DNA of 64,000 nucleotides from Chryseobacterium daecheongense (GTDB taxonomy: Bacteria > Bacteroidota > Bacteroidia > Flavobacteriales > Weeksellaceae): positions 1,860,001 through 1,924,000 of the forward strand of contig CP115858.1 in NCBI GenBank assembly GCA_027920525.1. The letters run 5' to 3'. A program made the translations under genes and the position numbers. The notes below the pieces were generated by a model, which saw only the letters and a program-made list of their open reading frames with translations, was not told the DNA's origin and did not search any database. Each line of letters opens with the position of its first letter. The first letter of the stretch is position 1. This document shows, piece by piece, positions 1 through 64,000 of this stretch.

Positions 1-1
1 C

Positions 2-337
2 AAATATGGAGACGGAGGTGTTGATGTTTCCCCTATTGCAGACCTTTATAAAACAGAAGTTTATACACTTGCAAGAGCCTTGAACCTTGTTAAAAATATC
101 CAGGAAGCCATTCCTACAGATGGACTTTGGGATGTAGAAAGAACTGACGAGCAACAAATTGGTGCCACCTATCCGGAACTTGAAAAGATCCAGAAGGAAT
201 ATGGTTCTAAAACTGCAGAAGATTATGAGGGACGTGATCGCGAGGTATTCTTAATATTTGACAGAATGCATAAAGCAGCCCAGCATAAAATGAATCCTAT
301 TCCTGTTTGTGATATTCCTGAAGAATGGAGATCATAA
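2..337 (+). CDS. nadE: NAD+ synthase, C-terminal part (partial at window edge)
   Basis: The reading frame is open from base 2 and ends at TAA 335-337, so only the last ~111 residues are present; the start lies outside the window. The fragment begins KYGDGGVDVSPIADLYKTEV, the conserved C-terminal segment of NAD+ synthase (GDG...D..PI.DLYKT.V), and continues with a helical tail containing PTDGLW and TDEQ, typical of ammonia-dependent NadE. The enzyme makes NAD+ from deamido-NAD+ and ATP in the cytosol. The next gene on the same strand starts 75 bases downstream with no clear terminator between. Confidence is high for the family; glutamine- versus ammonia-dependence cannot be decided from the fragment. 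Confidence 0.9.
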   Translation, partial: KYGDGGVDVSPIADLYKTEVYTLARALNLVKNIQEAIPTDGLWDVERTDEQQIGATYPELEKIQKEYGSKTAEDYEGRDREVFLIFDRMHKAAQHKMNPIPVCDIPEEWRS

Positions 338-412
338 AATAATCAGTATGCTAATATCACCGTCTCGGTAAAATTGGTAGATTGTTTATATTGGTAAAGT
401 ATATAATAGAGT

Positions 413-895
413 ATGAATAGTAAAATGAGACCCGTATTTTTTGCCTGCATCGGCCTTCTGTTTGGAATGTTCGTGATGTATATTTTCAATAAGTTTTCTG
501 GTACAGAAAAAGATATTCAGAATCCAAAAGCTGAATACAACACAACTGCCGGTACAGCAAATCAACAATCTATCGATCAGCTTACCGCAGAAAAAACGGT
601 AATGATTTATGTAAAGGAACATCATCAGTTACCTGATTATTACATTACAAAAAATGAAGCCAGAAAGCTTGGCTGGAATCCTTCGAAGGGAAATCTTTGC
701 GATGTTCTCCCCGGACGTGCCATAGGAGGAGACCGCTTCGGAAACAGAGAAAGAAGTCTTCCGCAAGGGAATCAATACTATGAAGCTGATGTAAATTACA
801 GTTGTGGAAGTAGAAATGCCGACCGCATTATTTTCACAAAAGATGGGGATGTATATCTTACCAAAAATCATTATAAAAGTTTTGAAAAACAGTAG
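413..895 (+). CDS. Barnase-family extracytoplasmic ribonuclease
   Basis: This is a 160-aa protein with an N-terminal hydrophobic segment (residues ~8-25) that looks like a signal peptide or anchor, followed by a barnase-like guanyl-specific RNase domain (~55-160). The Bacillus barnase core is recognisable: LPDYYITKNEA, LGW..SKGNL, GGD.F.NRE..LP, EADVNY, SRNADRI and a final NHY. The catalytic set is present by position: K80, R112, E124 (general base), R134/R138 and H153 (general acid). C96 and C131 are extra cysteines that could form a disulfide outside the cytoplasm. The gene heads a three-gene unit whose last member is a barstar homologue, so it is probably a true toxic RNase with dedicated immunity. 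It could serve nutrient scavenging or competition; the export route is inferred only from the hydrophobic N-terminus. Confidence 0.88.
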   Translation: MNSKMRPVFFACIGLLFGMFVMYIFNKFSGTEKDIQNPKAEYNTTAGTANQQSIDQLTAEKTVMIYVKEHHQLPDYYITKNEARKLGWNPSKGNLCDVLPGRAIGGDRFGNRERSLPQGNQYYEADVNYSCGSRNADRIIFTKDGDVYLTKNHYKSFEKQ

Positions 896-1502
896 CTGCT
901 TAATCAGTATTCTGATGCTGATGCTTATTCTATTTTCCTGTTCAGATAAATCGCATAAGCTGACAATGGAAAATAAAGGATTGATAGTATTGGTTCAGCC
1001 ATTTAATGATTTAAAACCTGAAAGTGTAAAATTCGTAAGCAATGAGATCAGGAAAATATATCCGGATATAAAAATTCTGAATGCTATAGATTTACCGAAA
1101 GAGGCTTATTATCCGGAGAGAAAACGCTACAAGGCTGATTCTGTTATCAGATTTTTAAATAACAGAACCGACAGAGGTTATGTCACAATCGGCTTAACAT
1201 CAAAAGATATAAGCACCACTAAGGGTAAAATAAAAGACTTTGGTATAATGGGACTCGGTTATAGACCCGGAAAAGCATGCGTAGCATCAAATTTCAGATT
1301 AAATAAAGCAAAAGCTGATGAACAGCTTTTTAAAATTGCCATTCATGAACTTGGTCACACACAGGGATTGGAGCATTGCCCTGAAAAAACATGTTTTATG
1401 AGGAGCGCAGAAGGTAAAAATCCCACAGATGAAGAGGTGGATTTTTGCAAAAAATGCAAAGCCTTTTTAATAAATAAAAATTGGAAATTCAATTCAATAT
1501 GA
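849..1502 (+). CDS. Archaemetzincin-like zinc metalloprotease (peptidase M54), probable lipoprotein
   Basis: The protein carries the archaemetzincin signature: HELGHTQGLEHC at 1344-1379 (HExxHxxGxxHC, zinc histidines and catalytic Glu), a following CFM, and CKKC about 20 residues later. The family is assigned as a metzincin peptidase; its physiological substrates are poorly known. The N-terminus has a long hydrophobic run ending LILFSC, a good lipobox, so the mature protein would be a lipid-anchored periplasmic or surface protein, unlike the usually cytosolic archaemetzincins. The start is uncertain: in-frame ATGs at 804, 843 and 849 and a TTG at 882 all fall inside the end of the RNase gene; 849 or 882 give the most sensible signal peptide. 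The stop overlaps the barstar start by 4 bases (ATGA at 1499-1502). Placement between barnase and barstar is unusual. Confidence 0.8.
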   Translation: MYILPKIIIKVLKNSSCLISILMLMLILFSCSDKSHKLTMENKGLIVLVQPFNDLKPESVKFVSNEIRKIYPDIKILNAIDLPKEAYYPERKRYKADSVIRFLNNRTDRGYVTIGLTSKDISTTKGKIKDFGIMGLGYRPGKACVASNFRLNKAKADEQLFKIAIHELGHTQGLEHCPEKTCFMRSAEGKNPTDEEVDFCKKCKAFLINKNWKFNSI

Positions 1503-1807
1503 AAACAGTATATATAGATTTTACAGATATAGGAGATTATGAAGATTTCTATAGCCAGTTGAAAGAGAAAATCAGTCTTCCGGAACATTTTGGGGACAAT
1601 CTTGATGCCCTTTATGATGTTATTACGGGTGACCTGGAAATGCCTCTGCATCTTGAGTTTGTTAATTTAACGGTAGATCAGCTGGAATTATTTGAGGACC
1701 TGCTCACCACCCTGGAGGATGCAGAAGAAGAGCTTGAGGGTTTTACTTTCAGCTATTACCTGGAGCAGTATGAAGATGATGACGAAGAAGCTTCCGAAGA
1801 AGACTAA
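1499..1807 (+). CDS. Barstar-family RNase inhibitor
   Basis: The 102-aa product matches barstar: an N-terminal beta strand, then LPEHFGDNLDALYDVITG and a downstream PLHLEF strand. The NLDALYD segment carries the two acidic residues equivalent to barstar D35 and D39, which plug the barnase active site. A very acidic tail (DDDEEASEED) extends beyond the normal ~90-aa length. The start at 1499 is preferred over an upstream in-frame ATG at 1481 because it begins exactly at the barstar fold and makes an ATGA overlap with the archaemetzincin stop, implying translational coupling. It lacks a signal peptide, so it would protect the cytoplasm against the RNase encoded two genes upstream. Confidence 0.9.
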   Translation: MKTVYIDFTDIGDYEDFYSQLKEKISLPEHFGDNLDALYDVITGDLEMPLHLEFVNLTVDQLELFEDLLTTLEDAEEELEGFTFSYYLEQYEDDDEEASEED

Positions 1808-1830
1808 ACTTAAATCCCATCAAAAAAATA

Positions 1831-1860
1831 AAACTCGCAGATGTATCTGCGAGTTTTTTT
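1831..1860 (+). terminator. Intrinsic terminator after barstar
   Basis: A perfect 10-bp stem (AACTCGCAGA / TCTGCGAGTT) with a TGTA loop is followed by a run of seven T. It closes the barnase-archaemetzincin-barstar operon and may also act on the convergent gene that ends at 1894. Confidence 0.9.
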
Positions 1861-1893
1861 GGCCTGAGTCAAATAAAAGTGTCCAATTTTTAT

Positions 1894-3210
1894 CTACTGT
1901 TTAATGAATTTTAGACTTTGTAAAATTTCCCCCTTCACAAAAATCTGCAGTATGTAATTCCCTGTCGACAATGAGGAAACATTAATCTGATTTCCTGCAG
2001 AATCTGAGGTCATTACTTTCTGACCGACCATATTATAAATTTCAGCTTTTTCTATTTTTTCAATTCCTTTCACGTAGAGGATATCTTTTACCGGATTGGG
2101 ATAGACAGATATTCCCTGACCTTTTTTGATTGCTTCGTGGGTAGATAAGAATTCAGAAAGGTCCAGATAGAATGCTACAATCTGATTGGAAGAATTGGTC
2201 CCAACACCCGCTATTTTTTTCCCATCATGGGAAATAGCCAACGGCAGGGACATCGTTATTCCCTGAGTATTGATCCCTAGGCTTGCCGCATAATCATTTA
2301 GATTGATTCTCCCCCCGGCAGCAGTCCATATAAAGCCTTCTCCAGACATCGGAGGTGCTGCAAAAGGCCTGAAATAACCTATTACCGTTCCGCCATCAGC
2401 AGAAATTCCGGTTGCACCGCCTCTGAAGAAGGCTGAGGAATTAGGATGTGTAATGTAAGTAAGTCCTGAAGTACTGTTCCATACATAAGGATTGGGCATA
2501 CCTGCCCCTATTATTGTGTTTCCGTCGGCAGAAACGGCTCCTGCTTCGCCAACATTATTTCCGTTACTGTCTGTAATATAGCTTTCTGTTCCATTCACCC
2601 ATTTAGCACCACTTCTGGTTCCGTTGTCTTCATCCTGCCAGCCAACCACAACCGTCCCATCAGCATTTACGGCATTAGCCCTCGAACTTCTTCCCGAAAC
2701 CATGCTTCCCAGGTCTACCATCCCGTTTTGTGCAGTCCATTTTACCGCATGAGCATTGGCAGCAGTTAACCATCCTAATCCTACAATGATACTTCCGTCA
2801 TACGACAATCCCCAGGTAGAACTTACAGAACCGTCCCATCCTGTAGGAACAAGTCCTCCCAGGGAAGTCCATGTTGAATTAGCGATATCATAAACTGATA
2901 TTTCATTAAATCCCGTACCCGTATTGGTCATTGTAGAGGCAATTTTTGTTCCGTCATTAGAAATTACAGCTCTCCCTGCACCGGGATAGCCATTAGAGGT
3001 TGCTCCGATCTGAGACAACCCGTTAACGGCATCCCATTTAAAAATCTGACCACCACTACTCTGCATGCTTACAACCCCATTATCAGATACTGCACCTGGT
3101 GAGTAATTGGCTGTCGCCATCACCGTCACCTGAGCATTCATGACCGAAAACAGGTTGAATAAAAAGTAAGCGTATACTGTTTTTGTTAAAATCTTGTAAA
3201 AGTTTTCCAT
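1894..3210 (-). CDS. Secreted HAF-repeat-like protein with T9SS C-terminal sorting domain
   Basis: This is a 438-aa exported protein. An N-terminal signal peptide ends near VMNAQ (~residue 27). The body is built of repeated segments of the type W....G...LG....... A.A.S.DG..VVG, characteristic of HAF-type/beta-propeller-like repeats (for example NAVNADGTVVVGW and GISADGGTVIGYF). The last ~75 residues are a type A T9SS C-terminal domain (ISVYPNPVKDILYVKG ... YNMVGQKV ... LSTGNYILQIF.KG ... KFIKQ), which directs secretion through the type IX system and usually cell-surface attachment. The biological role is not known. It is convergent with the barstar operon and transcribed alone. Confidence 0.82.
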   Translation of the reverse strand: MENFYKILTKTVYAYFLFNLFSVMNAQVTVMATANYSPGAVSDNGVVSMQSSGGQIFKWDAVNGLSQIGATSNGYPGAGRAVISNDGTKIASTMTNTGTGFNEISVYDIANSTWTSLGGLVPTGWDGSVSSTWGLSYDGSIIVGLGWLTAANAHAVKWTAQNGMVDLGSMVSGRSSRANAVNADGTVVVGWQDEDNGTRSGAKWVNGTESYITDSNGNNVGEAGAVSADGNTIIGAGMPNPYVWNSTSGLTYITHPNSSAFFRGGATGISADGGTVIGYFRPFAAPPMSGEGFIWTAAGGRINLNDYAASLGINTQGITMSLPLAISHDGKKIAGVGTNSSNQIVAFYLDLSEFLSTHEAIKKGQGISVYPNPVKDILYVKGIEKIEKAEIYNMVGQKVMTSDSAGNQINVSSLSTGNYILQIFVKGEILQSLKFIKQ

Positions 3211-3359
3211 ATTTATTTGGTTTTAATATTTTGAATTGACGAAAACAATATTAATATTATATTTACCATTTAAAAAGAATTTGGCTTACATAATTCGTGA
3301 AATCCAAAAACATTTAAAATTTAAATAATTAAAAATCACCATATTATAAAAATTCAACT

Positions 3360-5012
3360 TTGAGGACAGATTGTAAGACGATTGAAAAAAGAAAAGCAAA
3401 AAACGAATTATTTTTATCTTGTAGTGTCATAAAATGTACGATTTTACTCCTGACTTTTTTATCCTCCGTTTTTTACCATGCGCAATCCGGCCCCGATTTT
3501 TCCATTTTAGCAGATAAAGCATTTCAGAAGCTTTACCAGAATCCGGATAACTGTATCAGTTATACCCAAAGCTTATTGATCAGCGACCAGAATACAGAGC
3601 ATAAAATGGTCCTGCAAAATATAATCTCACAGGCTTACGCCATGAAAGGGGATTATGTACAATCCGTTACAACATCAGCACAGCAAAATGATTCCGAAAG
3701 AAAAAACCTTTCTTATTTTATGCAGCTGTTCAGCGATTATAATCTCGCGGATCAATATCAGAATTTAGATTTGTATAACCAGTCCGGAGAGATCATTTCC
3801 CGTCTTTTATCAGATCCTAAACTATTAAAAAATGACAGCCCGAAGTCTAAAATTACCGTTGCCAAACTGTATCAACTGCAAGCCATCAATTCTGCCATTA
3901 TAAGAAATTTTGATACCGCTTTTGCGAATCTTAGCAAAAGTGATCAGTATATTGATCTTCATAATGAGGAAAACCGCATGATCAGCATAGAAAATAAAAT
4001 CTTCCGTGCCTCCTATCTGCTTCGGCAAAACAAGTATATTGATGCTAAAAAAATATTGGATCTTGTTATTTCTGATGTTGAGAGAAGCCCCGACCAACCT
4101 TTTCTCTCCGCTTTAGCCAATGAAAATTTATCCCGTTATTATTTTCTTAACGGAAATTATAAAACAGCCCTTGCCCATCTTGAAAAAGGACTTTCTGAAA
4201 TTGAAGATCTTCCTTATAATAATTTGAAACTGAAGATATATGAATCACTGGCAAAAACCAATTTCGCTTTACATAATGATATAAAATACCATCAATACAA
4301 TAAGCTGTATACCGAATTAAGATCTAAACTTGATTCCAATCAAAAAGAAGGTATACGGTATATCGTTAAATTGGTAGAAACTTACCAGAATAACAACCTT
4401 GAATTCCAGAAACAGAATGAGTCCAGGAAATTATGGATTTTAACCTTTATCATTCTTGCAGTTATTACAGCATTGGTTATCTATTTCTTTCTGGAAAAAA
4501 ACAAAAATAAGGACCTGAAAAAACAGCTGTACTTTTTTGAAAAACAAAAACTGCGGGCACTTTCCGCTCCTCTTAAAACAGATCATGTGGAGACCGGAAA
4601 AGAAAACAGAATTGACCTTAACTCTGAAAAAGACACCCATAAAATTTCGAAAGAGAAAGAAAAAGAAATTCTCCAAAAATTGAATGAGTGGGAGCAATCT
4701 CACCGGTACCTTAACCGCAATATGTCTCTTTCATCTTTATCCGCACAGATGGGAGTTAACACCAAATATTTATCTGAAGTAATCAATACCAGCAAAGGTA
4801 AAAATTTTAACGGGTACATCAACGAGCTCAGGATCAACCATATCGCTCATTTATTAAAGACAGATTCCAGCTTTCTTCACTATAAAGTAAGCTATCTGGC
4901 AGAGTTTTCAGGATTTTCGTCGCACAGTGCTTTTACAACAGTATTTAAATCAGTAACGGGAATGTCTCCCAATGTATATATTCAGGAAATCACAAAAAAT
5001 AAAGCATTATGA
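3360..5012 (+). CDS. TPR-containing membrane regulator with C-terminal AraC-type HTH
   Basis: This 550-aa protein combines a signal peptide (LLTFLSSVFYHAQ), a periplasmic helical TPR-like region (~55-340), one transmembrane helix (~357-377, WILTFIILAVITALVIYFF), a charged linker and a cytoplasmic AraC-type HTH domain (~450-545, with LSSLSAQMGVNTKYLSEVIN and FSGFSSHSAFTTVFK..TGMSP). The architecture is common in flavobacteria and implies one-component transmembrane signalling, although no ligand is known. The start is a TTG at 3360; the next in-frame ATG is far inside the TPR region and would lose the signal peptide. The stop overlaps the next gene's ATG by four bases (5009-5012). Confidence 0.8.
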   Translation: MRTDCKTIEKRKAKNELFLSCSVIKCTILLLTFLSSVFYHAQSGPDFSILADKAFQKLYQNPDNCISYTQSLLISDQNTEHKMVLQNIISQAYAMKGDYVQSVTTSAQQNDSERKNLSYFMQLFSDYNLADQYQNLDLYNQSGEIISRLLSDPKLLKNDSPKSKITVAKLYQLQAINSAIIRNFDTAFANLSKSDQYIDLHNEENRMISIENKIFRASYLLRQNKYIDAKKILDLVISDVERSPDQPFLSALANENLSRYYFLNGNYKTALAHLEKGLSEIEDLPYNNLKLKIYESLAKTNFALHNDIKYHQYNKLYTELRSKLDSNQKEGIRYIVKLVETYQNNNLEFQKQNESRKLWILTFIILAVITALVIYFFLEKNKNKDLKKQLYFFEKQKLRALSAPLKTDHVETGKENRIDLNSEKDTHKISKEKEKEILQKLNEWEQSHRYLNRNMSLSSLSAQMGVNTKYLSEVINTSKGKNFNGYINELRINHIAHLLKTDSSFLHYKVSYLAEFSGFSSHSAFTTVFKSVTGMSPNVYIQEITKNKAL

Positions 5013-6142
5013 GAATAGGATCCCATACCATTTTTATGATCATATTATTTGTTAACTCTTTTTTCGTATGTGCTCAGAGCATTTCTCATGATTCACTGCT
5101 CAAAAAGGCCCGCCTCGATATTTATGATAACCCCGATCACGCTATAGCCATTGGAAAAAATTTATTGAAAAAGGAAAAGGATATTAACAAGTCCATATCT
5201 GTTTATCTGTTATTGTCTACCGCAAATATTGCAAAAAGAAACTTTGATGAATCATTTCAATATATTCTGAAAGCAAAAGACCTGGCTCAAAAGACCAACG
5301 ATCTGAAACTACAAACCAGTGTTTTGGTTTCCGTAGCTATACAATACCAGCAAATGGAACTATTCAGTAAGAGTCTGGAAACCCTTAATGAGGCTGACCG
5401 TTATTTAGAGCGTCTTCCAAAAGAATCTCCTGAAAAACTTATTGAAACAGCTAGAAGCTATGCTATCCGGGGCATGATTTATAAAAGCCAGTCCAACTCG
5501 GAAATTGCTCTGGAAAAATTCCTGATCTCTATCGGGAATTTTGAAAAAGTAAAAATGAAGAAAACCACCTTTGCCAATATGAGTGTGGTTTATTACAACA
5601 TAGGATATTGTTATCTTAATCTGAATGAACAGGAAAAAGCCAGGCAGGCATTTATCAGATCTATACAATACGCAGAAAAACTCAATGCCAAAAGTCTCAA
5701 AGCATTTGCCCTTAAAGGCTTGGCAGAAATGTACAAGCAAAACCGGGAAAATGAAAAAGCCCTGGGACTTCTTATCCAGGCAGAAAGCCTTTCTCAAAAT
5801 ACAGGAGACCTCATCCTCAATGAGGGAATCTACAAAGAAATGTCAGAAAACTATCTGGCCATGGGAAAGCCTGACCTTTACCAGGTTTACAACAAAAAGT
5901 ATTTTGAAATGCGATTTAAAAGGGAACAAAGTGAATTAAGCTCCATTAATCATTCCATCAATAACCACAACAGGGAAACACAGAAGAAAGCGAAAGAACT
6001 TAGAAATAAATACAACTATCTTAGTATTGGGATTATTTTATCCGGTTCAGCAATTATTGCTATTCTCATTTACTTCATCGTAAGTATTAGAAAACGAAAT
6101 AATAAATACCATAAAGAAATTCAATTACTGATCAGATCATAA
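5009..6142 (+). CDS. TPR-containing membrane protein, paralogous to upstream sensor but lacking the HTH
   Basis: This 377-aa protein has a signal peptide (residues ~1-23, ending VCAQ), TPR-like helical repeats through ~310 (e.g. YYNIGYCYLNLNEQEKARQAF, ALKGLAEMYKQNRENEKAL) and a single transmembrane helix near the C-terminus (~336-356), followed by only ~20 basic cytoplasmic residues. It resembles the upstream regulator in the exported half but stops just after the membrane segment, where the AraC HTH would begin. It is translationally coupled to that gene (ATGA). It may be a partner or decoy sensor subunit, or a natural truncation; there is no frameshift remnant of an HTH in the following 70 bases. 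Confidence 0.72.
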   Translation: MRIGSHTIFMIILFVNSFFVCAQSISHDSLLKKARLDIYDNPDHAIAIGKNLLKKEKDINKSISVYLLLSTANIAKRNFDESFQYILKAKDLAQKTNDLKLQTSVLVSVAIQYQQMELFSKSLETLNEADRYLERLPKESPEKLIETARSYAIRGMIYKSQSNSEIALEKFLISIGNFEKVKMKKTTFANMSVVYYNIGYCYLNLNEQEKARQAFIRSIQYAEKLNAKSLKAFALKGLAEMYKQNRENEKALGLLIQAESLSQNTGDLILNEGIYKEMSENYLAMGKPDLYQVYNKKYFEMRFKREQSELSSINHSINNHNRETQKKAKELRNKYNYLSIGIILSGSAIIAILIYFIVSIRKRNNKYHKEIQLLIRS

Positions 6143-6164
6143 TCTGAAAATTTCAGCATGACCA

Positions 6165-6196
6165 ACAAAAAAGCATCCCGAAAGGAATGCTTAATA
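6165..6196 (-). terminator. Intrinsic terminator for pafA
   Basis: On the minus strand AAGCATTCC pairs with GGATGCTT (one bulged base) around a short loop, followed by six T. It lies 20 bases past the pafA stop. Confidence 0.75.
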
Positions 6197-6216
6197 ATGT
6201 ATACTATGTGGTAAGT

Positions 6217-7863
6217 TTATTTTCCAATCACTTCCGTAATAGGATTTCCAACCGTACCACTTGGAAACTGAATTTTAAGTAAAGAAGACACTGTAGGAGC
6301 AATATCCGTCATAAAATAAGGTTTATTACTTTCTCCGTGCTGAACTCCCCATCCCATAAATAATAACGGAATATGAGAATCATATGAATTCCATACACTG
6401 TGCGTTGTCCCTGTTTTTGCATAAGACGGAAGCATGGAATCATGAGAGATCAGCTGAATGTCTCCACTTCTCTGCCTGTTGATTCCGTTGATAATTCTCT
6501 GCTTAATGGGTTCCGGGATCGAAGATTCCTGTACTTTGGTTACAGAAACAGCATATAAAACGGTAGGATCATTTTCCAATTCTTTAACTGTAAAATTTAT
6601 CACATCATCTAATTCGATCTTATTATCTTTTAATAATTTTCTATCAAAATAAATCTGATAGTTGTCTACAGCATTAATCAGTTTGTCTACTCCGAATTTC
6701 TCTTTTAATTTCTGATTGATATCTTTCTGGCTATTTTCTCCAAAGAAACCTGTAGCAATTTTATGCTCTTGCAGGAAACCTACAGAATGTGCTCCACCAT
6801 GGTCTGCAGATAGAAAAACAGTATATTCACCCTTTCCTACCTTAGAATCAAGATAATTAAAGAATTCTGCAAGGTCCTGGTCTAATCTTAAATAAACATC
6901 TTCTACCTCAATCGAGTTAGGTCCGAACTTATGTCCCGCATAATCCGTTGAAGCAAGATTGATCGCTAAGAAATCTGTAACATTATCATTTCCTAACTTC
7001 TCCCCTTCCACTGAAGCTTCAGCTAATTTCAACGTCAAGGTATTACCAAAAGGAGTGTAGCGGATATTGTCTTTTTTATCTTTATAATCTTTTGCTAGAT
7101 TACTATAAGGGAATGTTGGTGTTTTTGCACTTCCTAAAAGACCTTCCCAAGCAGAGTTATCCGGTGCACTTTCTGTATATTGATTAATAGGCAATAAAGT
7201 ATTCCATCCGTTAGCAACCAGCTTTTCAGGTAAATTTTGTGAATTGAAAGATTTCACCCACTGTGGCAGATCATTCATATACCAAGTACTGGTAATAAAA
7301 TTCCCTGTGGAATCGTCAAACCAGAACGCTCCGTTTGGAGTATGTCCTGCCGGAAGAATGGAAGCTCTGTCTTTTAAAGATACCCCGATTACCTTTGCCT
7401 GGAAATTGGTTGCTAATTTTAGCTCATCCGTCACAGTTGTCGACCAAAGATTTTTCGGCGAGTGGCTTCCTATTTTAGTATTTGTGGTTCCAACAGGCTG
7501 TACACTTTCATCGGTAGTACAATAGACATTCTTTCCTGTCTCCTTATCAGTCCAGTCGTTTCCTGCAATTCCATGAATAGCCGGAACAGAGCCTGTATAA
7601 ATACAAGTATGTCCCAGAGCTGTTATCGTGGGTACATAAGGAATATGAACATTATTTAAAGCATAACCTGTATTCAGCAATCTTTTAAAACCATCATTTC
7701 CATACTTATTGTAAAAGCGGTACAGATAATCCCAACGCATCTGATCTACAACTAAGCCTACAACTAATTTGGGTCTTTCTAATTGAGAATTTTTGTTCTT
7801 CTGAGCATCAATTGTAACTACGGACAACATGGTAAGTGCCGCAATTGAAATTTTCCTAAGCAT
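6217..7863 (-). CDS. pafA: PafA-type alkaline phosphatase (phosphomonoesterase)
   Basis: This 548-aa exported enzyme belongs to the alkaline phosphatase superfamily and closely resembles Elizabethkingia PafA. A signal peptide ends near TIDAQ (residue 21). The nucleophile lies in PTITALGHT (T81), N102 sits in GNDWTD, and K164/R166 in SLKDRAS; these match PafA T79, N100, K162 and R164 with a 2-residue offset. Metal-ligand motifs include VVDQMRWD (D40) and SADHGG. It hydrolyses phosphate monoesters in the periplasm using two zinc ions. The start at 7863 is preferred over the ATG eight codons upstream because it gives a standard signal peptide. PafA is known to be constitutive and not phosphate-repressed in related bacteria. 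Confidence 0.92.
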   Translation of the reverse strand: MLRKISIAALTMLSVVTIDAQKNKNSQLERPKLVVGLVVDQMRWDYLYRFYNKYGNDGFKRLLNTGYALNNVHIPYVPTITALGHTCIYTGSVPAIHGIAGNDWTDKETGKNVYCTTDESVQPVGTTNTKIGSHSPKNLWSTTVTDELKLATNFQAKVIGVSLKDRASILPAGHTPNGAFWFDDSTGNFITSTWYMNDLPQWVKSFNSQNLPEKLVANGWNTLLPINQYTESAPDNSAWEGLLGSAKTPTFPYSNLAKDYKDKKDNIRYTPFGNTLTLKLAEASVEGEKLGNDNVTDFLAINLASTDYAGHKFGPNSIEVEDVYLRLDQDLAEFFNYLDSKVGKGEYTVFLSADHGGAHSVGFLQEHKIATGFFGENSQKDINQKLKEKFGVDKLINAVDNYQIYFDRKLLKDNKIELDDVINFTVKELENDPTVLYAVSVTKVQESSIPEPIKQRIINGINRQRSGDIQLISHDSMLPSYAKTGTTHSVWNSYDSHIPLLFMGWGVQHGESNKPYFMTDIAPTVSSLLKIQFPSGTVGNPITEVIGK

Positions 7864-8197
7864 CTGGTAAATTTTTATTGCTAGCAAATTTAAGGGTTTT
7901 GAAAGTTTTGTAGTATGAAATTTTGATTAAATTTGGATTTTATATCTTAATTAAAACTGATATACTAAATGAGTCTAAAGATATTCTCCGTATCAGTCTT
8001 TTTCTATTGAACGACTGCATATGCAATATGAAAATAAGATTTAGTATAAAAAAAGTGAAAACGGATTATTAGATTTTTTGATCCTGAGTTAAGAACAAAG
8101 TAAAAATGAAAATTTTGGAAATGGAATTATCAAAAAATTACAATAATTTTCAAGTGCCGAAATAGACGAATATTAATCCTGACCTAATATCACAAAA
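7864..8197. other. Intergenic gap, no gene seen
   Basis: This 334-base AT-rich divergent region separates pafA and the 8198 gene. The longest ATG frame (from 8106) is only 19 codons. No hairpin terminator or clear promoter pair was found; promoters for both divergent genes must lie here. Confidence 0.6.
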
Positions 8198-8854
8198 ATG
8201 CATTCACAAGCAATTAATCAAGAAGAAGATAATAACCCTTCATTTGATCCTTCTCTCTGGAACTCTCATTATATCTATGGTTTTATCAATGGTAATCCAA
8301 TGCAGAAAATTTCAGATAAAGAAGCAGTTTCGGAAATTATAAGAAATACCGTTGGTAATCAAGGTTTCATTGCAATAGATTCTATTTTTCACCCTTATTA
8401 TCTTGTTAATCAAAATGGAGCAACGGCATGGGACCTTGCCTGGTTTTCGATTTTTCTTAAGGAAAAAAAAGTGATCACAGAAGTTGCCAACAATGAAACT
8501 GCAATCGTAGTAGAATCTGATAACCTGGGATTAAAACAATTCAGGGTTTGGCCAAATGATAGCCTGGATCCTAATAAATATCAACAATATCAGAAGTTCG
8601 TCCCTTTTATTTTACCTTATCTTACTTATTCAAAGAATGAAGAGACCCCTCCACATTGGACAAAAATGATCGAAGCAGAGATACAGTTGCAAGGGCATGC
8701 CGAAACCTATATTGAGAATTTCAATTCAGTATTTTCACAATTTGTTTCAGGGCATATCATGACTTTGGGATTTGGTCAATTTGACAGGGAAAATCCCGAT
8801 GATCTCCTTGAAAGATTTACTGATTTTTATGAAAATAATATTGCTAACCGATAG
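8198..8854 (+). CDS. Conserved-looking cytosolic protein of unknown function
   Basis: This 218-aa protein has no signal peptide or membrane segment and no motif that I recognise. It is rich in aromatic and acidic residues (e.g. WNSHYIYGFINGN, ATAWDLAWFSIFL) and looks like a folded soluble domain. It starts with ATG at 8198 and ends nine bases before a GNAT acetyltransferase on the same strand, so the two probably form an operon. No function is proposed. Codon use and composition match the neighbours, which supports it being a real gene. Confidence 0.65.
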   Translation: MHSQAINQEEDNNPSFDPSLWNSHYIYGFINGNPMQKISDKEAVSEIIRNTVGNQGFIAIDSIFHPYYLVNQNGATAWDLAWFSIFLKEKKVITEVANNETAIVVESDNLGLKQFRVWPNDSLDPNKYQQYQKFVPFILPYLTYSKNEETPPHWTKMIEAEIQLQGHAETYIENFNSVFSQFVSGHIMTLGFGQFDRENPDDLLERFTDFYENNIANR

Positions 8855-8863
8855 ACCTTTCAA

Positions 8864-9403
8864 ATGACAGAAATTAAGAAGTTAGAAAAACTGATATCTG
8901 ACCCAACAGTCAATTGGGGACTTAATGGATATGAGACAGATACGATATTTGTTGTTTCCGCCATTGCGATGGGTAATATTTTTGAATTTTCATTAAGAGA
9001 GAAAAAACAGCATTATAAAAAAAACTGGGAAACAGGTCCTGATGAGATTAATGATCTCAATGAGGTTATAAAGCAGGGACACTCTTTCGGGGCCTTTATC
9101 AATGGTGAACTTGTAGGATGGCTTATTGCCGAATTCCGGGAGTGGAATAATAGCTTTTATATTGAAAATATTTTAATCAGTGAAAAATTTAGAGGACAGG
9201 ATATTGGAAAGCAACTGATTAAAAAGGCAAACAGAGAAGCCCGGGATTTAAATTGCAGAATCGTAGAACTGGAAACCCAAAACACCAACTACCCTGCCAT
9301 AAAATTTTATCTGCGTGCAGGATTTAGTTTTACTGGGATCAATACAAAACTCTATAATGACTCTACGGAAACAGCAATATACATGAGCTTTGATGTCTTA
9401 TAG
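8864..9403 (+). CDS. GNAT-family N-acetyltransferase, SatA-like
   Basis: The 179-aa protein has a GNAT fold: the acetyl-CoA binding motif A is ILISEKFRGQDIGKQLIKKA (~107-126, R/Q-x-x-G-x-G/A), followed by VELETQNTNYPAIKFYLRAGF (~133-153), a segment typical of streptothricin and related acetyltransferases. It would transfer acetyl from acetyl-CoA to an amine in the cytosol. A role in antibiotic modification is possible but not shown. It follows the unknown 8198 gene and converges on the HxlR gene with only two bases between stop codons. Confidence 0.78.
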   Translation: MTEIKKLEKLISDPTVNWGLNGYETDTIFVVSAIAMGNIFEFSLREKKQHYKKNWETGPDEINDLNEVIKQGHSFGAFINGELVGWLIAEFREWNNSFYIENILISEKFRGQDIGKQLIKKANREARDLNCRIVELETQNTNYPAIKFYLRAGFSFTGINTKLYNDSTETAIYMSFDVL

Positions 9404-9405
9404 CT

Positions 9406-9747
9406 CTACCATTCACTTAGAATTCTTGATCGGTGAGAAAGTCCCCAGAAGTGCAGCTCGTCCAAAACTTTTTCAAGGGACATGCCGTGCTCTGTAATGG
9501 AATATTCTACTTTAGGCGGAACAGTATCAAAAGCTTCCCTTTTTATCAGTTTATTTACCTCCAGAAGTTTCAACTCTTTGGACAGAATTTTATCTGTAAT
9601 ACCGGTTACTTCTTTAGAAAGTTCGCCAAATCTTTTGGGTTTTTCAGATAAAGAAAATAAAATTAATAATTTCCACTTTCCTTCTACTGCTTCAAGAGCA
9701 TCCTTAATAGAAAGCATTGTCTTGGGGCATCCTCCTTTTGCCAGCAT
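9406..9747 (-). CDS. HxlR/DUF24-family transcriptional regulator
   Basis: This 113-aa winged-helix protein contains the family core: EGKWKLLILFSLSEKPKRFGELSKEV..IT.KILSKELKLLE and a wing with VEYSITEHG. Cys7 in KGGCPKT is placed like the redox-sensing cysteine of the DUF24 regulators YodB/HypR, suggesting electrophile or oxidant sensing. It is divergent from a DoxX-like gene, and a palindromic operator-like sequence lies between them (9767-9804), so autoregulation and control of DoxX are likely. HxlR proteins act as dimers in the cytosol. Confidence 0.87.
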   Translation of the reverse strand: MLAKGGCPKTMLSIKDALEAVEGKWKLLILFSLSEKPKRFGELSKEVTGITDKILSKELKLLEVNKLIKREAFDTVPPKVEYSITEHGMSLEKVLDELHFWGLSHRSRILSEW

Positions 9748-9766
9748 AACTTATTGATTTCATTAT

Positions 9767-9804
9767 TACTTTCCGGCCGGAAAGTACTATCCAAAGGGAA
9801 AGTA
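9767..9804. promoter_or_regulatory. Palindromic operator between hxlR-type and doxX-type genes
   Basis: A perfect 20-bp palindrome (TACTTTCC-GGCC-GGAAAGTA, 9767-9786) is immediately followed and overlapped by a second imperfect one with the same half-sites (TACTATCC...GGGAAAGTA, 9785-9804). DUF24 regulators bind inverted TACT/AGTA half-sites, which fits. It lies 20 bases upstream of the HxlR start and ahead of a TAATTTTG element for the divergent gene. Confidence 0.75.
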
Positions 9805-9829
9805 ACCATGGCCGCATAACAAATGTAAG

Positions 9830-9837
9830 TAATTTTG
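9830..9837 (+). promoter_or_regulatory. Candidate -7 element of the DoxX gene
   Basis: TAATTTTG matches the Bacteroidetes -7 consensus TAnnTTTG, 28 bases before the ATG at 9866 and just downstream of the palindromic operator. No good -33 TTTG is present, so activation or weak promoter strength is possible. Confidence 0.4.
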
Positions 9838-9865
9838 AATCATTAAAATCAATAGATCATTAGAA

Positions 9866-10252
9866 ATGAAAACCTCAAAAATTTTAAGCATTACCATTTG
9901 GGCTGCAAAAATCTTTTTATCCGTTTCACTACTTTGGGCAGCCTCTATGAAATTATTCCAGCCTGCTGAAACATTAGCTCAAATGTGGCCATGGACTGAA
10001 CAAAACCGTAGTTTGGTTTTGGTAACAGGAATTATTGATGCGGTGGCTGCGATCGGGATTCTTCTTCCTGATCTGATAACACTCAAATCAAGGCTTACCT
10101 TATACACAGCATATGGAGTAATTATATTGATGATTTTCGCAAGTGTATTTCATATTTCACGGGGAGAAGCAGGACAAATTGGTATAAATATATTTTTTCT
10201 GCTGGTGGCTCTGTTTATTATCTGGACGAAAAAGAGATGCTCTCATTTCTAA
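9866..10252 (+). CDS. DoxX-like four-helix membrane protein
   Basis: This 128-aa protein has four predicted membrane helices (~10-30, 48-68, 76-97, 102-122) and the DoxX-like opening AAKIFLSVSLLWAASMKLF followed by a glutamine/proline loop. DoxX-like proteins include B. subtilis MhqP, induced by quinones under DUF24/MarR control, so a role in electrophile or redox stress fits the divergent HxlR neighbour. The biochemical activity is unknown. It ends 92 bases before the TetR gene, which has its own promoter. Confidence 0.75.
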   Translation: MKTSKILSITIWAAKIFLSVSLLWAASMKLFQPAETLAQMWPWTEQNRSLVLVTGIIDAVAAIGILLPDLITLKSRLTLYTAYGVIILMIFASVFHISRGEAGQIGINIFFLLVALFIIWTKKRCSHF

Positions 10253-10292
10253 CTCAATCGACAAAATCAATTAAAGATATTACAAATTCCAT

Positions 10293-10324
10293 TTTGTACC
10301 GAACGGTACAATTACATACCTTTG
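10293..10324 (+). promoter_or_regulatory. Promoter of the TetR gene
   Basis: TTTG at 10293-10296 and TACCTTTG at 10317-10324 are separated by 20 bases, a near-perfect Bacteroidetes sigma-ABfr promoter (TTTG-N19-21-TAnnTTTG). It sits 19 bases ahead of the ATG at 10344, and the TetR operator covers the -33 element and spacer. Confidence 0.75.
10294..10311. promoter_or_regulatory. TetR-type operator, site 1
   Basis: This is an 18-bp inverted repeat, TTGTACCG-AA-CGGTACAA, with perfect 8-bp arms. It overlaps the TetR gene promoter, the arrangement expected for autorepression, and it recurs in related form at 10945-10962. Confidence 0.8.
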
Positions 10325-10343
10325 CTCTGTTAAATCATTCATC

Positions 10344-10928
10344 ATGGCAGGAAGACCTAAAATATTCGACGAGCATCAGGCAATTGAAAAGGCTACTGAA
10401 GTTTTCAGAGCAAAGGGATACGATGCGTCTTCTGCAGACGAATTGCTTAATGCGATGGGAATAGGAAAAGGAAGTTTTTATCATGCCTTTAAAGGAGGAA
10501 AACAGGAGCTTTATGTACGTTCCATTGAACAGTTTTCCGAAGGTTTTCTTAGTAGATTTGAGCAGCAGCTTTCAAGTTCTGATAATGAAATTGAATTGAT
10601 TAAAACATTTTTTTTACAGCTTTCCCAAAAACCTGATTGCGATAGAGAGACAGGTTGCTATCTGGGAAATGCTTTAGTACAGCTATCCGAAAAAGATATT
10701 GAAGCCAAGCACATCTCAGGAAGGCTTTTGAAAAAACTTCAGCAGACCTTTAAAAAATCGATCAAAAAAGCTCAGGACAACGGACAAATAAAAAATGCAG
10801 AAGATCCCGAAATTCTTGCGTGGCATCTCACCAATTTATGGAATGGACTTCATGTTACAAGACGTATGGAGAATTCATCTAAAACACTTCGTTCAATCAT
10901 TGAAATAAATTTGAAAGTGCTTGACTAA
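10344..10928 (+). CDS. TetR/AcrR-family transcriptional repressor
   Basis: This 194-aa protein has the TetR N-terminal HTH (~10-55: AIEKATEVFRAKGYDASSAD, LLNAMGIGKGSFYHAF, where the recognition helix ends with the YHAF pattern) and a C-terminal ligand/dimer domain (TetR_C type, with GCYLGNALVQLS). The family represses genes until a small ligand binds. Near-identical inverted repeats overlap its own promoter and the promoter region of the SDR gene 63 bases downstream, so its regulon here is itself plus that reductase. Inducer unknown. Confidence 0.9.
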   Translation: MAGRPKIFDEHQAIEKATEVFRAKGYDASSADELLNAMGIGKGSFYHAFKGGKQELYVRSIEQFSEGFLSRFEQQLSSSDNEIELIKTFFLQLSQKPDCDRETGCYLGNALVQLSEKDIEAKHISGRLLKKLQQTFKKSIKKAQDNGQIKNAEDPEILAWHLTNLWNGLHVTRRMENSSKTLRSIIEINLKVLD

Positions 10929-10944
10929 ATTTTTTTGGACAATT

Positions 10945-10962
10945 TTGTACTAAATGGTACAA
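10945..10962. promoter_or_regulatory. TetR-type operator, site 2
   Basis: Inverted repeat TTGTAC-N6-GTACAA, 18 bp, same outer arms as site 1 at 10294. It overlaps a TTTG -33-like element (10944-10947) that precedes a TAAATATT element at 10970, so it should control the SDR gene. Confidence 0.75.
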
Positions 10963-10991
10963 TATAAAATAAATATTTTAAATCAACAGTT

Positions 10992-11729
10992 ATGAACATT
11001 ACAAACAACACCATCCTTATCACAGGAGGAGGATCAGGAATCGGCTTAGAAATTGCAAAATTGTTAAATCCGTCCAATAAAATTATTATTGTAGGTAGGA
11101 ACAAAGAAAAACTGGACAATGCTGCCCAGGGATTGGAAAATGTATTCACTATTCAGGCAGACATCACTGATGAAAATGACATCAATCGTCTGATAGAAGA
11201 GATCAAAATCAATTTTGGTACATTGAACATCCTGATTAATAATGCCGGCCATGCATATGCTTATACTTTATCGGACTCTTCTGACACCTATACTAAAGCG
11301 ATTGCAGAATTTACAACCAATTACTTTGCTCCTATCCGACTTACTGAAAAATTACTCCCTTTACTGAAACAGCAAAACAACGCGGCGATAGTTAACGTAT
11401 CCTCAATTGTTGCATTTATTCCGGGATCTCATGTGCCCACCTATTCGGATTCCAAGGCAGCTTTACATTCCTATACAAGATTATTGAGATATGAACTGGC
11501 AAAAGATACTGGCATTAAGGTTTTTGAGCTTATGCCTCCTTTGGTTGACACAGATTTCTCTGTAGAGATCGGTGGCCGTGAAAACGGCATTCCGGCATCT
11601 GTTGTTGCTGAAGATCTTGTAAAAGCCCTTGAGCAAGATACCTTTGAAGTTCGCGTCGGAAATACCGAAATGGTTTACAGCAATTTCTTTGCAGGCTCAG
11701 AAGGCGCTTTCGAGGTATTCAATAAATAA
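10992..11729 (+). CDS. Short-chain dehydrogenase/reductase (DltE-like)
   Basis: This 245-aa classical SDR has the NAD(P)-binding TGGGSGIG (~11-18), the NNAG motif (~82-85), catalytic Ser in VNVSSIVAF, and the YSDSK catalytic Tyr-x3-Lys (~149-153). The C-terminal region resembles the DltE-type oxidoreductases. It probably reduces or oxidises a small carbonyl/alcohol substrate in the cytosol. An operator shared with the upstream TetR gene lies 30 bases before the start, suggesting ligand-induced expression, perhaps in detoxification of the regulator's inducer. Confidence 0.87.
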   Translation: MNITNNTILITGGGSGIGLEIAKLLNPSNKIIIVGRNKEKLDNAAQGLENVFTIQADITDENDINRLIEEIKINFGTLNILINNAGHAYAYTLSDSSDTYTKAIAEFTTNYFAPIRLTEKLLPLLKQQNNAAIVNVSSIVAFIPGSHVPTYSDSKAALHSYTRLLRYELAKDTGIKVFELMPPLVDTDFSVEIGGRENGIPASVVAEDLVKALEQDTFEVRVGNTEMVYSNFFAGSEGAFEVFNK

Positions 11730-11969
11730 TCAAGAATTAAATAATAGTTTTTAGAAGTTAATAGTTCTTTTATATAGATGCAAAGCCGGTGTTCAATTGA
11801 ATATCGGTTTTGTATTTGTAATAAAAGAGTTTAAAATTATAGTGAAGAAGCATAGGGTATTTCCAGATTTTCAGATTAACTATGAACCTCACAACAAAGA
11901 AAATTTGAACTCCTCAACAAAGCCAATAGCTTAGTTTATTATGAACTTTGTCCTGTAAAATTAAAAAAA

Positions 11970-12947
11970 ATGGAAAATTTAATATCAGGAAAAACGGTAT
12001 TGGTAACAGGAGGAACCGGATTCGTGGGAATACACACAATTCTTCAATTATTACAACAAGGATATACAGTAAAAACAACCCTTCGCTCACTTCATAAAAA
12101 AGATGTCATATTGAAAGCACTGAAAGAAGGTGGAATTTCAGACTTCTCACACCTGTCTTTTTATGAAACAGACCTTACAAGTGACCGTAATTGGGATGCA
12201 GCAACCAAAAACTGTAATTTTGTAATTCATATAGCGTCTCCTTTCCCTGCTCAAGATCCTAAAGATGAAAATGAGCTGATTATTCCTGCCAGGGATGGAG
12301 CTTTACGCGTATTACAATTTTCGAGATCTGCAGGGGTAAAAAGAGTAATTCTTACCTCATCTTTTGCCGCAGTTGGTTATACTAATAATACAGAAGGACA
12401 CATTTTCACAGAAAGAGACTGGACAGATCTCAATGCTGAACTTCCTCCTTATATAAAATCGAAAACTGTTGCCGAAAAAGCAGCTTGGAAATTTATACAT
12501 ACAGAAGGTAATAATATGGAATTAACCGTAATAAATCCCGTGGGTATTTTTGGTCCTGCGCTCGCTGGAATTTCTTCAGCTTCATTGGATATTGCAATTA
12601 CAGGAATTATTAACGGAACTACCAATTACAATCCCAATTTCACTATGGGTGTAGTAGATGTAAGAGACGTTGCGGATATTCATATCAAAGCCATGCTCCA
12701 TCCTAATGCTGCTGGAGAAAGATTCATTGCCACTTCAGAAGGAGTTATGTCATTTTACGATGTAGCTGAACTAATAAAGGAAAAAAGAAGCGAATATGCT
12801 TCCAATATTAAGGCGTTAAATCCAATTGACATTCATTTCTACAAAGAAATTTCTAATGAAAAAGCCAGATCTTTACTAGGATGGAATCCCAGAAGCAGAG
12901 AAGAAGCAATATTAGCCAGTGCAGATAGTTTAATGTTAAAATCATAA
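11970..12947 (+). CDS. NAD-dependent epimerase/dehydratase family reductase (dihydroflavonol-4-reductase-like)
   Basis: The 325-aa extended SDR begins with TGGTGFVGIHTILQLLQQG, the Rossmann nucleotide motif, and contains HIASPFP (~80), LTSSFAAVGY (catalytic Ser region) and YIKSKTVAEKAAW (YxxxK). The sequence is typical of the DFR/cinnamoyl-CoA reductase/aldehyde reductase group, which reduce aldehydes or ketones with NADPH. The actual substrate cannot be predicted. A 240-base AT-rich gap precedes it, and an AraC-family gene follows 26 bases after the stop, suggesting related regulation. Confidence 0.84.
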   Translation: MENLISGKTVLVTGGTGFVGIHTILQLLQQGYTVKTTLRSLHKKDVILKALKEGGISDFSHLSFYETDLTSDRNWDAATKNCNFVIHIASPFPAQDPKDENELIIPARDGALRVLQFSRSAGVKRVILTSSFAAVGYTNNTEGHIFTERDWTDLNAELPPYIKSKTVAEKAAWKFIHTEGNNMELTVINPVGIFGPALAGISSASLDIAITGIINGTTNYNPNFTMGVVDVRDVADIHIKAMLHPNAAGERFIATSEGVMSFYDVAELIKEKRSEYASNIKALNPIDIHFYKEISNEKARSLLGWNPRSREEAILASADSLMLKS

Positions 12948-12953
12948 ATTTGT
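12946..12953 (+). promoter_or_regulatory. Candidate -7 element for the AraC gene
   Basis: TAAATTTG, an exact TAnnTTTG match, overlaps the last base pairs of the preceding stop codon and lies 20 bases before the TTG start at 12974. No strong -33 element is seen. Confidence 0.35.
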
Positions 12954-12973
12954 CATACTAAAGCAATAGTCCA

Positions 12974-13795
12974 TTGAAATTTAACAACATACAATCCTGC
13001 CACCTTGGTCCTGAAATATCACCGGAACAATTTATTCCGGAACATTTCTTTCTGTTTTTGCTCAAAGGATCAATGGTTTCGTATGATGGTTATAAGCATT
13101 ACACTATGAGACCCGGGGATTACTGCATTGCAAGAAAAAATCATCTGGTCCGTTACACAAAGCACAAGGAAGACGGAGCCTTTGAAAAAGTAATTATAGC
13201 CTTTGATGAAGCATTCCTAAAAAAATTTCTGGAACGTCATCCCTACTCTGTAGAACCAACGGAAAACGACGACTCCTTTTTGTTTATAGATGAAGATAAA
13301 CTGATTAAAAATTTTGTTCAGTCCTTAGAGCCATATTACAACGGAACAGAACAATTAGACAGTATTTTTGTTGATATTAAAAGAGAAGAACTTCTTATGA
13401 TTCTGTTAAAAAACAATCACGAACTAAAGAATATCTTCTTTAATTTCAGCGCCCCTCATAAAATTGATTTGGAACTATTTATGAATCATAATTTTAAATT
13501 CAACATCAGCCTTGAACGCTTTGCATTTATGACAGGAAGGAGTTTGTCAACATTCAAGCGTGAATTTAAAATGATCTTCAACATGACTCCCGGTAAATGG
13601 CTAATAAAAAGGCGTTTGCAGGAAGCTTATTTTCTATTGGACAAAGAGCATAAAAAACCGACAGAAATTTATATTGATCTTGGCTTCGAAGATCTCTCCC
13701 ATTTTTCTTATGTATTTAAAAAGCAATATGGATTTTCTCCCGCATATTTGAATAACAGATCCCACTCCTCATCAATGACCAATCAGTCGCATTAA
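12974..13795 (+). CDS. AraC-family transcriptional regulator
   Basis: This 273-aa protein has an N-terminal cupin-like sensor domain (~15-110, with LLKGSMVSYDGYKHYTMRPGDY) and a C-terminal double HTH (~170-262, with FKFNISLERFAFMTGRSLSTFKREFK and PTEIYIDLGFEDLSHFSYVFKKQYGFSPA). The start is TTG at 12974; later ATGs would remove the first cupin strand. It follows the DFR-like reductase on the same strand and precedes a double-glycine peptide gene, either of which could be its target. Ligand unknown. Confidence 0.87.
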   Translation: MKFNNIQSCHLGPEISPEQFIPEHFFLFLLKGSMVSYDGYKHYTMRPGDYCIARKNHLVRYTKHKEDGAFEKVIIAFDEAFLKKFLERHPYSVEPTENDDSFLFIDEDKLIKNFVQSLEPYYNGTEQLDSIFVDIKREELLMILLKNNHELKNIFFNFSAPHKIDLELFMNHNFKFNISLERFAFMTGRSLSTFKREFKMIFNMTPGKWLIKRRLQEAYFLLDKEHKKPTEIYIDLGFEDLSHFSYVFKKQYGFSPAYLNNRSHSSSMTNQSH

Positions 13796-13849
13796 ATTGC
13801 CTTGATAATTTTAGTATATTAGTAATCAATAAATTAAAATACTATTACT

Positions 13850-14086
13850 ATGAAAAATTCAAAGAAATTATCAAGAAGAGATCTGGTATTGATCAGCGGC
13901 GGTGATACAGCATATGCATTTTGCCTCGATGGCGTTTGTCCTCCGGCGGGTCCTGGTTATGATACTTACTGTAGTGGTGATGTATGTTATAAAACTCCCA
14001 AAACAGGTGGGGGCCCAATAGGTGGATGTCATGAACCCAAACGTTTCTGCCAGGAATGGGAAACAGGATGTGGATGCGTCTACTAA
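13850..14086 (+). CDS. Cysteine-rich bacteriocin-like peptide with double-glycine leader
   Basis: This 78-aa peptide opens with KNSKKLSRRDLVLISGG, the leader type seen in flavobacterial bacteriocin-like peptides; cleavage is expected after G18. The mature part has eight cysteines (25, 30, 41, 46, 60, 67, 74, 76), including two C-x4-C units, and is rich in Gly and Pro, suggesting a disulfide-stabilised or modified product. No dedicated peptidase-ABC transporter or modification enzyme is adjacent. It lies 54 bases after an AraC gene and ends before a strong terminator. Bactericidal activity is not shown; it could be a signalling or structural peptide. Confidence 0.72.
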   Translation: MKNSKKLSRRDLVLISGGDTAYAFCLDGVCPPAGPGYDTYCSGDVCYKTPKTGGGPIGGCHEPKRFCQEWETGCGCVY

Positions 14087-14092
14087 TGATAT

Positions 14093-14121
14093 GAAAAAAG
14101 AGTGGTTACCCACTCTTTTTT
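14093..14121. terminator. Bidirectional intrinsic terminator
   Basis: A perfect hairpin AAAAAGAGTGG-TTAC-CCACTCTTTTT sits between the convergent peptide gene and the 14150 protease gene, with T/A runs on both sides. Confidence 0.88.
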
Positions 14122-14149
14122 ATTGAAATCATTTCAACAAAAGAAATGT

Positions 14150-15163
14150 TTACAATGTAGCTATATAATTTTCGTAGCCACTTTTGCCAAGCACCTCTTT
14201 AGGGGTCAGTTTGTATATATCCTTCCACGATTCAGGTCCATGTTTTTCTACATATTTTTCTACAATCCTGAAGCCAAGCCAGTAATTTAAAGTTTTGGGA
14301 GCTTGGGGGAAAAGTTTTTTCCGATCATTTCTTAACAATGGATTATCTCCGGAGGTATCCTCAAAATAAGGTTTTACATTGGTGAAGATTTCCTTTTCAT
14401 GATTTAGATACCATGTCCAGTTTTCCTGGGACATATTTTCTACTGCATTATGCTTCTCCATTTTTCCTTCGAAAAATACCCAGGTAAAATAACAGGCAAA
14501 ACCTTCATCAATAGTCTGGCTTAATGCTGAATTTTTATCCTTATCCTGATTTCTGAACTTTTCATATACCAAATGATTGAGTTCATGAGGCAACCCTTTC
14601 TCGAGTATAAATTCAGGGTCAATATTTTTATTATTGAGTTCAAGAGCAAATTGCCCGGCATTACAACCTCCAAAACCAATTCCTGTTAGTGGGCTGAAAA
14701 GTATACTAATAGTTGCTTTAGGCTGGTATGGAACTAGTCTGCCAAATTTCTTCAAATTAGTTGTCAGCACACGGTTGATATTCACCTTTAGCAATTCTTT
14801 GGTTTTACGGTCAAACTCAGCTTTATGTTTGAGATAAAGTGTTTTATTCCATTCAACCATTCCTTCCGGAGTATTGTATAAAGAAGCATTTTTTTCACCA
14901 AAGATCATAGCATAGCAACTATCCCAAAGCCTTTTATGAGGATGATAAACCTTTTGAACAATCATTTTTTCATCAAAAGAATTATTGTGATGCGCCAGTA
15001 TCTGATATTTGAAAAGGTTTTTAATGACAATATCATTCACTTTAATACTGTCTGCCACTTTCTCAACATCTTTTTCGAAAGAATTCTCTGGGCTAAGCTT
15101 TTGGTTGGTAGAACAAAAATACACTGTAATAACACTGAATATCAATAATGTAGTCCTTTTCAT
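14150..15163 (-). CDS. Putative exported zinc protease (DUF2268-like)
   Basis: The 337-aa protein starts with a hydrophobic signal containing VYFCST, a possible lipobox. Around residues 195-225 it contains LPHELNHLVYEKF (HExxH) followed ~30 residues later by TIDEGFACYF, the HExxH...E gluzincin-like arrangement seen in the DUF2268 predicted proteases. The zinc ligands would be the two His and the Glu of DEGFA. Substrate unknown. It lies 71 bases upstream-to-downstream from a second, distantly similar exported protease-like gene (15235-16566), both transcribed on the minus strand. Confidence 0.7.
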   Translation of the reverse strand: MKRTTLLIFSVITVYFCSTNQKLSPENSFEKDVEKVADSIKVNDIVIKNLFKYQILAHHNNSFDEKMIVQKVYHPHKRLWDSCYAMIFGEKNASLYNTPEGMVEWNKTLYLKHKAEFDRKTKELLKVNINRVLTTNLKKFGRLVPYQPKATISILFSPLTGIGFGGCNAGQFALELNNKNIDPEFILEKGLPHELNHLVYEKFRNQDKDKNSALSQTIDEGFACYFTWVFFEGKMEKHNAVENMSQENWTWYLNHEKEIFTNVKPYFEDTSGDNPLLRNDRKKLFPQAPKTLNYWLGFRIVEKYVEKHGPESWKDIYKLTPKEVLGKSGYENYIATL

Positions 15164-15234
15164 CTCGTGGTTTTAGGTTTATCTTGGTATCTATTTTTTT
15201 CTTTAACGCGGTAATCTTGATGCTTTTATTTCAC

Positions 15235-16566
15235 TTATCTGAACTTTAGGTCATATTTACTCTGATCAAGAAACAGAAGTGGATTTTCCATTTCGATCAT
15301 TTCTTTTAAAGCGGATTTTTTATCTGTGGCATTTTCATAATAGGCTTCGGCCAGATTGTAGCCCATTCTGTAACCAAGATCTCCCGGCCGGTCCTTGCTG
15401 ACAGAAGCATTAAAAAGCCAGTTACTAAAATCTTTTGTGCATAACTCATTTTTGAGCTCATTCCAAAGTCTTTTCTCATTTTCTTTACCATACATAAATG
15501 CTCTGCTGTTATAGTTCTTTTTTTCCAACAATACTTTCTCCGAAATATATGATGCCACGCCTTCTTTTATGATATTTTCCAGAAGAATGCATTCACATGC
15601 ATTTTTATCAGTTTTTCTCTGTTGGGTATGGATGTATTCATGAACCGCTGTTTCTTTAATAAAATCAACCACATCCGATTCATTATTCCGGGATAAAATA
15701 TCCGCTTTTAGGTTTTCATTCGTTATTTCAGATATATCACAATCCTTATTTCCAGCAAGCATTTCTACGCCTATCAATATATAATTACCCGAAATTGTTC
15801 CTCCTGTTGACATAGGGCCAATAACAAAACAGATTTTAGCAGGTTTTGCTTCCGGATACCATTTTTTGAATTCAGTGATCACTGATCCTATATTTTCCAT
15901 CTGCATGGCTATCATGGTATTGTTTCTGACACTAGTATAGAATTTACTGTATTTTTTTATCCGTTCAACAAAAAACTCTGCAGAAAAGTACCTTACTTTC
16001 TCAAATTCCCTAAGCCCATCTGTTGCGCGGTCCAGATATATTTTTTGGATAACATCTATGCTATCCTGTTTACTTTTTGCCAGCTTCAACTGATCATATG
16101 CTTCCCAAAAATGCATGACATCTACAGTCATGATATCTTTAGCATTTTCTTTCTTCAGACCAAGAGCTACCTTCTCCCGGTTTTTCAATTCATTTTTGGT
16201 CAGTTTTTTTGAAGTAATTCCAATCACCCCATTTGGTTTTTTCTCTTTTTCAACAGAACGAATAATCAGCTTGTAATAATCATCTTTTTCGGGTGAAAAC
16301 TCCATTTTATCATAACCATTGTTACCGTCTGCAAGATCTACAGAAGCAACTTTTTTCCCTGATGAATCCATAAGTATAACTTCAACATCTATATTATTTT
16401 GATAAACTGTAAAGAGATAAATATCTCCTTTTTTCAAATTCAAATGATAATGAGCATCAGAAGATCCATCAAATGACAGATTTGGATATGATTTCCCGAG
16501 TTCTATTTTTTGTCCGTGCGAAAATGCATATACGATGAATAAGAGAAAAAATAATTTTTGCTTCAT
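15235..16566 (-). CDS. Exported protein with beta-rich N-domain and DUF2268-like zinc protease domain
   Basis: The 443-aa protein has a signal peptide (ends FSHGQ, ~residue 19), then a ~110-residue beta-rich domain resembling bacterial pre-peptidase C-terminal domains (HYHLNLKKGDIYLFTV, DDYYKLIIRS), and a helical zinc-protease-like domain. That domain has AVHEYIHTQQR (HExxH) with KEGVASYISE ~25 residues later, which parallels the DEGFA motif of the neighbouring gene. A GldB-like relationship is possible. It is probably periplasmic or on the outer membrane. The substrate is unknown. It is upstream of the 14150 gene on the minus strand, probably co-transcribed. Confidence 0.7.
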   Translation of the reverse strand: MKQKLFFLLFIVYAFSHGQKIELGKSYPNLSFDGSSDAHYHLNLKKGDIYLFTVYQNNIDVEVILMDSSGKKVASVDLADGNNGYDKMEFSPEKDDYYKLIIRSVEKEKKPNGVIGITSKKLTKNELKNREKVALGLKKENAKDIMTVDVMHFWEAYDQLKLAKSKQDSIDVIQKIYLDRATDGLREFEKVRYFSAEFFVERIKKYSKFYTSVRNNTMIAMQMENIGSVITEFKKWYPEAKPAKICFVIGPMSTGGTISGNYILIGVEMLAGNKDCDISEITNENLKADILSRNNESDVVDFIKETAVHEYIHTQQRKTDKNACECILLENIIKEGVASYISEKVLLEKKNYNSRAFMYGKENEKRLWNELKNELCTKDFSNWLFNASVSKDRPGDLGYRMGYNLAEAYYENATDKKSALKEMIEMENPLLFLDQSKYDLKFR

Positions 16567-16877
16567 ATTGAATTAAGGTGTCTATCATAATAGACAGTTC
16601 AAAAATAAATTTTATTACAAGTGAAATAAGTATTTACAATATTTTTTAATAATATTTTAATTATAGGTTCAGAAATATAGAATATAATTTTTCACTACTT
16701 TCAATTTTACATAAAGAAAATTTGCTTCTTTTATTTTTATAAACACACCCACTTTTTCGGCTACAGAAAAGTAGATTCAGTCTTTTAGCTGAAATCTATT
16801 TATTATTCAGATTTGTTTATTTTAAGAGAGAGGTTTTATTAAATTTGCGATCTTAAAAAACTACGATCTGATTTAAA
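16567..16877. other. Divergent intergenic region
   Basis: This 311-base AT-rich gap lies between the 15235 protease gene and the 16878 membrane protein gene. Apart from the promoter candidate at 16812-16847, no gene or stable hairpin was recognised. Confidence 0.5.
16812..16847 (+). promoter_or_regulatory. Candidate promoter of the 16878 gene
   Basis: TAAATTTG (16840-16847) matches the -7 consensus and lies 30 bases before the ATG. A TTTG at 16812-16815 is 24 bases upstream, slightly longer spacing than usual. Confidence 0.4.
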
Positions 16878-17420
16878 ATGAGCGTCAATAAAAATGTCTT
16901 AGAAAAAATGTCAAGCCAGGAGCTTGAAAAATATATAAAACCAGATACTAAGGTTGTGCCTCAAGCTATTCTATATGCATTTGATATATTGGAATCCAGA
17001 GGGAAAGAATTCAGTCCTGAAGAAATTGAACGAAAGAATTCTTTGATCACAACAGAAAAAGCAGAGGTCATTCCCCACTCTAACCATATGAAAGCAGCTA
17101 ACTTAATTTATCTTTCAGCTGCGTTAGGTGTCGGTAATATGATCTGGACCTATGAATCTCTTAGTTCAGGTTCTGCAATATTTACAGCTGTAGTAACAAT
17201 TGCAATCATTTTTGGAATTGGATATTTAGCAGGAAAAGGTACAGAATGGATAAAATATGTCCTTTTGGTTCTTTTAATTTTAGGAATTCTTGCAATCCCA
17301 ATTGTAATAATGAATTTTTTAGCAGATCCTGTTCTTGGAATTATAAATGTTGCTCAAACTATTCTGCAAATATGGGCTGTTGTTTTGTTATTTAAGGTAC
17401 CGAAAACCGTAGAAATATAA
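16878..17420 (+). CDS. Small multi-pass membrane protein of unknown function
   Basis: This 180-aa protein has a soluble ~65-residue N-terminus with a helical segment (MSSQELEKYI, AILYAFDILESRGKEFSPEEI) and four hydrophobic helices (~73-92, 99-117, 123-148, 152-173). The N-terminal part resembles short helical tails in other flavobacterial membrane proteins, but I do not recognise a named family. It stands alone between a divergent protease gene and an alpha/beta hydrolase gene 119 bases downstream. No function is proposed. Confidence 0.68.
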   Translation: MSVNKNVLEKMSSQELEKYIKPDTKVVPQAILYAFDILESRGKEFSPEEIERKNSLITTEKAEVIPHSNHMKAANLIYLSAALGVGNMIWTYESLSSGSAIFTAVVTIAIIFGIGYLAGKGTEWIKYVLLVLLILGILAIPIVIMNFLADPVLGIINVAQTILQIWAVVLLFKVPKTVEI

Positions 17421-17539
17421 TCCTATAAGATTTGGCTGGATTATTTTAAAAGTACAGAGACCTATCTTCTATCTCTTAAGATAAAAGAGGTGTAATAAAT
17501 ACCTGGTATAAAATGTTATATTCGTATAAAATTGAATAC

Positions 17540-18448
17540 ATGAAATTTATTTTCTTTACTCTGCTATTATTCATTAATACTATATCAGCTCAATCCAAAT
17601 CTGAGGATTTTTTTCAGACAAGTGATCATGTACAGATCCATTACAAAGTTTCAGGAAAAGGAGAAGCCTGTATTTATATTCCAGGTGGTCCCGGGCAAGG
17701 ATATCCTTCCTTTGAATTGATGGGCGGAAATCAGCTTGAGAAAAATCTTACTATGGTCTATATGGATCAGAGAGGATCTGGAACATCCGGGAAGTCGGAT
17801 GATTATCATTTGAATAAAATGGTACAGGATATTGAAGAATTAAGACAGCATCTAAAATTAAACAAGGTCTTCTTAATGGCTCATTCTTTTGGAGGAATTA
17901 TTGCCGTAAGCTATGCTAAAAAATATCCTCAAAACGTAAAAGGCATTATTTTAGCCAATGTGACTTTACATTTCTTAAATAATGAATCTGTTAAAGAACA
18001 GATTGAATATGCCAATGAGCTTCTTCATTTGAAAAACCAAAAGATTGCAAAAGACAGTCTTTCTTCTGAACTTTCCAAATTAAGCAAGGCTTTAAGATCC
18101 AAAAGAATGGGATTCAGATTCCTTACGGATGATATTGAAACGATCAAAGAAATGGATAAGGTTGATTCATTACATCCAAGAATCATTGACTTTGGGATGG
18201 CAGTGATTACAAAGCCTAAAGAATTTCCCGAATACTATGCAGATTATGCCCCGATTACAAAAGACATCAAAGTTCCAACATTGATCATTACTGGGAAAAA
18301 GGATAAGGCTGTAGGTACAAAACACTATCAATCCTTTAAGTTCCCTGATAAAGAAATTGTTTCCATTGATGGCGGACACCTGCTGTATTATGAAAAAAAT
18401 CCTGAATTCATTAAGGCCGTCTGGAATTTTGTAGGAAGGAAAAAATAA
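17540..18448 (+). CDS. Exported alpha/beta hydrolase (prolyl-aminopeptidase-like)
   Basis: The 302-aa protein has a signal peptide ending TISAQ (~residue 18) and an alpha/beta hydrolase fold. Visible motifs are PGGPGQG (oxyanion region, as in the proline iminopeptidase family), MDQRGSGTS, the nucleophile elbow MAHSFGG, a late Asp in [10 protein letters not shown] and the catalytic His in DGGHLLYYE. It therefore has a complete Ser-Asp-His triad and likely hydrolyses peptides or esters in the periplasm. The start at 17540 is preferred over an ATG nine codons upstream because it gives a normal signal sequence. No operon partner is evident. Confidence 0.82.
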
Positions 18449-18540
18449 TAAATCTGCAAATTGTCAATAAAAATAATTCAAACATAGCTGCTATTGGTAT
18501 TGTATTAGCTGCCTTAATCATACACCATAAATATTAAGCT

Positions 18541-18957
18541 ATGAAAGCATTAAAAAAAATTGACGAAAACACCAATGTTATTACATGGTTTGAAATTCCG
18601 GTCATCAATACGGAAAGGGCGAAAACATTTTATGAAACAATTTTAGATATTAAAATGATCACACGCTCTATTCCGGAAACTCAGGAAGAACTTACCTTCT
18701 TCCCTTATAACCCTGATGTTGTGCAGGCTACCTCGGGTAGAATTACAGGAGTTTTATCAAAATCAGAAAACAATCAGCCTTCGGACAAAGGAACATTAGT
18801 CTACATCAATGCTTATCCGGAAATCCAGGTGGTCTTGGACAAAGTAGAATCGGCTGGTGGCAGGATCGTAAGTCCGGCGATGAAAATGAATGCAGGCTAT
18901 ATTGCTGTAATTAGAGATACGGAAGGCAACCGAATTGGCCTTCACGCTGAAAAATAA
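18541..18957 (+). CDS. VOC-superfamily (glyoxalase/bleomycin-resistance-like) protein
   Basis: The 138-aa protein has the paired beta-alpha-beta-beta-beta modules of the vicinal oxygen chelate superfamily: WFEIPVINTERAKTFYETILDI at the N-terminus and VLDKVESAGGRIVSP...IRDTEGNRIGLH at the C-terminus. The DTEGNRIGLH ending is a typical metal-ligand region. The members are metal-dependent lyases, dioxygenases or antibiotic-binding proteins, and the specific role here is unknown. It is followed directly by a strong terminator. Confidence 0.83.
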   Translation: MKALKKIDENTNVITWFEIPVINTERAKTFYETILDIKMITRSIPETQEELTFFPYNPDVVQATSGRITGVLSKSENNQPSDKGTLVYINAYPEIQVVLDKVESAGGRIVSPAMKMNAGYIAVIRDTEGNRIGLHAEK

Positions 18958-18965
18958 GAGATTAC

Positions 18966-18995
18966 CTAAAAACGCACAAATTGTGCGTTTTTTAT
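18966..18995 (+). terminator. Intrinsic terminator after VOC gene
   Basis: Stem AAAAACGCACA / TGTGCGTTTTT with a 3-base loop and T run, starting 9 bases after the VOC stop codon. Confidence 0.87.
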
Positions 18996-19081
18996 TTCTC
19001 CCTATCCCATAATACTCATAGCAATGTAACATTTGTTCATTTTCAGTGACTTACTGATTATAACCAACAAATAACTATACT

Positions 19082-19810
19082 ATGAAAACAAGGTTTCTTT
19101 CCTGCACAGTTCTCATGATGATATTAGGCAATTCCCTATTTTGTGCACAAGATAAAGTTCAGACTCCTGAAAAGAATGAAGTGATCAATAACTTAATCAA
19201 AAATGAAAAAGAAGCAATGATCTGGTATGCCTTAAAGGATGGGGCTAAAATTGAAATTGCTAAGATAAACACAGAAATTACCCGTAGCAATACCACAGTG
19301 GATGTAAAAACTACCGTAAAAATGGCTGGTAAGCCAGATTGGGTTGATGAAACCATTGCAGAGCTTCCTCAATTAAAACCAATAAAACATACTTCTTTCA
19401 ACACACAAAGGGACATGGCTTTACATTTTGGGAAAACAGTAACCGGATATTATACAGACAAAGCAAGCAATACCAAAACCGAAATTAACGAAAAGGGAGA
19501 GGGAGGATTTTTCGATAGTAACATCTATCCTCAGATCATCCGGTGGTTACCGCTTAAAGATCATTATAAGACTGATATTGCCATTTTTGACTACAATCCG
19601 AAATCAAGCAAGAGGTTAATGAAGGCCCATATTGCAGATACACAAAAAGGAACTTTTCTCAATAAAGAGGTCTGGATGGTGAGTGTGACAGATGATATTT
19701 CTGACAATGCTGTAAAAATGACTTTTTATATTGACACAAAATCCAACCAGGTTTTGAAACAGGAAATTGATGCGGGTGGAAGAAAGATGTTGATCGAAAG
19801 AATTGATTAA
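19082..19810 (+). CDS. Exported protein of unknown function
   Basis: This 242-aa protein has a signal peptide (ends LFCAQ, ~residue 23; the Cys could also be read as a weak lipobox). The mature part looks beta-rich with alternating polar and hydrophobic strands (e.g. KMTFYIDTKSNQVLKQEIDAGGRKMLIERID), reminiscent of the DUF3108-type outer-membrane or periplasmic proteins that carry lipids, but similarity is weak. It is a single gene with its own terminator and is convergent with mdh. Confidence 0.6.
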   Translation: MKTRFLSCTVLMMILGNSLFCAQDKVQTPEKNEVINNLIKNEKEAMIWYALKDGAKIEIAKINTEITRSNTTVDVKTTVKMAGKPDWVDETIAELPQLKPIKHTSFNTQRDMALHFGKTVTGYYTDKASNTKTEINEKGEGGFFDSNIYPQIIRWLPLKDHYKTDIAIFDYNPKSSKRLMKAHIADTQKGTFLNKEVWMVSVTDDISDNAVKMTFYIDTKSNQVLKQEIDAGGRKMLIERID

Positions 19811-19821
19811 AAAGACTACAT

Positions 19822-19851
19822 AAAAAACGCGCCCAAAAGGCGCGTTTTTTA
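19822..19851. terminator. Bidirectional intrinsic terminator between 19082 gene and mdh
   Basis: GC-rich stem ACGCGCC-CAAAA-GGCGCGT flanked by A and T runs on both sides; serves both convergent genes. Confidence 0.9.
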
Positions 19852-19870
19852 TATATAAAGTTTAATGTAA

Positions 19871-20797
19871 TTAAAACTTCAGATCTCCGTTCACTTCTCT
19901 TACCGCTTTAGCAGCCTCAGCAAACTTCAATTGCTCTTCTACAGTAAGTGTTACGTTTACGATCTTTTCAACACCATTTTTACCGATAATAGCAGGAACA
20001 CCTAAGCAGATATCAGTTTGGTTGTATTCCCCTTCAAGCATCAAAGAACAAGGGATCATTTTTTTCTGGTCACATGCAATTGCCTGAACCATTACAGAAA
20101 CAGCCGCACCTGGAGCATACCAAGCTGAAGTTCCTAATAATTTAGTTAATGTAGCTCCACCAACTTTCGTTTCTTCAATTACATATTTTTGTTGATCAGC
20201 ATCAAGGAATTCAGTTACAGGAACTCCGTTTCTTGTCGCTTTGCTAAATAATGGAAGCATTCCTGTATCACTGTGAGCAGCGATTACCATTCCGTCTACA
20301 TCAGAAATAGGGCTTTCCAATGCTTCAGCCAATCTGTATTTAAATCTGGCAGAATCCAGTGCACCCCCCATTCCGATGATCTTATGTTTTGGAAGACCGG
20401 AAGTTTTGTGTACTAAATATGCCATTGTATCCATAGGGTTAGAAACTACAATGATAATTACATCAGGAGAATGCTTTACCAGGTTAGCAGTAACGTCTTT
20501 TACGATTCCTGCATTAATTCCGATCAATTCTTCTCTTGTCATTCCAGGTTTTCTTGGAATCCCTGAAGTGATTACTGCTACATGAGATCCTGCAGTTTTG
20601 CTGTAGTCTCCTGTTGTTCCCGTAATTTTGGTATCAAAACCGTTAAGCGACGCTGTCTGCATCAAATCCATTGCTTTACCTTCAGCAAAACCTTCTTTAA
20701 TGTCTACTAAAACTACCTCTGAACAGAAGTTTTTCATAGCGATGTATTCTGCACAGCTTGCTCCTACAGCGCCTGCACCTACTACAGTTACTTTCAT
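19871..20797 (-). CDS. mdh: Malate dehydrogenase
   Basis: This 308-aa LDH-like MDH has the NAD Rossmann motif GAGAVGASCAEYIA (~7-20), a following acidic VDI, substrate arginine in IPRKPGM (~81-87) and SNPMDTMAYL (~118-127), and the catalytic His in IAAHSDTGML (~172-181). It oxidises malate to oxaloacetate with NAD+ in the TCA cycle. The GAGAVG and prokaryotic LDH-like features place it in the ~310-aa bacterial/LDH-like group. It is monocistronic, with a candidate TAAATTTG -7 element at 20852-20859. Confidence 0.95.
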   Translation of the reverse strand: MKVTVVGAGAVGASCAEYIAMKNFCSEVVLVDIKEGFAEGKAMDLMQTASLNGFDTKITGTTGDYSKTAGSHVAVITSGIPRKPGMTREELIGINAGIVKDVTANLVKHSPDVIIIVVSNPMDTMAYLVHKTSGLPKHKIIGMGGALDSARFKYRLAEALESPISDVDGMVIAAHSDTGMLPLFSKATRNGVPVTEFLDADQQKYVIEETKVGGATLTKLLGTSAWYAPGAAVSVMVQAIACDQKKMIPCSLMLEGEYNQTDICLGVPAIIGKNGVEKIVNVTLTVEEQLKFAEAAKAVREVNGDLKF

Positions 20798-20851
20798 AAT
20801 GTATACTTTTTAAAATTATTTATTTTTAGTTCAGTCTAAAAATTTGACTCC

Positions 20852-20859
20852 CAAATTTA
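20852..20859 (-). promoter_or_regulatory. mdh: Candidate -7 element of mdh
   Basis: TAAATTTG on the minus strand, an exact TAnnTTTG match, 54 bases before the mdh start. No clear -33 element. Confidence 0.35.
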
Positions 20860-20936
20860 ACAATTCCTGAAAAATTGAGCAATCTTTCAGGAAGTTAATT
20901 ATCTGCAAAGGATATATTTGGATTTCAGACCGGAAA

Positions 20937-21488
20937 TTAATTTACGTTCAGTAAAAAAGTGTATAATTTTTTGGCTCCCGATAATACCTCGTTGTAGTTC
21001 TCTTCAGAAACTTCAGTATCCAGAACCTCTTTAAAGTTTTTCCACATGGGTCCCGTGTTCTCCTGATAACAACCGAAGAAATTGAAAGTTACCTCATCAA
21101 AACCCTCCGTTTTAGAAAGTTGTTTCGCAATAACATTTCCTCCTAATGTAGAACCTTCAATTACATACATCATTCCCAATGCCTCATGCTCATTATTTAC
21201 CTCAAGCCTTTGGGATGTCTTTTGGTTTTCCAAAGCAAGACTTTCCAGATCTTTTTCGATAAGGGGAAGTTTTACTCTCTGTTCCAATTGAAGTTTATCC
21301 CCAAACTTGTCATGAAGGCTGTTGAAAATTTTATCTTCAGAATGCAAAAGCATCAGGTAATTCGTATGAATGATTTTTTTATAATCTTCTAAAGTAAAGG
21401 TCTTATTAAAAATCTTTTCAGAGTTAAAAAGTTTCTCAGCAGCATCGTGATATTCAGCTGTATTTTGTTTAAGATATTCAGATACCAT
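20937..21488 (-). CDS. bphO: Biliverdin-producing heme oxygenase
   Basis: The 183-aa protein matches bacterial heme oxygenases of the BphO group: the proximal heme ligand is likely H14 in AEYHDAAEKLF, and the distal-helix glycine-rich segment is MYVIEGSTLGGNVIA (~107-121). It opens heme to biliverdin, CO and iron. It starts 26 bases after the bacteriophytochrome stop on the same strand, so its main role is probably to supply biliverdin chromophore to that photoreceptor. C-terminal part ends normally with no truncation. Confidence 0.88.
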   Translation of the reverse strand: MVSEYLKQNTAEYHDAAEKLFNSEKIFNKTFTLEDYKKIIHTNYLMLLHSEDKIFNSLHDKFGDKLQLEQRVKLPLIEKDLESLALENQKTSQRLEVNNEHEALGMMYVIEGSTLGGNVIAKQLSKTEGFDEVTFNFFGCYQENTGPMWKNFKEVLDTEVSEENYNEVLSGAKKLYTFLLNVN

Positions 21489-21514
21489 AATATGGATTTA
21501 AAAGTTCCTCAAAT

Positions 21515-23704
21515 TTAGGGCTTTTTAAACGTTAAAATGAAAGAAGTACCCTCTTTATCACTTTTATAATCCACATTCCCTCCTATTCTCTTCATAATCC
21601 TATGAACAATAGACAGCCCGATGCCATTCCCTTTAAACTTCTTGGCATTATCCATCCTGTTGAAAATCTTAAACATTTTATGCTTTTCCTCTTCAGGAAT
21701 TCCGATTCCATTGTCTGAAATTTTATAAACAACCGTTTCTCCCACTTCCTGCCCTTCGATTTTTACTGTCGGTTGCTCCTGATGAGAGGAATATTTTACG
21801 GCATTATTAATGATATTTAAAAATACCTGGTGCAACATGGTTTTATCTGCCAGGACCTCGGGAGCTTCCTTGATGATAATCTCTGTTTTCGGGCTATCAA
21901 AAGTGATTCTGGCATTTTCAGAAATTTTTTCGATTGTCTGATGAGGCTGCAGGCTTTCCAGTTCAATTTCACTGTGCTTTGCACGACTCAGTTGAAGGAC
22001 ATCATGCATCATCTCTGCCATATTATCAATTTCTTCGATAATAGACTTTAGCTTGTTTTTTTCCTTTTCGGACTTGTCAAAATTAGAAAGAAGCATCTGG
22101 GCATTAAGCTTCATTACGGTAAGTGGTGTTCCCAGGTCATGAGAGATGGTATAAGAAAAACTGTCCAGCTCTTCATTTACCTTTTTAAGCTGGTCATTCA
22201 GCTGTTTTATGGTGTTATATTGCTTGTGGGATGTTTCTAAAATTACATCACGGACCACCTGTACTCCGCTTATGTTTCTGGAACTCCATCGTTTGGAATT
22301 ACCTTTAATGTTTTCCTTAAATACTTCAAAAGATTTTCTTGGAGAAACGATCTGCTTTTCCTCCCCGTTTTGAACGAAAACATCAACCTTCTTTTCAGGA
22401 TTTCCGGCCCAATCTATATGTTCGTCAAATTCCCGGCGGAACCAGATCAACATTTCATTCTTAACCCGGTCTATGAAGTATATGATAATCCCTGCACTAT
22501 CTTTGTCGAGTTCCAGATCATTACCGTACTCTTTCAGGAAACTGCGGTTAATGTAAATACTTTCATCTGTGTTTTCGTAAGCCCAGTTTACTATTTTCTG
22601 AATAACTGCGTGGGCTGGAGTAATTCCTGTTTTTACAATATTGTCATCCGAAATAATTGCCAGACCATCTGCTTCCGCAATATTCATAATTTCTTTCCTG
22701 TTCTGAACCAGAGAGTCGAATAAAGAATTTTGTTTCAGAAACTCTGTTTTCAGAAATGCAGATTTTTCATTCAGATCCAGGCGATACTTCAGTTCTCTTT
22801 TGGTTTTAAAAGACGAATAGGCATTAGATGCCAATGCTGTAAAAATCCCTGCCTGAACGCGGTCTTCCAGATCTATATGTTTAGGTTCGGTATTCTGACA
22901 GGTTACCAATCCCCATAGCTTATCATCGATAATGATGGAAACACTAAAACTTGAAGAAGCTCCGGAGTTTTTGATATACTGCCCATGAATAGGCGACATT
23001 CCACGTGACGCAGCGAATGTAAGATCTATATTTTGTTGTATTTTGCTTAAAATAGGAACAGTTTCAGAATATACATTACTGAAAATCCTCTTTCTTTTTT
23101 TAAGATACAGTTCCCTGGCCTGTCTTGGGATATCCGTTTCAGGATAATGCAATCCGAGATAACTATGTGTACCGTTACTTCTTTTTTCAGCAATCACCTT
23201 TCCCGAACCATCGGTCATAAACTTATACACCATCATTCTGTCATAATTCACAATTTTAGAAAGTGTGTTTAAGAGCTGATCCCAGATTTCCTGAGCATTG
23301 TCTATAATATAAAAGTTATCGTACTTATTGGATATCCGCTTATTGGGATTTTCAATAACCTTCTCAAACTCTAAAAAGATGCGGCCGCTATTTCGGAAAA
23401 CAGAAAAATGATATTCCGTTCCGTGGATGAATATTTTATCGAAATAAGTCTCATTTTCTCGTCTTGTAAACGTATTCAGTGAATTATAAATCTCTGATTC
23501 TATAATACTTTGGAAGCTTTCCGGAAAATCACTGATCTTTTTATCGAAAAGGATGTTTACATCTTCGATAGCAAATATATCCCTTATATTTTCACTGAAA
23601 AAAGTAATGAAGTGAGATTCTGCATCAATGCCAATCAGGTATCCAAAACTTTGTACATACCCCGGAATATGGATGGGTTCTTCGTGACATTCTACAAAAT
23701 TCAT
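21515..23704 (-). CDS. bphP: Bacteriophytochrome histidine kinase (PAS-GAF-PHY-HisKA-HATPase)
   Basis: The 729-aa protein has the complete bacteriophytochrome layout. Cys6 in NFVECHEEPIHIPG is the biliverdin-attaching cysteine followed by the PAS domain; the GAF domain (~140-310) has YPETDIPRQARELY, the chromophore-pocket motif; the PHY domain (~320-490) has the tongue PRKSFE. It ends with a kinase core: H-box SYTISHDLGTPLTVMKLN (~525), N-box NIINNAVKYS and G-boxes SDNGIGIPEEEKHKMFKIF and GNGIGLSIV. It should switch kinase activity with red/far-red light. No response regulator is encoded next to it. It heads an operon with the heme oxygenase. Confidence 0.95.
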   Translation of the reverse strand: MNFVECHEEPIHIPGYVQSFGYLIGIDAESHFITFFSENIRDIFAIEDVNILFDKKISDFPESFQSIIESEIYNSLNTFTRRENETYFDKIFIHGTEYHFSVFRNSGRIFLEFEKVIENPNKRISNKYDNFYIIDNAQEIWDQLLNTLSKIVNYDRMMVYKFMTDGSGKVIAEKRSNGTHSYLGLHYPETDIPRQARELYLKKRKRIFSNVYSETVPILSKIQQNIDLTFAASRGMSPIHGQYIKNSGASSSFSVSIIIDDKLWGLVTCQNTEPKHIDLEDRVQAGIFTALASNAYSSFKTKRELKYRLDLNEKSAFLKTEFLKQNSLFDSLVQNRKEIMNIAEADGLAIISDDNIVKTGITPAHAVIQKIVNWAYENTDESIYINRSFLKEYGNDLELDKDSAGIIIYFIDRVKNEMLIWFRREFDEHIDWAGNPEKKVDVFVQNGEEKQIVSPRKSFEVFKENIKGNSKRWSSRNISGVQVVRDVILETSHKQYNTIKQLNDQLKKVNEELDSFSYTISHDLGTPLTVMKLNAQMLLSNFDKSEKEKNKLKSIIEEIDNMAEMMHDVLQLSRAKHSEIELESLQPHQTIEKISENARITFDSPKTEIIIKEAPEVLADKTMLHQVFLNIINNAVKYSSHQEQPTVKIEGQEVGETVVYKISDNGIGIPEEEKHKMFKIFNRMDNAKKFKGNGIGLSIVHRIMKRIGGNVDYKSDKEGTSFILTFKKP

Positions 23705-24040
23705 AGTATTCTAAAATCAATCAAATATAACGATTTTTTTGATGAAATATTACTTTGTGGTATCTAAACCTTTTATAAATTCAACTATTTAAATAACAGC
23801 ACATTAGAATACAATCCATTGTTATTAATATAATAAATTTTGTTAAGAAAATCACAATTTTTTTCATAAAATTAAAGGAAAATGATTATTAACATCAAAC
23901 TAATATTAAATTAAAATAATTCTAATAATTAAGTAAAATTCACTAGTTTTATATCACCAAAACATGAAAACATAAATAAATAATCAAATATTTTTAAAAG
24001 AAATATATTATTTATTTACCTAACACTCAAATACATCAGT
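23705..24040. other. AT-rich divergent gap
   Basis: This 336-base, very AT-rich region holds the divergent promoters for bphP and the 24041 operon. No ORF of useful length, hairpin or RNA gene was recognised. Confidence 0.5.
23722..23729 (-). promoter_or_regulatory. Candidate -7 element of bphP-bphO
   Basis: TATATTTG on the minus strand, exact TAnnTTTG match, 17 bases before the bphP start codon. A recognisable -33 element is lacking. Confidence 0.42.
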
Positions 24041-25087
24041 ATGAAAAAATTATTTATAATCCCTCTTATTTCCTTTTTTCTACCTGGACTCATTAATTAT
24101 TCCGAAGCTTGTACAAGAGTCGTTTATAAAGGTCCTGATAACACAGTTATCACTGCCCGGTCTATGGACTGGCGTGATGAAATTGCAGTAAATTTATGGG
24201 TGCTCCCGCGAGGAATACAACGTGACGGCGAAGTTGGTGCAAAATCCGTTAAATGGACCTCTAAATATGGCAGCCTTATCAGCACAGCATGGGATATTGC
24301 AACCGCTGACGGAATGAACGAAAAAGGACTTGTTGCCAATGTACTATGGCTGGGTGAAAGCCAATATCCGAAATTTAATCCCAAGGGACGCGAGAAAGGC
24401 ATTTCCATTTCGATGTGGGCTCAATATTTCCTCGATAATTTTGAAAATGTAAAAGAGGCTGTCGATTATATGAAAAAAGAACCGTTCGTTGTTGTAAGTG
24501 ATTATATCCCGGGAACTGAACGATTTACTACTCTTCATTTATCTTTATCAGATGCTTCCGGGGATAATGCTGTTTTAGAATACATCGACGGAAAACTGGT
24601 TATCCATCACGATCCGTCTTACACTGTAATGACAAACTCCCCTGTTTTTGATCAGCAACTCGCTTTAAATAATTACTGGAAAGGAATCCCGGGCACTATT
24701 ATGCTTCCCGGAACCAATCGTGCAGCAGACCGTTTTGTAAGAGCTTCTTATTATATCGATGCGATTCCTAAAACTTCTGATACCCGCTCTGCGGTAGCAA
24801 GTGTTTTCAGTGTGATCAGAAATTGTTCGGTACCATACGGTATAAGTTCAGAAACAGAACCTAATATCTCTTCAACAAGATGGCGTTCTGTCTCCGACCA
24901 TAAAAATCTGGTTTACTACTTCGAAACCGTATTCACTCCCAATACCTTTTGGGTAGATCTTAAAGAATTTGATTTCAGCCCCAAAGGAAAAATATTAAAA
25001 TTAAACCTTGATAATTTTAAAACCTACAACGGAAAAACCAATAAAGACTTTGTAGAAAGCAAGCCTTTTAAATTCCTGGGACTGTAG
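24041..25087 (+). CDS. Exported Ntn-type linear amide C-N hydrolase (choloylglycine hydrolase/penicillin V acylase family)
   Basis: This 348-aa protein has a signal peptide ending SEA, so signal cleavage would expose Cys24 (CTRVVY) as the N-terminal nucleophile. R26, D43 in ARSMDW, and the TNSPVFDQQ segment (Asn ligand) match the choloylglycine hydrolase fold. These enzymes cleave amide bonds in bile salts, penicillin V or acyl-homoserine lactones; the substrate here is unknown. It is first in a tight run with a porin, DASS transporter and sdhCAB, so its product may be a carboxylate taken up and oxidised. Confidence 0.85.
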   Translation: MKKLFIIPLISFFLPGLINYSEACTRVVYKGPDNTVITARSMDWRDEIAVNLWVLPRGIQRDGEVGAKSVKWTSKYGSLISTAWDIATADGMNEKGLVANVLWLGESQYPKFNPKGREKGISISMWAQYFLDNFENVKEAVDYMKKEPFVVVSDYIPGTERFTTLHLSLSDASGDNAVLEYIDGKLVIHHDPSYTVMTNSPVFDQQLALNNYWKGIPGTIMLPGTNRAADRFVRASYYIDAIPKTSDTRSAVASVFSVIRNCSVPYGISSETEPNISSTRWRSVSDHKNLVYYFETVFTPNTFWVDLKEFDFSPKGKILKLNLDNFKTYNGKTNKDFVESKPFKFLGL

Positions 25088-25122
25088 ATCCTTTTCAATC
25101 TTTAAACTCAATATAAAGCACT

Positions 25123-26280
25123 ATGACCTTTTTTTCACTAAAAAAAAGAATGCAATTACTTTGCCTGATTGTCTTCTCGATATCAGTAAGCGGGCAGGTG
25201 AAAGACTCTGCACAGACCCAACCGGAAGAAGATAATGTAAAATATCCTCAGCTACAGATTAAAGGACTTTTTCAGGCGAGATATCTTGTTGGTATGACCA
25301 AAGATGTCGATGTAAACGGACTTCATCATGAAGACGGATCCGGAACTGATAATAATTTCATGCTCAAATACATGAGGGTACAGGTAAGAGCACAGATCAG
25401 CAAACGCACTGAAGTGGTCGTATTGGCTAATCTGGCAGATTTCAAAAATGATCCTAAAAGCAGGGTTCTTGAAAATGCTTATTTGAAATACACTTTCAAT
25501 CCTAAACTTGCCATCACTGTCGGGCAATTCCGTCCGTGGTTCGGGATTGAAGAAACCTACCCTATAGACATCATCAAGTCTTTGGACTGGTCCAATCAGT
25601 ATACCGAATTCGGAAAATTGGGATGGACAAGTTTCCAGATAGGGATGTCTGCTACCGGGCAGCTTGAGCTGGGAGAAATACCTTTCCAATATGCGGTTTC
25701 TGTAGTTAATGGTAATGGAAAGAATCAGGTTAATGATAACGACAACGGAAAACAATATTCAACCCGCCTGGTATTCGGGCTTTTAAAAAAATACAATTTT
25801 AACGTTGGTTTAAATGGAGGCATAGGTGAAGTCTTTGGTAAAAAGGTTTACGCCCTTGGAGTTGACCTCAGCTCATTGGTTACTTTTGATCCTAAATGGA
25901 GCCTCGATATGCAGTTGGAGGCGAAACAGGCAACAAATCATGTTTTGTATAATTCAATAACACCCGAACAAAGGCCCGACAATCCGGACAATTATCTGAT
26001 TCGTGGCATTTATTTTTTACCAAACTTAAGATATGAAATCAACCATAGAAACCTCAGCGCCTTCGAATTATCCTGCCGGTATGAATACCTGGACACCAAT
26101 TTCAGGATGAACTCCAATCCCCGGCAAACGATCACTCCGATGTTTGGTTTAGAGTTTCTTAAAAACTATGGCGCAAGAATTCAATTGGGTGTACAGTTCG
26201 ACAGATATAAAAAACAGATTGAAAATACCTCACAATACAATAATAATCTATTCATCGTTCAGGTGCAAAGTAGATTTTAA
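25123..26280 (+). CDS. Outer-membrane porin (phosphate-selective porin O/P-like)
   Basis: The 385-aa protein has a signal peptide (SVSGQ, ~residue 25; a second start codon at 25150 is possible) followed by amphipathic beta strands and a terminal aromatic strand ending VQVQSRF, as in outer-membrane barrels. Motifs such as QLQIKGLFQARY, YMRVQVRAQI and TVGQFRPWFGIEETYP match Bacteroidetes porins of the O/P family. It is 35 bases after the amidase gene and 19 before the DASS transporter, so it probably lets the operon substrate cross the outer membrane. Confidence 0.82.
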   Translation: MTFFSLKKRMQLLCLIVFSISVSGQVKDSAQTQPEEDNVKYPQLQIKGLFQARYLVGMTKDVDVNGLHHEDGSGTDNNFMLKYMRVQVRAQISKRTEVVVLANLADFKNDPKSRVLENAYLKYTFNPKLAITVGQFRPWFGIEETYPIDIIKSLDWSNQYTEFGKLGWTSFQIGMSATGQLELGEIPFQYAVSVVNGNGKNQVNDNDNGKQYSTRLVFGLLKKYNFNVGLNGGIGEVFGKKVYALGVDLSSLVTFDPKWSLDMQLEAKQATNHVLYNSITPEQRPDNPDNYLIRGIYFLPNLRYEINHRNLSAFELSCRYEYLDTNFRMNSNPRQTITPMFGLEFLKNYGARIQLGVQFDRYKKQIENTSQYNNNLFIVQVQSRF

Positions 26281-26299
26281 TCATTAACACATTACTACT

Positions 26300-27730
26300 A
26301 TGAAAGAAATAAATATCAAGAATGTCGCAATAACTTTTGCTGTTGCCCTTATCATCTGGTTTATTCCTGAGCCCGATGGTGTTACCGCAGATGCGTGGCA
26401 CCTTTTTGCCATTTTCGCGGCAACAATTTTAGGAATCATTCTAAAAGCGGCTCCTATGGGAACCATGTGTATGATGGCTATCGGATTCACTGCACTAACC
26501 CAGGTAATTGCACCGGGTGATGCGGGAAAATCAATCACTAAAGCACTCTCCGGCTTTGGAGATAAAGTGATATGGCTGATTGGGATCTCATTTTTTATTG
26601 CACGGGGATTTATAAAAACCGGCCTGGGAAATCGTATTGCTTTTTTATTCATAAGGATTTTCGGTAAAAGTTCCCTTGGGCTGGCTTATGGTCTGGGATT
26701 AGCGGATGTCTGCCTGGCTCCCGCTATCCCTAGTAATACCGCACGGGGAGGAGGTATCATCTACCCTATTATGAAATCCATGGCTATCAGTTTTGATTCT
26801 GTTCCGGAAAAACCGGAAACCCACAGAAAGCTAGGGGCATTCTTAACGCTGAACAGCTATTATATGAACCTGATCGCTTCCTCTATGTTCTTAACAGGAA
26901 CCGCCAGTAATCCGATGTGTCAGAAATTTGCAGCCAATCTGGGCATCAACATCACTTGGATGTCATGGGCTGCTGCTGGTTTCCTGCCTGGTTTGGTTGC
27001 CTTTTTTGTAGTTCCGTTAGTACTCTATAAATTGTATCCACCGGAATTGAAAAAAACAGGTGACGCTCCTAAAATGGCTGCTCAAAAGCTTAAAGACATG
27101 GGGCCTATTTCAAGGAACGAATGGCTGATGCTATTGGCATTCTTCATTTTACTGGCACTCTGGATATTTGGCGGAGCACTTTCAATTGATGCTACTACAA
27201 CCGCTTTTATAGGATTAACCTTACTGCTTCTGACTTCTGTCCTGACATGGGAAGATGTAAAGTCAGAGAAAGGAGCCTGGGATACCATCGTATGGTTTGC
27301 CGTACTGGTTATGATGGCAAGCTCACTGAATGAACTCGGCTTTATCGGATGGTTCAGTGACCTGATCAAAGTGAAAATCGGTGGACTGAGCTGGCAGGTG
27401 GCCTTTCCAGTAATTATTGTTGTATACTTTTTCAGCCATTATATTTTCGCCAGTGCTACTGCCCATGTCGCTGCCATGTACGCCGCATTGTTAGGTGTAG
27501 GTGTTGCCGTGGGGATACCACCAATGTTACTGGCCATGATGCTCGGTTTTCTGGGTTCTATTTATGGGGTACTTACGCATTATGGCCACGGTCCTGCTCC
27601 GGTATTTTTCGGAAGCGGCTATGTAGAACTGAAAGCCTGGTGGCTTCGCGGTTTGGAAATAGGAATTGTACTTCTTATTATCTACATGGTAGTAGGTGGC
27701 CTATGGATGAAAGTATTGGGATATTATTAA
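26300..27730 (+). CDS. DASS-family anion:dicarboxylate transporter (CitT/DiT1-like)
   Basis: This 476-aa inner-membrane protein has ~12-14 hydrophobic helices and both substrate signature regions: PSNTARGGGIIYPIM (~150-165) and LTGTASNPM (~200), plus HYGHGPAPVFFGSGYV near the end. The pattern is that of the CitT/2-oxoglutarate-malate translocator branch of the divalent anion symporter family. It likely exchanges or imports C4/C5 dicarboxylates or tricarboxylates. It is 17 bases upstream of sdhC, suggesting that imported carboxylate is fed to, or succinate exported from, the SDH/fumarate reductase encoded next. Confidence 0.87.
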   Translation: MKEINIKNVAITFAVALIIWFIPEPDGVTADAWHLFAIFAATILGIILKAAPMGTMCMMAIGFTALTQVIAPGDAGKSITKALSGFGDKVIWLIGISFFIARGFIKTGLGNRIAFLFIRIFGKSSLGLAYGLGLADVCLAPAIPSNTARGGGIIYPIMKSMAISFDSVPEKPETHRKLGAFLTLNSYYMNLIASSMFLTGTASNPMCQKFAANLGINITWMSWAAAGFLPGLVAFFVVPLVLYKLYPPELKKTGDAPKMAAQKLKDMGPISRNEWLMLLAFFILLALWIFGGALSIDATTTAFIGLTLLLLTSVLTWEDVKSEKGAWDTIVWFAVLVMMASSLNELGFIGWFSDLIKVKIGGLSWQVAFPVIIVVYFFSHYIFASATAHVAAMYAALLGVGVAVGIPPMLLAMMLGFLGSIYGVLTHYGHGPAPVFFGSGYVELKAWWLRGLEIGIVLLIIYMVVGGLWMKVLGYY

Positions 27731-27747
27731 AATAAAAAACAAAAATT

Positions 27748-28404
27748 ATGCTGTCTACCTTGTCAAGAAAAATGCTGATGTGCCTCACAGGATTGTTTCT
27801 GAGTTTTTTCTTGCTGATCCATTTCCTGGGAAATCTTCAGCTGTTCCTGCCGCAGGAGCAGGCACATTTGCAATTCAATGCCTACTCTCACTTCCTTTCG
27901 GGTAATATTGTAATCAAAATCGTTTCTTATGTCCTGTATGCAAGTATTATTCTTCACGCAGTAGATGGTTTAATCATCACTTTAAAAAACAAAAAATCGG
28001 GCGGACGTTATTCTGCCGACAGACGCGGAAGAGCAAGCAAGTGGTATTCCCGGAATATGGGAATATTGGGAACTTTATTACTGATCTTTCTGGTGATCCA
28101 TTTTCAGAACTTCTGGTATGTATATAAATTCGGTAGTCCGCCATTAGACAATAACGGGAATAAGGATCTTTATATACTGGTGGTGACGGTATTTAAAGAA
28201 TGGTGGTATGTGATCATTTATGTAATTTCCATGGCTGCCCTATGCTATCATCTTATCCATGGGATCTATAGCGCAGTAAGAACATTGGGACTTTATCATC
28301 CGAAGTTTGTAAAATGGTTTAAGACCATAGGAATTGCTTATTCAGTCATAATCAGCATTGGATTTGCGCTCATGCCTGTTTATGTTTTCTTTACCGCTAA
28401 TTAA
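27748..28404 (+). CDS. sdhC: Succinate dehydrogenase/fumarate reductase cytochrome b subunit
   Basis: The 218-aa protein has five hydrophobic helices with conserved histidines ([37 protein letters not shown]), matching the Bacteroidetes-type diheme cytochrome b (type B SQR/QFR). It anchors SdhAB in the inner membrane and exchanges electrons with menaquinone. The start is 17 bases after the DASS stop and its stop is 11 bases from sdhA. Confidence 0.9.
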
Positions 28405-28415
28405 AAATAAAACCG

Positions 28416-30332
28416 ATGAAGTTAGATTCTAAAATACCCCAGGGACCATTAGAACAAAAATGGGCTCAATATAAAAAAACGGCAAAACTCGTTAATCCTG
28501 CAAACCGTAAAAAGCTGGATGTTATCGTAGTCGGAACAGGGCTGGCAGGAAGTTCCATAGCTGCATCTCTTGGAGAAATGGGCTATAATGTAAAATCATT
28601 CTGTTTTCAGGACAGTCCGAGAAGAGCCCACTCCGTAGCAGCTCAGGGAGGAGTAAATGCTGCTAAAAATTATAAAAATGATGGAGACAGTGTTTACAGA
28701 ATGTTTGTGGATACCCTCAAAGGAGGAGATTTCAGAGCTCGTGAGGCCAATGTATACCGCATGGCTGAATGTTCGTTAAACCTTATTGATCAGGCAGTAG
28801 CGCAGGGAGTTCCTTTTGGCAGGGAGTACGGAGGCTACCTCAACAACCGGTCTTTTGGCGGAGTACAGGTAAGCAGAACATTCTATGCCAGAGGTCAAAC
28901 CGGTCAGCAATTGCTTCTGGGAGCATATCAGGCATTGATGAGGCAGGTTGGTAAAAATACCGTACAATTGTTTTCCAGACATGAAATGCTGGATCTTGTG
29001 CTCATTGATGGCAAGGCAAGAGGAGTTATTGTAAGAAATTTGGATACCGGCGAGATTGAACGGCATTCTGCTCATGCTGTTGTATTAGCCACCGGCGGAT
29101 ATGGTAAAATTTATTACCTCTCCACACTGGCCATGGGATGTAATGGCTCAGCAATCTGGAGAGCCCATAAAAAAGGAGCTTTAATGGCTTCACCAAGTTG
29201 GATACAGGTTCACCCGACATCATTGCCCCAATCCGGAGATTATCAATCCAAGCTGACCCTGATGTCCGAATCTCTCCGTAATGATGGAAGGATATGGGTT
29301 CCTTTAAAAAATAATGAAACCAGATCACCAAATGATATTCCTGAGAATGAACGGGATTATTATCTGGAAAGGCGGTACCCTGCTTTTGGCAATCTGGCAC
29401 CAAGGGATATTTCCTCCCGGGCTGCTAAAGAAAGAATTGATGCCGGATTCGGTATCGGACCTCTTAAAAATGCAGTATATCTTGATTTTTCCAAAGCAAT
29501 TAAGGAACAGGGCAAAGAAAAAATTAAGGAAAAATATGGAAACCTGTTCGACATGTATTTAAAAATAACCGGATATGATGCTTATAAAGAACCCATGATG
29601 ATCTCTCCTTCTGCCCACTTTTCTATGGGCGGATTATGGGTAGATTATGAGCTCATGACAACCATTCCGGGGCTGTTTGCTCTGGGAGAAGCCAATTTTG
29701 CAGATCATGGAGCCAACAGACTGGGCGCCAATTCCCTTCTTCAGGCTTCCGTAGATGGCTATTTCATTGCTCCGTATACGATCGCAAATTATCTTTCCAA
29801 TGAAATCCATACCGGAAAAATATCAACCGATAACCTGGCATTTGAGAATGCAGAAAATGCCGTTAAGCAACAGATTGAACACCTTATCAATATCAAAGGG
29901 AACAAAACCGTAGACTACTATCATAAAACCCTGGGCAAACTGCTTTATGATTATTGTGGATTAGCAAGAAATGAAGCAGGCCTGAAATATGCCATTGAAG
30001 AAATAAAAAAACTGAAAGCAGAATTTTATCAAAACGTAAGAGTTTCCGGTGATGAAAACCACATGAATACAGAATTGGAAAAAGCCGGACGTGTTGCAGA
30101 TTATTTTGAAATCGGTGAACTGATGTGCTACGATGCCATCACCCGAAACGAATCTTGTGGAGCCCATTTCCGCGAAGAATATCAGACTCCCGATGGAGAA
30201 GCCCTCAGAAATGATTCTGAATTTCAGTTTATTTCTGCCTGGGCATGGAAAGGTGAAAATCAGGAACCTGAATTAATTAAAGAACCGCTTGTATTTGAAG
30301 AAATACAGCCCACTGTAAGAAGTTATAAATAA
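28416..30332 (+). CDS. sdhA: Succinate dehydrogenase/fumarate reductase flavoprotein
   Basis: The 638-aa flavoprotein has the FAD dinucleotide motif [17 protein letters not shown] (~40-56), the covalent FAD His72 in [11 protein letters not shown], the active-site region HPTSLP and [12 protein letters not shown], and the late [13 protein letters not shown]. It catalyses succinate-fumarate interconversion. It is shorter than the ~665-670-aa housekeeping flavoproteins I expect in flavobacteria (a missing insert near residues 330-370), which suggests a second, specialised copy. It is part of a sdhCAB unit embedded with transport genes. Confidence 0.92.
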
Positions 30333-30344
30333 AAAAAAGAAATT

Positions 30345-31094
30345 ATGGATTTACATCTTAAAATATGGAGACAGAAAGACAGAAGCACGGAAGGAAAGCT
30401 CGTAAATTATGATTTAAAAGATCTCAATTCCCACATGTCTTTTCTCGAAATGCTCGATACACTTAATGAAAAGCTGATCATAGAAGGAGAAGAACCGGTA
30501 GAATTCGATCATGACTGTCGTGAAGGTATTTGCGGACAATGTGGAATCATGATCAATGGCCTGGCACACGGTCCCTTAGAAAACACGACCACATGCCAGC
30601 TCCACCTGCGTTCTTTTAAAGACGGAGAAACTATTGTTATAGAACCTTTCCGGGCGGAAGCATTTCCGGTAAAAAGAGATTTAAAAGTTGACCGCTCGGC
30701 TTTTGACAGAATTATTTCTTCGGGAGGTTTTGTTTCCGTGAATACGGGACAGGCTCCGGATGCCACGGCCATTGCAGTTACTCACCAGATTGCCGAAGAA
30801 GCTTTTGATTCCGCGGCCTGTATCGGATGCGGAGCTTGTGTAGCCACTTGTAAAAATGCGAGTGCAGCATTGTTTACCTCTGCAAAAATAAGCCATATGG
30901 CACTTCTTCCCCAGGGAAAAGAAGAAAGGAGCGAACGGGTGATTAAAATGGTTCAGCAGATGGATAAAGAATTATTCGGTCATTGCTCCAACACAGAAGC
31001 TTGTGAAGTGGAATGCCCTCAGGGAATATCAGTCCTTAATATCGCGCGTATGAACTATGAATACAGCAGGGCTTTATTTTTCAGAAAAAAGTAA
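30345..31094 (+). CDS. sdhB: Succinate dehydrogenase/fumarate reductase iron-sulfur subunit
   Basis: The 249-aa protein has the N-terminal [2Fe-2S] ligands in [11 protein letters not shown] (~61-71) with a further Cys in TTCQLH, and C-terminal ferredoxin ligands in [13 protein letters not shown] and [14 protein letters not shown]. It passes electrons between SdhA and the cytochrome b heme. It is the last gene of the operon. A convergent terminator follows. Confidence 0.93.
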
Positions 31095-31097
31095 ATA

Positions 31098-31165
31098 AAA
31101 AAAGCAAAAGGACAAAAAGGTGAATTTTCTTTTTCGTTATTCTACCCTTTTGCCCTTTTACATCT
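31098..31165 (-). terminator. Probable terminator between sdhB and the 31181 gene
   Basis: The minus strand can form a long stem (AAAAGGGCAAAAGGGT / ACCTTTTTGTCCTTTT) with G-U pairs and a ~22-base loop, followed by seven T. It would end the minus-strand gene; on the plus strand the stem has A-C mismatches, so it is weaker there. Confidence 0.55.
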
Positions 31166-31180
31166 TATGTTTTAACTTCC

Positions 31181-32194
31181 TTAGACTTCCTTATCAAAGT
31201 ACAGCATATAATACTTTCCTTTTTCATCCTGTCCCTGTTCCAGCATCTTCCGGTCACCATGAATGTAGATATGAAAATTTTTATCTAATTTGATAATGCT
31301 TTTAAAATGTCGTTGTGTCTTTTTTACAGCCGCTTCACTGATCGGAAATTCTTCAGCAATATTGATCTGCATATCCTGTTCATAATCTGTTTTAAAGTTA
31401 ACAAAACTCTCAATCACGTGTTCATCACCAAGTACCTCACTTGCAAAATCATCAAGCTTAAACTCTTCTTTTTCTTTAAAGAAATTGATGGATTTATTCA
31501 GAAAGTCAGCCTGATCCGCTTTAGAAACCTCAAATTCCTGAGGAAGCTGCTTGGTAATATAGTCCTTGTACACCATTAAAGCTTCCTGGGTATGGAAATA
31601 CTCATCATCACGCTGCTTTACTTTAAGAAAATCCTCAAACCAGTAATACATATCACCGTTCTTGTTATTATCCACTACAGATAAAACATATCCGCTTTCT
31701 TTGTTATTATTATAGATCAAAGCTGCCTTATCAATTTTTGACAAGCCAATACCCTGATCTTTTTCAAGTCCAAAAGTTTCTTCCTGAGGAAATATTTTTA
31801 AGAAAGATTCTCTTTTTTCAGTCTTAAAAATACCTATTTTATCCACTTTCTCATCGCCTTCCCTTTCATCTTCAAAGAAAACAATAAACAATTCTCCTCC
31901 CTGCACTCTCGGATTTTCAGCAGCTTCAAAAAGGTGTTTGGCAATATTCTCCGATTCCCATAGAAATTTGGCCTTATCCTCAAAAATTTCTGTTACAGAA
32001 CTGTAAACAGGATTATTGACAAGATAAGTATCACTGTAAAACTGGTACGTTTCTTCTGTTTTAAAAGAACCTAGAAAGTAATCTTCCAGCATTTCTGCCA
32101 TCCCTTCTTCCAACTGCAGCTCTTCCTGGGAAAGTGTTAAAGACTCACCATTGATCTTATTTCCTACTCTGTGTACTATAATTTTTGAAAACAT
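31181..32194 (-). CDS. 37-kDa nucleoid-associated protein (NdpA/YejK family)
   Basis: This 337-aa cytosolic protein matches the NdpA family by length and by segments such as KIIVHRVGNKING at the N-terminus, GIFKTEKRESFLKIF in the middle and the C-terminal region with FPISEAAVKKTQRHFKSIIKLDKNFHIYIHGDR. The family associates with the nucleoid in enterobacteria; the function in Bacteroidota is unclear. It is single, convergent with sdhB, and divergent from the small-protein cassette. Confidence 0.82.
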   Translation of the reverse strand: MFSKIIVHRVGNKINGESLTLSQEELQLEEGMAEMLEDYFLGSFKTEETYQFYSDTYLVNNPVYSSVTEIFEDKAKFLWESENIAKHLFEAAENPRVQGGELFIVFFEDEREGDEKVDKIGIFKTEKRESFLKIFPQEETFGLEKDQGIGLSKIDKAALIYNNNKESGYVLSVVDNNKNGDMYYWFEDFLKVKQRDDEYFHTQEALMVYKDYITKQLPQEFEVSKADQADFLNKSINFFKEKEEFKLDDFASEVLGDEHVIESFVNFKTDYEQDMQINIAEEFPISEAAVKKTQRHFKSIIKLDKNFHIYIHGDRKMLEQGQDEKGKYYMLYFDKEV

Positions 32195-32399
32195 TTTTGA
32201 TTTTTATGGATTGCAAAGATATTAATAATATCAAATACCGGACAGCATTTCATTCTGATAATAACCTTATCATTTTGAATGGTTTTCTGGCTGTATAAAC
32301 ATCAGTAATATAAGTTCAATAAATTGATATACAGTATATTAAAATAAAAACACTTTCAAAGGAACACATTTGGCATCACCATTCTCAAAACATAAAAAA

Positions 32400-32564
32400 A
32401 TGGACTTAAAGACCTTAAACAGAATAGACCGGCTGCGAAGATTAAAAAGCAGAGGACCGAAAACCCCGAAATGGATGAAGCCTTATCACTTGCTATTCAT
32501 AGCATTTCTTGTACTCTTTATTTTCGGAGGATTTATCAGATTTTTAGAACAAAACCATTATTAA
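32400..32564 (+). CDS. 54-aa single-pass membrane protein, cassette 1
   Basis: The peptide has a basic N-terminal half (MDLKTLNRIDRLRRLKSRG) and one hydrophobic helix (YHLLFIAFLVLFIFGGFI) with a short tail. The ATG at 32400 is chosen over the TTG at 32370. It ends six bases before a helical protein gene (32571). The same pair layout, a tiny basic single-span protein followed by a helical protein, recurs at 33065-33648, so a real gene is likely although no family is recognised. Confidence 0.6.
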   Translation: MDLKTLNRIDRLRRLKSRGPKTPKWMKPYHLLFIAFLVLFIFGGFIRFLEQNHY

Positions 32565-32570
32565 ATAAAT

Positions 32571-32927
32571 ATGAATTACTTACAGGCCGTTCAGGAAATT
32601 ACAGAAGTTATTCCTGATATACAGTACGAGTTGGATGAGCACAAAACACAAAGTTCTTATTATGCCATGAGCACTTTTACAGATCATATCAAGCGAATGA
32701 TCCGTCAAAATGAAAGGACACTCCTTTTTAAAAGTTTAAAAAAGATGAGTAACATCTATAAAAACGGAGATGCTATGCTTAAGAATGCTATAGAATGTAC
32801 TTTTATTTATTCCCTCGATAATGTCACTATCCTTTGTAATGAAGAATACCGGAAAGCAATCTTTAGCCACATGTCCAGGGATTTGCAAAAAATATATGCC
32901 AAGCAGATTTACAATCATGGCATATAA
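32571..32927 (+). CDS. Small helical protein, cassette 1 (paralogue of 33250 gene)
   Basis: The 118-aa protein is predicted mostly alpha-helical and soluble. Its second half aligns with the 33250 protein: shared pattern K.M..IY.N.D...K..IE..F..S..........AIF..M....Q.IY..Q. Function is not recognised (possibly a DUF7674-type family). Immediate spacing to the preceding 54-aa membrane protein suggests the two act together. Confidence 0.68.
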   Translation: MNYLQAVQEITEVIPDIQYELDEHKTQSSYYAMSTFTDHIKRMIRQNERTLLFKSLKKMSNIYKNGDAMLKNAIECTFIYSLDNVTILCNEEYRKAIFSHMSRDLQKIYAKQIYNHGI

Positions 32928-33064
32928 TGACAGTATTTATCATCAGAAAAAGAATCCTTTTGTCACTTTAAGGAGATTTTCCGTGGAAAACGGTTGATAA
33001 AAACCAGTCACCTTATTTTTTTTATTACATTTTTCAGGTATTTCATTACACAATTATCATCACT

Positions 33065-33196
33065 ATGAAGACAAAAATCAGAAAACAATTCGACTGGAAA
33101 CAGTGGAAAGAAGCGAATTCCAGACACAATATCGAAATATTGGCAACTCATATTGCTTTAATAATCGGAGTATTTATTGTTGCATCATACTTATAA
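33065..33196 (+). CDS. 43-aa single-pass membrane peptide, cassette 2
   Basis: The ORF runs from ATG 33065 to TAA 33194-33196 and encodes a 43-aa peptide with a basic amphipathic N-terminus (MKTKIRKQFDWKQWKEANS) and one hydrophobic helix (THIALIIGVFIVASYL) at the C-terminus. It precedes the second helical protein gene just as the 54-aa peptide precedes the first. No family recognised; support comes from repeated context and plausible composition. Confidence 0.5.
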   Translation: MKTKIRKQFDWKQWKEANSRHNIEILATHIALIIGVFIVASYL

Positions 33197-33249
33197 GTTT
33201 GGTATAATTTTGGCGGCAATAAAAGTGTTTGAAAAATAAAATATTATTT

Positions 33250-33648
33250 ATGATGAACGAGCCAATGCAAACTATTAATGAAGAGACAGCTGTAGAGTAT
33301 TTAAAATTTTTCTATCCCACTCTTAGAAGTGAAATTACTCAATTATCAATGCAAAAAAATTTCGCCGGTATTATTCAATCCACGGTAAATTACTTGAAGA
33401 ACCTCTTACGGGAATCCAAGATTAATATTATCGGCCATCATATCAAATTGATGGAAGGAATTTACCGTAATGCGGATACTTATGTTAAAGATATTATCGA
33501 AAATCTTTTCGTAAGATCATTTGAAAGCTTTAAAAAGCATACTAAGATACAACACTGGAATGCGATCTTTCAATATATGCCGGTTAATTTCCAGGAAATT
33601 TACCTGGAACAGCAGAAAAAAGATCAGATATTTTTTGGTAAAAAATAA
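33250..33648 (+). CDS. Small helical protein, cassette 2 (paralogue of 32571 gene)
   Basis: The 132-aa protein is helical and soluble, with an N-terminal segment (TAVEYLKFFYPTLRSEI) and the shared C-terminal pattern seen in the 32571 protein (IKLMEGIYRNADTYVK, then AIFQYMPVNFQEIYLEQ). ATGs at 33250, 33253 and 33265 are all possible; a TTG at 33229 is less likely. A strong terminator follows immediately. Divergence between the two copies is large, implying old duplication. Confidence 0.68.
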   Translation: MMNEPMQTINEETAVEYLKFFYPTLRSEITQLSMQKNFAGIIQSTVNYLKNLLRESKINIIGHHIKLMEGIYRNADTYVKDIIENLFVRSFESFKKHTKIQHWNAIFQYMPVNFQEIYLEQQKKDQIFFGKK

Positions 33649-33653
33649 ATAGC

Positions 33654-33690
33654 AAAATGCCCCGGAATCTTTCAATTCCGGGGCATTTTT
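33654..33690. terminator. Bidirectional intrinsic terminator
   Basis: A 13-bp perfect stem (AATGCCCCGGAAT / ATTCCGGGGCATT) with a 6-base loop and T run lies between the 33250 gene and the convergent thioredoxin-like gene. Confidence 0.92.
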
Positions 33691-33710
33691 ATTGGATGAT
33701 ATCAATCTCT

Positions 33711-34232
33711 TTACTGATCTTTTTTCTTCACGAAAACTTTTTGAATGGTTTCAAGTTCTTGTCTGTTCAATTTTGTAGTTTTTTCAAGTTTCGCTAAAAA
33801 AACATCTACTTCCTCCGGAGTTGCTGGGGATCCCAGATTTTCGCCTTTGTCATTAAAAGAATCTGTAAGAACCTCACCTTTAGAATTCAATACCAACCAA
33901 AAAGGAAGGCCTGCATTCTCACCCTTATATTGATTCATCATTGCTTCGCCTCCGGGATTTTCAAGAACTTTCTTTTCTCCTCTTTCCTGAACATCCACAT
34001 AGGCCGTAACATAGTTTTTATCAAACAAAGGCTTTGTTTCCGGAAGATTCATATTCTTTTCCATCAGTTTACACCATTGGCACCATGACGCATGGAATAC
34101 AAGAAGTACATTTTTATTTTCCTTTTTAGCATCTGTAAGAGCTTTGTTAAGGACTACATCTGCTTTTTCCTGCGCAAATCCCAACTGAAATAAAAGTACA
34201 GTAAACACCAGGATTATTTTAGAATATTTCAT
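33711..34232 (-). CDS. Exported thioredoxin-like protein
   Basis: The 173-aa protein has a signal peptide (MKYSKIILVFTVLLFQLGFAQ) and a thioredoxin fold with FHASWCQWCKLME, a CxxC active site of the DUF255/thioredoxin_7 type, and the cis-Pro segment GLPFWLVLNSKGE. It probably acts as a periplasmic disulfide reductase or carrier. The start at 34232 is preferred over the upstream ATG because it begins the signal peptide. It is separated by 122 bases from a minus-strand membrane protein gene. Confidence 0.82.
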   Translation of the reverse strand: MKYSKIILVFTVLLFQLGFAQEKADVVLNKALTDAKKENKNVLLVFHASWCQWCKLMEKNMNLPETKPLFDKNYVTAYVDVQERGEKKVLENPGGEAMMNQYKGENAGLPFWLVLNSKGEVLTDSFNDKGENLGSPATPEEVDVFLAKLEKTTKLNRQELETIQKVFVKKKDQ

Positions 34233-34354
34233 TTCAATATTTTTTAAGTTAATACAACACGAATTTAGGTAATTTATCAGGAATTTATAAATAATAAAAT
34301 ACAAAATCAAAAAACTGCTGGTTTTCCGTCTGGTATCTATACATATTTACACTA

Positions 34355-35464
34355 TTATTTTAACACTGTTTCATCCACTGAAATACGTCGGAAGACAATC
34401 AAAGGTTCTTTTTTCCTTACAATGTCCAATGTGTTCTGAACTAAAAAAGTGAGCAGTATATAAAAGAGAATCAGGATTGAGACAAATGCAATTCCATGCT
34501 GTCTGTATCCAAAAATCCCTTTTCCCCATGAAATCAATATCCATTGTATCATATACATGGAGGTGAGGTTTTTACTGCAATATTTTAAAACTTTCATCCA
34601 TGTATTTTCCTTTGCTTTACTTGTCAGTCTGAAAATAGCCCAAAGAAATATCAGCGTCCATCCTGCAAAATAAATTACACCTCCAGGCCCCATATGATAA
34701 AAACCATTGTAGTGATAATTCCCATACATAAAAACCAAAGGAGCACCTAAGGCAATAAATATAAGCCCGACGTAGAGCATATTTTTAAACAATTGCGGCC
34801 CGTTATAATTCAGCTGCTGAAACCATTTCCCAAAAAACATCCCGATAATAATAAAAGACATCCATGGAAAAACAGGAAAGTACACATAAGCAGGAAAATT
34901 ATTATTAAAAAGAAGATCCAGAATATAGTTAACGACAGGAAAATTAATATGAATACCGCTTACTTCTCTTGATACAAGAGCCACCAAAAGACCTATCGCA
35001 AGGATACCATATTTATTCTTCACATATTTCCTGATAAATCCTACAAAAAGGAGAGACATTCCTGCCAGTTGCAAGATATCCCCCAGCAGTGCCAGATATA
35101 GATATTGCTGCTCTATCGGACCATGCCATCCATATTTTTCGATAAAATGTGCAGGAGCAAAACCTAAAATTACGGGAACAATGAACTTCATAAAATTCAT
35201 AAAAAAAGCCGCTAATAAAAGTAAACCTCCCCGTTTGATGGCACTTGTTAAACTTTGATGGCTGGAAGTCATGAATGTGATTCCCATACAAATCAGAAAA
35301 ATAGAAGTCCCTCTTCCTAAAAAGACAATAAAACTTCCAATTGCCGTATCTGATTGTGATTTCACATTGGCAAATATGAGTAAGGTATGAATGATAATCA
35401 TCCCTATTACACTCATTCCTTTTATCAGGTCCAATGTTAAGATTCTTTTGTTGAGTTGTTCCAT
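34355..35464 (-). CDS. Multi-pass membrane protein, heparan-alpha-glucosaminide N-acetyltransferase-like (DUF1624/YeiB type)
   Basis: This 369-aa protein has ~9-10 membrane helices and begins LTLDLIKGMSVIGMIIIH, the typical opening of the DUF1624/HGSNAT-like membrane acyltransferases (R..sLD.lRG...i.mI..H); the H of IIIH is the likely acyl-transfer position in the family. A long internal loop contains a conserved-looking GPGG segment. Its substrate is unknown, though the fold group acylates sugars. It has no same-strand partner and is divergent from an AraC gene. Confidence 0.75.
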   Translation of the reverse strand: MEQLNKRILTLDLIKGMSVIGMIIIHTLLIFANVKSQSDTAIGSFIVFLGRGTSIFLICMGITFMTSSHQSLTSAIKRGGLLLLAAFFMNFMKFIVPVILGFAPAHFIEKYGWHGPIEQQYLYLALLGDILQLAGMSLLFVGFIRKYVKNKYGILAIGLLVALVSREVSGIHINFPVVNYILDLLFNNNFPAYVYFPVFPWMSFIIIGMFFGKWFQQLNYNGPQLFKNMLYVGLIFIALGAPLVFMYGNYHYNGFYHMGPGGVIYFAGWTLIFLWAIFRLTSKAKENTWMKVLKYCSKNLTSMYMIQWILISWGKGIFGYRQHGIAFVSILILFYILLTFLVQNTLDIVRKKEPLIVFRRISVDETVLK

Positions 35465-35718
35465 AGTTTTGTTTTAATTCAATAGATATAGTTGATAATC
35501 AAACTGTTTTAGTTTGTTAAAATTTAATTTTTATTAATTCTAAATAAAAACAAATATACTTATTTAAAATAAATAATCAAGTTCCATGATCAATTTCATC
35601 GGTATTTTATCCAATGGTTTATTAATATTATTTCCCGCTTATTTTTTACTTTAACTTTTTTGTAATTTAGATGAATGCATTTCCGGGCTCATGCTGCTTA
35701 CATTAGAGAATAAACAAA

Positions 35719-36507
35719 ATGATTGATATAAAAAAATACTCAGATCAAAAGGGACACCCTGAACCTAGGCGTGTCATTAGGTATACGCTGTTCTGGTGCA
35801 AGAGCGGGCATGCTGAAATTCTGATTGACGAGCATTTTTTTATTCTGGAAGCCAATCAAACCGTAACCATTACTTCAGGACAATTTCATCAGTTAAAATC
35901 TGTTGAAGGCGAATTAACGGCTCTTGAATTCACGCTTGATTTTTTCAGTAAAAGCGACAGCGATATAGAGCTCATTTTCCATAACGGGTTGTTCTGCCAT
36001 TTCGGTATGAATGAAAAGATCACGATACACCGTCCGGACTTCTTTACAGAAACACTTAAACAGATTGAAGATGAAATTAATGAAAAGCCTTATCAATATC
36101 TCATTTCTACCCATTCATTGGTTGAATTATTGTTAATAGAAATCAATCGCAGTAAAATTGCAAATGGTGATGATATCTGGAAACCTGATGCTTTATTTTT
36201 AAAGTTTCTGGAAAATGTCCGCCATAATTTTTCGCAGAATTATCCGGTATCCTATTTTGCCGATATTCTGGGGACTACAGAAGCAAAGCTCAATGAGGTC
36301 TCTAAATTGCACACCAATAAAACAGCACTGAACGTCATCTACAGTCTCATTATTTCTGAATCTAAAAGATTATTGCTCTACGAAAAGCTCACGGTTAAAG
36401 AGATCGCTTATCAGTTGGGATTCAATGATCCTTTTTACTTTTCAAACTTCTTTAAAAAGCACACTTCCTTATCTCCCAAGGATTATCAAAAGGCAGTGAA
36501 AAACTAA
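35719..36507 (+). CDS. AraC-family transcriptional regulator
   Basis: The 262-aa protein has an N-terminal cupin-like arm (~15-100, VIRYTLFWCKSGHAEILIDE, FFILEANQTVTITSGQFH) and a C-terminal HTH pair (~165-258, YFADILGTTEAKLNEVSKLHTNK, LTVKEIAYQLGFNDPFYFSNFFKKHTSLSPKDYQK). It lies 85 bases before a DoxX-like gene and a cupin gene on the same strand, which it probably controls. Effector unknown. Confidence 0.9.
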   Translation: MIDIKKYSDQKGHPEPRRVIRYTLFWCKSGHAEILIDEHFFILEANQTVTITSGQFHQLKSVEGELTALEFTLDFFSKSDSDIELIFHNGLFCHFGMNEKITIHRPDFFTETLKQIEDEINEKPYQYLISTHSLVELLLIEINRSKIANGDDIWKPDALFLKFLENVRHNFSQNYPVSYFADILGTTEAKLNEVSKLHTNKTALNVIYSLIISESKRLLLYEKLTVKEIAYQLGFNDPFYFSNFFKKHTSLSPKDYQKAVKN

Positions 36508-36592
36508 ATCTTATATGCTTTTCCCAGGATTGTCTATTCTTTAGCTACGAGTCATTCGCGAAATTTGTACTTATAATTCAACCAATAAAATA

Positions 36593-37018
36593 ATGAGTAT
36601 GAAAGCGAGACAGGACATAGCTGTTTTCCTATTAAGAATAGCCCTTGCTACCGGATTTTTATCCGCTACTGCCAGCAGACTGGGACTTTGGGGAAACCGG
36701 TCTTCGGGATGGATAAATTTTATAAACTATACCGCAGAAACCAATTCATTCTTACCCAGGTCATTAGCACCATTCATTGCAACGGCATCAACTATTATAG
36801 AGTTGTCGCTCGGTATTTTATTATTGGTGGGATACCAAATCCATAAAGCAGCTTTATTTGCATCATTCCTCACTTTATTATTTGCTTTGGCAATGTCTTT
36901 TTCTTTTGGACTTAAAGAGCCTTTGGATTATTCAGTATTTGCATTCAGTGCCGGAGCATTTTTACTCAGTACTTTTCCACATTATAAATGGAACCTTGAA
37001 GATTTTTTGAATCAATAA
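36593..37018 (+). CDS. DoxX-family membrane protein
   Basis: The 141-aa protein has four hydrophobic helices and the DoxX opening DIAVFLLRIALATGFLSATASRLGLWG, followed by IIELSLGILLLVGYQ. DoxX proteins are associated with thiol or redox homeostasis in several bacteria, but activity is uncertain. It shares no close sequence with the other DoxX-like protein in this window (9866). It starts downstream of an AraC gene and 19 bases before a cupin gene. Confidence 0.8.
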   Translation: MSMKARQDIAVFLLRIALATGFLSATASRLGLWGNRSSGWINFINYTAETNSFLPRSLAPFIATASTIIELSLGILLLVGYQIHKAALFASFLTLLFALAMSFSFGLKEPLDYSVFAFSAGAFLLSTFPHYKWNLEDFLNQ

Positions 37019-37037
37019 CAATTAAAAATAAATTACA

Positions 37038-37391
37038 ATGAACACTAACATTCACGATTACATCGTAAAAACAGAACAAAAAGAATGGCAACCTTTAATT
37101 GAAAAAGGAATTCACTATGAAGGCATCTTCGTTAAATCTCTGAAATTTGATCCTGAAAAGAACAGATCAACCACAATTCTTTTAAAATTTGATCCGGGAG
37201 CAAGCTACCCTTATCACAATCATCCGGCAGGAGAAGAATTGTTTATTATGGAAGGGGATGCCATTATTGCCGGAGCGCGTTTGGAAAAAGGAGATTATTT
37301 GTATACACCTCCTAACTTTAAACACTCTGTAAAATCAGAAAACGGATGTCTGATCTTCTTTATGATCCCCGAAGAGGTTGAAATTCTTTAA
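37038..37391 (+). CDS. Cupin-domain protein (ChrR-like)
   Basis: The 117-aa protein is a single cupin: YHNHPAGEELFIMEGDA (metal ligands H, H and E) and a later KHSVKSENGCLIFF (His). It resembles the ChrR-type C-terminal cupins and other small metal cupins that act as enzymes or sensors. It follows the DoxX gene by 19 bases and is last in the AraC-DoxX-cupin cluster; a small-molecule or oxidative-stress role is plausible but unproven. Confidence 0.85.
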   Translation: MNTNIHDYIVKTEQKEWQPLIEKGIHYEGIFVKSLKFDPEKNRSTTILLKFDPGASYPYHNHPAGEELFIMEGDAIIAGARLEKGDYLYTPPNFKHSVKSENGCLIFFMIPEEVEIL

Positions 37392-37411
37392 AAGACAACT
37401 CCTTTATTTAT

Positions 37412-37447
37412 AAAAAAACCGCAGTAAAAAAATCTTTTACTGCGGTT
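37412..37447 (-). terminator. Intrinsic terminator of dnaK
   Basis: Minus strand: AACCGCAGTAAAAG / CTTTTACTGCGGTT hairpin with a short loop followed by a T run. It also separates the convergent cupin gene. Confidence 0.88.
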
Positions 37448-37481
37448 GTATTATTAAAGGTAAGTATATACTTACAACTTA

Positions 37482-39377
37482 TTATTTCACTTCTTCGAAG
37501 TCTGCATCCTGTACATCATCACCTCCTGCATTTCCGCCAGGATTCTGAGCTCCGGCATCAGCACCCTGAGCTTGTTGTCCTGCTGCATACATTTCTTCTG
37601 AAGCAGCCATCCAAGCTGCATCCAAAGCTTCAGTTTTAGCTTTTACATCGTCAGAATTTTTAGCTTCAAATGCTGTTTTCAGCTCTGCTGCTGCAGCTTC
37701 TATGGCTGCTTTTTTATCTGCAGATAATTTATCTCCAAACTCTTTCAATTGCTTTTCAGTCTGGAAGATCAATCCGTCTGCTTTATTGAAGATCTCAACT
37801 TCTTCTTTTCTTTTCGCATCCGCTGCAGAATTTTCCTGAGCTTCTTTTTTCATTCTTTCGATTTCTTCGTCAGAAAGACCTGAAGAAGCCTGGATTTTGA
37901 TAGACTGCTCTTTACCTGTACCTTTATCTTTAGCAGATACACTTAAGATACCGTTGGCATCAATATCGAAAGTAACTTCGATTTGAGGAACTCCTCTTGG
38001 TGCAGGTGGAATATCTGTAAGATCAAATCTACCGATTTCCTTATTGTCATTGAACATTGGTCTTTCACCTTGTCCTACTCTGATGCTTACAGCTGGCTGG
38101 TTGTCAGAAGCTGTAGAGAATACTTCAGATTTTTTCGTTGGGATCGTAGTGTTCGCTTCAATTAATTTAGTGAATACAGAACCCATTGTTTCGATACCTA
38201 AAGAAAGTGGAGTAACGTCAAGAAGTAATACATCTTTTACATCACCTGTTAATACACCACCTTGGATAGCTGCACCAATAGCTACAACCTCATCCGGGTT
38301 AACTCCTTTAGATGGTTTCTTACCAAAGAATTTTTCCACTTCTTCCTGAATGATCGGGATTCTTGTAGAACCACCTACCAGGATTACTTCGTCGATATCA
38401 GAAGTTGATAAACCTGCATCTTTTAATGCCTTAGCAACCGGCTCCATAGATCTTCTTACAAGATCAGCAGATAACTGCTCGAATTTAGCTTTAGTTAAAG
38501 TCTTCACTAAGTGTTTAGGACCTGTAGCTGTAGCTGTAATATATGGTAAGTTGATTTCAGTTTGTGGAGAAGAAGATAATTCGATTTTTGCTTTTTCTGC
38601 AGCTTCTTTCAATCTTTGAAGAGCAATAGCATCTGCTTTCAAATCTACACCTTCTTCAGCTTTGAATTCATCAGCCATCCAGTTGATGATCACATCATCG
38701 AAGTCATCACCTCCTAAGTGTGTATCACCGTTTGTAGACAATACTTCGAATACACCATCTCCTAAATCAAGGATAGAAATATCGAAAGTACCACCTCCAA
38801 GGTCATATACCGCAATCTTTTGATCTTTGTGATTTTTATCAAGACCGTACGCTAAAGCTGCAGCAGTAGGCTCATTGATAATTCTTTCTACTTTTAAACC
38901 TGCGATTTCACCCGCTTCCTTAGTAGCTTGTCTTTGTGCATCATTAAAGTATGCAGGAACAGTAATTACCGCTCTTGTTACTTCTTGTCCAAGATAATCT
39001 TCAGCCGTTTTCTTCATTTTCTGAAGAATCATTGCAGAAATTTCCTGTGGTGTATATTCTCTGTCGTCGATTTTTACTTTTACAGTATCATTTGGTCCGG
39101 ATACAACTTCGTAAGGTACTCTTGAGATTTCTTTAGCATCTTCTTTAAAATGAGTCCCGATAAATCTTTTAATAGAGTATACAGTTTTCTTTGGATTCGT
39201 TACAGCCTGTCTTTTTGCAGGATCACCTACTTTTCTTTCACCATCTTCTGTAAACGCTACGATAGAAGGAGTTGTTCTTTTTCCTTCCGCATTAGGGATA
39301 ACAACAGGGTCTTTACCCTCCATTACAGCAACACAAGAGTTGGTCGTTCCTAAGTCAATTCCAATTATTTTACTCAT
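37482..39377 (-). CDS. dnaK: Molecular chaperone DnaK (Hsp70)
   Basis: The 631-aa protein is full-length Dna[18 protein letters not shown] at the N-terminus, [25 protein letters not shown] in the ATPase domain, a substrate domain with [12 protein letters not shown] and [12 protein letters not shown], and an acidic Gly/Gln-rich tail ending [11 protein letters not shown]. It is an ATP-driven folding chaperone with DnaJ and GrpE in the cytosol. It stands alone here (no dnaJ or grpE adjacent), with a candidate TATATTTG promoter element at 39444-39451. Confidence 0.98.
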
Positions 39378-39946
39378 AATATTTTTTATTTTTCTAATTT
39401 TTAATTTGATTTACACTGTACATTTCTCAATATTCGTACCATTCAAATATATATGACAAATTGACATACATTATCAGAGAACATGGACGCAGCCGGCCAT
39501 CGCATAAGTCAGCACTCAAAAATATTCCTTTATATATCAACAATTTATGAATAATCTGGTTTAAGACTTTTTTGCCATATTGAGCTAACCAGCATGACCA
39601 TTCTGGCATATTAATTGCTTGGATTTGTCCAATATTCTATTTACACAAACACACACGATGAAAAATGAAATTAACTACTTCCTGTTATGGTATGAGCCTA
39701 CCCTAAATTCTAATACTATATAACACTCCCAATTCAACTTATTGTCTAAAAGATACTGAATACGGATATTCCACATCTGTTTTAAATATAACACATCCAT
39801 GTCTTCCAGTTGTGTTTTGTGCTATATCCATTCTTAAATTCTTTAACAGTAACTATATAAGCTAGCAGCTTTTGCTCCTGGCCGGGTATTATTATTTATA
39901 AAAAGCCTTCAATACATAATATACAATAACATATAAATAAACACAT
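39378..39946. other. Large intergenic region upstream of dnaK and the 39947 gene
   Basis: This 569-base divergent gap carries the dnaK promoter region (candidate element 39444-39451) and the unknown promoter of the secreted-protein pair. The longest ATG frames are ~20 codons. I see no tRNA, riboswitch or repeat. Confidence 0.5.
39444..39451 (-). promoter_or_regulatory. dnaK: Candidate -7 element of dnaK
   Basis: TATATTTG on the minus strand, exact TAnnTTTG match, 66 bases before the dnaK ATG. A nearby TTTGTCA is too close to serve as the -33 element, so the promoter is tentative. Confidence 0.35.
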
Positions 39947-41260
39947 ATGAAAACAAAAATGCTATTTTTATCCTCAATTTTGTTGTTTGAAATAACATCT
40001 GCACAAATAGGGATCGGAACATCTAACGCAAGAGGAGCTCTTGATATCAATAAACCTACAACCAATGATCATGGATTGGTATTACCTACAAATTCAAGTA
40101 CTTCTAAAATATCTAATCCTTTGGGTGGAGAGGTAGCAATCGGAACAATTATGTATGATTCAACAGAGGATTGTGTAAAAGTTTATAAATCTAAAGGATG
40201 GTCTCAGTGTCTGGGTGAAGGCATTAATCAGGGATTTGTTTTGGATTGTAGTAGTGGAACACTAACAGGAACTTATACGCAGTCTATACCTAGCAGTGGA
40301 ACTAAAACCATTAATTACACAGGAGCAAGCGGACAAAGTTATAACGCAATATCTGTAGCTTCAACAGGAGTTACAGGCCTTACAGCTTCGGCACCCGCAG
40401 GGGCTTTAGCCAATGGAAACGGGTCAATCACTTTAAATATTTCAGGAACGCCATCCGGAAGTGGTACAGCTAATTTTACCATAAATATAGCAGGACAAAC
40501 CTGTACTTTTATAATCAATATCGGCCAACCACAAGTAAGACACGTAAAAATATTATCAATTATTCCTGATGCCTGGAATTCCAATTTATCCAATGGCAGA
40601 TATACAAATATTGCAAGATCCAAATTAAATAATTCTTCTAACTTTGGCCCTTCAGGAAAAGTTAAAGTAACAGGATTTACCTACGACACCTTTAATATAT
40701 ACTCTAACAGTGCCCAGGAGCTGGAATATGCAATAGACAATGCAGATATTATTTGGATAGGCTACATAAGCAATAGCTATTTTACTCCGGAAAAAAGACA
40801 AATGCTGGACAAAAAAATCAGAGAAAAAAAGAAATTCTTCTTTATTGGTAACGATAATTACAACGGAGGATATTTTCCGGGTAAAACCAGTTTTGCAGGG
40901 CACACGTTTGATTATTTCAGATTCGGAACCATTTCGAATAATATCATATCAACGACAAACGGACCTGATAAAGGAATTTTCGGGAACCTATCCGACGGAG
41001 CTCCTATAAAAATGTACAGAGCTATTGGTAAAGTAACGAATTACCCTTCCGGATCTACCGCATTTATACGGAATACAGATGGAACAACTAATGCAGTAAG
41101 CAGTGATAATTTGGTAATTGTATCAGATATTAATTGGTATACAAACTATGAAAGAGCAGACGGTTTTTATGGAAGCTCAAGCAGCTGCTCAGACAACAAC
41201 AACTCTATATTATTCTGTAATATTTTTGAAAAGGCAGTACAATACGTCTTAACTCATTAA
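39947..41260 (+). CDS. Exported protein of unknown function, tandem paralogue 1
   Basis: The 437-aa protein has a signal peptide (ending TSAQ), the Bacteroidetes surface-protein opening IGIGTSNARGALDINKPT, a beta-rich ~80-residue domain (TGTYTQSIPSSGTKTINY ... GTANFTINIAGQTCTF), and a ~220-residue alpha/beta domain (VKILSIIPDAWNSNLSNG, AIDNADIIWIGYIS, KKKFFFIGNDNYNG) that resembles GATase1/ThuA-like folds. No T9SS C-terminal domain is present; it ends YVLTH. A close paralogue follows at 41638. The alpha/beta part could bind a ligand or sugar; no function is assigned. Confidence 0.72.
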   Translation: MKTKMLFLSSILLFEITSAQIGIGTSNARGALDINKPTTNDHGLVLPTNSSTSKISNPLGGEVAIGTIMYDSTEDCVKVYKSKGWSQCLGEGINQGFVLDCSSGTLTGTYTQSIPSSGTKTINYTGASGQSYNAISVASTGVTGLTASAPAGALANGNGSITLNISGTPSGSGTANFTINIAGQTCTFIINIGQPQVRHVKILSIIPDAWNSNLSNGRYTNIARSKLNNSSNFGPSGKVKVTGFTYDTFNIYSNSAQELEYAIDNADIIWIGYISNSYFTPEKRQMLDKKIREKKKFFFIGNDNYNGGYFPGKTSFAGHTFDYFRFGTISNNIISTTNGPDKGIFGNLSDGAPIKMYRAIGKVTNYPSGSTAFIRNTDGTTNAVSSDNLVIVSDINWYTNYERADGFYGSSSSCSDNNNSILFCNIFEKAVQYVLTH

Positions 41261-41637
41261 ATAACATTTAAAATATCTCCAGACTTTAAAAAGGTTGCCC
41301 ATTGTGGCAACCTTTTTCAGCATATTTCTCACAATACAAATGGTAAAAACAGTTGTCGTATACAAAATCGCATTCTAGTTTCTACATACGTATAAGACAA
41401 TGATATTTGGATTTTGGCACATATATTGATAATAGGAGTACCCAACACAAACATTCAAGATGAAAACCAATGAAATTTCTTATTTTATAAAAAATTATTC
41501 ATACCCTATTTTTCTTTAGGGCACTGATAAACCATATTCATATTATCGGGTTCACCTAATTTAAAAAGATCAATATCAACAATTTAGACCATAACCGGTA
41601 AGAATATATTTCATTATAAACATAAATAAATACAAAT
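41261..41637. other. Intergenic region between the tandem paralogues
   Basis: This 377-base gap begins with a terminator hairpin (41287-41317). The remainder is AT-rich with no clear gene or promoter, and no obvious similarity to the region upstream of 39947 beyond the AT-rich leader. Confidence 0.45.
41287..41317 (+). terminator. Intrinsic terminator after paralogue 1
   Basis: Stem AAAAAGGTTGCC / GGCAACCTTTTT with a 6-base loop, 27 bases past the stop codon; the run of T lies in the 3' arm. Confidence 0.85.
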
Positions 41638-42954
41638 ATGAAAAGAAATTTTTTTCTACTTTCAATGCTTTTAGCATTTAAAACAATTTATTCCCAAGTA
41701 GGTATAGGGACAACAACTCCAAGAGGTGCACTGGACATCAATAAGCCGACGACTAACGAATTTGGGTTTGTACTACCAACCAACACCAGCACAACAAAAA
41801 TAATCAATCCTCAAGGAGGAAATATTGCTGTTGGAACAATGATGTATGATTCTACTGAGGACTGTGTTAAGGTGCATAAATCTACAGGATGGTCCAATTG
41901 CCTTAGTGATAACAACAACATAGCAGGTAAAATAGACAATCTGGAATGCAATGGTTCTTTGACTGGAACTTATAATCAAGGGACACTTAGTAATGGTATG
42001 AAAGTAATCAACTATACGAACGGAAATGGAAAGGCTTATGATGCTATAAACGTCGCATCAACAGGAGTTATAGGACTTACCGCTACCGCTCCGGCCGGAA
42101 CATTAAATAATGGTAACGGAAGCATTACTTTAAATATTTTTGGAACACCAACTACATCCGGAACAGCAACATTCATAATCAATTTTTTAGGGAAAACATG
42201 CACATTCACGGTCAAGGTTGAGCAGCAGATCCGCACCATAAAAATACTATCGCTGGTTCCTGATGCCTGGTCTACAAACTTATCAAATGATCCCTATACA
42301 AGTGTTGCCAGGTCTAAACTCAATAATTCATCCCACTTCGGACCGTCCGGAACTGTAAAAATATCTGGATTCACGTATAGTACCTTTGATGTTAGTACAG
42401 GGACTGCACAGGGACTGCAAACAGCTATTGATAATGCTGATATCATCTGGATCAGTTATATAACCAACGGAAATATCAATGCGGAAATGAGGAATGCTCT
42501 GGAACAAAAAATCAATGAAAAGAAAAAATTCTTTTTTATTGGTAACGATAATTATAATGGTTCGGTTTTTCCGGGAAAATCCGTCTTTTCAGGACAGACA
42601 TTTGACTACTTTAATTATGGTAATTATTCTGGTTCTATTGTATCAACAACAGTGGGACCTGATAAAGGTGCATTTGGTACGCTACCAGCCGGTACACAAA
42701 TAAATATGACATTAGCCGTCGGAAAAATGACGAATTACACATCCAATTCCACTCCTTTTATGAAAAATATGGATGGAACTGTTAATTCTATCATTGCTGA
42801 TAACTTAATCGTTGTTTCGGATATTAACTGGTACATCAATTACCAATCAGATGATGGTTTTTATCAGGGATCCTCAAGTTGTTCCGATAACAGCAAATCC
42901 ATTTTGTTTTGTAATATATTTGATAAGGCTATCAAATATGTATTAAGTCATTAA
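41638..42954 (+). CDS. Exported protein of unknown function, tandem paralogue 2
   Basis: The 438-aa protein matches the 39947 product over its full length: signal peptide, VGIGTTTPRGALDINKPTT, cysteine pair in STEDCVKVHKSTGWSNC, a beta domain, and the alpha/beta domain with LVPDAWSTNLSND, AIDNADIIWISYIT, KKFFFIGNDNYNG and SSSCSDNSKSILFCNIF. It lacks a T9SS signal. Its own terminator and upstream region indicate separate transcription. Strong conservation of NADIIW and FFFIGNDNYNG suggests a functional ligand-binding fold, but nothing more can be said. Confidence 0.72.
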   Translation: MKRNFFLLSMLLAFKTIYSQVGIGTTTPRGALDINKPTTNEFGFVLPTNTSTTKIINPQGGNIAVGTMMYDSTEDCVKVHKSTGWSNCLSDNNNIAGKIDNLECNGSLTGTYNQGTLSNGMKVINYTNGNGKAYDAINVASTGVIGLTATAPAGTLNNGNGSITLNIFGTPTTSGTATFIINFLGKTCTFTVKVEQQIRTIKILSLVPDAWSTNLSNDPYTSVARSKLNNSSHFGPSGTVKISGFTYSTFDVSTGTAQGLQTAIDNADIIWISYITNGNINAEMRNALEQKINEKKKFFFIGNDNYNGSVFPGKSVFSGQTFDYFNYGNYSGSIVSTTVGPDKGAFGTLPAGTQINMTLAVGKMTNYTSNSTPFMKNMDGTVNSIIADNLIVVSDINWYINYQSDDGFYQGSSSCSDNSKSILFCNIFDKAIKYVLSH

Positions 42955-42979
42955 TTTGCTATTACATATAATTTTATAG

Positions 42980-43005
42980 AAGGCTGCTGTAAAAGCAGCT
43001 TTTTT
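42980..43005 (+). terminator. Intrinsic terminator after paralogue 2
   Basis: Stem GCTGCT / AGCAGC with 5-base loop and following T run, 26 bases past the stop. Confidence 0.8.
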
Positions 43006-43103
43006 ATTTACAGTAAAATATGTGATATTCTCAGGGATCAAAACAATTACATTCTTAATCAAAGTTTAATCTTGTTTATCCACTTTCAATATGTATTAAT
43101 CCT

Positions 43104-43111
43104 TATTTTTG
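43104..43111 (+). promoter_or_regulatory. Candidate -7 element of ppk1-ppx
   Basis: TATTTTTG, exact TAnnTTTG, 19 bases before the ppk1 ATG. A TTG ~27 bases upstream is too far; a CTTTC at the proper distance is a weak -33 match. Confidence 0.4.
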
Positions 43112-43130
43112 ATAAATTTTACACACAAAT

Positions 43131-45203
43131 ATGTCAATACACTTTAATCCGAGGGATATTACCTGGCTCGCTTTTAATGAGAGGGTTTTACAGGAGGCAA
43201 TGGACGAAAATGTTCCATTGCATTTAAGAATACGTTTTCTGGGAATTTTTTCCAATAATCTTGACGAATTTTTCAGAGTACGTGTTGCCGGATTAAAGCG
43301 AGCCATGGATTTTAAGGAGAAAGTAATTGCGGAATCCTTCTACCAGCCACCTTCGAAAATTTTACAAAGGATCAATGAAATTGTGATCAGACAACAGCAG
43401 AATTTTGATAAAACCTGGAAAAAAATCCAGAATGAAATGGCTGATCAGAATATTTTCATCAAGAATGCTAAAAACTTAACCGTACTCCAGAAAGAATTTG
43501 TCAGAAAATATTTTGATGAAGTGGTAGAATCCAATGTCATTCCTATTCTTCTTCATGAAAACACATCAATGCCATACTTAAGAGATAAAAGTCTTTATCT
43601 GGGTGTTGCCATGAGAAAAAAAGACTGGCAATACCAGAGTAATTATGCTATCATCGAAATACCGTCACGCTTTGTGGGAAGGTTTGTTTTGCTCCCTACT
43701 GAAGATCCAAAGGAAAAAAATGTAATGTTACTGGAGGATGTTATCACTTTCAACCTGCCTCATATTTTTTCTTATTTTGGATATGACGAATTTGCTGCAA
43801 ATGCATTTAAAGTAACTAAGGATGCTGAAATGGATCTTGATAATGACATCAAAACCAATTTTGCAGAAAAAATAGAAAAAGGGCTTAAGAACAGAAGAAA
43901 AGGAAAACCGACAAGATTCGTTTTCGATAAAGATATGGATAAAGCTTTACTGGAATTATTAATCCGTAAGCTCAATCTCACTAAAAAAGACAGCATTATT
44001 CCCGGTGGAAAAATTCATAACTTTAAGCATTTCATGGATTTTCCGGATGTTTTTGAAGCTTATGCCAGACCTGTGGAAAGAACTTCTTTTAGCCATCAGG
44101 CTTTTGAACATGGCGAAAGGGTAACTGATGTGATCATGAAAAATGATGTGTTGCTCACTTTTCCATACCATAAATATAATCCGGTTATTGATCTTCTTCG
44201 TGAGGCGGCAATGGATCCTGATGTAAAATCAATACAGATTACAGCTTACAGACTGGCAAGCAGTTCGAAAATTATCAATGCATTGATCTATGCTGCACGA
44301 AATGGAAAAGAGGTTACGGTAATGCTCGAACTTCAGGCCCGGTTCGATGAGGAATCCAATCTTGAATGGAAAGAAATGCTCGAGCCGGAAGGTATTACCG
44401 TTTTAGTTGGAATTCCGGATAAAAAAGTTCATGCTAAGCTTTGTGTTATCAAGAAAAGAGCCCACAACAAAACCATTCAGTACGGATTTATCAGTACAGG
44501 GAATTTCAATGAAAAAACGGCCAGAATTTATGGAGATCATTTATTAATGACTGCAGACAGAGGAATTATGGCAGATATCAATAAAGTTTTCAACGTCCTT
44601 AAAAAACCTAAGGAAGATTACCTTGCTGTTCTGAAAACCTGTAAAAGTTTAATGGTCTGCCCACAATTCATGCGTGAAAAGATCGTCCATCATATCGATA
44701 AAGAGATCGAAGAAGCAAAAGCAGGGAGAAGAGCAGAAATTATTGTTAAAGCTAATTCGGTAAGTGACCGTGCTTTAATTACAAAACTATATGATGCAGC
44801 TTTAGCAGGAGTGGTTATAAAAACAATTGTGAGAGGAATTTATTGCGCTGTCAATCAAAAAGAATTTAAAGAAAAAATAAAAGGTATAAGTATTGTTGAT
44901 GAATATCTGGAACATGCCAGGGTCATGTATTTTTACAACAAAGGAGCTGAAGACATGTATATTTCATCAGCAGACTGGATGACCAGAAACCTTGATTACA
45001 GAATTGAAGCGGCAGTAAAAATAACAGATAAAGAACTGAAAAAAGAGCTGAAGGACATCCTCGATATACAATTGAGAGATAATGTAAAGGCCAGGATTCT
45101 GGATAAAAAACTGAGTAACGAATATGTAAGAAATGACAAGCAGGAATGTCGTTCTCAAATTGAAACTTATAAATATTTAAAAGCTAAAACGAGTACAAAA
45201 TGA
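43131..45203 (+). CDS. ppk1: Polyphosphate kinase 1
   Basis: The 690-aa protein is a full-length PPK1. It has the N-terminal helical domain (WLAFNERVLQEAMDENVPL, RIRFLGIFSNNLDEFFRVRVAGL), the middle QSNYAIIEIPS region, and phospholipase-D-like catalytic halves with ITAYRLASSSKIINALIYAA and KVHAKLCVIKK, where the His is the autophosphorylated residue, followed by ISTGNFNEKTARIYGD and SADWMTRNLDYRIE. It reversibly polymerises ATP gamma-phosphate into polyphosphate. It is directly coupled to the Ppx/GppA gene by an ATGA overlap. Confidence 0.95.
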   Translation: MSIHFNPRDITWLAFNERVLQEAMDENVPLHLRIRFLGIFSNNLDEFFRVRVAGLKRAMDFKEKVIAESFYQPPSKILQRINEIVIRQQQNFDKTWKKIQNEMADQNIFIKNAKNLTVLQKEFVRKYFDEVVESNVIPILLHENTSMPYLRDKSLYLGVAMRKKDWQYQSNYAIIEIPSRFVGRFVLLPTEDPKEKNVMLLEDVITFNLPHIFSYFGYDEFAANAFKVTKDAEMDLDNDIKTNFAEKIEKGLKNRRKGKPTRFVFDKDMDKALLELLIRKLNLTKKDSIIPGGKIHNFKHFMDFPDVFEAYARPVERTSFSHQAFEHGERVTDVIMKNDVLLTFPYHKYNPVIDLLREAAMDPDVKSIQITAYRLASSSKIINALIYAARNGKEVTVMLELQARFDEESNLEWKEMLEPEGITVLVGIPDKKVHAKLCVIKKRAHNKTIQYGFISTGNFNEKTARIYGDHLLMTADRGIMADINKVFNVLKKPKEDYLAVLKTCKSLMVCPQFMREKIVHHIDKEIEEAKAGRRAEIIVKANSVSDRALITKLYDAALAGVVIKTIVRGIYCAVNQKEFKEKIKGISIVDEYLEHARVMYFYNKGAEDMYISSADWMTRNLDYRIEAAVKITDKELKKELKDILDIQLRDNVKARILDKKLSNEYVRNDKQECRSQIETYKYLKAKTSTK

Positions 45204-46084
45204 AGATCGCAGCAATAGATATAGGAAGTAATGCAGCAAGACTTTTAATCAATGAAGTAAAAGATAACGGCAAACACCCGGAATTTATAAAGCTTAATCT
45301 TTTGCGGATTCCTCTAAGACTGGGTATGGATGTCTTTACCCGTGGAGAAATAGGACCTGAAAGGGAAAAAATGGTGATCGATTCAATGAAAATTTTCAGT
45401 GACCTGATGAAAATTTATAAAGTGGAACACTACAGGGCATGTGCGACAAGTGCCATGCGCGATGCTGTAAATGGAAAAGATATCATTGAACAGGTTAGAA
45501 AAACTTCAGGCATCAACATTGAAATTATATCAGGAGATGAAGAAGCTACCCTGGTGTATGAAAATCATGTGGCCGAAGGTCTGGATAAAGACTTCGCCTA
45601 TTTATATATCGATGTTGGCGGTGGTTCTACTGAGCTTACATTCTATGAAAATGACAAAATGGTGTATGAAAAATCTTTCAATATTGGAACCATCCGGTTA
45701 CTCAACAATCTTGTTACTCCGGACAACTGGTATGAGATGAAGCAGGAGGTCAAGAAAAATATAATGAGCAAGAAACCGATTGTTGCTATCGGATCTGGAG
45801 GAAACATCAATAAAGTGTTTTCAATGAGTAAAACCAAAGACGGAAAACCAATGTCTTTAGCTCATCTTAAAAAGGTATATAAAGAATTTGATGAACTCAG
45901 CGTCGATGAAAGAATGACAAAACATAATCTGAGAGAAGACAGAGCTGATGTGCTGGCCCACGCATTAAAGATTTTCAATAGTGTAATGGCATGGGCAGAT
46001 ATCAACAGAATCTTTGTTCCGAAGATTTCCGTAGCGGACGGGCTCATCCATAATATCTACAGTAAGCTACAAGAAAAGAAATAA
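45200..46084 (+). CDS. ppx: Ppx/GppA-family exopolyphosphatase
   Basis: The 294-aa protein has the ASKHA phosphatase motifs AIDIGSNAARLLI (phosphate loop 1), ATSAMRDA, ISGDEEA and YIDVGGGSTELTF (loop 2), with a late IGSGGNINKV. It hydrolyses polyphosphate ends or ppGpp-pentaphosphate; its short length (~300 aa, lacking the helical C-terminal domain of E. coli Ppx) suits the short bacterial form. Starts with ATGA overlap on ppk1, so synthesis and breakdown of polyphosphate are co-expressed. Confidence 0.9.
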   Translation: MKIAAIDIGSNAARLLINEVKDNGKHPEFIKLNLLRIPLRLGMDVFTRGEIGPEREKMVIDSMKIFSDLMKIYKVEHYRACATSAMRDAVNGKDIIEQVRKTSGINIEIISGDEEATLVYENHVAEGLDKDFAYLYIDVGGGSTELTFYENDKMVYEKSFNIGTIRLLNNLVTPDNWYEMKQEVKKNIMSKKPIVAIGSGGNINKVFSMSKTKDGKPMSLAHLKKVYKEFDELSVDERMTKHNLREDRADVLAHALKIFNSVMAWADINRIFVPKISVADGLIHNIYSKLQEKK

Positions 46085-46452
46085 ATGAATAGCACATTAT
46101 AAAAATAAAAGTCATTTGCCACTACGCATCTGACTTTTTTATTTTTAAAACCAATTTTTATTAAATCTGCCTTCTTGGGCCGTCTTTTGGGGTAATTTAA
46201 AACAATCGGTCAAGGACACTGCACCCTTTTACAAGAATTTTCGCGATGTTCTTTTATTAAAATTTACTTAAAATATGGTTATGTTTGAAAATTTCATTAT
46301 TCGGAAAACATGGGTAACCTCTGGGAAGAGAGCACATTTACCTTTTATTTTAAAGTTAATCAAACGCAAATGTTTAATTTTTTTTATAAAAGTTAATTTT
46401 TTTTAAAGTAAATTTAAGTGCGAAATCGTTATAAAAGTATAATCTTAGTAAC
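46085..46452. other. Intergenic region after ppx
   Basis: This 368-base gap contains a weak terminator-like hairpin (46107-46141). A 41-codon ATG frame (46280) has no support. No promoter pair or other feature is convincing. Confidence 0.45.
46107..46141 (+). terminator. Probable terminator of ppk1-ppx
   Basis: AAAAGTCA pairs with TGACTTTT around a 16-base loop, followed by T run. The 8-bp stem is mostly AT, so moderate confidence. Confidence 0.5.
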
Positions 46453-47112
46453 ATGAGTTCAAACCCAATTAAAATAATAATAACAGGTGCCACAGGAATG
46501 GTAGGAGAAGGCGTGCTGATGGAATGTCTTGAAAACCCCGGTATTTCAGAAATTTTAAGTGTAAGCAGGAAACCGTCAGGAAAAAAGCATGCTAAATTAA
46601 AAGAGTATATCGTTCCAGATTTTCTAAGCATCACTGAAAATGATGAAAACCTGAAAGGTTATGATGCCTGCTTTTTCTGTGCAGGGATCAGCAGCGTGGG
46701 AATGAATGAAGAAGATTATACAAAAATAACATATGATACAACTCTCCATTTTGCAAATGCTGTTTTGAAGCAAAACCCCGGAATGGTTTTTAATTATGTT
46801 TCCGGAGCCCATACAGACAGCACAGAAAGTGGAAAGACAATGTGGGCAAGAGTAAAAGGAAGAACCGAAAATTCTTTAAAGAAGTTAGGATTCAGATCTG
46901 CCTATAACTTTCGTCCGGGATTTATGAAGCCCGTAGAAGGTCAGGTTCATGTCAAATGGTTTTTCAAACCTATTATATGGCTTTTTCCTGTTTTACTCCC
47001 GTCTCAATCATTAACATTGCATGAAGTAGGAAGAGCTATGGTCAATGTAGTAAAAAAGGGGTACCCAACATCAGTTTTAGAAATTCGAGACATTAAAAAA
47101 CTTGCGATATGA
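46453..47112 (+). CDS. NAD(P)-binding Rossmann-fold protein (atypical SDR)
   Basis: The 219-aa protein starts with IIITGATGMVGEGVLMECLE, an NAD(P)-binding TGATGxVG loop of the NmrA/atypical SDR group, followed by FCAGISSVGM and NYVSGAHTDSTESG. A catalytic YxxxK pattern is not obvious, so it may be a redox sensor or a quinone-reductase-like protein. Its stop overlaps the ATG of a 53-aa membrane peptide (ATGA at 47109-47112), suggesting linked translation. Confidence 0.8.
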   Translation: MSSNPIKIIITGATGMVGEGVLMECLENPGISEILSVSRKPSGKKHAKLKEYIVPDFLSITENDENLKGYDACFFCAGISSVGMNEEDYTKITYDTTLHFANAVLKQNPGMVFNYVSGAHTDSTESGKTMWARVKGRTENSLKKLGFRSAYNFRPGFMKPVEGQVHVKWFFKPIIWLFPVLLPSQSLTLHEVGRAMVNVVKKGYPTSVLEIRDIKKLAI

Positions 47113-47270
47113 GAGAAATGTTAAAAAGAATTATCCTTGTTATTTTTATCCTACTGGTTTTGACAGCAATTTCAGGTTTTCTGTATACCCAGAAACATCC
47201 GCTTGAAAAAGCATCCAATGAAAAACAATGGATGCAAAAAGCCATTAATCAAAAGCAGGTTGGAAACTAA
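47109..47270 (+). CDS. 53-aa single-pass membrane peptide
   Basis: ATG at 47109 (in an ATGA overlap with the preceding stop) to TAA 47268-47270. The peptide has a basic start, one strong hydrophobic helix (IILVIFILLVLTAISGFLY) and a polar tail rich in Lys and Gln. The overlap, typical composition and intact frame support a real gene. Function unknown; it may anchor or modulate the Rossmann protein. Confidence 0.6.
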   Translation: MREMLKRIILVIFILLVLTAISGFLYTQKHPLEKASNEKQWMQKAINQKQVGN

Positions 47271-47374
47271 TAAGCATAGACCCCTACATTATTATTAATC
47301 ATTTGTTAAGATTGCATTAAAATATTTACAAGGTATAAAGTTCATTTTTGCATTAATCAAAATTTAAGGTAAAA

Positions 47375-50300
47375 ATGACGAAAAACTATCTTTTTAGAGG
47401 CTTCCTGCCTATTGCTGTCCTGTTTCAAGGCGGTCTTTTCGGACAATCGTTGATCCATTACTGGAATTTCAATAACAATGCTTCTCAAGCCTCTATTACC
47501 ACTCCGACATCCTCGCTGGTAAACGGCTCTTCACTTGCTGCTATTACAGGGGGAACAAGTGTTATTGATTTTGCAGGAGGATCAGGTCAAAATTTCGACA
47601 CCAATAATTTAAATGCCAGGAATAATGATCCTGCCGGAACCCATTTAAGGTTTAACAACCCTATTGGTGGTGGACTTCAATTTTCCCTGCCTACTACCGG
47701 ATATCATAATGTAGTGGTAAAATTTACAACCAGAAGATCTGGTTCAGGGGCAGGAACACAAATCTGGTCATATTCCCTTGACGGAAATACTTTTACTAAT
47801 TACCAGAGCGTTACTCCGGTGGATGACGTCCCTCAGTTAGTTACTTTTGATTTTTCAAATATTGCAGGAGTTTCCAACAACCCCAATTTTAAATTAAAAG
47901 TTGAATTTGCTACGGGATCGGGAGGAAATGCAGGAAATAATCGTTTTGATAATTTTACGGTAGATGCTGTAGCAACCGGTTCCACAGATACTACTCCACC
48001 TACAGTAACGTATCTTCCGGCTAATAATACCAATAATACATCCACAACAATAAATCCGAGTATTTCGTTTAATGAAAATGTCAGACATATTGATAACGCT
48101 GCAATCACTGATACCAATGCACAAAATCTTGTTGAATTCAGGGTGGCAAATGCTTCGGGCTCACAGATACCGTTCACAACTACTTTTAGTAACAATGCAA
48201 TCACGATTATTCCTGGCACTCCCCTACTTCCTAATCAAACATATTATTTAGCACTAAAACCCAATACCGTTGAAGATTTTAGTGATAATGCTGTTACTTC
48301 AGCTACTTCTACTACTTTCACTACGGCAGGTACCACTATTTCACTCGATAAAAATTTCATCAAAGTAAATGAAAATGCGGGTAACCTAAGTTTCAAGATC
48401 AATATTAATAATCCTTCCGCCTCTACAGTAAATCTTGTTGTAAAGCCTGCTCCTTTCAGCACAGCCGACAGCAATGATTTTACAGTAAATAATCAAACAA
48501 TCACTATTACGCCAACCACTACCAGCTATATTGTAAATATTCCGATTATTGATGATATACTCGAAGAACAGCAGGCAGAATATTTTGTAGTAAGCCTTGA
48601 AAACCCGGTAGGTGCAACTATTACAGGAGATAATTCAGCCACAATTTATATCGTAGATAATGATAAGGCCGCACCTGTTCCTTCAAATCAAATTCATTTG
48701 AACTATATCGGAAGCTTCGATCCTTCCGGAAACAACAACAGTTCTACAGAAATTGTTGTTCATGATCCTGCCACTCAAAGGTTGTTTACGATCAGTTCAC
48801 TGACCGATGTTTTTGATATTATTGATTTCAGTACTCCAACGGCTCCTGTTGTTATCAAAACGGTAAATATGGCTTCTTATGGAGGAATCACTAGTATCGC
48901 GGTTAAAAACGGAATTATCGCAGTTTCTTCTCCAAATGTAAACCCACAACAAAACGGATCTGTTATCTTTTTTGACATTAACGGAAATTTCCTGAAACAA
49001 GTTACTGTAGGTGCTTTACCTGATATGATTACTTTTACTCCGGATGGATCAAAGGTTATTACAGCCAATGAAGGAGAACCTAATGACGCCTACACAGTTG
49101 ATCCTGAAGGCTCCATCAGTATCATTGACATTTCCGGAGGAATAAACAATCTTATCCAAAGTCAGGTTACCACACTCAATTTTACCAATTTCAACACCCA
49201 GGAATCTTCTCTTTTTGCAACCGGATTAAGAAAAGTAAGGGCAACGAGTACGCTGGCCCAGGATCTGGAACCGGAATATATAACGGTAAGCTCAGACAGC
49301 CAAAAGGCATGGGTTACTCTTCAGGAAAACAATGGGATTGCTGAAGTAAATCTGGTAACGAAATCCATAACGAGTATTTGGGGATTAGGCAAAAAAGATA
49401 TGAGTTTACCCGGAAACGGTTTTGATGCTTCGGATAATAACGGAGAGGTACTGATTGCCAATTGGCCGGTAAAAACATTTTATACTCCCGATGCTGTACA
49501 AAACTATAAAGCAGGTAATACCAATTATATCGTAACAGCTAATGAAGGTGATGAAAAAGATCTTTCCGGGTTCAGCGAAAGAACAACTGTAGGAGCCAAT
49601 GGCTATCTTTTAGATTCTACAAATTTCCCTAATTCATCTATATTAAAAGCTTCTCACAACCTGGGAAGATTCAGGGTAACCAATGTAAATGGCAATACAG
49701 ACGGAGATGCCGAATACGAAGAAATTAATGCAATGGGAGCACGTTCTTTTTCCATTTTCAATGCCGATACAAAACAGATTGTATATGATAGTGGAGATCA
49801 GTTTGAACGTTATGTTGCATACAGCCATCCATTAATCTTTAACGCAGATAACGAAAGTAATGCAGTTAAAAGCAGAAGCCGTGCCAAAGGTCCGGAACCA
49901 GAAGGTGTTGCTTTAGGAACCATAAACGGTCAGACTTTTGCCTTCATCACTTTGGAAAGAACCGGTGGTGTAATGGTTTATAATATTACAGATCCAAATA
50001 ATGTAACTTTTACGGATTACAAAAATTCGAGATCAACTTCAGCATATGGTGGTGATAACGGCCCCGAAGGAATTATTTACATAGCTCCACAAAATACAAC
50101 AACAGGCAAAGGCTATGTAGTTATTGCAAATGAAATCAGCGGAACTTTATCGATGTATGAAGTAGTAACACCTCCCACATTGGGAACGGGTGAGGTAAAA
50201 GCTGAGCAGGCCACATTTAATGTATTCCCTAATCCTGTGACAAAAGGAAATACTCTATATTTCAACCGCGCACAAGGTTATGAATTGTACGATATGTCAG

Positions 50301-50416
50301 GAAAACTTTTGAAAAAAGAGAAAAATTCTTTACTTATTGAAACTTCATCACTTGCTACAGGTGTTTACCTCATTAAAACTTCAGAGGGTATACTGAAACG
50401 GTTTATCGTAAAATAG
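47375..50416 (+). CDS. Large secreted multidomain protein: Ig-like, Calx-beta, choice-of-anchor-I region and T9SS C-terminal domain
   Basis: The 1013-aa protein has a signal peptide (residues ~1-23), a beta-sandwich N-domain, an SbsA-like Ig domain (~207-325, DTTPPTVTYLPANN), a Calx-beta domain (~330-430, ISLDKNFIKVNENAGNLSF, NPVGATITGDNSATIYIVDND), a long beta-propeller-like section (~445-930, PDMITFTPDGSKVITANEGEP, LEPEYITVSSDSQKAWVTLQ, EGIIYIAPQN) of choice-of-anchor-I type, and a T9SS type A C-terminal domain (FNVFPNPVTKGNTLYF ... LATGVYLIKTSEGILKRFIVK). It is secreted by the type IX system, probably surface-attached. Some relatives of the propeller region are linked to phosphatase/esterase proteins, but no catalytic residue set is visible. 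Confidence 0.85.
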   Translation: MTKNYLFRGFLPIAVLFQGGLFGQSLIHYWNFNNNASQASITTPTSSLVNGSSLAAITGGTSVIDFAGGSGQNFDTNNLNARNNDPAGTHLRFNNPIGGGLQFSLPTTGYHNVVVKFTTRRSGSGAGTQIWSYSLDGNTFTNYQSVTPVDDVPQLVTFDFSNIAGVSNNPNFKLKVEFATGSGGNAGNNRFDNFTVDAVATGSTDTTPPTVTYLPANNTNNTSTTINPSISFNENVRHIDNAAITDTNAQNLVEFRVANASGSQIPFTTTFSNNAITIIPGTPLLPNQTYYLALKPNTVEDFSDNAVTSATSTTFTTAGTTISLDKNFIKVNENAGNLSFKININNPSASTVNLVVKPAPFSTADSNDFTVNNQTITITPTTTSYIVNIPIIDDILEEQQAEYFVVSLENPVGATITGDNSATIYIVDNDKAAPVPSNQIHLNYIGSFDPSGNNNSSTEIVVHDPATQRLFTISSLTDVFDIIDFSTPTAPVVIKTVNMASYGGITSIAVKNGIIAVSSPNVNPQQNGSVIFFDINGNFLKQVTVGALPDMITFTPDGSKVITANEGEPNDAYTVDPEGSISIIDISGGINNLIQSQVTTLNFTNFNTQESSLFATGLRKVRATSTLAQDLEPEYITVSSDSQKAWVTLQENNGIAEVNLVTKSITSIWGLGKKDMSLPGNGFDASDNNGEVLIANWPVKTFYTPDAVQNYKAGNTNYIVTANEGDEKDLSGFSERTTVGANGYLLDSTNFPNSSILKASHNLGRFRVTNVNGNTDGDAEYEEINAMGARSFSIFNADTKQIVYDSGDQFERYVAYSHPLIFNADNESNAVKSRSRAKGPEPEGVALGTINGQTFAFITLERTGGVMVYNITDPNNVTFTDYKNSRSTSAYGGDNGPEGIIYIAPQNTTTGKGYVVIANEISGTLSMYEVVTPPTLGTGEVKAEQATFNVFPNPVTKGNTLYFNRAQGYELYDMSGKLLKKEKNSLLIETSSLATGVYLIKTSEGILKRFIVK

Positions 50417-50434
50417 AATATACATTAGATTGAT

Positions 50435-50466
50435 AAAAAAGCTCAGGATTTTCCTGAGCTTTTTAT
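50435..50466. terminator. Bidirectional intrinsic terminator
   Basis: AAAAAAGCTCAGGA / TCCTGAGCTTTTT hairpin between the 47375 gene and the convergent response-regulator gene. Confidence 0.88.
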
Positions 50467-50467
50467 A

Positions 50468-51082
50468 TTAATGCATATCATCATAGATCCGAACAAGATC
50501 TACAACATTTTTAATTTTTAGCTTATCAAAAATTTTCTTTTTATAGGTACTGATCGTAGACATTTTAAGGTCGAGAATGTTGGCAATTTCTATATTCCCG
50601 TTTCCTTCAGCCAGAAGTTTAAATATCTGGAATTCCCTTTTAGAAAGCTTTTCTACAGTACGCCCATCTTTAGAGTGGGACAACAATTTATTGACCATCT
50701 TTGACGGGTAATAATACCCCTCTTCAAAGATCGCTGTAATGCCTCTCAATATTTCAGATTCTGAAGCACCCTTATTAAGAAACCCTTCCGCCCCTTCTTC
50801 AATATATTGAATGCCTACACTTTCATCATAAGTAGAAAAGATCATGATTTTAAGATCTTCCTGTTTTCCTTTTAATTCCTTTACCATTGTTTTCGAAGTG
50901 CTGTCAGGCATATCAATATCCAGAATCACCAGATCATATTGTTCTTTAGAAACTTTGTCCTTGGTCTCAATATAATTTTCAGCAAAATCTATTGTACAGG
51001 GATATTGAAGTTTCGATTCCAACAGCAGCGCAGTACCCGTTCTCACAATATAATGGTCATCCGCAATGAGTATTTTTTTCAT
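50468..51082 (-). CDS. NarL/FixJ-type response regulator
   Basis: The 204-aa protein has a receiver domain with acidic pocket DDH (~8-9), phospho-acceptor Asp in DLVILDIDMPDS (~55), the conserved Thr/Ser in MIFSTYDE and Lys in FLNKGASE, plus a C-terminal LuxR HTH (~140-200, LSKREFQIFKLLAEGNGNIEIANILDLKMSTISTYKKKIFDKLKI). The start at 51082 is chosen because it begins the receiver fold; a longer ATG frame from 51145 runs through the preceding ORF. An 87-aa HATPase-like ORF ends five bases upstream. The cognate kinase is not clear. Confidence 0.9.
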   Translation of the reverse strand: MKKILIADDHYIVRTGTALLLESKLQYPCTIDFAENYIETKDKVSKEQYDLVILDIDMPDSTSKTMVKELKGKQEDLKIMIFSTYDESVGIQYIEEGAEGFLNKGASESEILRGITAIFEEGYYYPSKMVNKLLSHSKDGRTVEKLSKREFQIFKLLAEGNGNIEIANILDLKMSTISTYKKKIFDKLKIKNVVDLVRIYDDMH

Positions 51083-51087
51083 AGTTC

Positions 51088-51351
51088 TTAGTTTTTGATC
51101 ATAACTTCCAAAGGAAACCATGGATATGATTTTTTTGGAGTGCATTTCCTCGTCCGATTTTTAGCAAGATGCAATACAACATGTAGGCCGATACGATCTT
51201 TTTGAAAATAAATTTCTCCGTAATAAAGATCTTTCACCGCATTTATACAGCGATTTATTATTTCTTTAGAAAATCCATACCCAAAATTGGCAATTTTGAC
51301 GATTCCCCATGTGTTTTTAGACTTTTTCATAGTAAACCTTATTGTGATCAT
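51088..51351 (-). CDS. 87-aa protein resembling the C-terminal ATPase part of a histidine kinase
   Basis: The frame from ATG at 51351 to a stop 5 bases before the response-regulator ATG encodes 87 aa. It contains VKIANFGYGFSKEI (compare G1 box DNGxGFS) and RIGLHVVLHLAKNR (compare G2 box GIGLxVV), in the correct order and ~30 residues apart, as in kinase HATPase domains, but the N-box, catalytic DHp helix and phospho-His are absent and the key DNG is changed to ANF. It could be a degenerate kinase remnant, a mini-protein that binds the regulator, or a coincidental resemblance. The close spacing supports translation. Confidence 0.5.
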   Translation of the reverse strand: MITIRFTMKKSKNTWGIVKIANFGYGFSKEIINRCINAVKDLYYGEIYFQKDRIGLHVVLHLAKNRTRKCTPKKSYPWFPLEVMIKN

Positions 51352-51799
51352 TTTTTATTTGTATTGTCAATTAGTGTAGAATCATATATTTGGAAATAAT
51401 ATGGGTTTTATAAGGTATACAAAACCTGATTTATCTTCTGAAATGCTTTGCCATCTTTTTTGTAAAACGATACTACTCGCTCCGAAACAAATTGAAGAGT
51501 TTTGTATATAAAACAGGGAAAGAAAAAACATAACAGAAGCAGCCCAAACCTCATATAGTGTTGTAAATAAATTTTTTACAAAAGTAACATTAATAAAACT
51601 CACAAAAACATAGAATTATTTCTATATGAATTTAATATTAATTCTAGTTTAATACACCTTATTTAATAAGTGTAACCAATAAAAAAAGACGGGCTATAAA
51701 AACCTGTCTTTAAACATATTACATTATTTTAAGTGAATAATTTATTAAAAATAATAATTCACTGGAAATTTTTAAATATATACAAATATGAATTCCTTT
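51352..51799. other. Intergenic region between flotillin and the HATPase-like gene
   Basis: This 448-base gap contains the flotillin terminator hairpin (51681-51711) and presumably the promoter of the minus-strand regulator unit. The rest is AT-rich with no supported gene. Confidence 0.45.
51681..51711 (-). terminator. Intrinsic terminator of the nfeD-flotillin operon
   Basis: Minus strand: AAAGACAGG ... CCCGTCTTT around TTTTTATAG with one mismatch, then seven T. It is almost identical to the mrp-operon terminator at 54036-54062. Confidence 0.72.
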
Positions 51800-53383
51800 T
51801 TACGGCTTAGGAGAATCATCTTTTGATCCATCATTTTCAAGAGTCATGTCATCAAAATTCTTTTTCTCTTTCTTCTCAATGATCTTAACAATTTCTTTTT
51901 GAACCTCCTCCGGCTTTCCTTTTAAATAGTCCGGTAAATTAAGTCCTGCCATATTGAACAAATCATTTAACGGCGGAACTGTTTTCATCATCCCTGAAAC
52001 AAAATTAGCCGTAGAATTGTTTCCATCTTTTCCATTTCCACTATCCCAAACAGTAACCTTATCAATCTTGATATTTTTAACTGCTTCTACCTGAGTTTTT
52101 ACCAGTTCAGGAAGTTTTTCCAATAGCAATAGCTGGAATGCACTGTTAGCATCACCCCCAGCAGCTTTAACCACCTGATCATATCCTTCAGCCTGCTTGG
52201 TAAGGATCTCATAGAGACCCTTCGCTTCAGCTTCCATCTTAGCAAATATGGCGTCTGCTTCTCCTTTTGCCTGCAATCTTATTTTTTCAGCTTCAGCCTG
52301 TGCATCGATAATCATTTTCTGTTTTGAAATCTCTGCGGGAACTACAATATTAGCCTGTTGTGTAGACCGTTCTCTTTCTGCTCTCGCAGCCTCTGCTTTC
52401 TGTTCAGCCACATAAGCCTCTTCAAGTGATTTCGCCGCTTGTACCTTTTCAGCAGCAGTAGCAATTCTTAATGCCTCCGCTTCTCTTTCCCTTCTTTCAG
52501 CATCGGAGTTTGCGATGGTAATTTTTGCTTCATTTTCTCCTTTTACAGCAATAGAGTTAGCCAAAGATGTTGCAATACGTGCTTCTTTTGCAGCTTCTGC
52601 CTTACCGATAGCCTCATCTTTTCCTGCGGCCGCAATACTGATCTCCCTGTCTTTTTGAGTAATCGCTATCTTAACATCCCGGTCCCTCTGTGTCTCTGCA
52701 ATCTGAGTATCTTTCTCGCGATCAGCAAGAGCTTTTCCTGTTTCACCGATCTTTGTCTGTTCCGCTACACTGATAATCGCTTCATTGATCGCTTTTGCAG
52801 CAGCTTCTTTTCCCAGAGCTTCAATATATCCGGATTCATCCCTGATATCCGTAACGTTTACATTGATTAGCTTCAGGCCTATTTTCTTTAATTCCGTATC
52901 AACATTTTTAGAAATATTATCCAGAAATTTATCCCTGTCCGAGTTAATTTCCTCAATGGTCATTGTAGCAATAACCAAACGCAATTGCCCGAATAAAATA
53001 TCTTTCGAAAGCTCCTGAATCTGCTCGGGAGATAATCCGAGTAAACGCTCTGCTGCATTTCCCATAGAATCAGGATCTGTAGAAATGGCAATCGTAAAAC
53101 GACAAGGAACATCCACACGGATATTCTGGCGCGAAAGCGCATTGGTAAGATTGGCTTCAATGGAAATTGGTTTCAGATCCAGATAAGCAAAATCCTGGAT
53201 AACCGGCCATACAAAAGCTCCCCCTCCATGAATACACTTTGCAGAGCTTCCGCCTGTTTTACCGTAGATCACTAAAATTTTATCTGAAGGACATCTTTTG
53301 TATCGCGAAATAAGGGCTAAAAATGTGACAAATAGTACGACGACTATTACAACTGTTAAAATAAGGGTTCCGGGAATTTCCAT
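51800..53383 (-). CDS. Flotillin family protein (SPFH domain)
   Basis: The 527-aa protein has an N-terminal transmembrane/hairpin segment (~8-25, LILTVVIVVVLFVTFLALI), an SPFH domain (~30-200, SDKILVIYGKTGGSSAKCIHGGGAFVWPVIQ, FTIAISTDPDSMGNAAERLLGL), a long coiled-coil of Ala/Glu/Lys repeats (~210-370, REREAEALRIATAAEKVQAAKSLEE) and a tail with DMTLENDG. Flotillins scaffold membrane microdomains. It follows nfeD by 20 bases on the same strand; NfeD-flotillin pairing is widely conserved, so they likely act together in the membrane. Confidence 0.93.
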   Translation of the reverse strand: MEIPGTLILTVVIVVVLFVTFLALISRYKRCPSDKILVIYGKTGGSSAKCIHGGGAFVWPVIQDFAYLDLKPISIEANLTNALSRQNIRVDVPCRFTIAISTDPDSMGNAAERLLGLSPEQIQELSKDILFGQLRLVIATMTIEEINSDRDKFLDNISKNVDTELKKIGLKLINVNVTDIRDESGYIEALGKEAAAKAINEAIISVAEQTKIGETGKALADREKDTQIAETQRDRDVKIAITQKDREISIAAAGKDEAIGKAEAAKEARIATSLANSIAVKGENEAKITIANSDAERREREAEALRIATAAEKVQAAKSLEEAYVAEQKAEAARAERERSTQQANIVVPAEISKQKMIIDAQAEAEKIRLQAKGEADAIFAKMEAEAKGLYEILTKQAEGYDQVVKAAGGDANSAFQLLLLEKLPELVKTQVEAVKNIKIDKVTVWDSGNGKDGNNSTANFVSGMMKTVPPLNDLFNMAGLNLPDYLKGKPEEVQKEIVKIIEKKEKKNFDDMTLENDGSKDDSPKP

Positions 53384-53403
53384 ATATCGTTTTATAATTT
53401 TAA

Positions 53404-53973
53404 TTAAACTTTCGAAACAACAAGGATCTTGTCATAAATGTATATCACTCTTACAGAATGACTCGACGGAATGCTTTCTTCAGCTTCCGTCATCGCCTGA
53501 AGCTCGTGGTTTGTTCCTTTTAAGGAGATCTGTATCTTTCCCATTCCACTCATCTTTGGAGGAATCGTGATATACACCTCACCCGTTCTTCCGATAAGAT
53601 CTTCCATTTTAAAGGTATTGTCTTCTGTTAATTTTAAAATCTGTAGAATAAGAATAAAGAAAAGGAAAAGAAAACCTGTTCCGATAAGAATAGCTACAAG
53701 AAACAACAGTGCTTTGCTTCCTATGGAATCATAAAAGGCCACTCCACCCCATCCGAATCCTAAAAGGAAATTAACCAGATTCCTGAAGGAAAACAGTTGG
53801 AAAGGACTGTCACCATGCGGTGCATCACCACTGAAATCTGTATGAACAGCCCCAGTATGGTCACCTCCGATAAAAGTAAGGATTGTCTGAATTAAAAATA
53901 TTAAACTGGCACCCAAAGCGATATACCAAAAGCCTTGATTCAGAGGTTCTAAATTTTCTATAAATCCAAACAT
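53404..53973 (-). CDS. NfeD-like membrane protein
   Basis: The 189-aa protein has two to three membrane helices (~17-37, 69-86, 97-124) and a C-terminal OB-fold beta barrel (~125-189, MEDLIGRTGEVYITIPPKMSGMGKIQISLKGTNHELQA), the NfeD architecture. It precedes flotillin in transcription and probably supports its assembly. The start at 53973 (MFGFIENLEPL) is chosen over an ATG at 54030, which lies beyond the promoter-like TATATTTG. Confidence 0.82.
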   Translation of the reverse strand: MFGFIENLEPLNQGFWYIALGASLIFLIQTILTFIGGDHTGAVHTDFSGDAPHGDSPFQLFSFRNLVNFLLGFGWGGVAFYDSIGSKALLFLVAILIGTGFLFLFFILILQILKLTEDNTFKMEDLIGRTGEVYITIPPKMSGMGKIQISLKGTNHELQAMTEAEESIPSSHSVRVIYIYDKILVVSKV

Positions 53974-53988
53974 ATTGATGTGTTTTAA

Positions 53989-53996
53989 CAAATATA
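53989..53996 (-). promoter_or_regulatory. Candidate -7 element of nfeD-flotillin
   Basis: TATATTTG on the minus strand, exact TAnnTTTG match, 15 bases before the 53973 start, which supports that start. The -33 element is not clear. Confidence 0.45.
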
Positions 53997-54035
53997 ACAA
54001 AAACCACCATATGATTCGGAAAAGGACCATAATAA

Positions 54036-54062
54036 AAAAGACAGGCTATAAAAACCTGTCTT
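54036..54062 (-). terminator. Intrinsic terminator of the mrp-nifU-like operon
   Basis: Minus strand: perfect AAGACAGG / CCTGTCTT stem around TTTTTATAG then six T. Nearly the same sequence occurs at the end of the flotillin operon (51681-51711). Confidence 0.85.
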
Positions 54063-54087
54063 CGTTATCTTTACATCTTAATTGATG

Positions 54088-54336
54088 TTACTCTACGCTT
54101 ATTACCTTTTCGATCTCCGGAGCGTGCTGCTTTATTGTATTTTCTACACCCAGTTTAAGTGTTGAAAAGTTCAAAGAACATCCGGAACAGTTTCCTAAAA
54201 GTTTTACATAAACCGAGTTATCTTTCACATCAATAAGCTCAATATCACCTCCGTCTTTATTCAAAAACGGACGGATACTTTCTAAAGCCTCCATTACTCT
54301 TGTTACAGTATCTTCGTGTGCTACGTTTGTTTCCAT
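54088..54336 (-). CDS. NifU-family iron-sulfur cluster scaffold protein
   Basis: The 82-aa protein is a NifU C-terminal (Nfu) domain: ...RVMEALESIRPFLNKDGGDIELIDV... and the cluster-binding CSGCS (~52-56). It carries or transfers [4Fe-4S] clusters. It starts at ATG 54336 rather than 54366, which would add ten charged residues. It lies 45 bases downstream of mrp, also an Fe-S cluster carrier, on the same strand. Confidence 0.9.
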   Translation of the reverse strand: METNVAHEDTVTRVMEALESIRPFLNKDGGDIELIDVKDNSVYVKLLGNCSGCSLNFSTLKLGVENTIKQHAPEIEKVISVE

Positions 54337-54381
54337 ATTTTTCAGTTCAATTCGGTTTTTTTTCAAAATTTAATTTGAATA

Positions 54382-55491
54382 TTATTTTTTTGCCTTTGGA
54401 GAGCATCCTGCCATAGTTGTGATCTTTACAGCTTCAGTAGGTGGAAGGTTTTTATTCCTTTCTACAAGACTTTCTACCATGTTACGTGCTGTTTCCGTAT
54501 AAATATCTGCGATTTTGGAATTTTCCTGCAATGCTGCCGGCCTTCCGACATCTCCTGCCTCTCTTATACTCTGGATCAGAGGAATTTCTCCCAGTACCGG
54601 AATTCCAAGATCATCAGCTAAATATTGTGCTCCCTGGTTTCCAAAAATATAATATTTATTATCAGGTAATTCTTCAGGTGTAAAGTACGCCATATTTTCG
54701 ATTAATCCAAGAACCGGAATATTAATACTTTCCATCTGGAACATGGCAATACCTTTTCTTACGTCTGCCAATGCAACATGTTGAGGTGTACTTACAATCA
54801 CAGCTCCTGTAACAGGCACTTCCTGAATAATTGATAAGTGAATATCTCCTGTACCCGGAGGTAAGTCGATCAATAAAAAGTCCAGCTCTCCCCAATTCGC
54901 ATCTCTAATCATTTGGTTCAGAGCTTTAGAAGCCATTGGACCTCTCCAAACTACTGCCTGATTAGCTCCCGAGAAATATCCGATTGAAAGCATTTTCACA
55001 CCATAGTTCTCTACAGGCTTCATTAGATTTTTTCCGTTAACCTCTACAGAAATCGGCTTTTGTCCTTCCGTATCAAACATGGTAGGGACAGATGGTCCGT
55101 AAATATCTGCATCCAATAGACCCACTTTAAAGCCCATTTTAGCTAAAGTAACTGCCATATTTGCAGCTACGGTAGATTTTCCAACACCTCCTTTACCGGA
55201 AGCAATTGCGATAATATTCTGAATTCCCGGAATCTGCTTTCCTTTGATCTGGCTTTGCTGAATTTCACTTGGCTCAGGAGAAACTATTTTAAGCTTTAAA
55301 TGGATATCTTCTCCAAACTCACTGGCAAAAGCCTGCTTCATTGCAGCCTCTAATTTTTTCTTTTCATGCATTGCCGGTGAATGCGCCGTCATATCTATAT
55401 ATACATCATTTCCTACAATCTGAAGATTATTAACTAAATCATCTACTTCTATTTCTTTAAGGAAATCTTGAACCTTTTCTTTCGTCAACAT
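54382..55491 (-). CDS. mrp: Mrp/NBP35 family iron-sulfur cluster carrier ATPase (ApbC-like)
   Basis: The 369-aa protein has an N-terminal MIP18-type domain (~1-85, VDDLVNNLQIVGNDVYIDM) and the ParA-type ATPase core: deviant Walker A ASGKGGVGKSTVAANM (~95-110), DADIYGPSVPTM and LIDLPPGTGD. The Cys near the C-terminus (MAGCSPK) is unusual; the usual CxxC of the family is not clearly seen here. It loads Fe-S clusters onto target proteins. Followed by an Nfu-domain gene on the same strand. Candidate -7 element at 55513-55520. Confidence 0.88.
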   Translation of the reverse strand: MLTKEKVQDFLKEIEVDDLVNNLQIVGNDVYIDMTAHSPAMHEKKKLEAAMKQAFASEFGEDIHLKLKIVSPEPSEIQQSQIKGKQIPGIQNIIAIASGKGGVGKSTVAANMAVTLAKMGFKVGLLDADIYGPSVPTMFDTEGQKPISVEVNGKNLMKPVENYGVKMLSIGYFSGANQAVVWRGPMASKALNQMIRDANWGELDFLLIDLPPGTGDIHLSIIQEVPVTGAVIVSTPQHVALADVRKGIAMFQMESINIPVLGLIENMAYFTPEELPDNKYYIFGNQGAQYLADDLGIPVLGEIPLIQSIREAGDVGRPAALQENSKIADIYTETARNMVESLVERNKNLPPTEAVKITTMAGCSPKAKK

Positions 55492-55512
55492 AAAATTGCT
55501 ATAAATTGTTTA

Positions 55513-55520
55513 CAAATTTA
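55513..55520 (-). promoter_or_regulatory. mrp: Candidate -7 element of mrp
   Basis: TAAATTTG on the minus strand, exact TAnnTTTG, 21 bases before the mrp ATG. No clear -33 sequence. Confidence 0.4.
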
Positions 55521-55648
55521 CGGATTTTTTCTATAATTTAGAATGAATAAAATCTATAACTCAAGGTGATAAATCGCATCACTAAAAATATATCAATCAA
55601 CTTTTCCGGTTTCCCTTTTCAGGAAATAAACTTTTAAACTCTATAAAA

Positions 55649-56110
55649 ATGAACACCAATCCTAAATCTTATCCCTCTAAATTTGCTACATTCAATGGTA
55701 TTTTTAACGTGGGGAAAACAAGATTCAAATGGTATAACTTAGCTGAAAATACAAATGACATTTCTTCTGAAGATATCAGCCATGCAAAAACATGCATCGA
55801 AAATGCAACTGAACATTTTCAGGACATTGAAGATCTTGGTTTTGTAATTCTCCACAGATGTGGCAGCAATTATTTACTTCTGGTTTGTACCTGGAGAAGT
55901 GAAAACGAATTGTGGGAAAGTGTATATTATGACGGAACCGGAAAATTCGAAACCTGGGAAAGAAATAACAATCACATTCCTACCTACTGTGTCTGGGAAA
56001 TGGGAATTGTATACCATGAATCCAGAGCCTGGAAAAAGTTTCTGGGAACTGACAAACAGGAAAACAACAGACAGCAGTATCTGGATGATTTTTTTGAAGG
56101 AGAAGTATAG
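55649..56110 (+). CDS. Small conserved-looking protein of unknown function
   Basis: This 153-aa soluble protein has no signal peptide or membrane segment. It has several Trp/Tyr clusters (TRFKWYNLAENT, YLLLVCTWRSENELWESVYYDG, TYCVWEMGIVYHES) and three cysteines. I do not recognise a family. It lies 67 bases upstream of the GH92 gene on the same strand and 157 bases from the divergent mrp gene. A role cannot be assigned. Confidence 0.6.
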   Translation: MNTNPKSYPSKFATFNGIFNVGKTRFKWYNLAENTNDISSEDISHAKTCIENATEHFQDIEDLGFVILHRCGSNYLLLVCTWRSENELWESVYYDGTGKFETWERNNNHIPTYCVWEMGIVYHESRAWKKFLGTDKQENNRQQYLDDFFEGEV

Positions 56111-56177
56111 GGCTGCAATCATTTCATACCCTTAGTTCTTCTATTTTTCAATATATTCACCGTCATAAAATTATGAT

Positions 56178-58979
56178 ATGAGAAAAGGTTTCATAGTAGT
56201 TTCTTTATTTATTGCTCAGGTTATTTATTCCCAGAATTATTCCCGGTATGTTAATCCTTTCATAGGAACCGGAGGTCATGGCCACACCTTTCCGGGAGCG
56301 ATTGTTCCTTTCGGAATGGTCCAGCTTTCACCTGACACCAGGATAGATGGCAGCTGGGACGGGTGCAGTGGTTATCATTATTCCGATTCGGTCATTTATG
56401 GGTTTTCCCATACCCACCTCAATGGTACGGGAGTTTCAGACTATGGTGATATTATGCTAATGCCTACCATGGGAAATCCAAGCCTGGACAACAAAGACTA
56501 TTCTTCAAAATTTTCCCATAAAAATGAAACTGCTTCTGCCGGATTCTATTCTGTAAAATTGGATAAAAACAATATTGATGTCCGTTTAACAACAACCAAA
56601 AGAGTAGGATATCATGAATATACTTTCAACAACAGTGGAAATGCCAATATCATACTTGACCTTAATCACAGGGATAAACTTCTGGAAGGAGAGGTGAAAA
56701 TTATTGATGATAGAACGATTGAGGTCTTCAGAAGAAGTGAGGCCTGGGCCACAAACCAATATATTTATGCCCGGATTGAATTTTCCAAGCCATTAAAACT
56801 GACGAAGAAAGAAGCTAACGGAAAGCAGGAAAATAATATGTATACCGGAACAAAGGTGGCTTTAGCATTTTCGGCTCCTGTTAAAAAGGGAGAGAAGATC
56901 AGCGTAAAGGTCGCTTTATCTCCAACAGGCTATGAAGGTGCAGGAAAAAACATGCTGGCAGAAGGTCAGTCGAATGATTTTGAAAACATAAGAAAACAAG
57001 CTGACAATGATTGGAACAAGGAACTTTCCAAGATTGAGGTAAAATCAGACGACACTAATAAGCTGAGTATTTTTTACACCGCTTTATATCATGTTTTTAC
57101 GCAGCCTAATATTTATATGGATGTTGATGGGAAATACAGGGGTCGTGATAATAAGTTCTATACGGCAAACGGATTCGATTACTATTCTGTTTTTTCTCTA
57201 TGGGATACTTTCAGGGCTGCACATCCGCTCATGACCTTAATTGACAGAAAACGAACTGCGGATTTTATTAATACCTTCATCAGACAGTACGAGCAAGGTG
57301 GAAAATTGCCGGTATGGGAGCTTGCCTCTAACGAAACAGAATGTATGATCGGTTATCATGCAGTTTCTGTAATCGCAGACGCCATGACCAAAGGAATCAA
57401 GGGTTTCGATTACGAAAAAGCGTATGAAGCTTCTAAAAATTCTGCAATACTGGATATTTTTGGACTGAATGCTTACAAGCAAAACAATTATATCAGTGTA
57501 GATGATGAACATGAGAGCGTTTCCAAAACGCTGGAATATGCATATGACGATTGGTGTATTGCACAAATGGTTAAAATTTTAAACAAAAAAGAAGACTACC
57601 GGTATTTCATGAACCGTTCCCAGAACTGGAAAAGCCTCTACAATCCTGAAAACGGCTTTATGCAGGCCAGAAAAAACGGGAACTGGTATCAACCTTTTGA
57701 TCCAAGAGAGGTAAACAACAATTACACGGAAGGGAACTCATGGCATTATTCTTATTTTGTTCCCCAGGATATTCCGGGCTTAATTGATGCCCATGGAGGA
57801 AAAGAAAAATTCGAACAGTTCATCGATGCCATTTTCACCACCCCTAGCACAACAACGGGCAGGGAACAAGCTGATATCACAGGTCTTATAGGACAGTATG
57901 CGCAAGGCAATGAACCAAGCCATCATATTGCTTATCTGTATAATTTTGTGGATAAACCACAAAAAGCAGACGAGAAGATCAGATACATACTCGATCATTT
58001 TTATCAAAACACTCCGGATGGATTGATCGGAAATGAAGATTGCGGACAGATGAGTGCATGGTATGTTTTAAGTTCCATGGGTATTTATTCTGTAACTCCG
58101 GGTAAGCCGGAATGGGAAACCGTTACCCCTTATTTTGATGAAATTAAGCTTCACCTTGAAGACGGCACTACCAGAACGATTACAAAAAACACAGGCAAAG
58201 AGGAGCTCAAGAAACTGGGATTTGAAAATGTAAAATCCATAAAAGATTTTAAATACAATGAACAAACCGCATCTCCTGTGATTGTAGCTGACAGGCTTTT
58301 TGATTTTTCTACTAAAGTACAGATCACTCCCCTCAACCCAAAAGACAAGGTTTATTACATGACCATAGACGAAAATGATAAAAATGTAAGAAAAACTTTC
58401 TCCACGTACAAAGGTCCGTTTACCATTAATAAAACCACCCAGGTTTCTGCATATGCTCAAAGAAACGGAGAAAAAAGCTCAGTTACCACTGCTAATTTTA
58501 ACAGAAGGCCTAATCATTGGGATATTACTGTAAACTCAAAGGTGAATCCTCAATACACAGCAGGAGGCAAACTCGCTCTTATTGATGGCATCAATGGTAC
58601 TGAAAACTGGAGAAAGGGAGAATGGCAAGGCTATCAGGGGCAAACTTTTGAAGCTATTCTTGATTTTATATCTCCGCAACAGCTTACCCGACTGTCTTCA
58701 ACCTATCTTCAGGATAGCAGGGCATGGATTTTAATGCCTAAAAAGGTAGAATACTATGCTTCAATGAACGGAAAAGATTTTATACTATTGAAAACCGTTG
58801 ATAATACTGTGGATTCTAAAGATGAGAAAGTTCAGATCAAAGATTTTACTGCAGATATTCTGCCTACAGAGGCCCGGTATATTAAAATAAAAGCTTATCA
58901 TTTTGGTAAACTTCCGGAGTGGCACCAGGGAGCCGGCGGTGATTCTTACATCTTTATAGACGAAATTTCCGCTCAATAG
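56178..58979 (+). CDS. Glycoside hydrolase family 92 alpha-mannosidase
   Basis: The 933-aa exported protein (signal peptide ends VIYSQ) is a GH92 exo-alpha-1,2-mannosidase: the N-terminal beta-sandwich begins YVNPFIGTGGHGHTFPGAIVPFGMVQLSPDTR, and the alpha/alpha barrel carries YYSVFSLWDTFRAAHPL, GNSWHYSYFVPQDI and GNEDCGQMSAWYVLSSMGIYSV. A C-terminal extension with galactose-binding-like beta segments (~790-933, DSKDEKVQIKDFTADILPTEARYIKIKAYHFG) resembles F5/8-type discoidin domains. GH92 enzymes cleave terminal mannose from glycans with calcium. It probably acts at the cell surface or periplasm on host or fungal mannans. Confidence 0.93.
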   Translation: MRKGFIVVSLFIAQVIYSQNYSRYVNPFIGTGGHGHTFPGAIVPFGMVQLSPDTRIDGSWDGCSGYHYSDSVIYGFSHTHLNGTGVSDYGDIMLMPTMGNPSLDNKDYSSKFSHKNETASAGFYSVKLDKNNIDVRLTTTKRVGYHEYTFNNSGNANIILDLNHRDKLLEGEVKIIDDRTIEVFRRSEAWATNQYIYARIEFSKPLKLTKKEANGKQENNMYTGTKVALAFSAPVKKGEKISVKVALSPTGYEGAGKNMLAEGQSNDFENIRKQADNDWNKELSKIEVKSDDTNKLSIFYTALYHVFTQPNIYMDVDGKYRGRDNKFYTANGFDYYSVFSLWDTFRAAHPLMTLIDRKRTADFINTFIRQYEQGGKLPVWELASNETECMIGYHAVSVIADAMTKGIKGFDYEKAYEASKNSAILDIFGLNAYKQNNYISVDDEHESVSKTLEYAYDDWCIAQMVKILNKKEDYRYFMNRSQNWKSLYNPENGFMQARKNGNWYQPFDPREVNNNYTEGNSWHYSYFVPQDIPGLIDAHGGKEKFEQFIDAIFTTPSTTTGREQADITGLIGQYAQGNEPSHHIAYLYNFVDKPQKADEKIRYILDHFYQNTPDGLIGNEDCGQMSAWYVLSSMGIYSVTPGKPEWETVTPYFDEIKLHLEDGTTRTITKNTGKEELKKLGFENVKSIKDFKYNEQTASPVIVADRLFDFSTKVQITPLNPKDKVYYMTIDENDKNVRKTFSTYKGPFTINKTTQVSAYAQRNGEKSSVTTANFNRRPNHWDITVNSKVNPQYTAGGKLALIDGINGTENWRKGEWQGYQGQTFEAILDFISPQQLTRLSSTYLQDSRAWILMPKKVEYYASMNGKDFILLKTVDNTVDSKDEKVQIKDFTADILPTEARYIKIKAYHFGKLPEWHQGAGGDSYIFIDEISAQ

Positions 58980-59000
58980 CTGTATTATAAATTATAAATA

Positions 59001-59034
59001 AAAAACCTCTTTCAAGTTGAAAGAGGTTTTTTAT
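59001..59034. terminator. Bidirectional intrinsic terminator
   Basis: AAAAACCTCTTTC / GAAAGAGGTTTTTT hairpin with AAGTT loop between GH92 and the convergent dioxygenase. Confidence 0.9.
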
Positions 59035-59069
59035 TTAGATCATAGGAGAATCTTCAATTCGTCATATTT

Positions 59070-59819
59070 TTATTTAATATGATTTAAAGCTCCATTTAAT
59101 GACAATCTTTCTGACCATTGTAACTCATATGGCAGTTCTCTATCAGAGAATTCAATATGGATTACACGTCTTTTTCTTCCGTTCGTTGTCCTGTTTGAGC
59201 CATGAAGTATAAGTGGCTTCATAATCATAATTCCACCTTTGGAAACTTTGCAGATTTTTTCCGTTTCAAAATTCCAGTTAATGGTCTCTGGTCGGTAAAT
59301 GCCTTTAGCATGAGATCCGGTAACAACTTTTAAAGCTCCATTCTCTTCGTCAGTATCATCCAGATGAATTCTGATGGTATAGATATTTTCAAGAATATTC
59401 AACGGCGGTTGAACAGCAAATTGATTTTGCTTTGTGGTCCACGGACCAAAATCAGGCAATTCCAGTTTTTTATCAACTGAAATGGTCAGATCCTGATGGT
59501 AAGCAACATACCAATTGGATTTTTCGGGCTTATCAAAATAAATGCTTTTTACAACAAAATAATGATCTCCGAAAATTTCTCTGATGATTTCTTTGACCTT
59601 TTCGTTGAAAACAGGTGTTACAATTTGAGGAATTTCTTTTAAAAACTGCCTTATTGCAAACAGATCCTCTGATTTTCTGAATGTTTCCCGGGATGTATCT
59701 ATATTTTCAATAACGTTGGTTATAGCCTCAACTTCTTCATCCGAGAAAACATTGTTAATAACAGCAAATCCGTTTTTAACAACCTCACCTTTCAAAGTCT
59801 GTAAATGAAATCCGCTCAT
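59070..59819 (-). CDS. Phytanoyl-CoA dioxygenase (PhyH)-family protein
   Basis: The 249-aa protein is a double-stranded beta-helix Fe(II)/2-oxoglutarate oxygenase: the HxD motif is YHQDLT (H108, D110), the distal His is in ILHGSN (H206), and R217/R218 in GRKRRVIHIEF likely bind 2-oxoglutarate. It would hydroxylate a small metabolite, releasing succinate and CO2. It follows a DAACS dicarboxylate/amino-acid symporter gene by 15 bases on the same strand, so its substrate may be the imported amino acid or dicarboxylate. Confidence 0.85.
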   Translation of the reverse strand: MSGFHLQTLKGEVVKNGFAVINNVFSDEEVEAITNVIENIDTSRETFRKSEDLFAIRQFLKEIPQIVTPVFNEKVKEIIREIFGDHYFVVKSIYFDKPEKSNWYVAYHQDLTISVDKKLELPDFGPWTTKQNQFAVQPPLNILENIYTIRIHLDDTDEENGALKVVTGSHAKGIYRPETINWNFETEKICKVSKGGIMIMKPLILHGSNRTTNGRKRRVIHIEFSDRELPYELQWSERLSLNGALNHIK

Positions 59820-59834
59820 CTGAATCAGAATCAG

Positions 59835-61085
59835 TTACGCTTCTACAGCAGGATTTTCAAGCTGTCCCTCCCATTTGGATACTGCGGACGTAGCTAAAGC
59901 ATTTCCTAATACATTTGTCATACTTCTTCCCATGTCACAGAAATGGTCAATAGGTAAAATCAAAGCAATTCCCTCCGGTGGAATTCCGAACATGGAACAA
60001 GTTGCCACAATAATTACCAGTGAAGCTCTCGGTACACCTGCAATTCCTTTAGAGGTAAGCATTAAAACCAAAAGCATCGTGATCTGCTGCCCCAGGGTCA
60101 TCTCAATTCCATAGATCTGAGCAATAAATATTGAAGCAAACGTCATATACATCATACTTCCATCCAAATTGAATGAATATCCCAAAGGTAAGATGAAAGA
60201 CACTACCCTGCTGTTACAACCAAATTTTTCCAGTTCTTCAACCAACTTTGGAAAAACAGCCTCAGAACTTGTTGTAGAAAAAGCAATAAGCAAAGGAGCT
60301 TTAATTCTTTTTAATAACTCAAACAAACGATTCCCTAAAATCAGATATCCGACCAATAGCAGCACCAGCCAAAGAACACCTAAAGCAAAGAAGAAATCTC
60401 TGAGATAAACTGCATATACTTTAAAAATTTCAAAGCCATTCACCGCTACCACAGCAGCAATAGCACCAAGTACACCCAATGGTGCAAACCACATAATATA
60501 TCCTACCATTTTCAAAATGGCATGGGCCACAATATCAAATAGCTTTATAACAGGTTTTGCATATTCTTCACCCAGATTAGCCAGTGCAACACCAAACATA
60601 ATCGAAAATACTACGATCTGCAATACCTCATTGGTTGCAAAAGCCTCAAATAAACTTTTCGGGATAACGTGCTTTACGAAATCTTCCAGAGTAAATCCTT
60701 TACTGCTTTTTAAAAGCTCTTCGGCTGAAGCAGCATCCTGAATCGGAAGTTTGGTAACATGCCCGGGTTCAAGCCAGTTTACCAACATCAACCCGATAAA
60801 AAGAGACATCAGCGATGCAGAGATAAACCATAACATTGCTTTTGTTCCTACTCTGCCTATCATTTTGATATCGCTCATCTTGGCAATTCCCACTACAAGA
60901 GTGGTAAATACCAATGGAGCAATGATCATCTGTACCAGCCTGATGAAAATAGTTCCGAGTAATTTAATATTTTTAGAAAAAGGTTCTGCACTTTCCGGAT
61001 ACTGTACGTGAACAATTCCTCCAATTCCTACACCCAAGATAAGTGCAATAATAATCGCTATAAACAGCTTATTTTGTCCTTTCAT
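59835..61085 (-). CDS. Dicarboxylate/amino acid:cation symporter (DAACS)
   Basis: The 416-aa membrane protein matches the GltP/DctA family: eight TM helices and two re-entrant hairpins, with the serine-rich HP1 loop IAFSTTSSEAVFP (~270-282), the SFNLDGSMMYMTFASIFIAQ helix 7 with the NMDGT-like motif, and GIAGVPRASLVI (HP2). These bind sodium or proton together with glutamate, aspartate or C4-dicarboxylate. Its gene precedes the PhyH-like dioxygenase with a 15-base gap. Confidence 0.92.
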   Translation of the reverse strand: MKGQNKLFIAIIIALILGVGIGGIVHVQYPESAEPFSKNIKLLGTIFIRLVQMIIAPLVFTTLVVGIAKMSDIKMIGRVGTKAMLWFISASLMSLFIGLMLVNWLEPGHVTKLPIQDAASAEELLKSSKGFTLEDFVKHVIPKSLFEAFATNEVLQIVVFSIMFGVALANLGEEYAKPVIKLFDIVAHAILKMVGYIMWFAPLGVLGAIAAVVAVNGFEIFKVYAVYLRDFFFALGVLWLVLLLVGYLILGNRLFELLKRIKAPLLIAFSTTSSEAVFPKLVEELEKFGCNSRVVSFILPLGYSFNLDGSMMYMTFASIFIAQIYGIEMTLGQQITMLLVLMLTSKGIAGVPRASLVIIVATCSMFGIPPEGIALILPIDHFCDMGRSMTNVLGNALATSAVSKWEGQLENPAVEA

Positions 61086-61225
61086 ATAAATAATTCAACT
61101 TGCGCAAATATAATAGTTTTTAAATTGTGTGCTATTACTTATTAAATTGGACATAGTTAAAATTAAAATACTGGTTTTAAAAACTTTGTAAAAAAATTAA
61201 GAAACATTTAGTCAATTTTTAATCA

Positions 61226-61253
61226 TTTGGTATAAATTTTATTGTTACATTTA
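61226..61253 (+). promoter_or_regulatory. Candidate promoter of the BON-lipoprotein operon
   Basis: TTTG at 61226-61229 and TACATTTA at 61246-61253 are separated by 16 bases, a weak match to the Bacteroidetes promoter with shorter spacing than usual, 32 bases before the ATG. Confidence 0.35.
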
Positions 61254-61285
61254 TAGTATCAATACATTAAATTAAATATACAACT

Positions 61286-61768
61286 ATGAAAAAAACTATT
61301 GCAATGGCTGCCTTAGCTCTGGCAGTATCGTTCGGTGCTATTTCTTGTAAAAAGAAAGTTTCTGATGCTGATCTTCAGACTCAAGCTACCACGATTGTAA
61401 CGTCCAACCCAAGTGCTTCCGTTGAAGTAAAAGATGGTGTAGCCCACCTAAGTGGAACATTTCCTGATCAGGCTTCTAAAGATGCAATGATCAAACAACT
61501 AAAAGCAGTAAATGGTGTAAAAGACGTTATGGATATGGCGACTATTGCTCCTGCAACTCCTCCGGTTGAAACGCAATCTGCAGTAGATCCGGCAGTTCAG
61601 AAAAAAGTTCAGGATGCTGTAAAAGATTTCCCTTCTGTGAAAGTAGAAGTTGTAAACGGTGAATTAACGCTTACTGGAAACGTTTCTAAAGAACAGGCTA
61701 GAAAAATCAAGCAATCTGTGGATGCTTTGAAAGCAGGAAAAGTAAATTATAACTACACTGTAAAATAA
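61286..61768 (+). CDS. BON-domain lipoprotein
   Basis: The 160-aa protein has a lipoprotein signal peptide (lipobox GAISC, C21) and two BON-like modules (~35-85 and ~105-160; VEVKDGVAHLSGTFPDQASKDAMIKQL, VKVEVVNGELTLTGNVSKEQARKI). BON domains occur in osmotically inducible outer-membrane-associated proteins such as OsmY and bind membrane lipids. It starts the short operon with the 61775 gene, six bases downstream. Confidence 0.88.
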   Translation: MKKTIAMAALALAVSFGAISCKKKVSDADLQTQATTIVTSNPSASVEVKDGVAHLSGTFPDQASKDAMIKQLKAVNGVKDVMDMATIAPATPPVETQSAVDPAVQKKVQDAVKDFPSVKVEVVNGELTLTGNVSKEQARKIKQSVDALKAGKVNYNYTVK

Positions 61769-61774
61769 TTTAAA

Positions 61775-62194
61775 ATGAGCACATTACAAGATAAATATTC
61801 AAGTGTAATTTCAGCAGCTCAGTCTGCAGGAATTTCAAACCTTCAGGTTCAGGAACAGGATGGAATTTTATACATCTCAGGAGCAGCTTCCAATACTGCA
61901 GCAAAAGATGCTGTGTGGAATGCTTTGGGGACTATCGATTCTACTTACTCCGCTTCCGATATTAATGTAGATGTACAGGTTGCAGGTCTTGCATCAGGAG
62001 CAGCGCTTACAGTGGCTACTGAAGATTCAAACCTGAACATCAGACAAGAGCCTTCTACGGAAGCTGCTGTTGTAGGAAAAGCTTCTAAAGGTTCTTCTGT
62101 AACTTTAATTGAACAGACTTCAGACGATTGGTGGAAAGTAAAAACTGCCGACGGACAAGAAGGATATGCTTATTCAAGATATTTGAGAGCTTAA
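61775..62194 (+). CDS. BON-like plus bacterial SH3-domain protein
   Basis: The 139-aa protein has an N-terminal segment similar to the BON module of the upstream lipoprotein (QVQEQDGILYISGAASNTAAKDAVW) and a C-terminal SH3b domain (~78-139, LNIRQEPSTEAAVVGKASKGSSVTLIEQTSDDWWKVKTADGQEGYAYSRYLRA). It has no signal peptide, so it probably stays in the cytoplasm or leaves by an unknown route; LysM/SH3-type partners of OsmY-like proteins are known. Its six-base separation from the BON lipoprotein gene suggests co-function in envelope stress. Confidence 0.82.
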   Translation: MSTLQDKYSSVISAAQSAGISNLQVQEQDGILYISGAASNTAAKDAVWNALGTIDSTYSASDINVDVQVAGLASGAALTVATEDSNLNIRQEPSTEAAVVGKASKGSSVTLIEQTSDDWWKVKTADGQEGYAYSRYLRA

Positions 62195-62212
62195 TTCATG
62201 ACAATAAATATT

Positions 62213-62246
62213 GAATCCCTGAAATTTCTTTCAGGGATTTTTTTTA
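62213..62246 (+). terminator. Intrinsic terminator after BON-SH3 gene
   Basis: AATCCCTGAAA / TTTCAGGGATT hairpin followed by eight T. Directly after it lies a TACTTTTG promoter-like element for the next gene. Confidence 0.87.
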
Positions 62247-62252
62247 CTTTTG
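62245..62252 (+). promoter_or_regulatory. Candidate -7 element of the outer-membrane receptor gene
   Basis: TACTTTTG, exact TAnnTTTG, 17 bases before the ATG at 62270, overlapping the end of the upstream terminator's T run. No good -33 element. Confidence 0.35.
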
Positions 62253-62269
62253 AGTCGAAAAAGTAATAA

Positions 62270-64000
62270 ATGAAGAAAATTTTGCTGGTATTGATTATTT
62301 TGATCAATACTGCGATCTTAAACGGTCAAAAACTCGCCATCGATGGAAAAGTGATGGATTTTGAAAAAAAGCCTGTAGAAAACGCCACCGTTTATCTTCT
62401 CAAACAAAAAGATTCTTCCATTATCAATTATACCCCCACTAATAAAGAAGGTAAATTTTCTTTAAAAACGGATCCGTCCAATGAACCTACCGTTCTGAAA
62501 ATTGATGCTGAAAAATTAGTATCCTATTCTAAAAATATAGAGAAAATAAATCAATCGCTCTCATTAGGCTCTATTGAACTGGAAAAAAATTCTGTTTTTA
62601 ATATTGAAGAGGTGAAGCTTACTGTTTCTCCGGTAAAAATTAAAAAAGACACTATCGAATTTAATGCATCCTCGATCAAAGTACGGCCTGATAGTAAAAT
62701 CGAGGAACTGCTTAAACAGATTCCCGGAGTTGAAATCAGTAACGAAGGAAAAATTACAGTAAACGGTAAAGATGTGGATCAGATCATGATCAACGGAAAA
62801 CCTTTTTTCGATAAAGACGGCAAAATTGCATTACAGAATCTCCCGGCAGATATCATAAAAAATATTCAGTTTACGACTACTAAAACCAAAGAGGAAGAGC
62901 TCAATGGAAAAACGGCAAAATCAAACAATACAACCATCAACTTCAATATTGACGAAAAGAAAAACAAAGGACTTATTTCCAGGTTAACTCTGGGCTATGG
63001 TTCTGATAAACGTTATGAAGGAAGCGGCCTTATAAGCTACTTTAAAAAGGACACGAAAATAAGCCTGCTGGCTTCATCCAATAATATTAATTCCCAGGGC
63101 TTTTCTAATGATGAGGTCTTTGACAGCATGGGACGTGGAAGAAATTCCTGGATGATGCAGGGAGGAAGCGTAATGACGGTAGGAGGCAATACGTATTATT
63201 CCCAGGGAGGAGGCAACACCAGAGGAATCCAGAGGTCTACAACGATAGGATTTAATTATAGTGATAAATTGGGAAAAGATGCAGACCTTGAGACGATGAG
63301 CTTCATGCATTCGAATAATAATCTGAAAACACGATCTAAAGTTTCAAGAACAACCTTACTTCCGGATTATACCTTAAAAACCAACTCCGAAAGCAGTGGA
63401 GAAAGCGAAAACAGACAATATAATTTTGATACTGCTGCACGGATTAAATTAGATTCGTTAACCAGTATTTACATTTCACCTTCATTTTCCAGAAGCGAAG
63501 GATCTAATTTTAATAATTCAAAATCATCCACTTTCAGGGATAATACCCTTCTCAACGAAAGTGATGCTTACACAAGTACAGATTCTGAGAGCAATTCATT
63601 CAATCCGAATATCTATTTTTCGAGAAAGTTCAGAAAAAAAGGGCGCGTTGTATACGCCAACATCAACAGCAATATTTCGGAATCTAAAAGTAATAATTTA
63701 AACCAGTCCAGGACTGTATTTTATCAGAACAACGGGACTAATGATGACAGAAACCAGCTCGCTAAAAATAAAACACAAAACAGCAATTACCGTTTTAGTA
63801 CAGGATATACGGAACCTCTTTCGGATTCTGCTACCGTAAGCCTTAATTTAAATTATGAAGCAAAGATCTCCGGAGCTGAGAGAAACGTTAATGACTTTGA
63901 TGCCAATACCGGGCAGTACTCAAAATACAACTCTGTTCTTTCAAACAGCATGGATCAAAAAATTAATCAGCTTTCCCCGGAGTTGAGTTTTGAGCTCAAT
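62270..64000 (+). CDS. TonB-dependent receptor-like outer-membrane beta-barrel protein (partial, runs off window)
   Basis: An open frame of 577 codons starts at ATG 62270 and continues to the window edge. It has a signal peptide (ends LNGQ, ~residue 20), a carboxypeptidase-D regulatory-like domain (~21-95, LAIDGKVMDFEKKPVENATVYLLKQ) and a plug-like segment (IPGVEISNEGKITVNGKDVDQIMINGKPFF ~150-185, then LPADIIKNIQ) typical of flavobacterial outer-membrane beta-barrel receptors (OMP_b-brl_3 type). The C-terminal barrel is only partly present. It may import or export a peptide or siderophore-like substrate; ligand unknown. Confidence 0.85.
   Translation, partial: MKKILLVLIILINTAILNGQKLAIDGKVMDFEKKPVENATVYLLKQKDSSIINYTPTNKEGKFSLKTDPSNEPTVLKIDAEKLVSYSKNIEKINQSLSLGSIELEKNSVFNIEEVKLTVSPVKIKKDTIEFNASSIKVRPDSKIEELLKQIPGVEISNEGKITVNGKDVDQIMINGKPFFDKDGKIALQNLPADIIKNIQFTTTKTKEEELNGKTAKSNNTTINFNIDEKKNKGLISRLTLGYGSDKRYEGSGLISYFKKDTKISLLASSNNINSQGFSNDEVFDSMGRGRNSWMMQGGSVMTVGGNTYYSQGGGNTRGIQRSTTIGFNYSDKLGKDADLETMSFMHSNNNLKTRSKVSRTTLLPDYTLKTNSESSGESENRQYNFDTAARIKLDSLTSIYISPSFSRSEGSNFNNSKSSTFRDNTLLNESDAYTSTDSESNSFNPNIYFSRKFRKKGRVVYANINSNISESKSNNLNQSRTVFYQNNGTNDDRNQLAKNKTQNSNYRFSTGYTEPLSDSATVSLNLNYEAKISGAERNVNDFDANTGQYSKYNSVLSNSMDQKINQLSPELSFELN

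Follow-up and report, generated by a model that had tools for sequence, protein, structure and literature searches.

The window analysed here, a stretch of 64,000 nucleotides from Chryseobacterium daecheongense, contains near its first letter three genes that lie on the same strand, overlap one another and follow nadE (Table 1). The first encodes a predicted barnase-type RNase, the second an archaemetzincin (M54) lipoprotein and the third a barstar homologue; the gap between the barnase and barstar genes is termed the slot below. As read from the sequence, the barnase and M54 genes overlap by 14 bp and the M54 and barstar genes by 4 bp (ATGA), with the barstar ATG overlapping the M54 stop. These overlaps and a hairpin with a T-run after barstar, a probable terminator, agree with an earlier note on this DNA, in which the three genes were described as overlapping or abutting and as sharing one terminator. 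The hairpin appeared in the scan on the minus strand only, because four of the T's belong to its stem on the plus strand. The convergent gene on the other side of it (1894-3210, minus strand) ends in a C-terminal tail of the type IX secretion kind (PF18962) and does not adjoin the cluster in all relatives.

Table 1. Features of the barnase-M54-barstar locus in coordinates of the window.
Feature	Position	Strand	Basis or remark
nadE 3' end (NAD+ synthase)	2..337	+	Upstream neighbour, extends beyond window edge; PF02540 3e-17, TIGR00552
Predicted barnase-type RNase, 160 aa	413..895	+	Hydrophobic N-terminal anchor, then stalk, then barnase domain; PF00545 1.3e-16
Barnase codons 5-29, predicted hydrophobic helix, putative signal anchor	425..499	+	Low-confidence model, N-terminal comparison
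M54 archaemetzincin lipoprotein, 206 aa, likely TTG start	882..1502	+	PF07998 5.9e-9; solved archaemetzincins 1.2e-15
Lipobox LFSC of M54 protein	930..941	+	Sequence
M54 zinc-binding and Cys4 motif, residues 155-192, HELGHTQGLEHC...CxM...CKKC	1344..1457	+	Key positions invariant in 54/54
Barstar (putative barnase inhibitor), 102 aa	1499..1807	+	PF01337 4e-20; solved barstar 1.8e-9
Hairpin with T-run, probable terminator	~1830..1860	listed minus only	Common to barstar side and convergent gene 1894-3210

By its domain match and catalytic residues, the product of the first gene is a member of the barnase family and a predicted RNase. Its best match in the PDB was barnase (2.3e-33, residues 63-159) and K80, R112, E124, R134, R138 and H153 were all present, in agreement with the complete barnase-like RNase that the earlier note had described on the strength of these residues. 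The six catalytic residues were invariant in all 120 loci of a chosen set, for which 122 fetched stretches were examined and the two without barstar dropped; since loci with M54 are over-represented in this set outside the genus, proportions given below were taken from sampled genome sets. Two cysteines, C96 and C131, were likewise invariant (120/120) and aligned in the structure match with cysteines of PDB chain 1bne_A, which we take to be an engineered disulphide mutant of barnase (43-80 disulphide). If so, the invariant pair would be a natural version of the designed bond. The alignment and the model suggest that C96 and C131 probably form a disulphide in the oxidising periplasm.

Where the barnase N-terminus was fully readable, basic residues were followed by about 20 hydrophobic residues and then by a stalk that varied between loci and was rich in Ser, Gly, Asn and charged residues; no evident cleavage site was noted after the hydrophobic stretch in these loci. 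The predicted structure, of low confidence (mean pLDDT 64) and for that reason used only for the outline of helix, stalk and domain, showed a helix at residues 5-29, pLDDT below 50 at 29-50 and a folded part beyond. We infer from these features that the barnase is signal-anchored in the inner membrane with its RNase domain facing the periplasm, and the long, variable stalk is probably unstructured. Median dN/dS for barnase was 0.10 (93 pairs). Two barnase matches and a single barstar match were noted in each of five genomes (G103, G118, G130, G140 (g42) and G239).

The mechanical ORF of M54 begins at GTG 804; homologues and the signal peptide both point to TTG 882, which is therefore the likely start. 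Of 54 rows with a recognisable lipobox, 38 probably start at a TTG followed by Lys or Arg, 7 at ATG and 9 otherwise. Translation from TTG 882 opens with MKNSSCLISILMLMLILFSC, which forms a short lipoprotein signal. Of the 54 uninterrupted slot M54s, 51 have a lipobox-like motif; in the window it reads LFSC and follows a short hydrophobic signal. A pair of neighbouring acidic residues between +2 and +6, as in the LES consensus given in PMC5080379 for surface-exported Bacteroidetes lipoproteins, occurred in only one of the 54 rows, and slot M54s thus carry no known surface-export signal of that type. The earlier note had placed both RNase and protease outside the cytoplasm; the N-terminal export-type signals were found on both proteins, and the location itself is what these signals suggest.

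The motif of the M54 protein is laid out as HELGHTQGLEHC-x4-CxM-x15-CKKC, and its zinc-binding and four cysteine positions were invariant in all 54 uninterrupted slot M54s. Measured against the archaemetzincin signature HEXXHXXGXXHCX4CXMX17CXXC given in PMC3427221, all zinc and cysteine positions agreed (54/54) and the last spacer was 15 instead of 17 residues. The NCBIfam model for archaemetzincin (NF033823) matched at 1.2e-33, but the score of 116.5 bits was below the curated cut-off of 145 bits. Archaemetzincins were the top Foldseek fold matches (best 6.0e-15) of an AlphaFold2 model of the protein (pLDDT 85.5). On the basis of its Pfam match (PF07998) and predicted metzincin fold, the product of 882-1502 is a member of M54, and the archaemetzincin-like lipoprotein that had been reported between the RNase and its inhibitor is accordingly confirmed, as are its CKKC and lipobox. 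Uninterrupted copies had a median dN/dS of 0.10 (62 pairs) and an invariant catalytic motif, and are thus under purifying selection; in-frame stops were found in 3 of 57 slot M54s.

The product of the third gene is, by domain match and paired Asp motif, a barstar homologue, as had been claimed, and a putative inhibitor of the neighbouring barnase. Its NLDALYD motif, with the paired Asp, aligned with the barstar structure; the match to solved barstar extended over the first 58 residues, and that to the barstar-like protein YhcO was equally good (~2e-9). Median dN/dS was 0.07 (109 pairs). By the criterion applied, the ATGA overlap of M54 with barstar occurred in 36 of the 44 genus loci that have full M54 and in none of 13 loci of other genera, and suggests translational coupling of the two genes where it occurs.

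Recurrence of the barnase-M54-barstar order in relatives, proposed in the earlier note as the check on the association, was evident from a neighbourhood search, and the contrary finding that the genes are rarely adjacent was not obtained. Thus, among 59 whole genomes (36 of the genus of the window, its own included, and 23 others), barnase and barstar were present in all 36 genus genomes and in none of the others. The pair was adjacent in 36/36, with nadE 24-295 bp upstream of barnase in 36/36, while a close M54 was found in 21/36, each time between barnase and barstar. The protease is therefore optional, being absent from the slot in 15 of the 36 genus genomes. Relocation of the gene in the genomes that lack it was considered and rejected, as no close copy was found elsewhere at E<=0.001; what matched weakly (E ~1e-7 to 1e-5) were other, longer frames, and frames of this type also occurred in genomes with M54. 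Weak M54- or metzincin-like matches (E ~1e-8 to 1e-4) were seen in frames of ~310-350 aa in many Chryseobacterium genomes, with and without slot M54 (e.g., G008:C4:40416-40976, L030); these frames probably represent another metalloprotease family.

In a family sample of 197 genomes, 160 gave a match to barnase, 164 to barstar and 48 to M54 (E<=1e-10). M54 lay in the slot in 43 of these 48, comprising all 30 genus matches (two of them, in G009 and G100, broken copies) and 13 of the 18 others, so that slot M54 was present in only 13 of 147 family genomes other than Chryseobacterium; the five M54s outside the slot were in G065, G079, G112, G127 and G144. No barnase match was obtained in 37 of the 197 genomes, three of which have M54 (G065, G112 and G144), always of the standalone type, and slot-type M54 without the pair was not seen in this sample. 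Such dependence on the pair is expected if M54 serves the pair, and close linkage alone could give the same result. In an order sample of 395 genomes, M54 (E<=1e-8) was found outside the family in 16; together with the five family copies outside the slot these gave 21 standalone M54s, and neither barnase nor barstar was present within the fetched stretch at any of the 21. The order nadE, barnase, M54, barstar was also seen in 31/31 named Chryseobacterium loci, the closest of which was 98% identical in M54, although these loci were fetched by M54 and are uninformative on frequency. In another genus (g28), M54 lay between the pair in 4 of 14 fetched loci and nadE was outside the fetched stretch in all 14. 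The association of M54 with the pair is thus an inherited arrangement in several genera and not accidental; accidental neighbourhood is ruled out by these counts and by the tree described below. The pair itself can be split, as seen in genus g21, where barnase and barstar were more than 1 Mb apart in G109 and G133, neither with an M54 match at E<=1e-10, and on different contigs in G122.

In a tree that combined the uninterrupted slot M54s (n=54) with the standalone ones (n=21), the two forms were separated by a single change of state (support 100/98); trees were built under LG+G4 with no mixture model, and this one was flagged for long branches. On a concatenated tree of the 120 chosen loci, in which 50 of 117 inner branches were open, the presence of M54 changed at least 36 times. 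Of 32 genus loci that lack a full M54, 8 (G100, which has a truncated copy, G235, G236, G020, G033, G002, G176 and G019) retain remnants of the gene, detected at E<=8e-6 with a profile of 36 intact M54 3' ends, and these remnants point to loss as the direction of change. The search covered 56 gaps of 11-999 bp, 31 from these 32 genus loci and 25 from the 31 others; no remnant was found in the 25 gaps of other genera, and none of the upstream controls (n=63) gave a match below E 8. We infer that M54 was probably captured once between the pair, early in the family, inherited with it and lost many times. Repeated independent capture is not favoured, given the position of all slot M54s on one side of a branch and the remnants of loss, while re-gain by recombination through the flanks may have contributed.

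M54 distances were correlated with those of barnase (Mantel r 0.81), nadE (0.77) and barstar (0.68) over 50 loci, and in each case none of 2000 permutations gave a value as high. With nadE held constant, the partial r of M54 over 49 loci was 0.505 for the barnase domain and 0.535 for the stalk; over the 42 loci of the genus, the corresponding values were 0.70 and 0.63. Co-divergence of this kind can come from linkage alone.

The gap between the pair also contained other inserts. A small GIY-YIG gene was noted between barnase and barstar or between barnase and M54 in 23 of the 120 loci, among them L094:4525-4922, L107:4517-4941 and L117:4522-4914. All 23 belong to the genus, and 12 also have full M54. 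The 102 aa product of the gene matched PF01541 at 9.8e-14 in the one copy tested, and in the three loci examined the gene was flanked by inverted repeats of 34-42 nt (GTCATTGCGAGGAGC... type). Of 8 genomes searched, 6 had 1-5 copies each of the palindromic repeat, which also lies singly at other places in several genomes; the genome of the window had none. Gene and repeats together look like a mobile, repeat-associated nuclease element, similar in layout to the REP-associated transposase arrangement but with a GIY-YIG nuclease in place of the transposase; judged by titles, no description of it was found in open-licence literature. Inserts of 5-7 kb separated barnase from barstar in L278 (G124), L279 (G157, known by length alone) and L280 (G194). 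By eye, frames in L278 and L280 resembled an efflux operon with outer-membrane-factor, membrane-fusion and ABC-2 permease genes, and L278 also had a transposase-like frame. In L281 (G190), the gap of ~580 bp consisted of AT-rich near-tandem repeats (GCAAGAATAT... units).

The reading that we favour, with a probability of roughly 0.68, is that of a barnase-barstar pair of known sort with which a periplasmic protease is optionally associated; this protease would act on the RNase itself, on the material that the RNase acts on, or independently. According to this reading, barnase would be exported by its signal anchor and held in the inner membrane facing the periplasm, where it would fold under oxidising conditions and cut RNA. 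Barstar would act as a cytoplasmic guard, blocking RNase left in the cytoplasm, and M54, a dispensable protease, would be expressed together with them and share the compartment of the RNase. Since M54 is absent from many slots, it is not essential for production, release or restraint of the RNase; the pair persists at such loci with the active site of barnase intact. As to its substrate, barnase itself, whether for turnover or for trimming, is a somewhat unlikely candidate, and a protein bound to the same outside RNA that barnase cuts is a rather unlikely one. That M54 does an unrelated periplasmic job is quite possible, if short of an even chance.

A job of the latter kind, like that of the standalone relatives, with the slot providing expression beside a well-kept neighbour, can be put forward tentatively. 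It agrees with the occurrence of standalone lipoprotein M54s with neither barnase nor barstar nearby (21/21 loci), with frequent loss of M54 and with a gap that also accepts the GIY-YIG element (23/120 loci) and, in three g28 genomes, inserts with efflux-type genes. However, none of the 43 slot-type copies of the family sample was found outside the slot or without the pair, and the trio was kept away from nadE in 4 of 14 g28 loci. A fairly doubtful alternative is that, within the periplasm, the RNase and the protease jointly break down incoming RNA-protein or the debris of ribonucleoproteins, while barstar protects the cell. Two hydrolases with export-type signals and a cytoplasmic inhibitor in one apparent operon would suit such scavenging, but no conserved adjoining transporter or nutrient-regulated gene was found, as far as we looked.

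It is also fairly improbable that slot M54 serves specifically as the peptidase of the neighbouring membrane-anchored barnase, which it would trim, release or remove in the periplasm. Were this so, control of the RNase would have three layers, with the inhibitor inside, the protease outside and the RNase anchored between, and a bacterial archaemetzincin would have a genetically indicated physiological substrate. The narrower proposal that M54 cuts the barnase stalk and so releases or activates the RNase outside the cytoplasm appears distinctly unlikely. RNase and protease both seem to face the periplasm, the stalk is long, variable and probably unstructured, slot-type M54 was never seen without the pair, and M54 and barnase, both stalk and domain, co-diverged beyond nadE. 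Against this, barnase keeps an intact active site in loci without M54, its N-terminal length was equal in genus loci with and without M54 (means of 72.6 for 44 and 72.5 for 32 loci; p=0.67), no motif or consensus difference in the N-terminus was linked to M54 in these loci, and co-divergence within the genus was higher with the domain than with the stalk. Thus the suggestion in the earlier note that the protease might process or release the RNase gained no support, the RNase N-terminus being the same with and without M54.

The other suggestion made there, a competitive effector set in which RNase, protease and immunity protein would serve against other bacteria, is very improbable: the order of toxin, then immunity gene, and the use of barnase-like domains as polymorphic-toxin warheads (PMC3482391) would fit it, but the 160 aa protein has anchor, stalk and barnase domain with no delivery domain or repeats, the genes form a small, single, conserved locus beside nadE, median barnase dN/dS is 0.10, and simple barnase-barstar pairs are described in PMC3482391 as being without notable polymorphism. 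Assignment to polymorphic toxin systems was likewise rejected for a protein lacking delivery and repeat domains, and assignment to anti-phage defence was rejected as PADLOC models matched none of the three proteins (0 families for barnase, M54 and barstar).

Knowledge of the biological importance of archaemetzincins is very limited according to PMC3427221, in which some of those studied are reported as inactive in assays, while another was active and inhibited bacterial growth in vitro (PMC4681839). The nesting of an M54 gene between an RNase and its inhibitor is a clue to the possible role of a poorly understood protease family, and relatives with and without M54, together with remnants of loss, supply a concrete substrate hypothesis and ready comparison pairs. 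In addition, the textbook barnase-barstar pair is widespread in one family in a form whose RNase is apparently anchored in the membrane (barnase match in 160/197 genomes). The parts are known; no description of the nested arrangement was found in open-licence literature, where neither the nesting nor its inheritance and losses seem to have been described.

Simple barnase-barstar pairs, presented in PMC3482391 as an incipient form with toxin-immunity order, have the barnase gene followed by the barstar gene as here, but in part of this family a protease gene is nested between the two and the RNase is apparently membrane-anchored. Bacillus barnase and barstar (PDB 1bne, 1b27 and others) have the same catalytic residues in the barnase domain and the same NLDAL-D motif in barstar; unlike Bacillus barnase, the present protein has an N-terminal anchor and stalk before the domain, and its invariant cysteine pair lies where 1bne_A also has Cys. 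The lipoprotein M54s that stand alone in other genera and families of the order (L126, L193-L197 and L256-L270) likewise have an N-terminal signal and are up to ~50% identical to the slot form, from which they differ in the absence of barnase and barstar from the fetched stretch (21/21) and in their position outside the slot group in the tree. Archaemetzincins of the AmzA type (MEROPS M54; 3zvs, 4axq and 2x7m) share with slot M54 the fold and the HExxHxxGxxHCx4CxM...CxxC signature, whereas slot M54 is a predicted exported lipoprotein that has 15 rather than 17 residues before the last CxxC and scores below the NF033823 cut-off.
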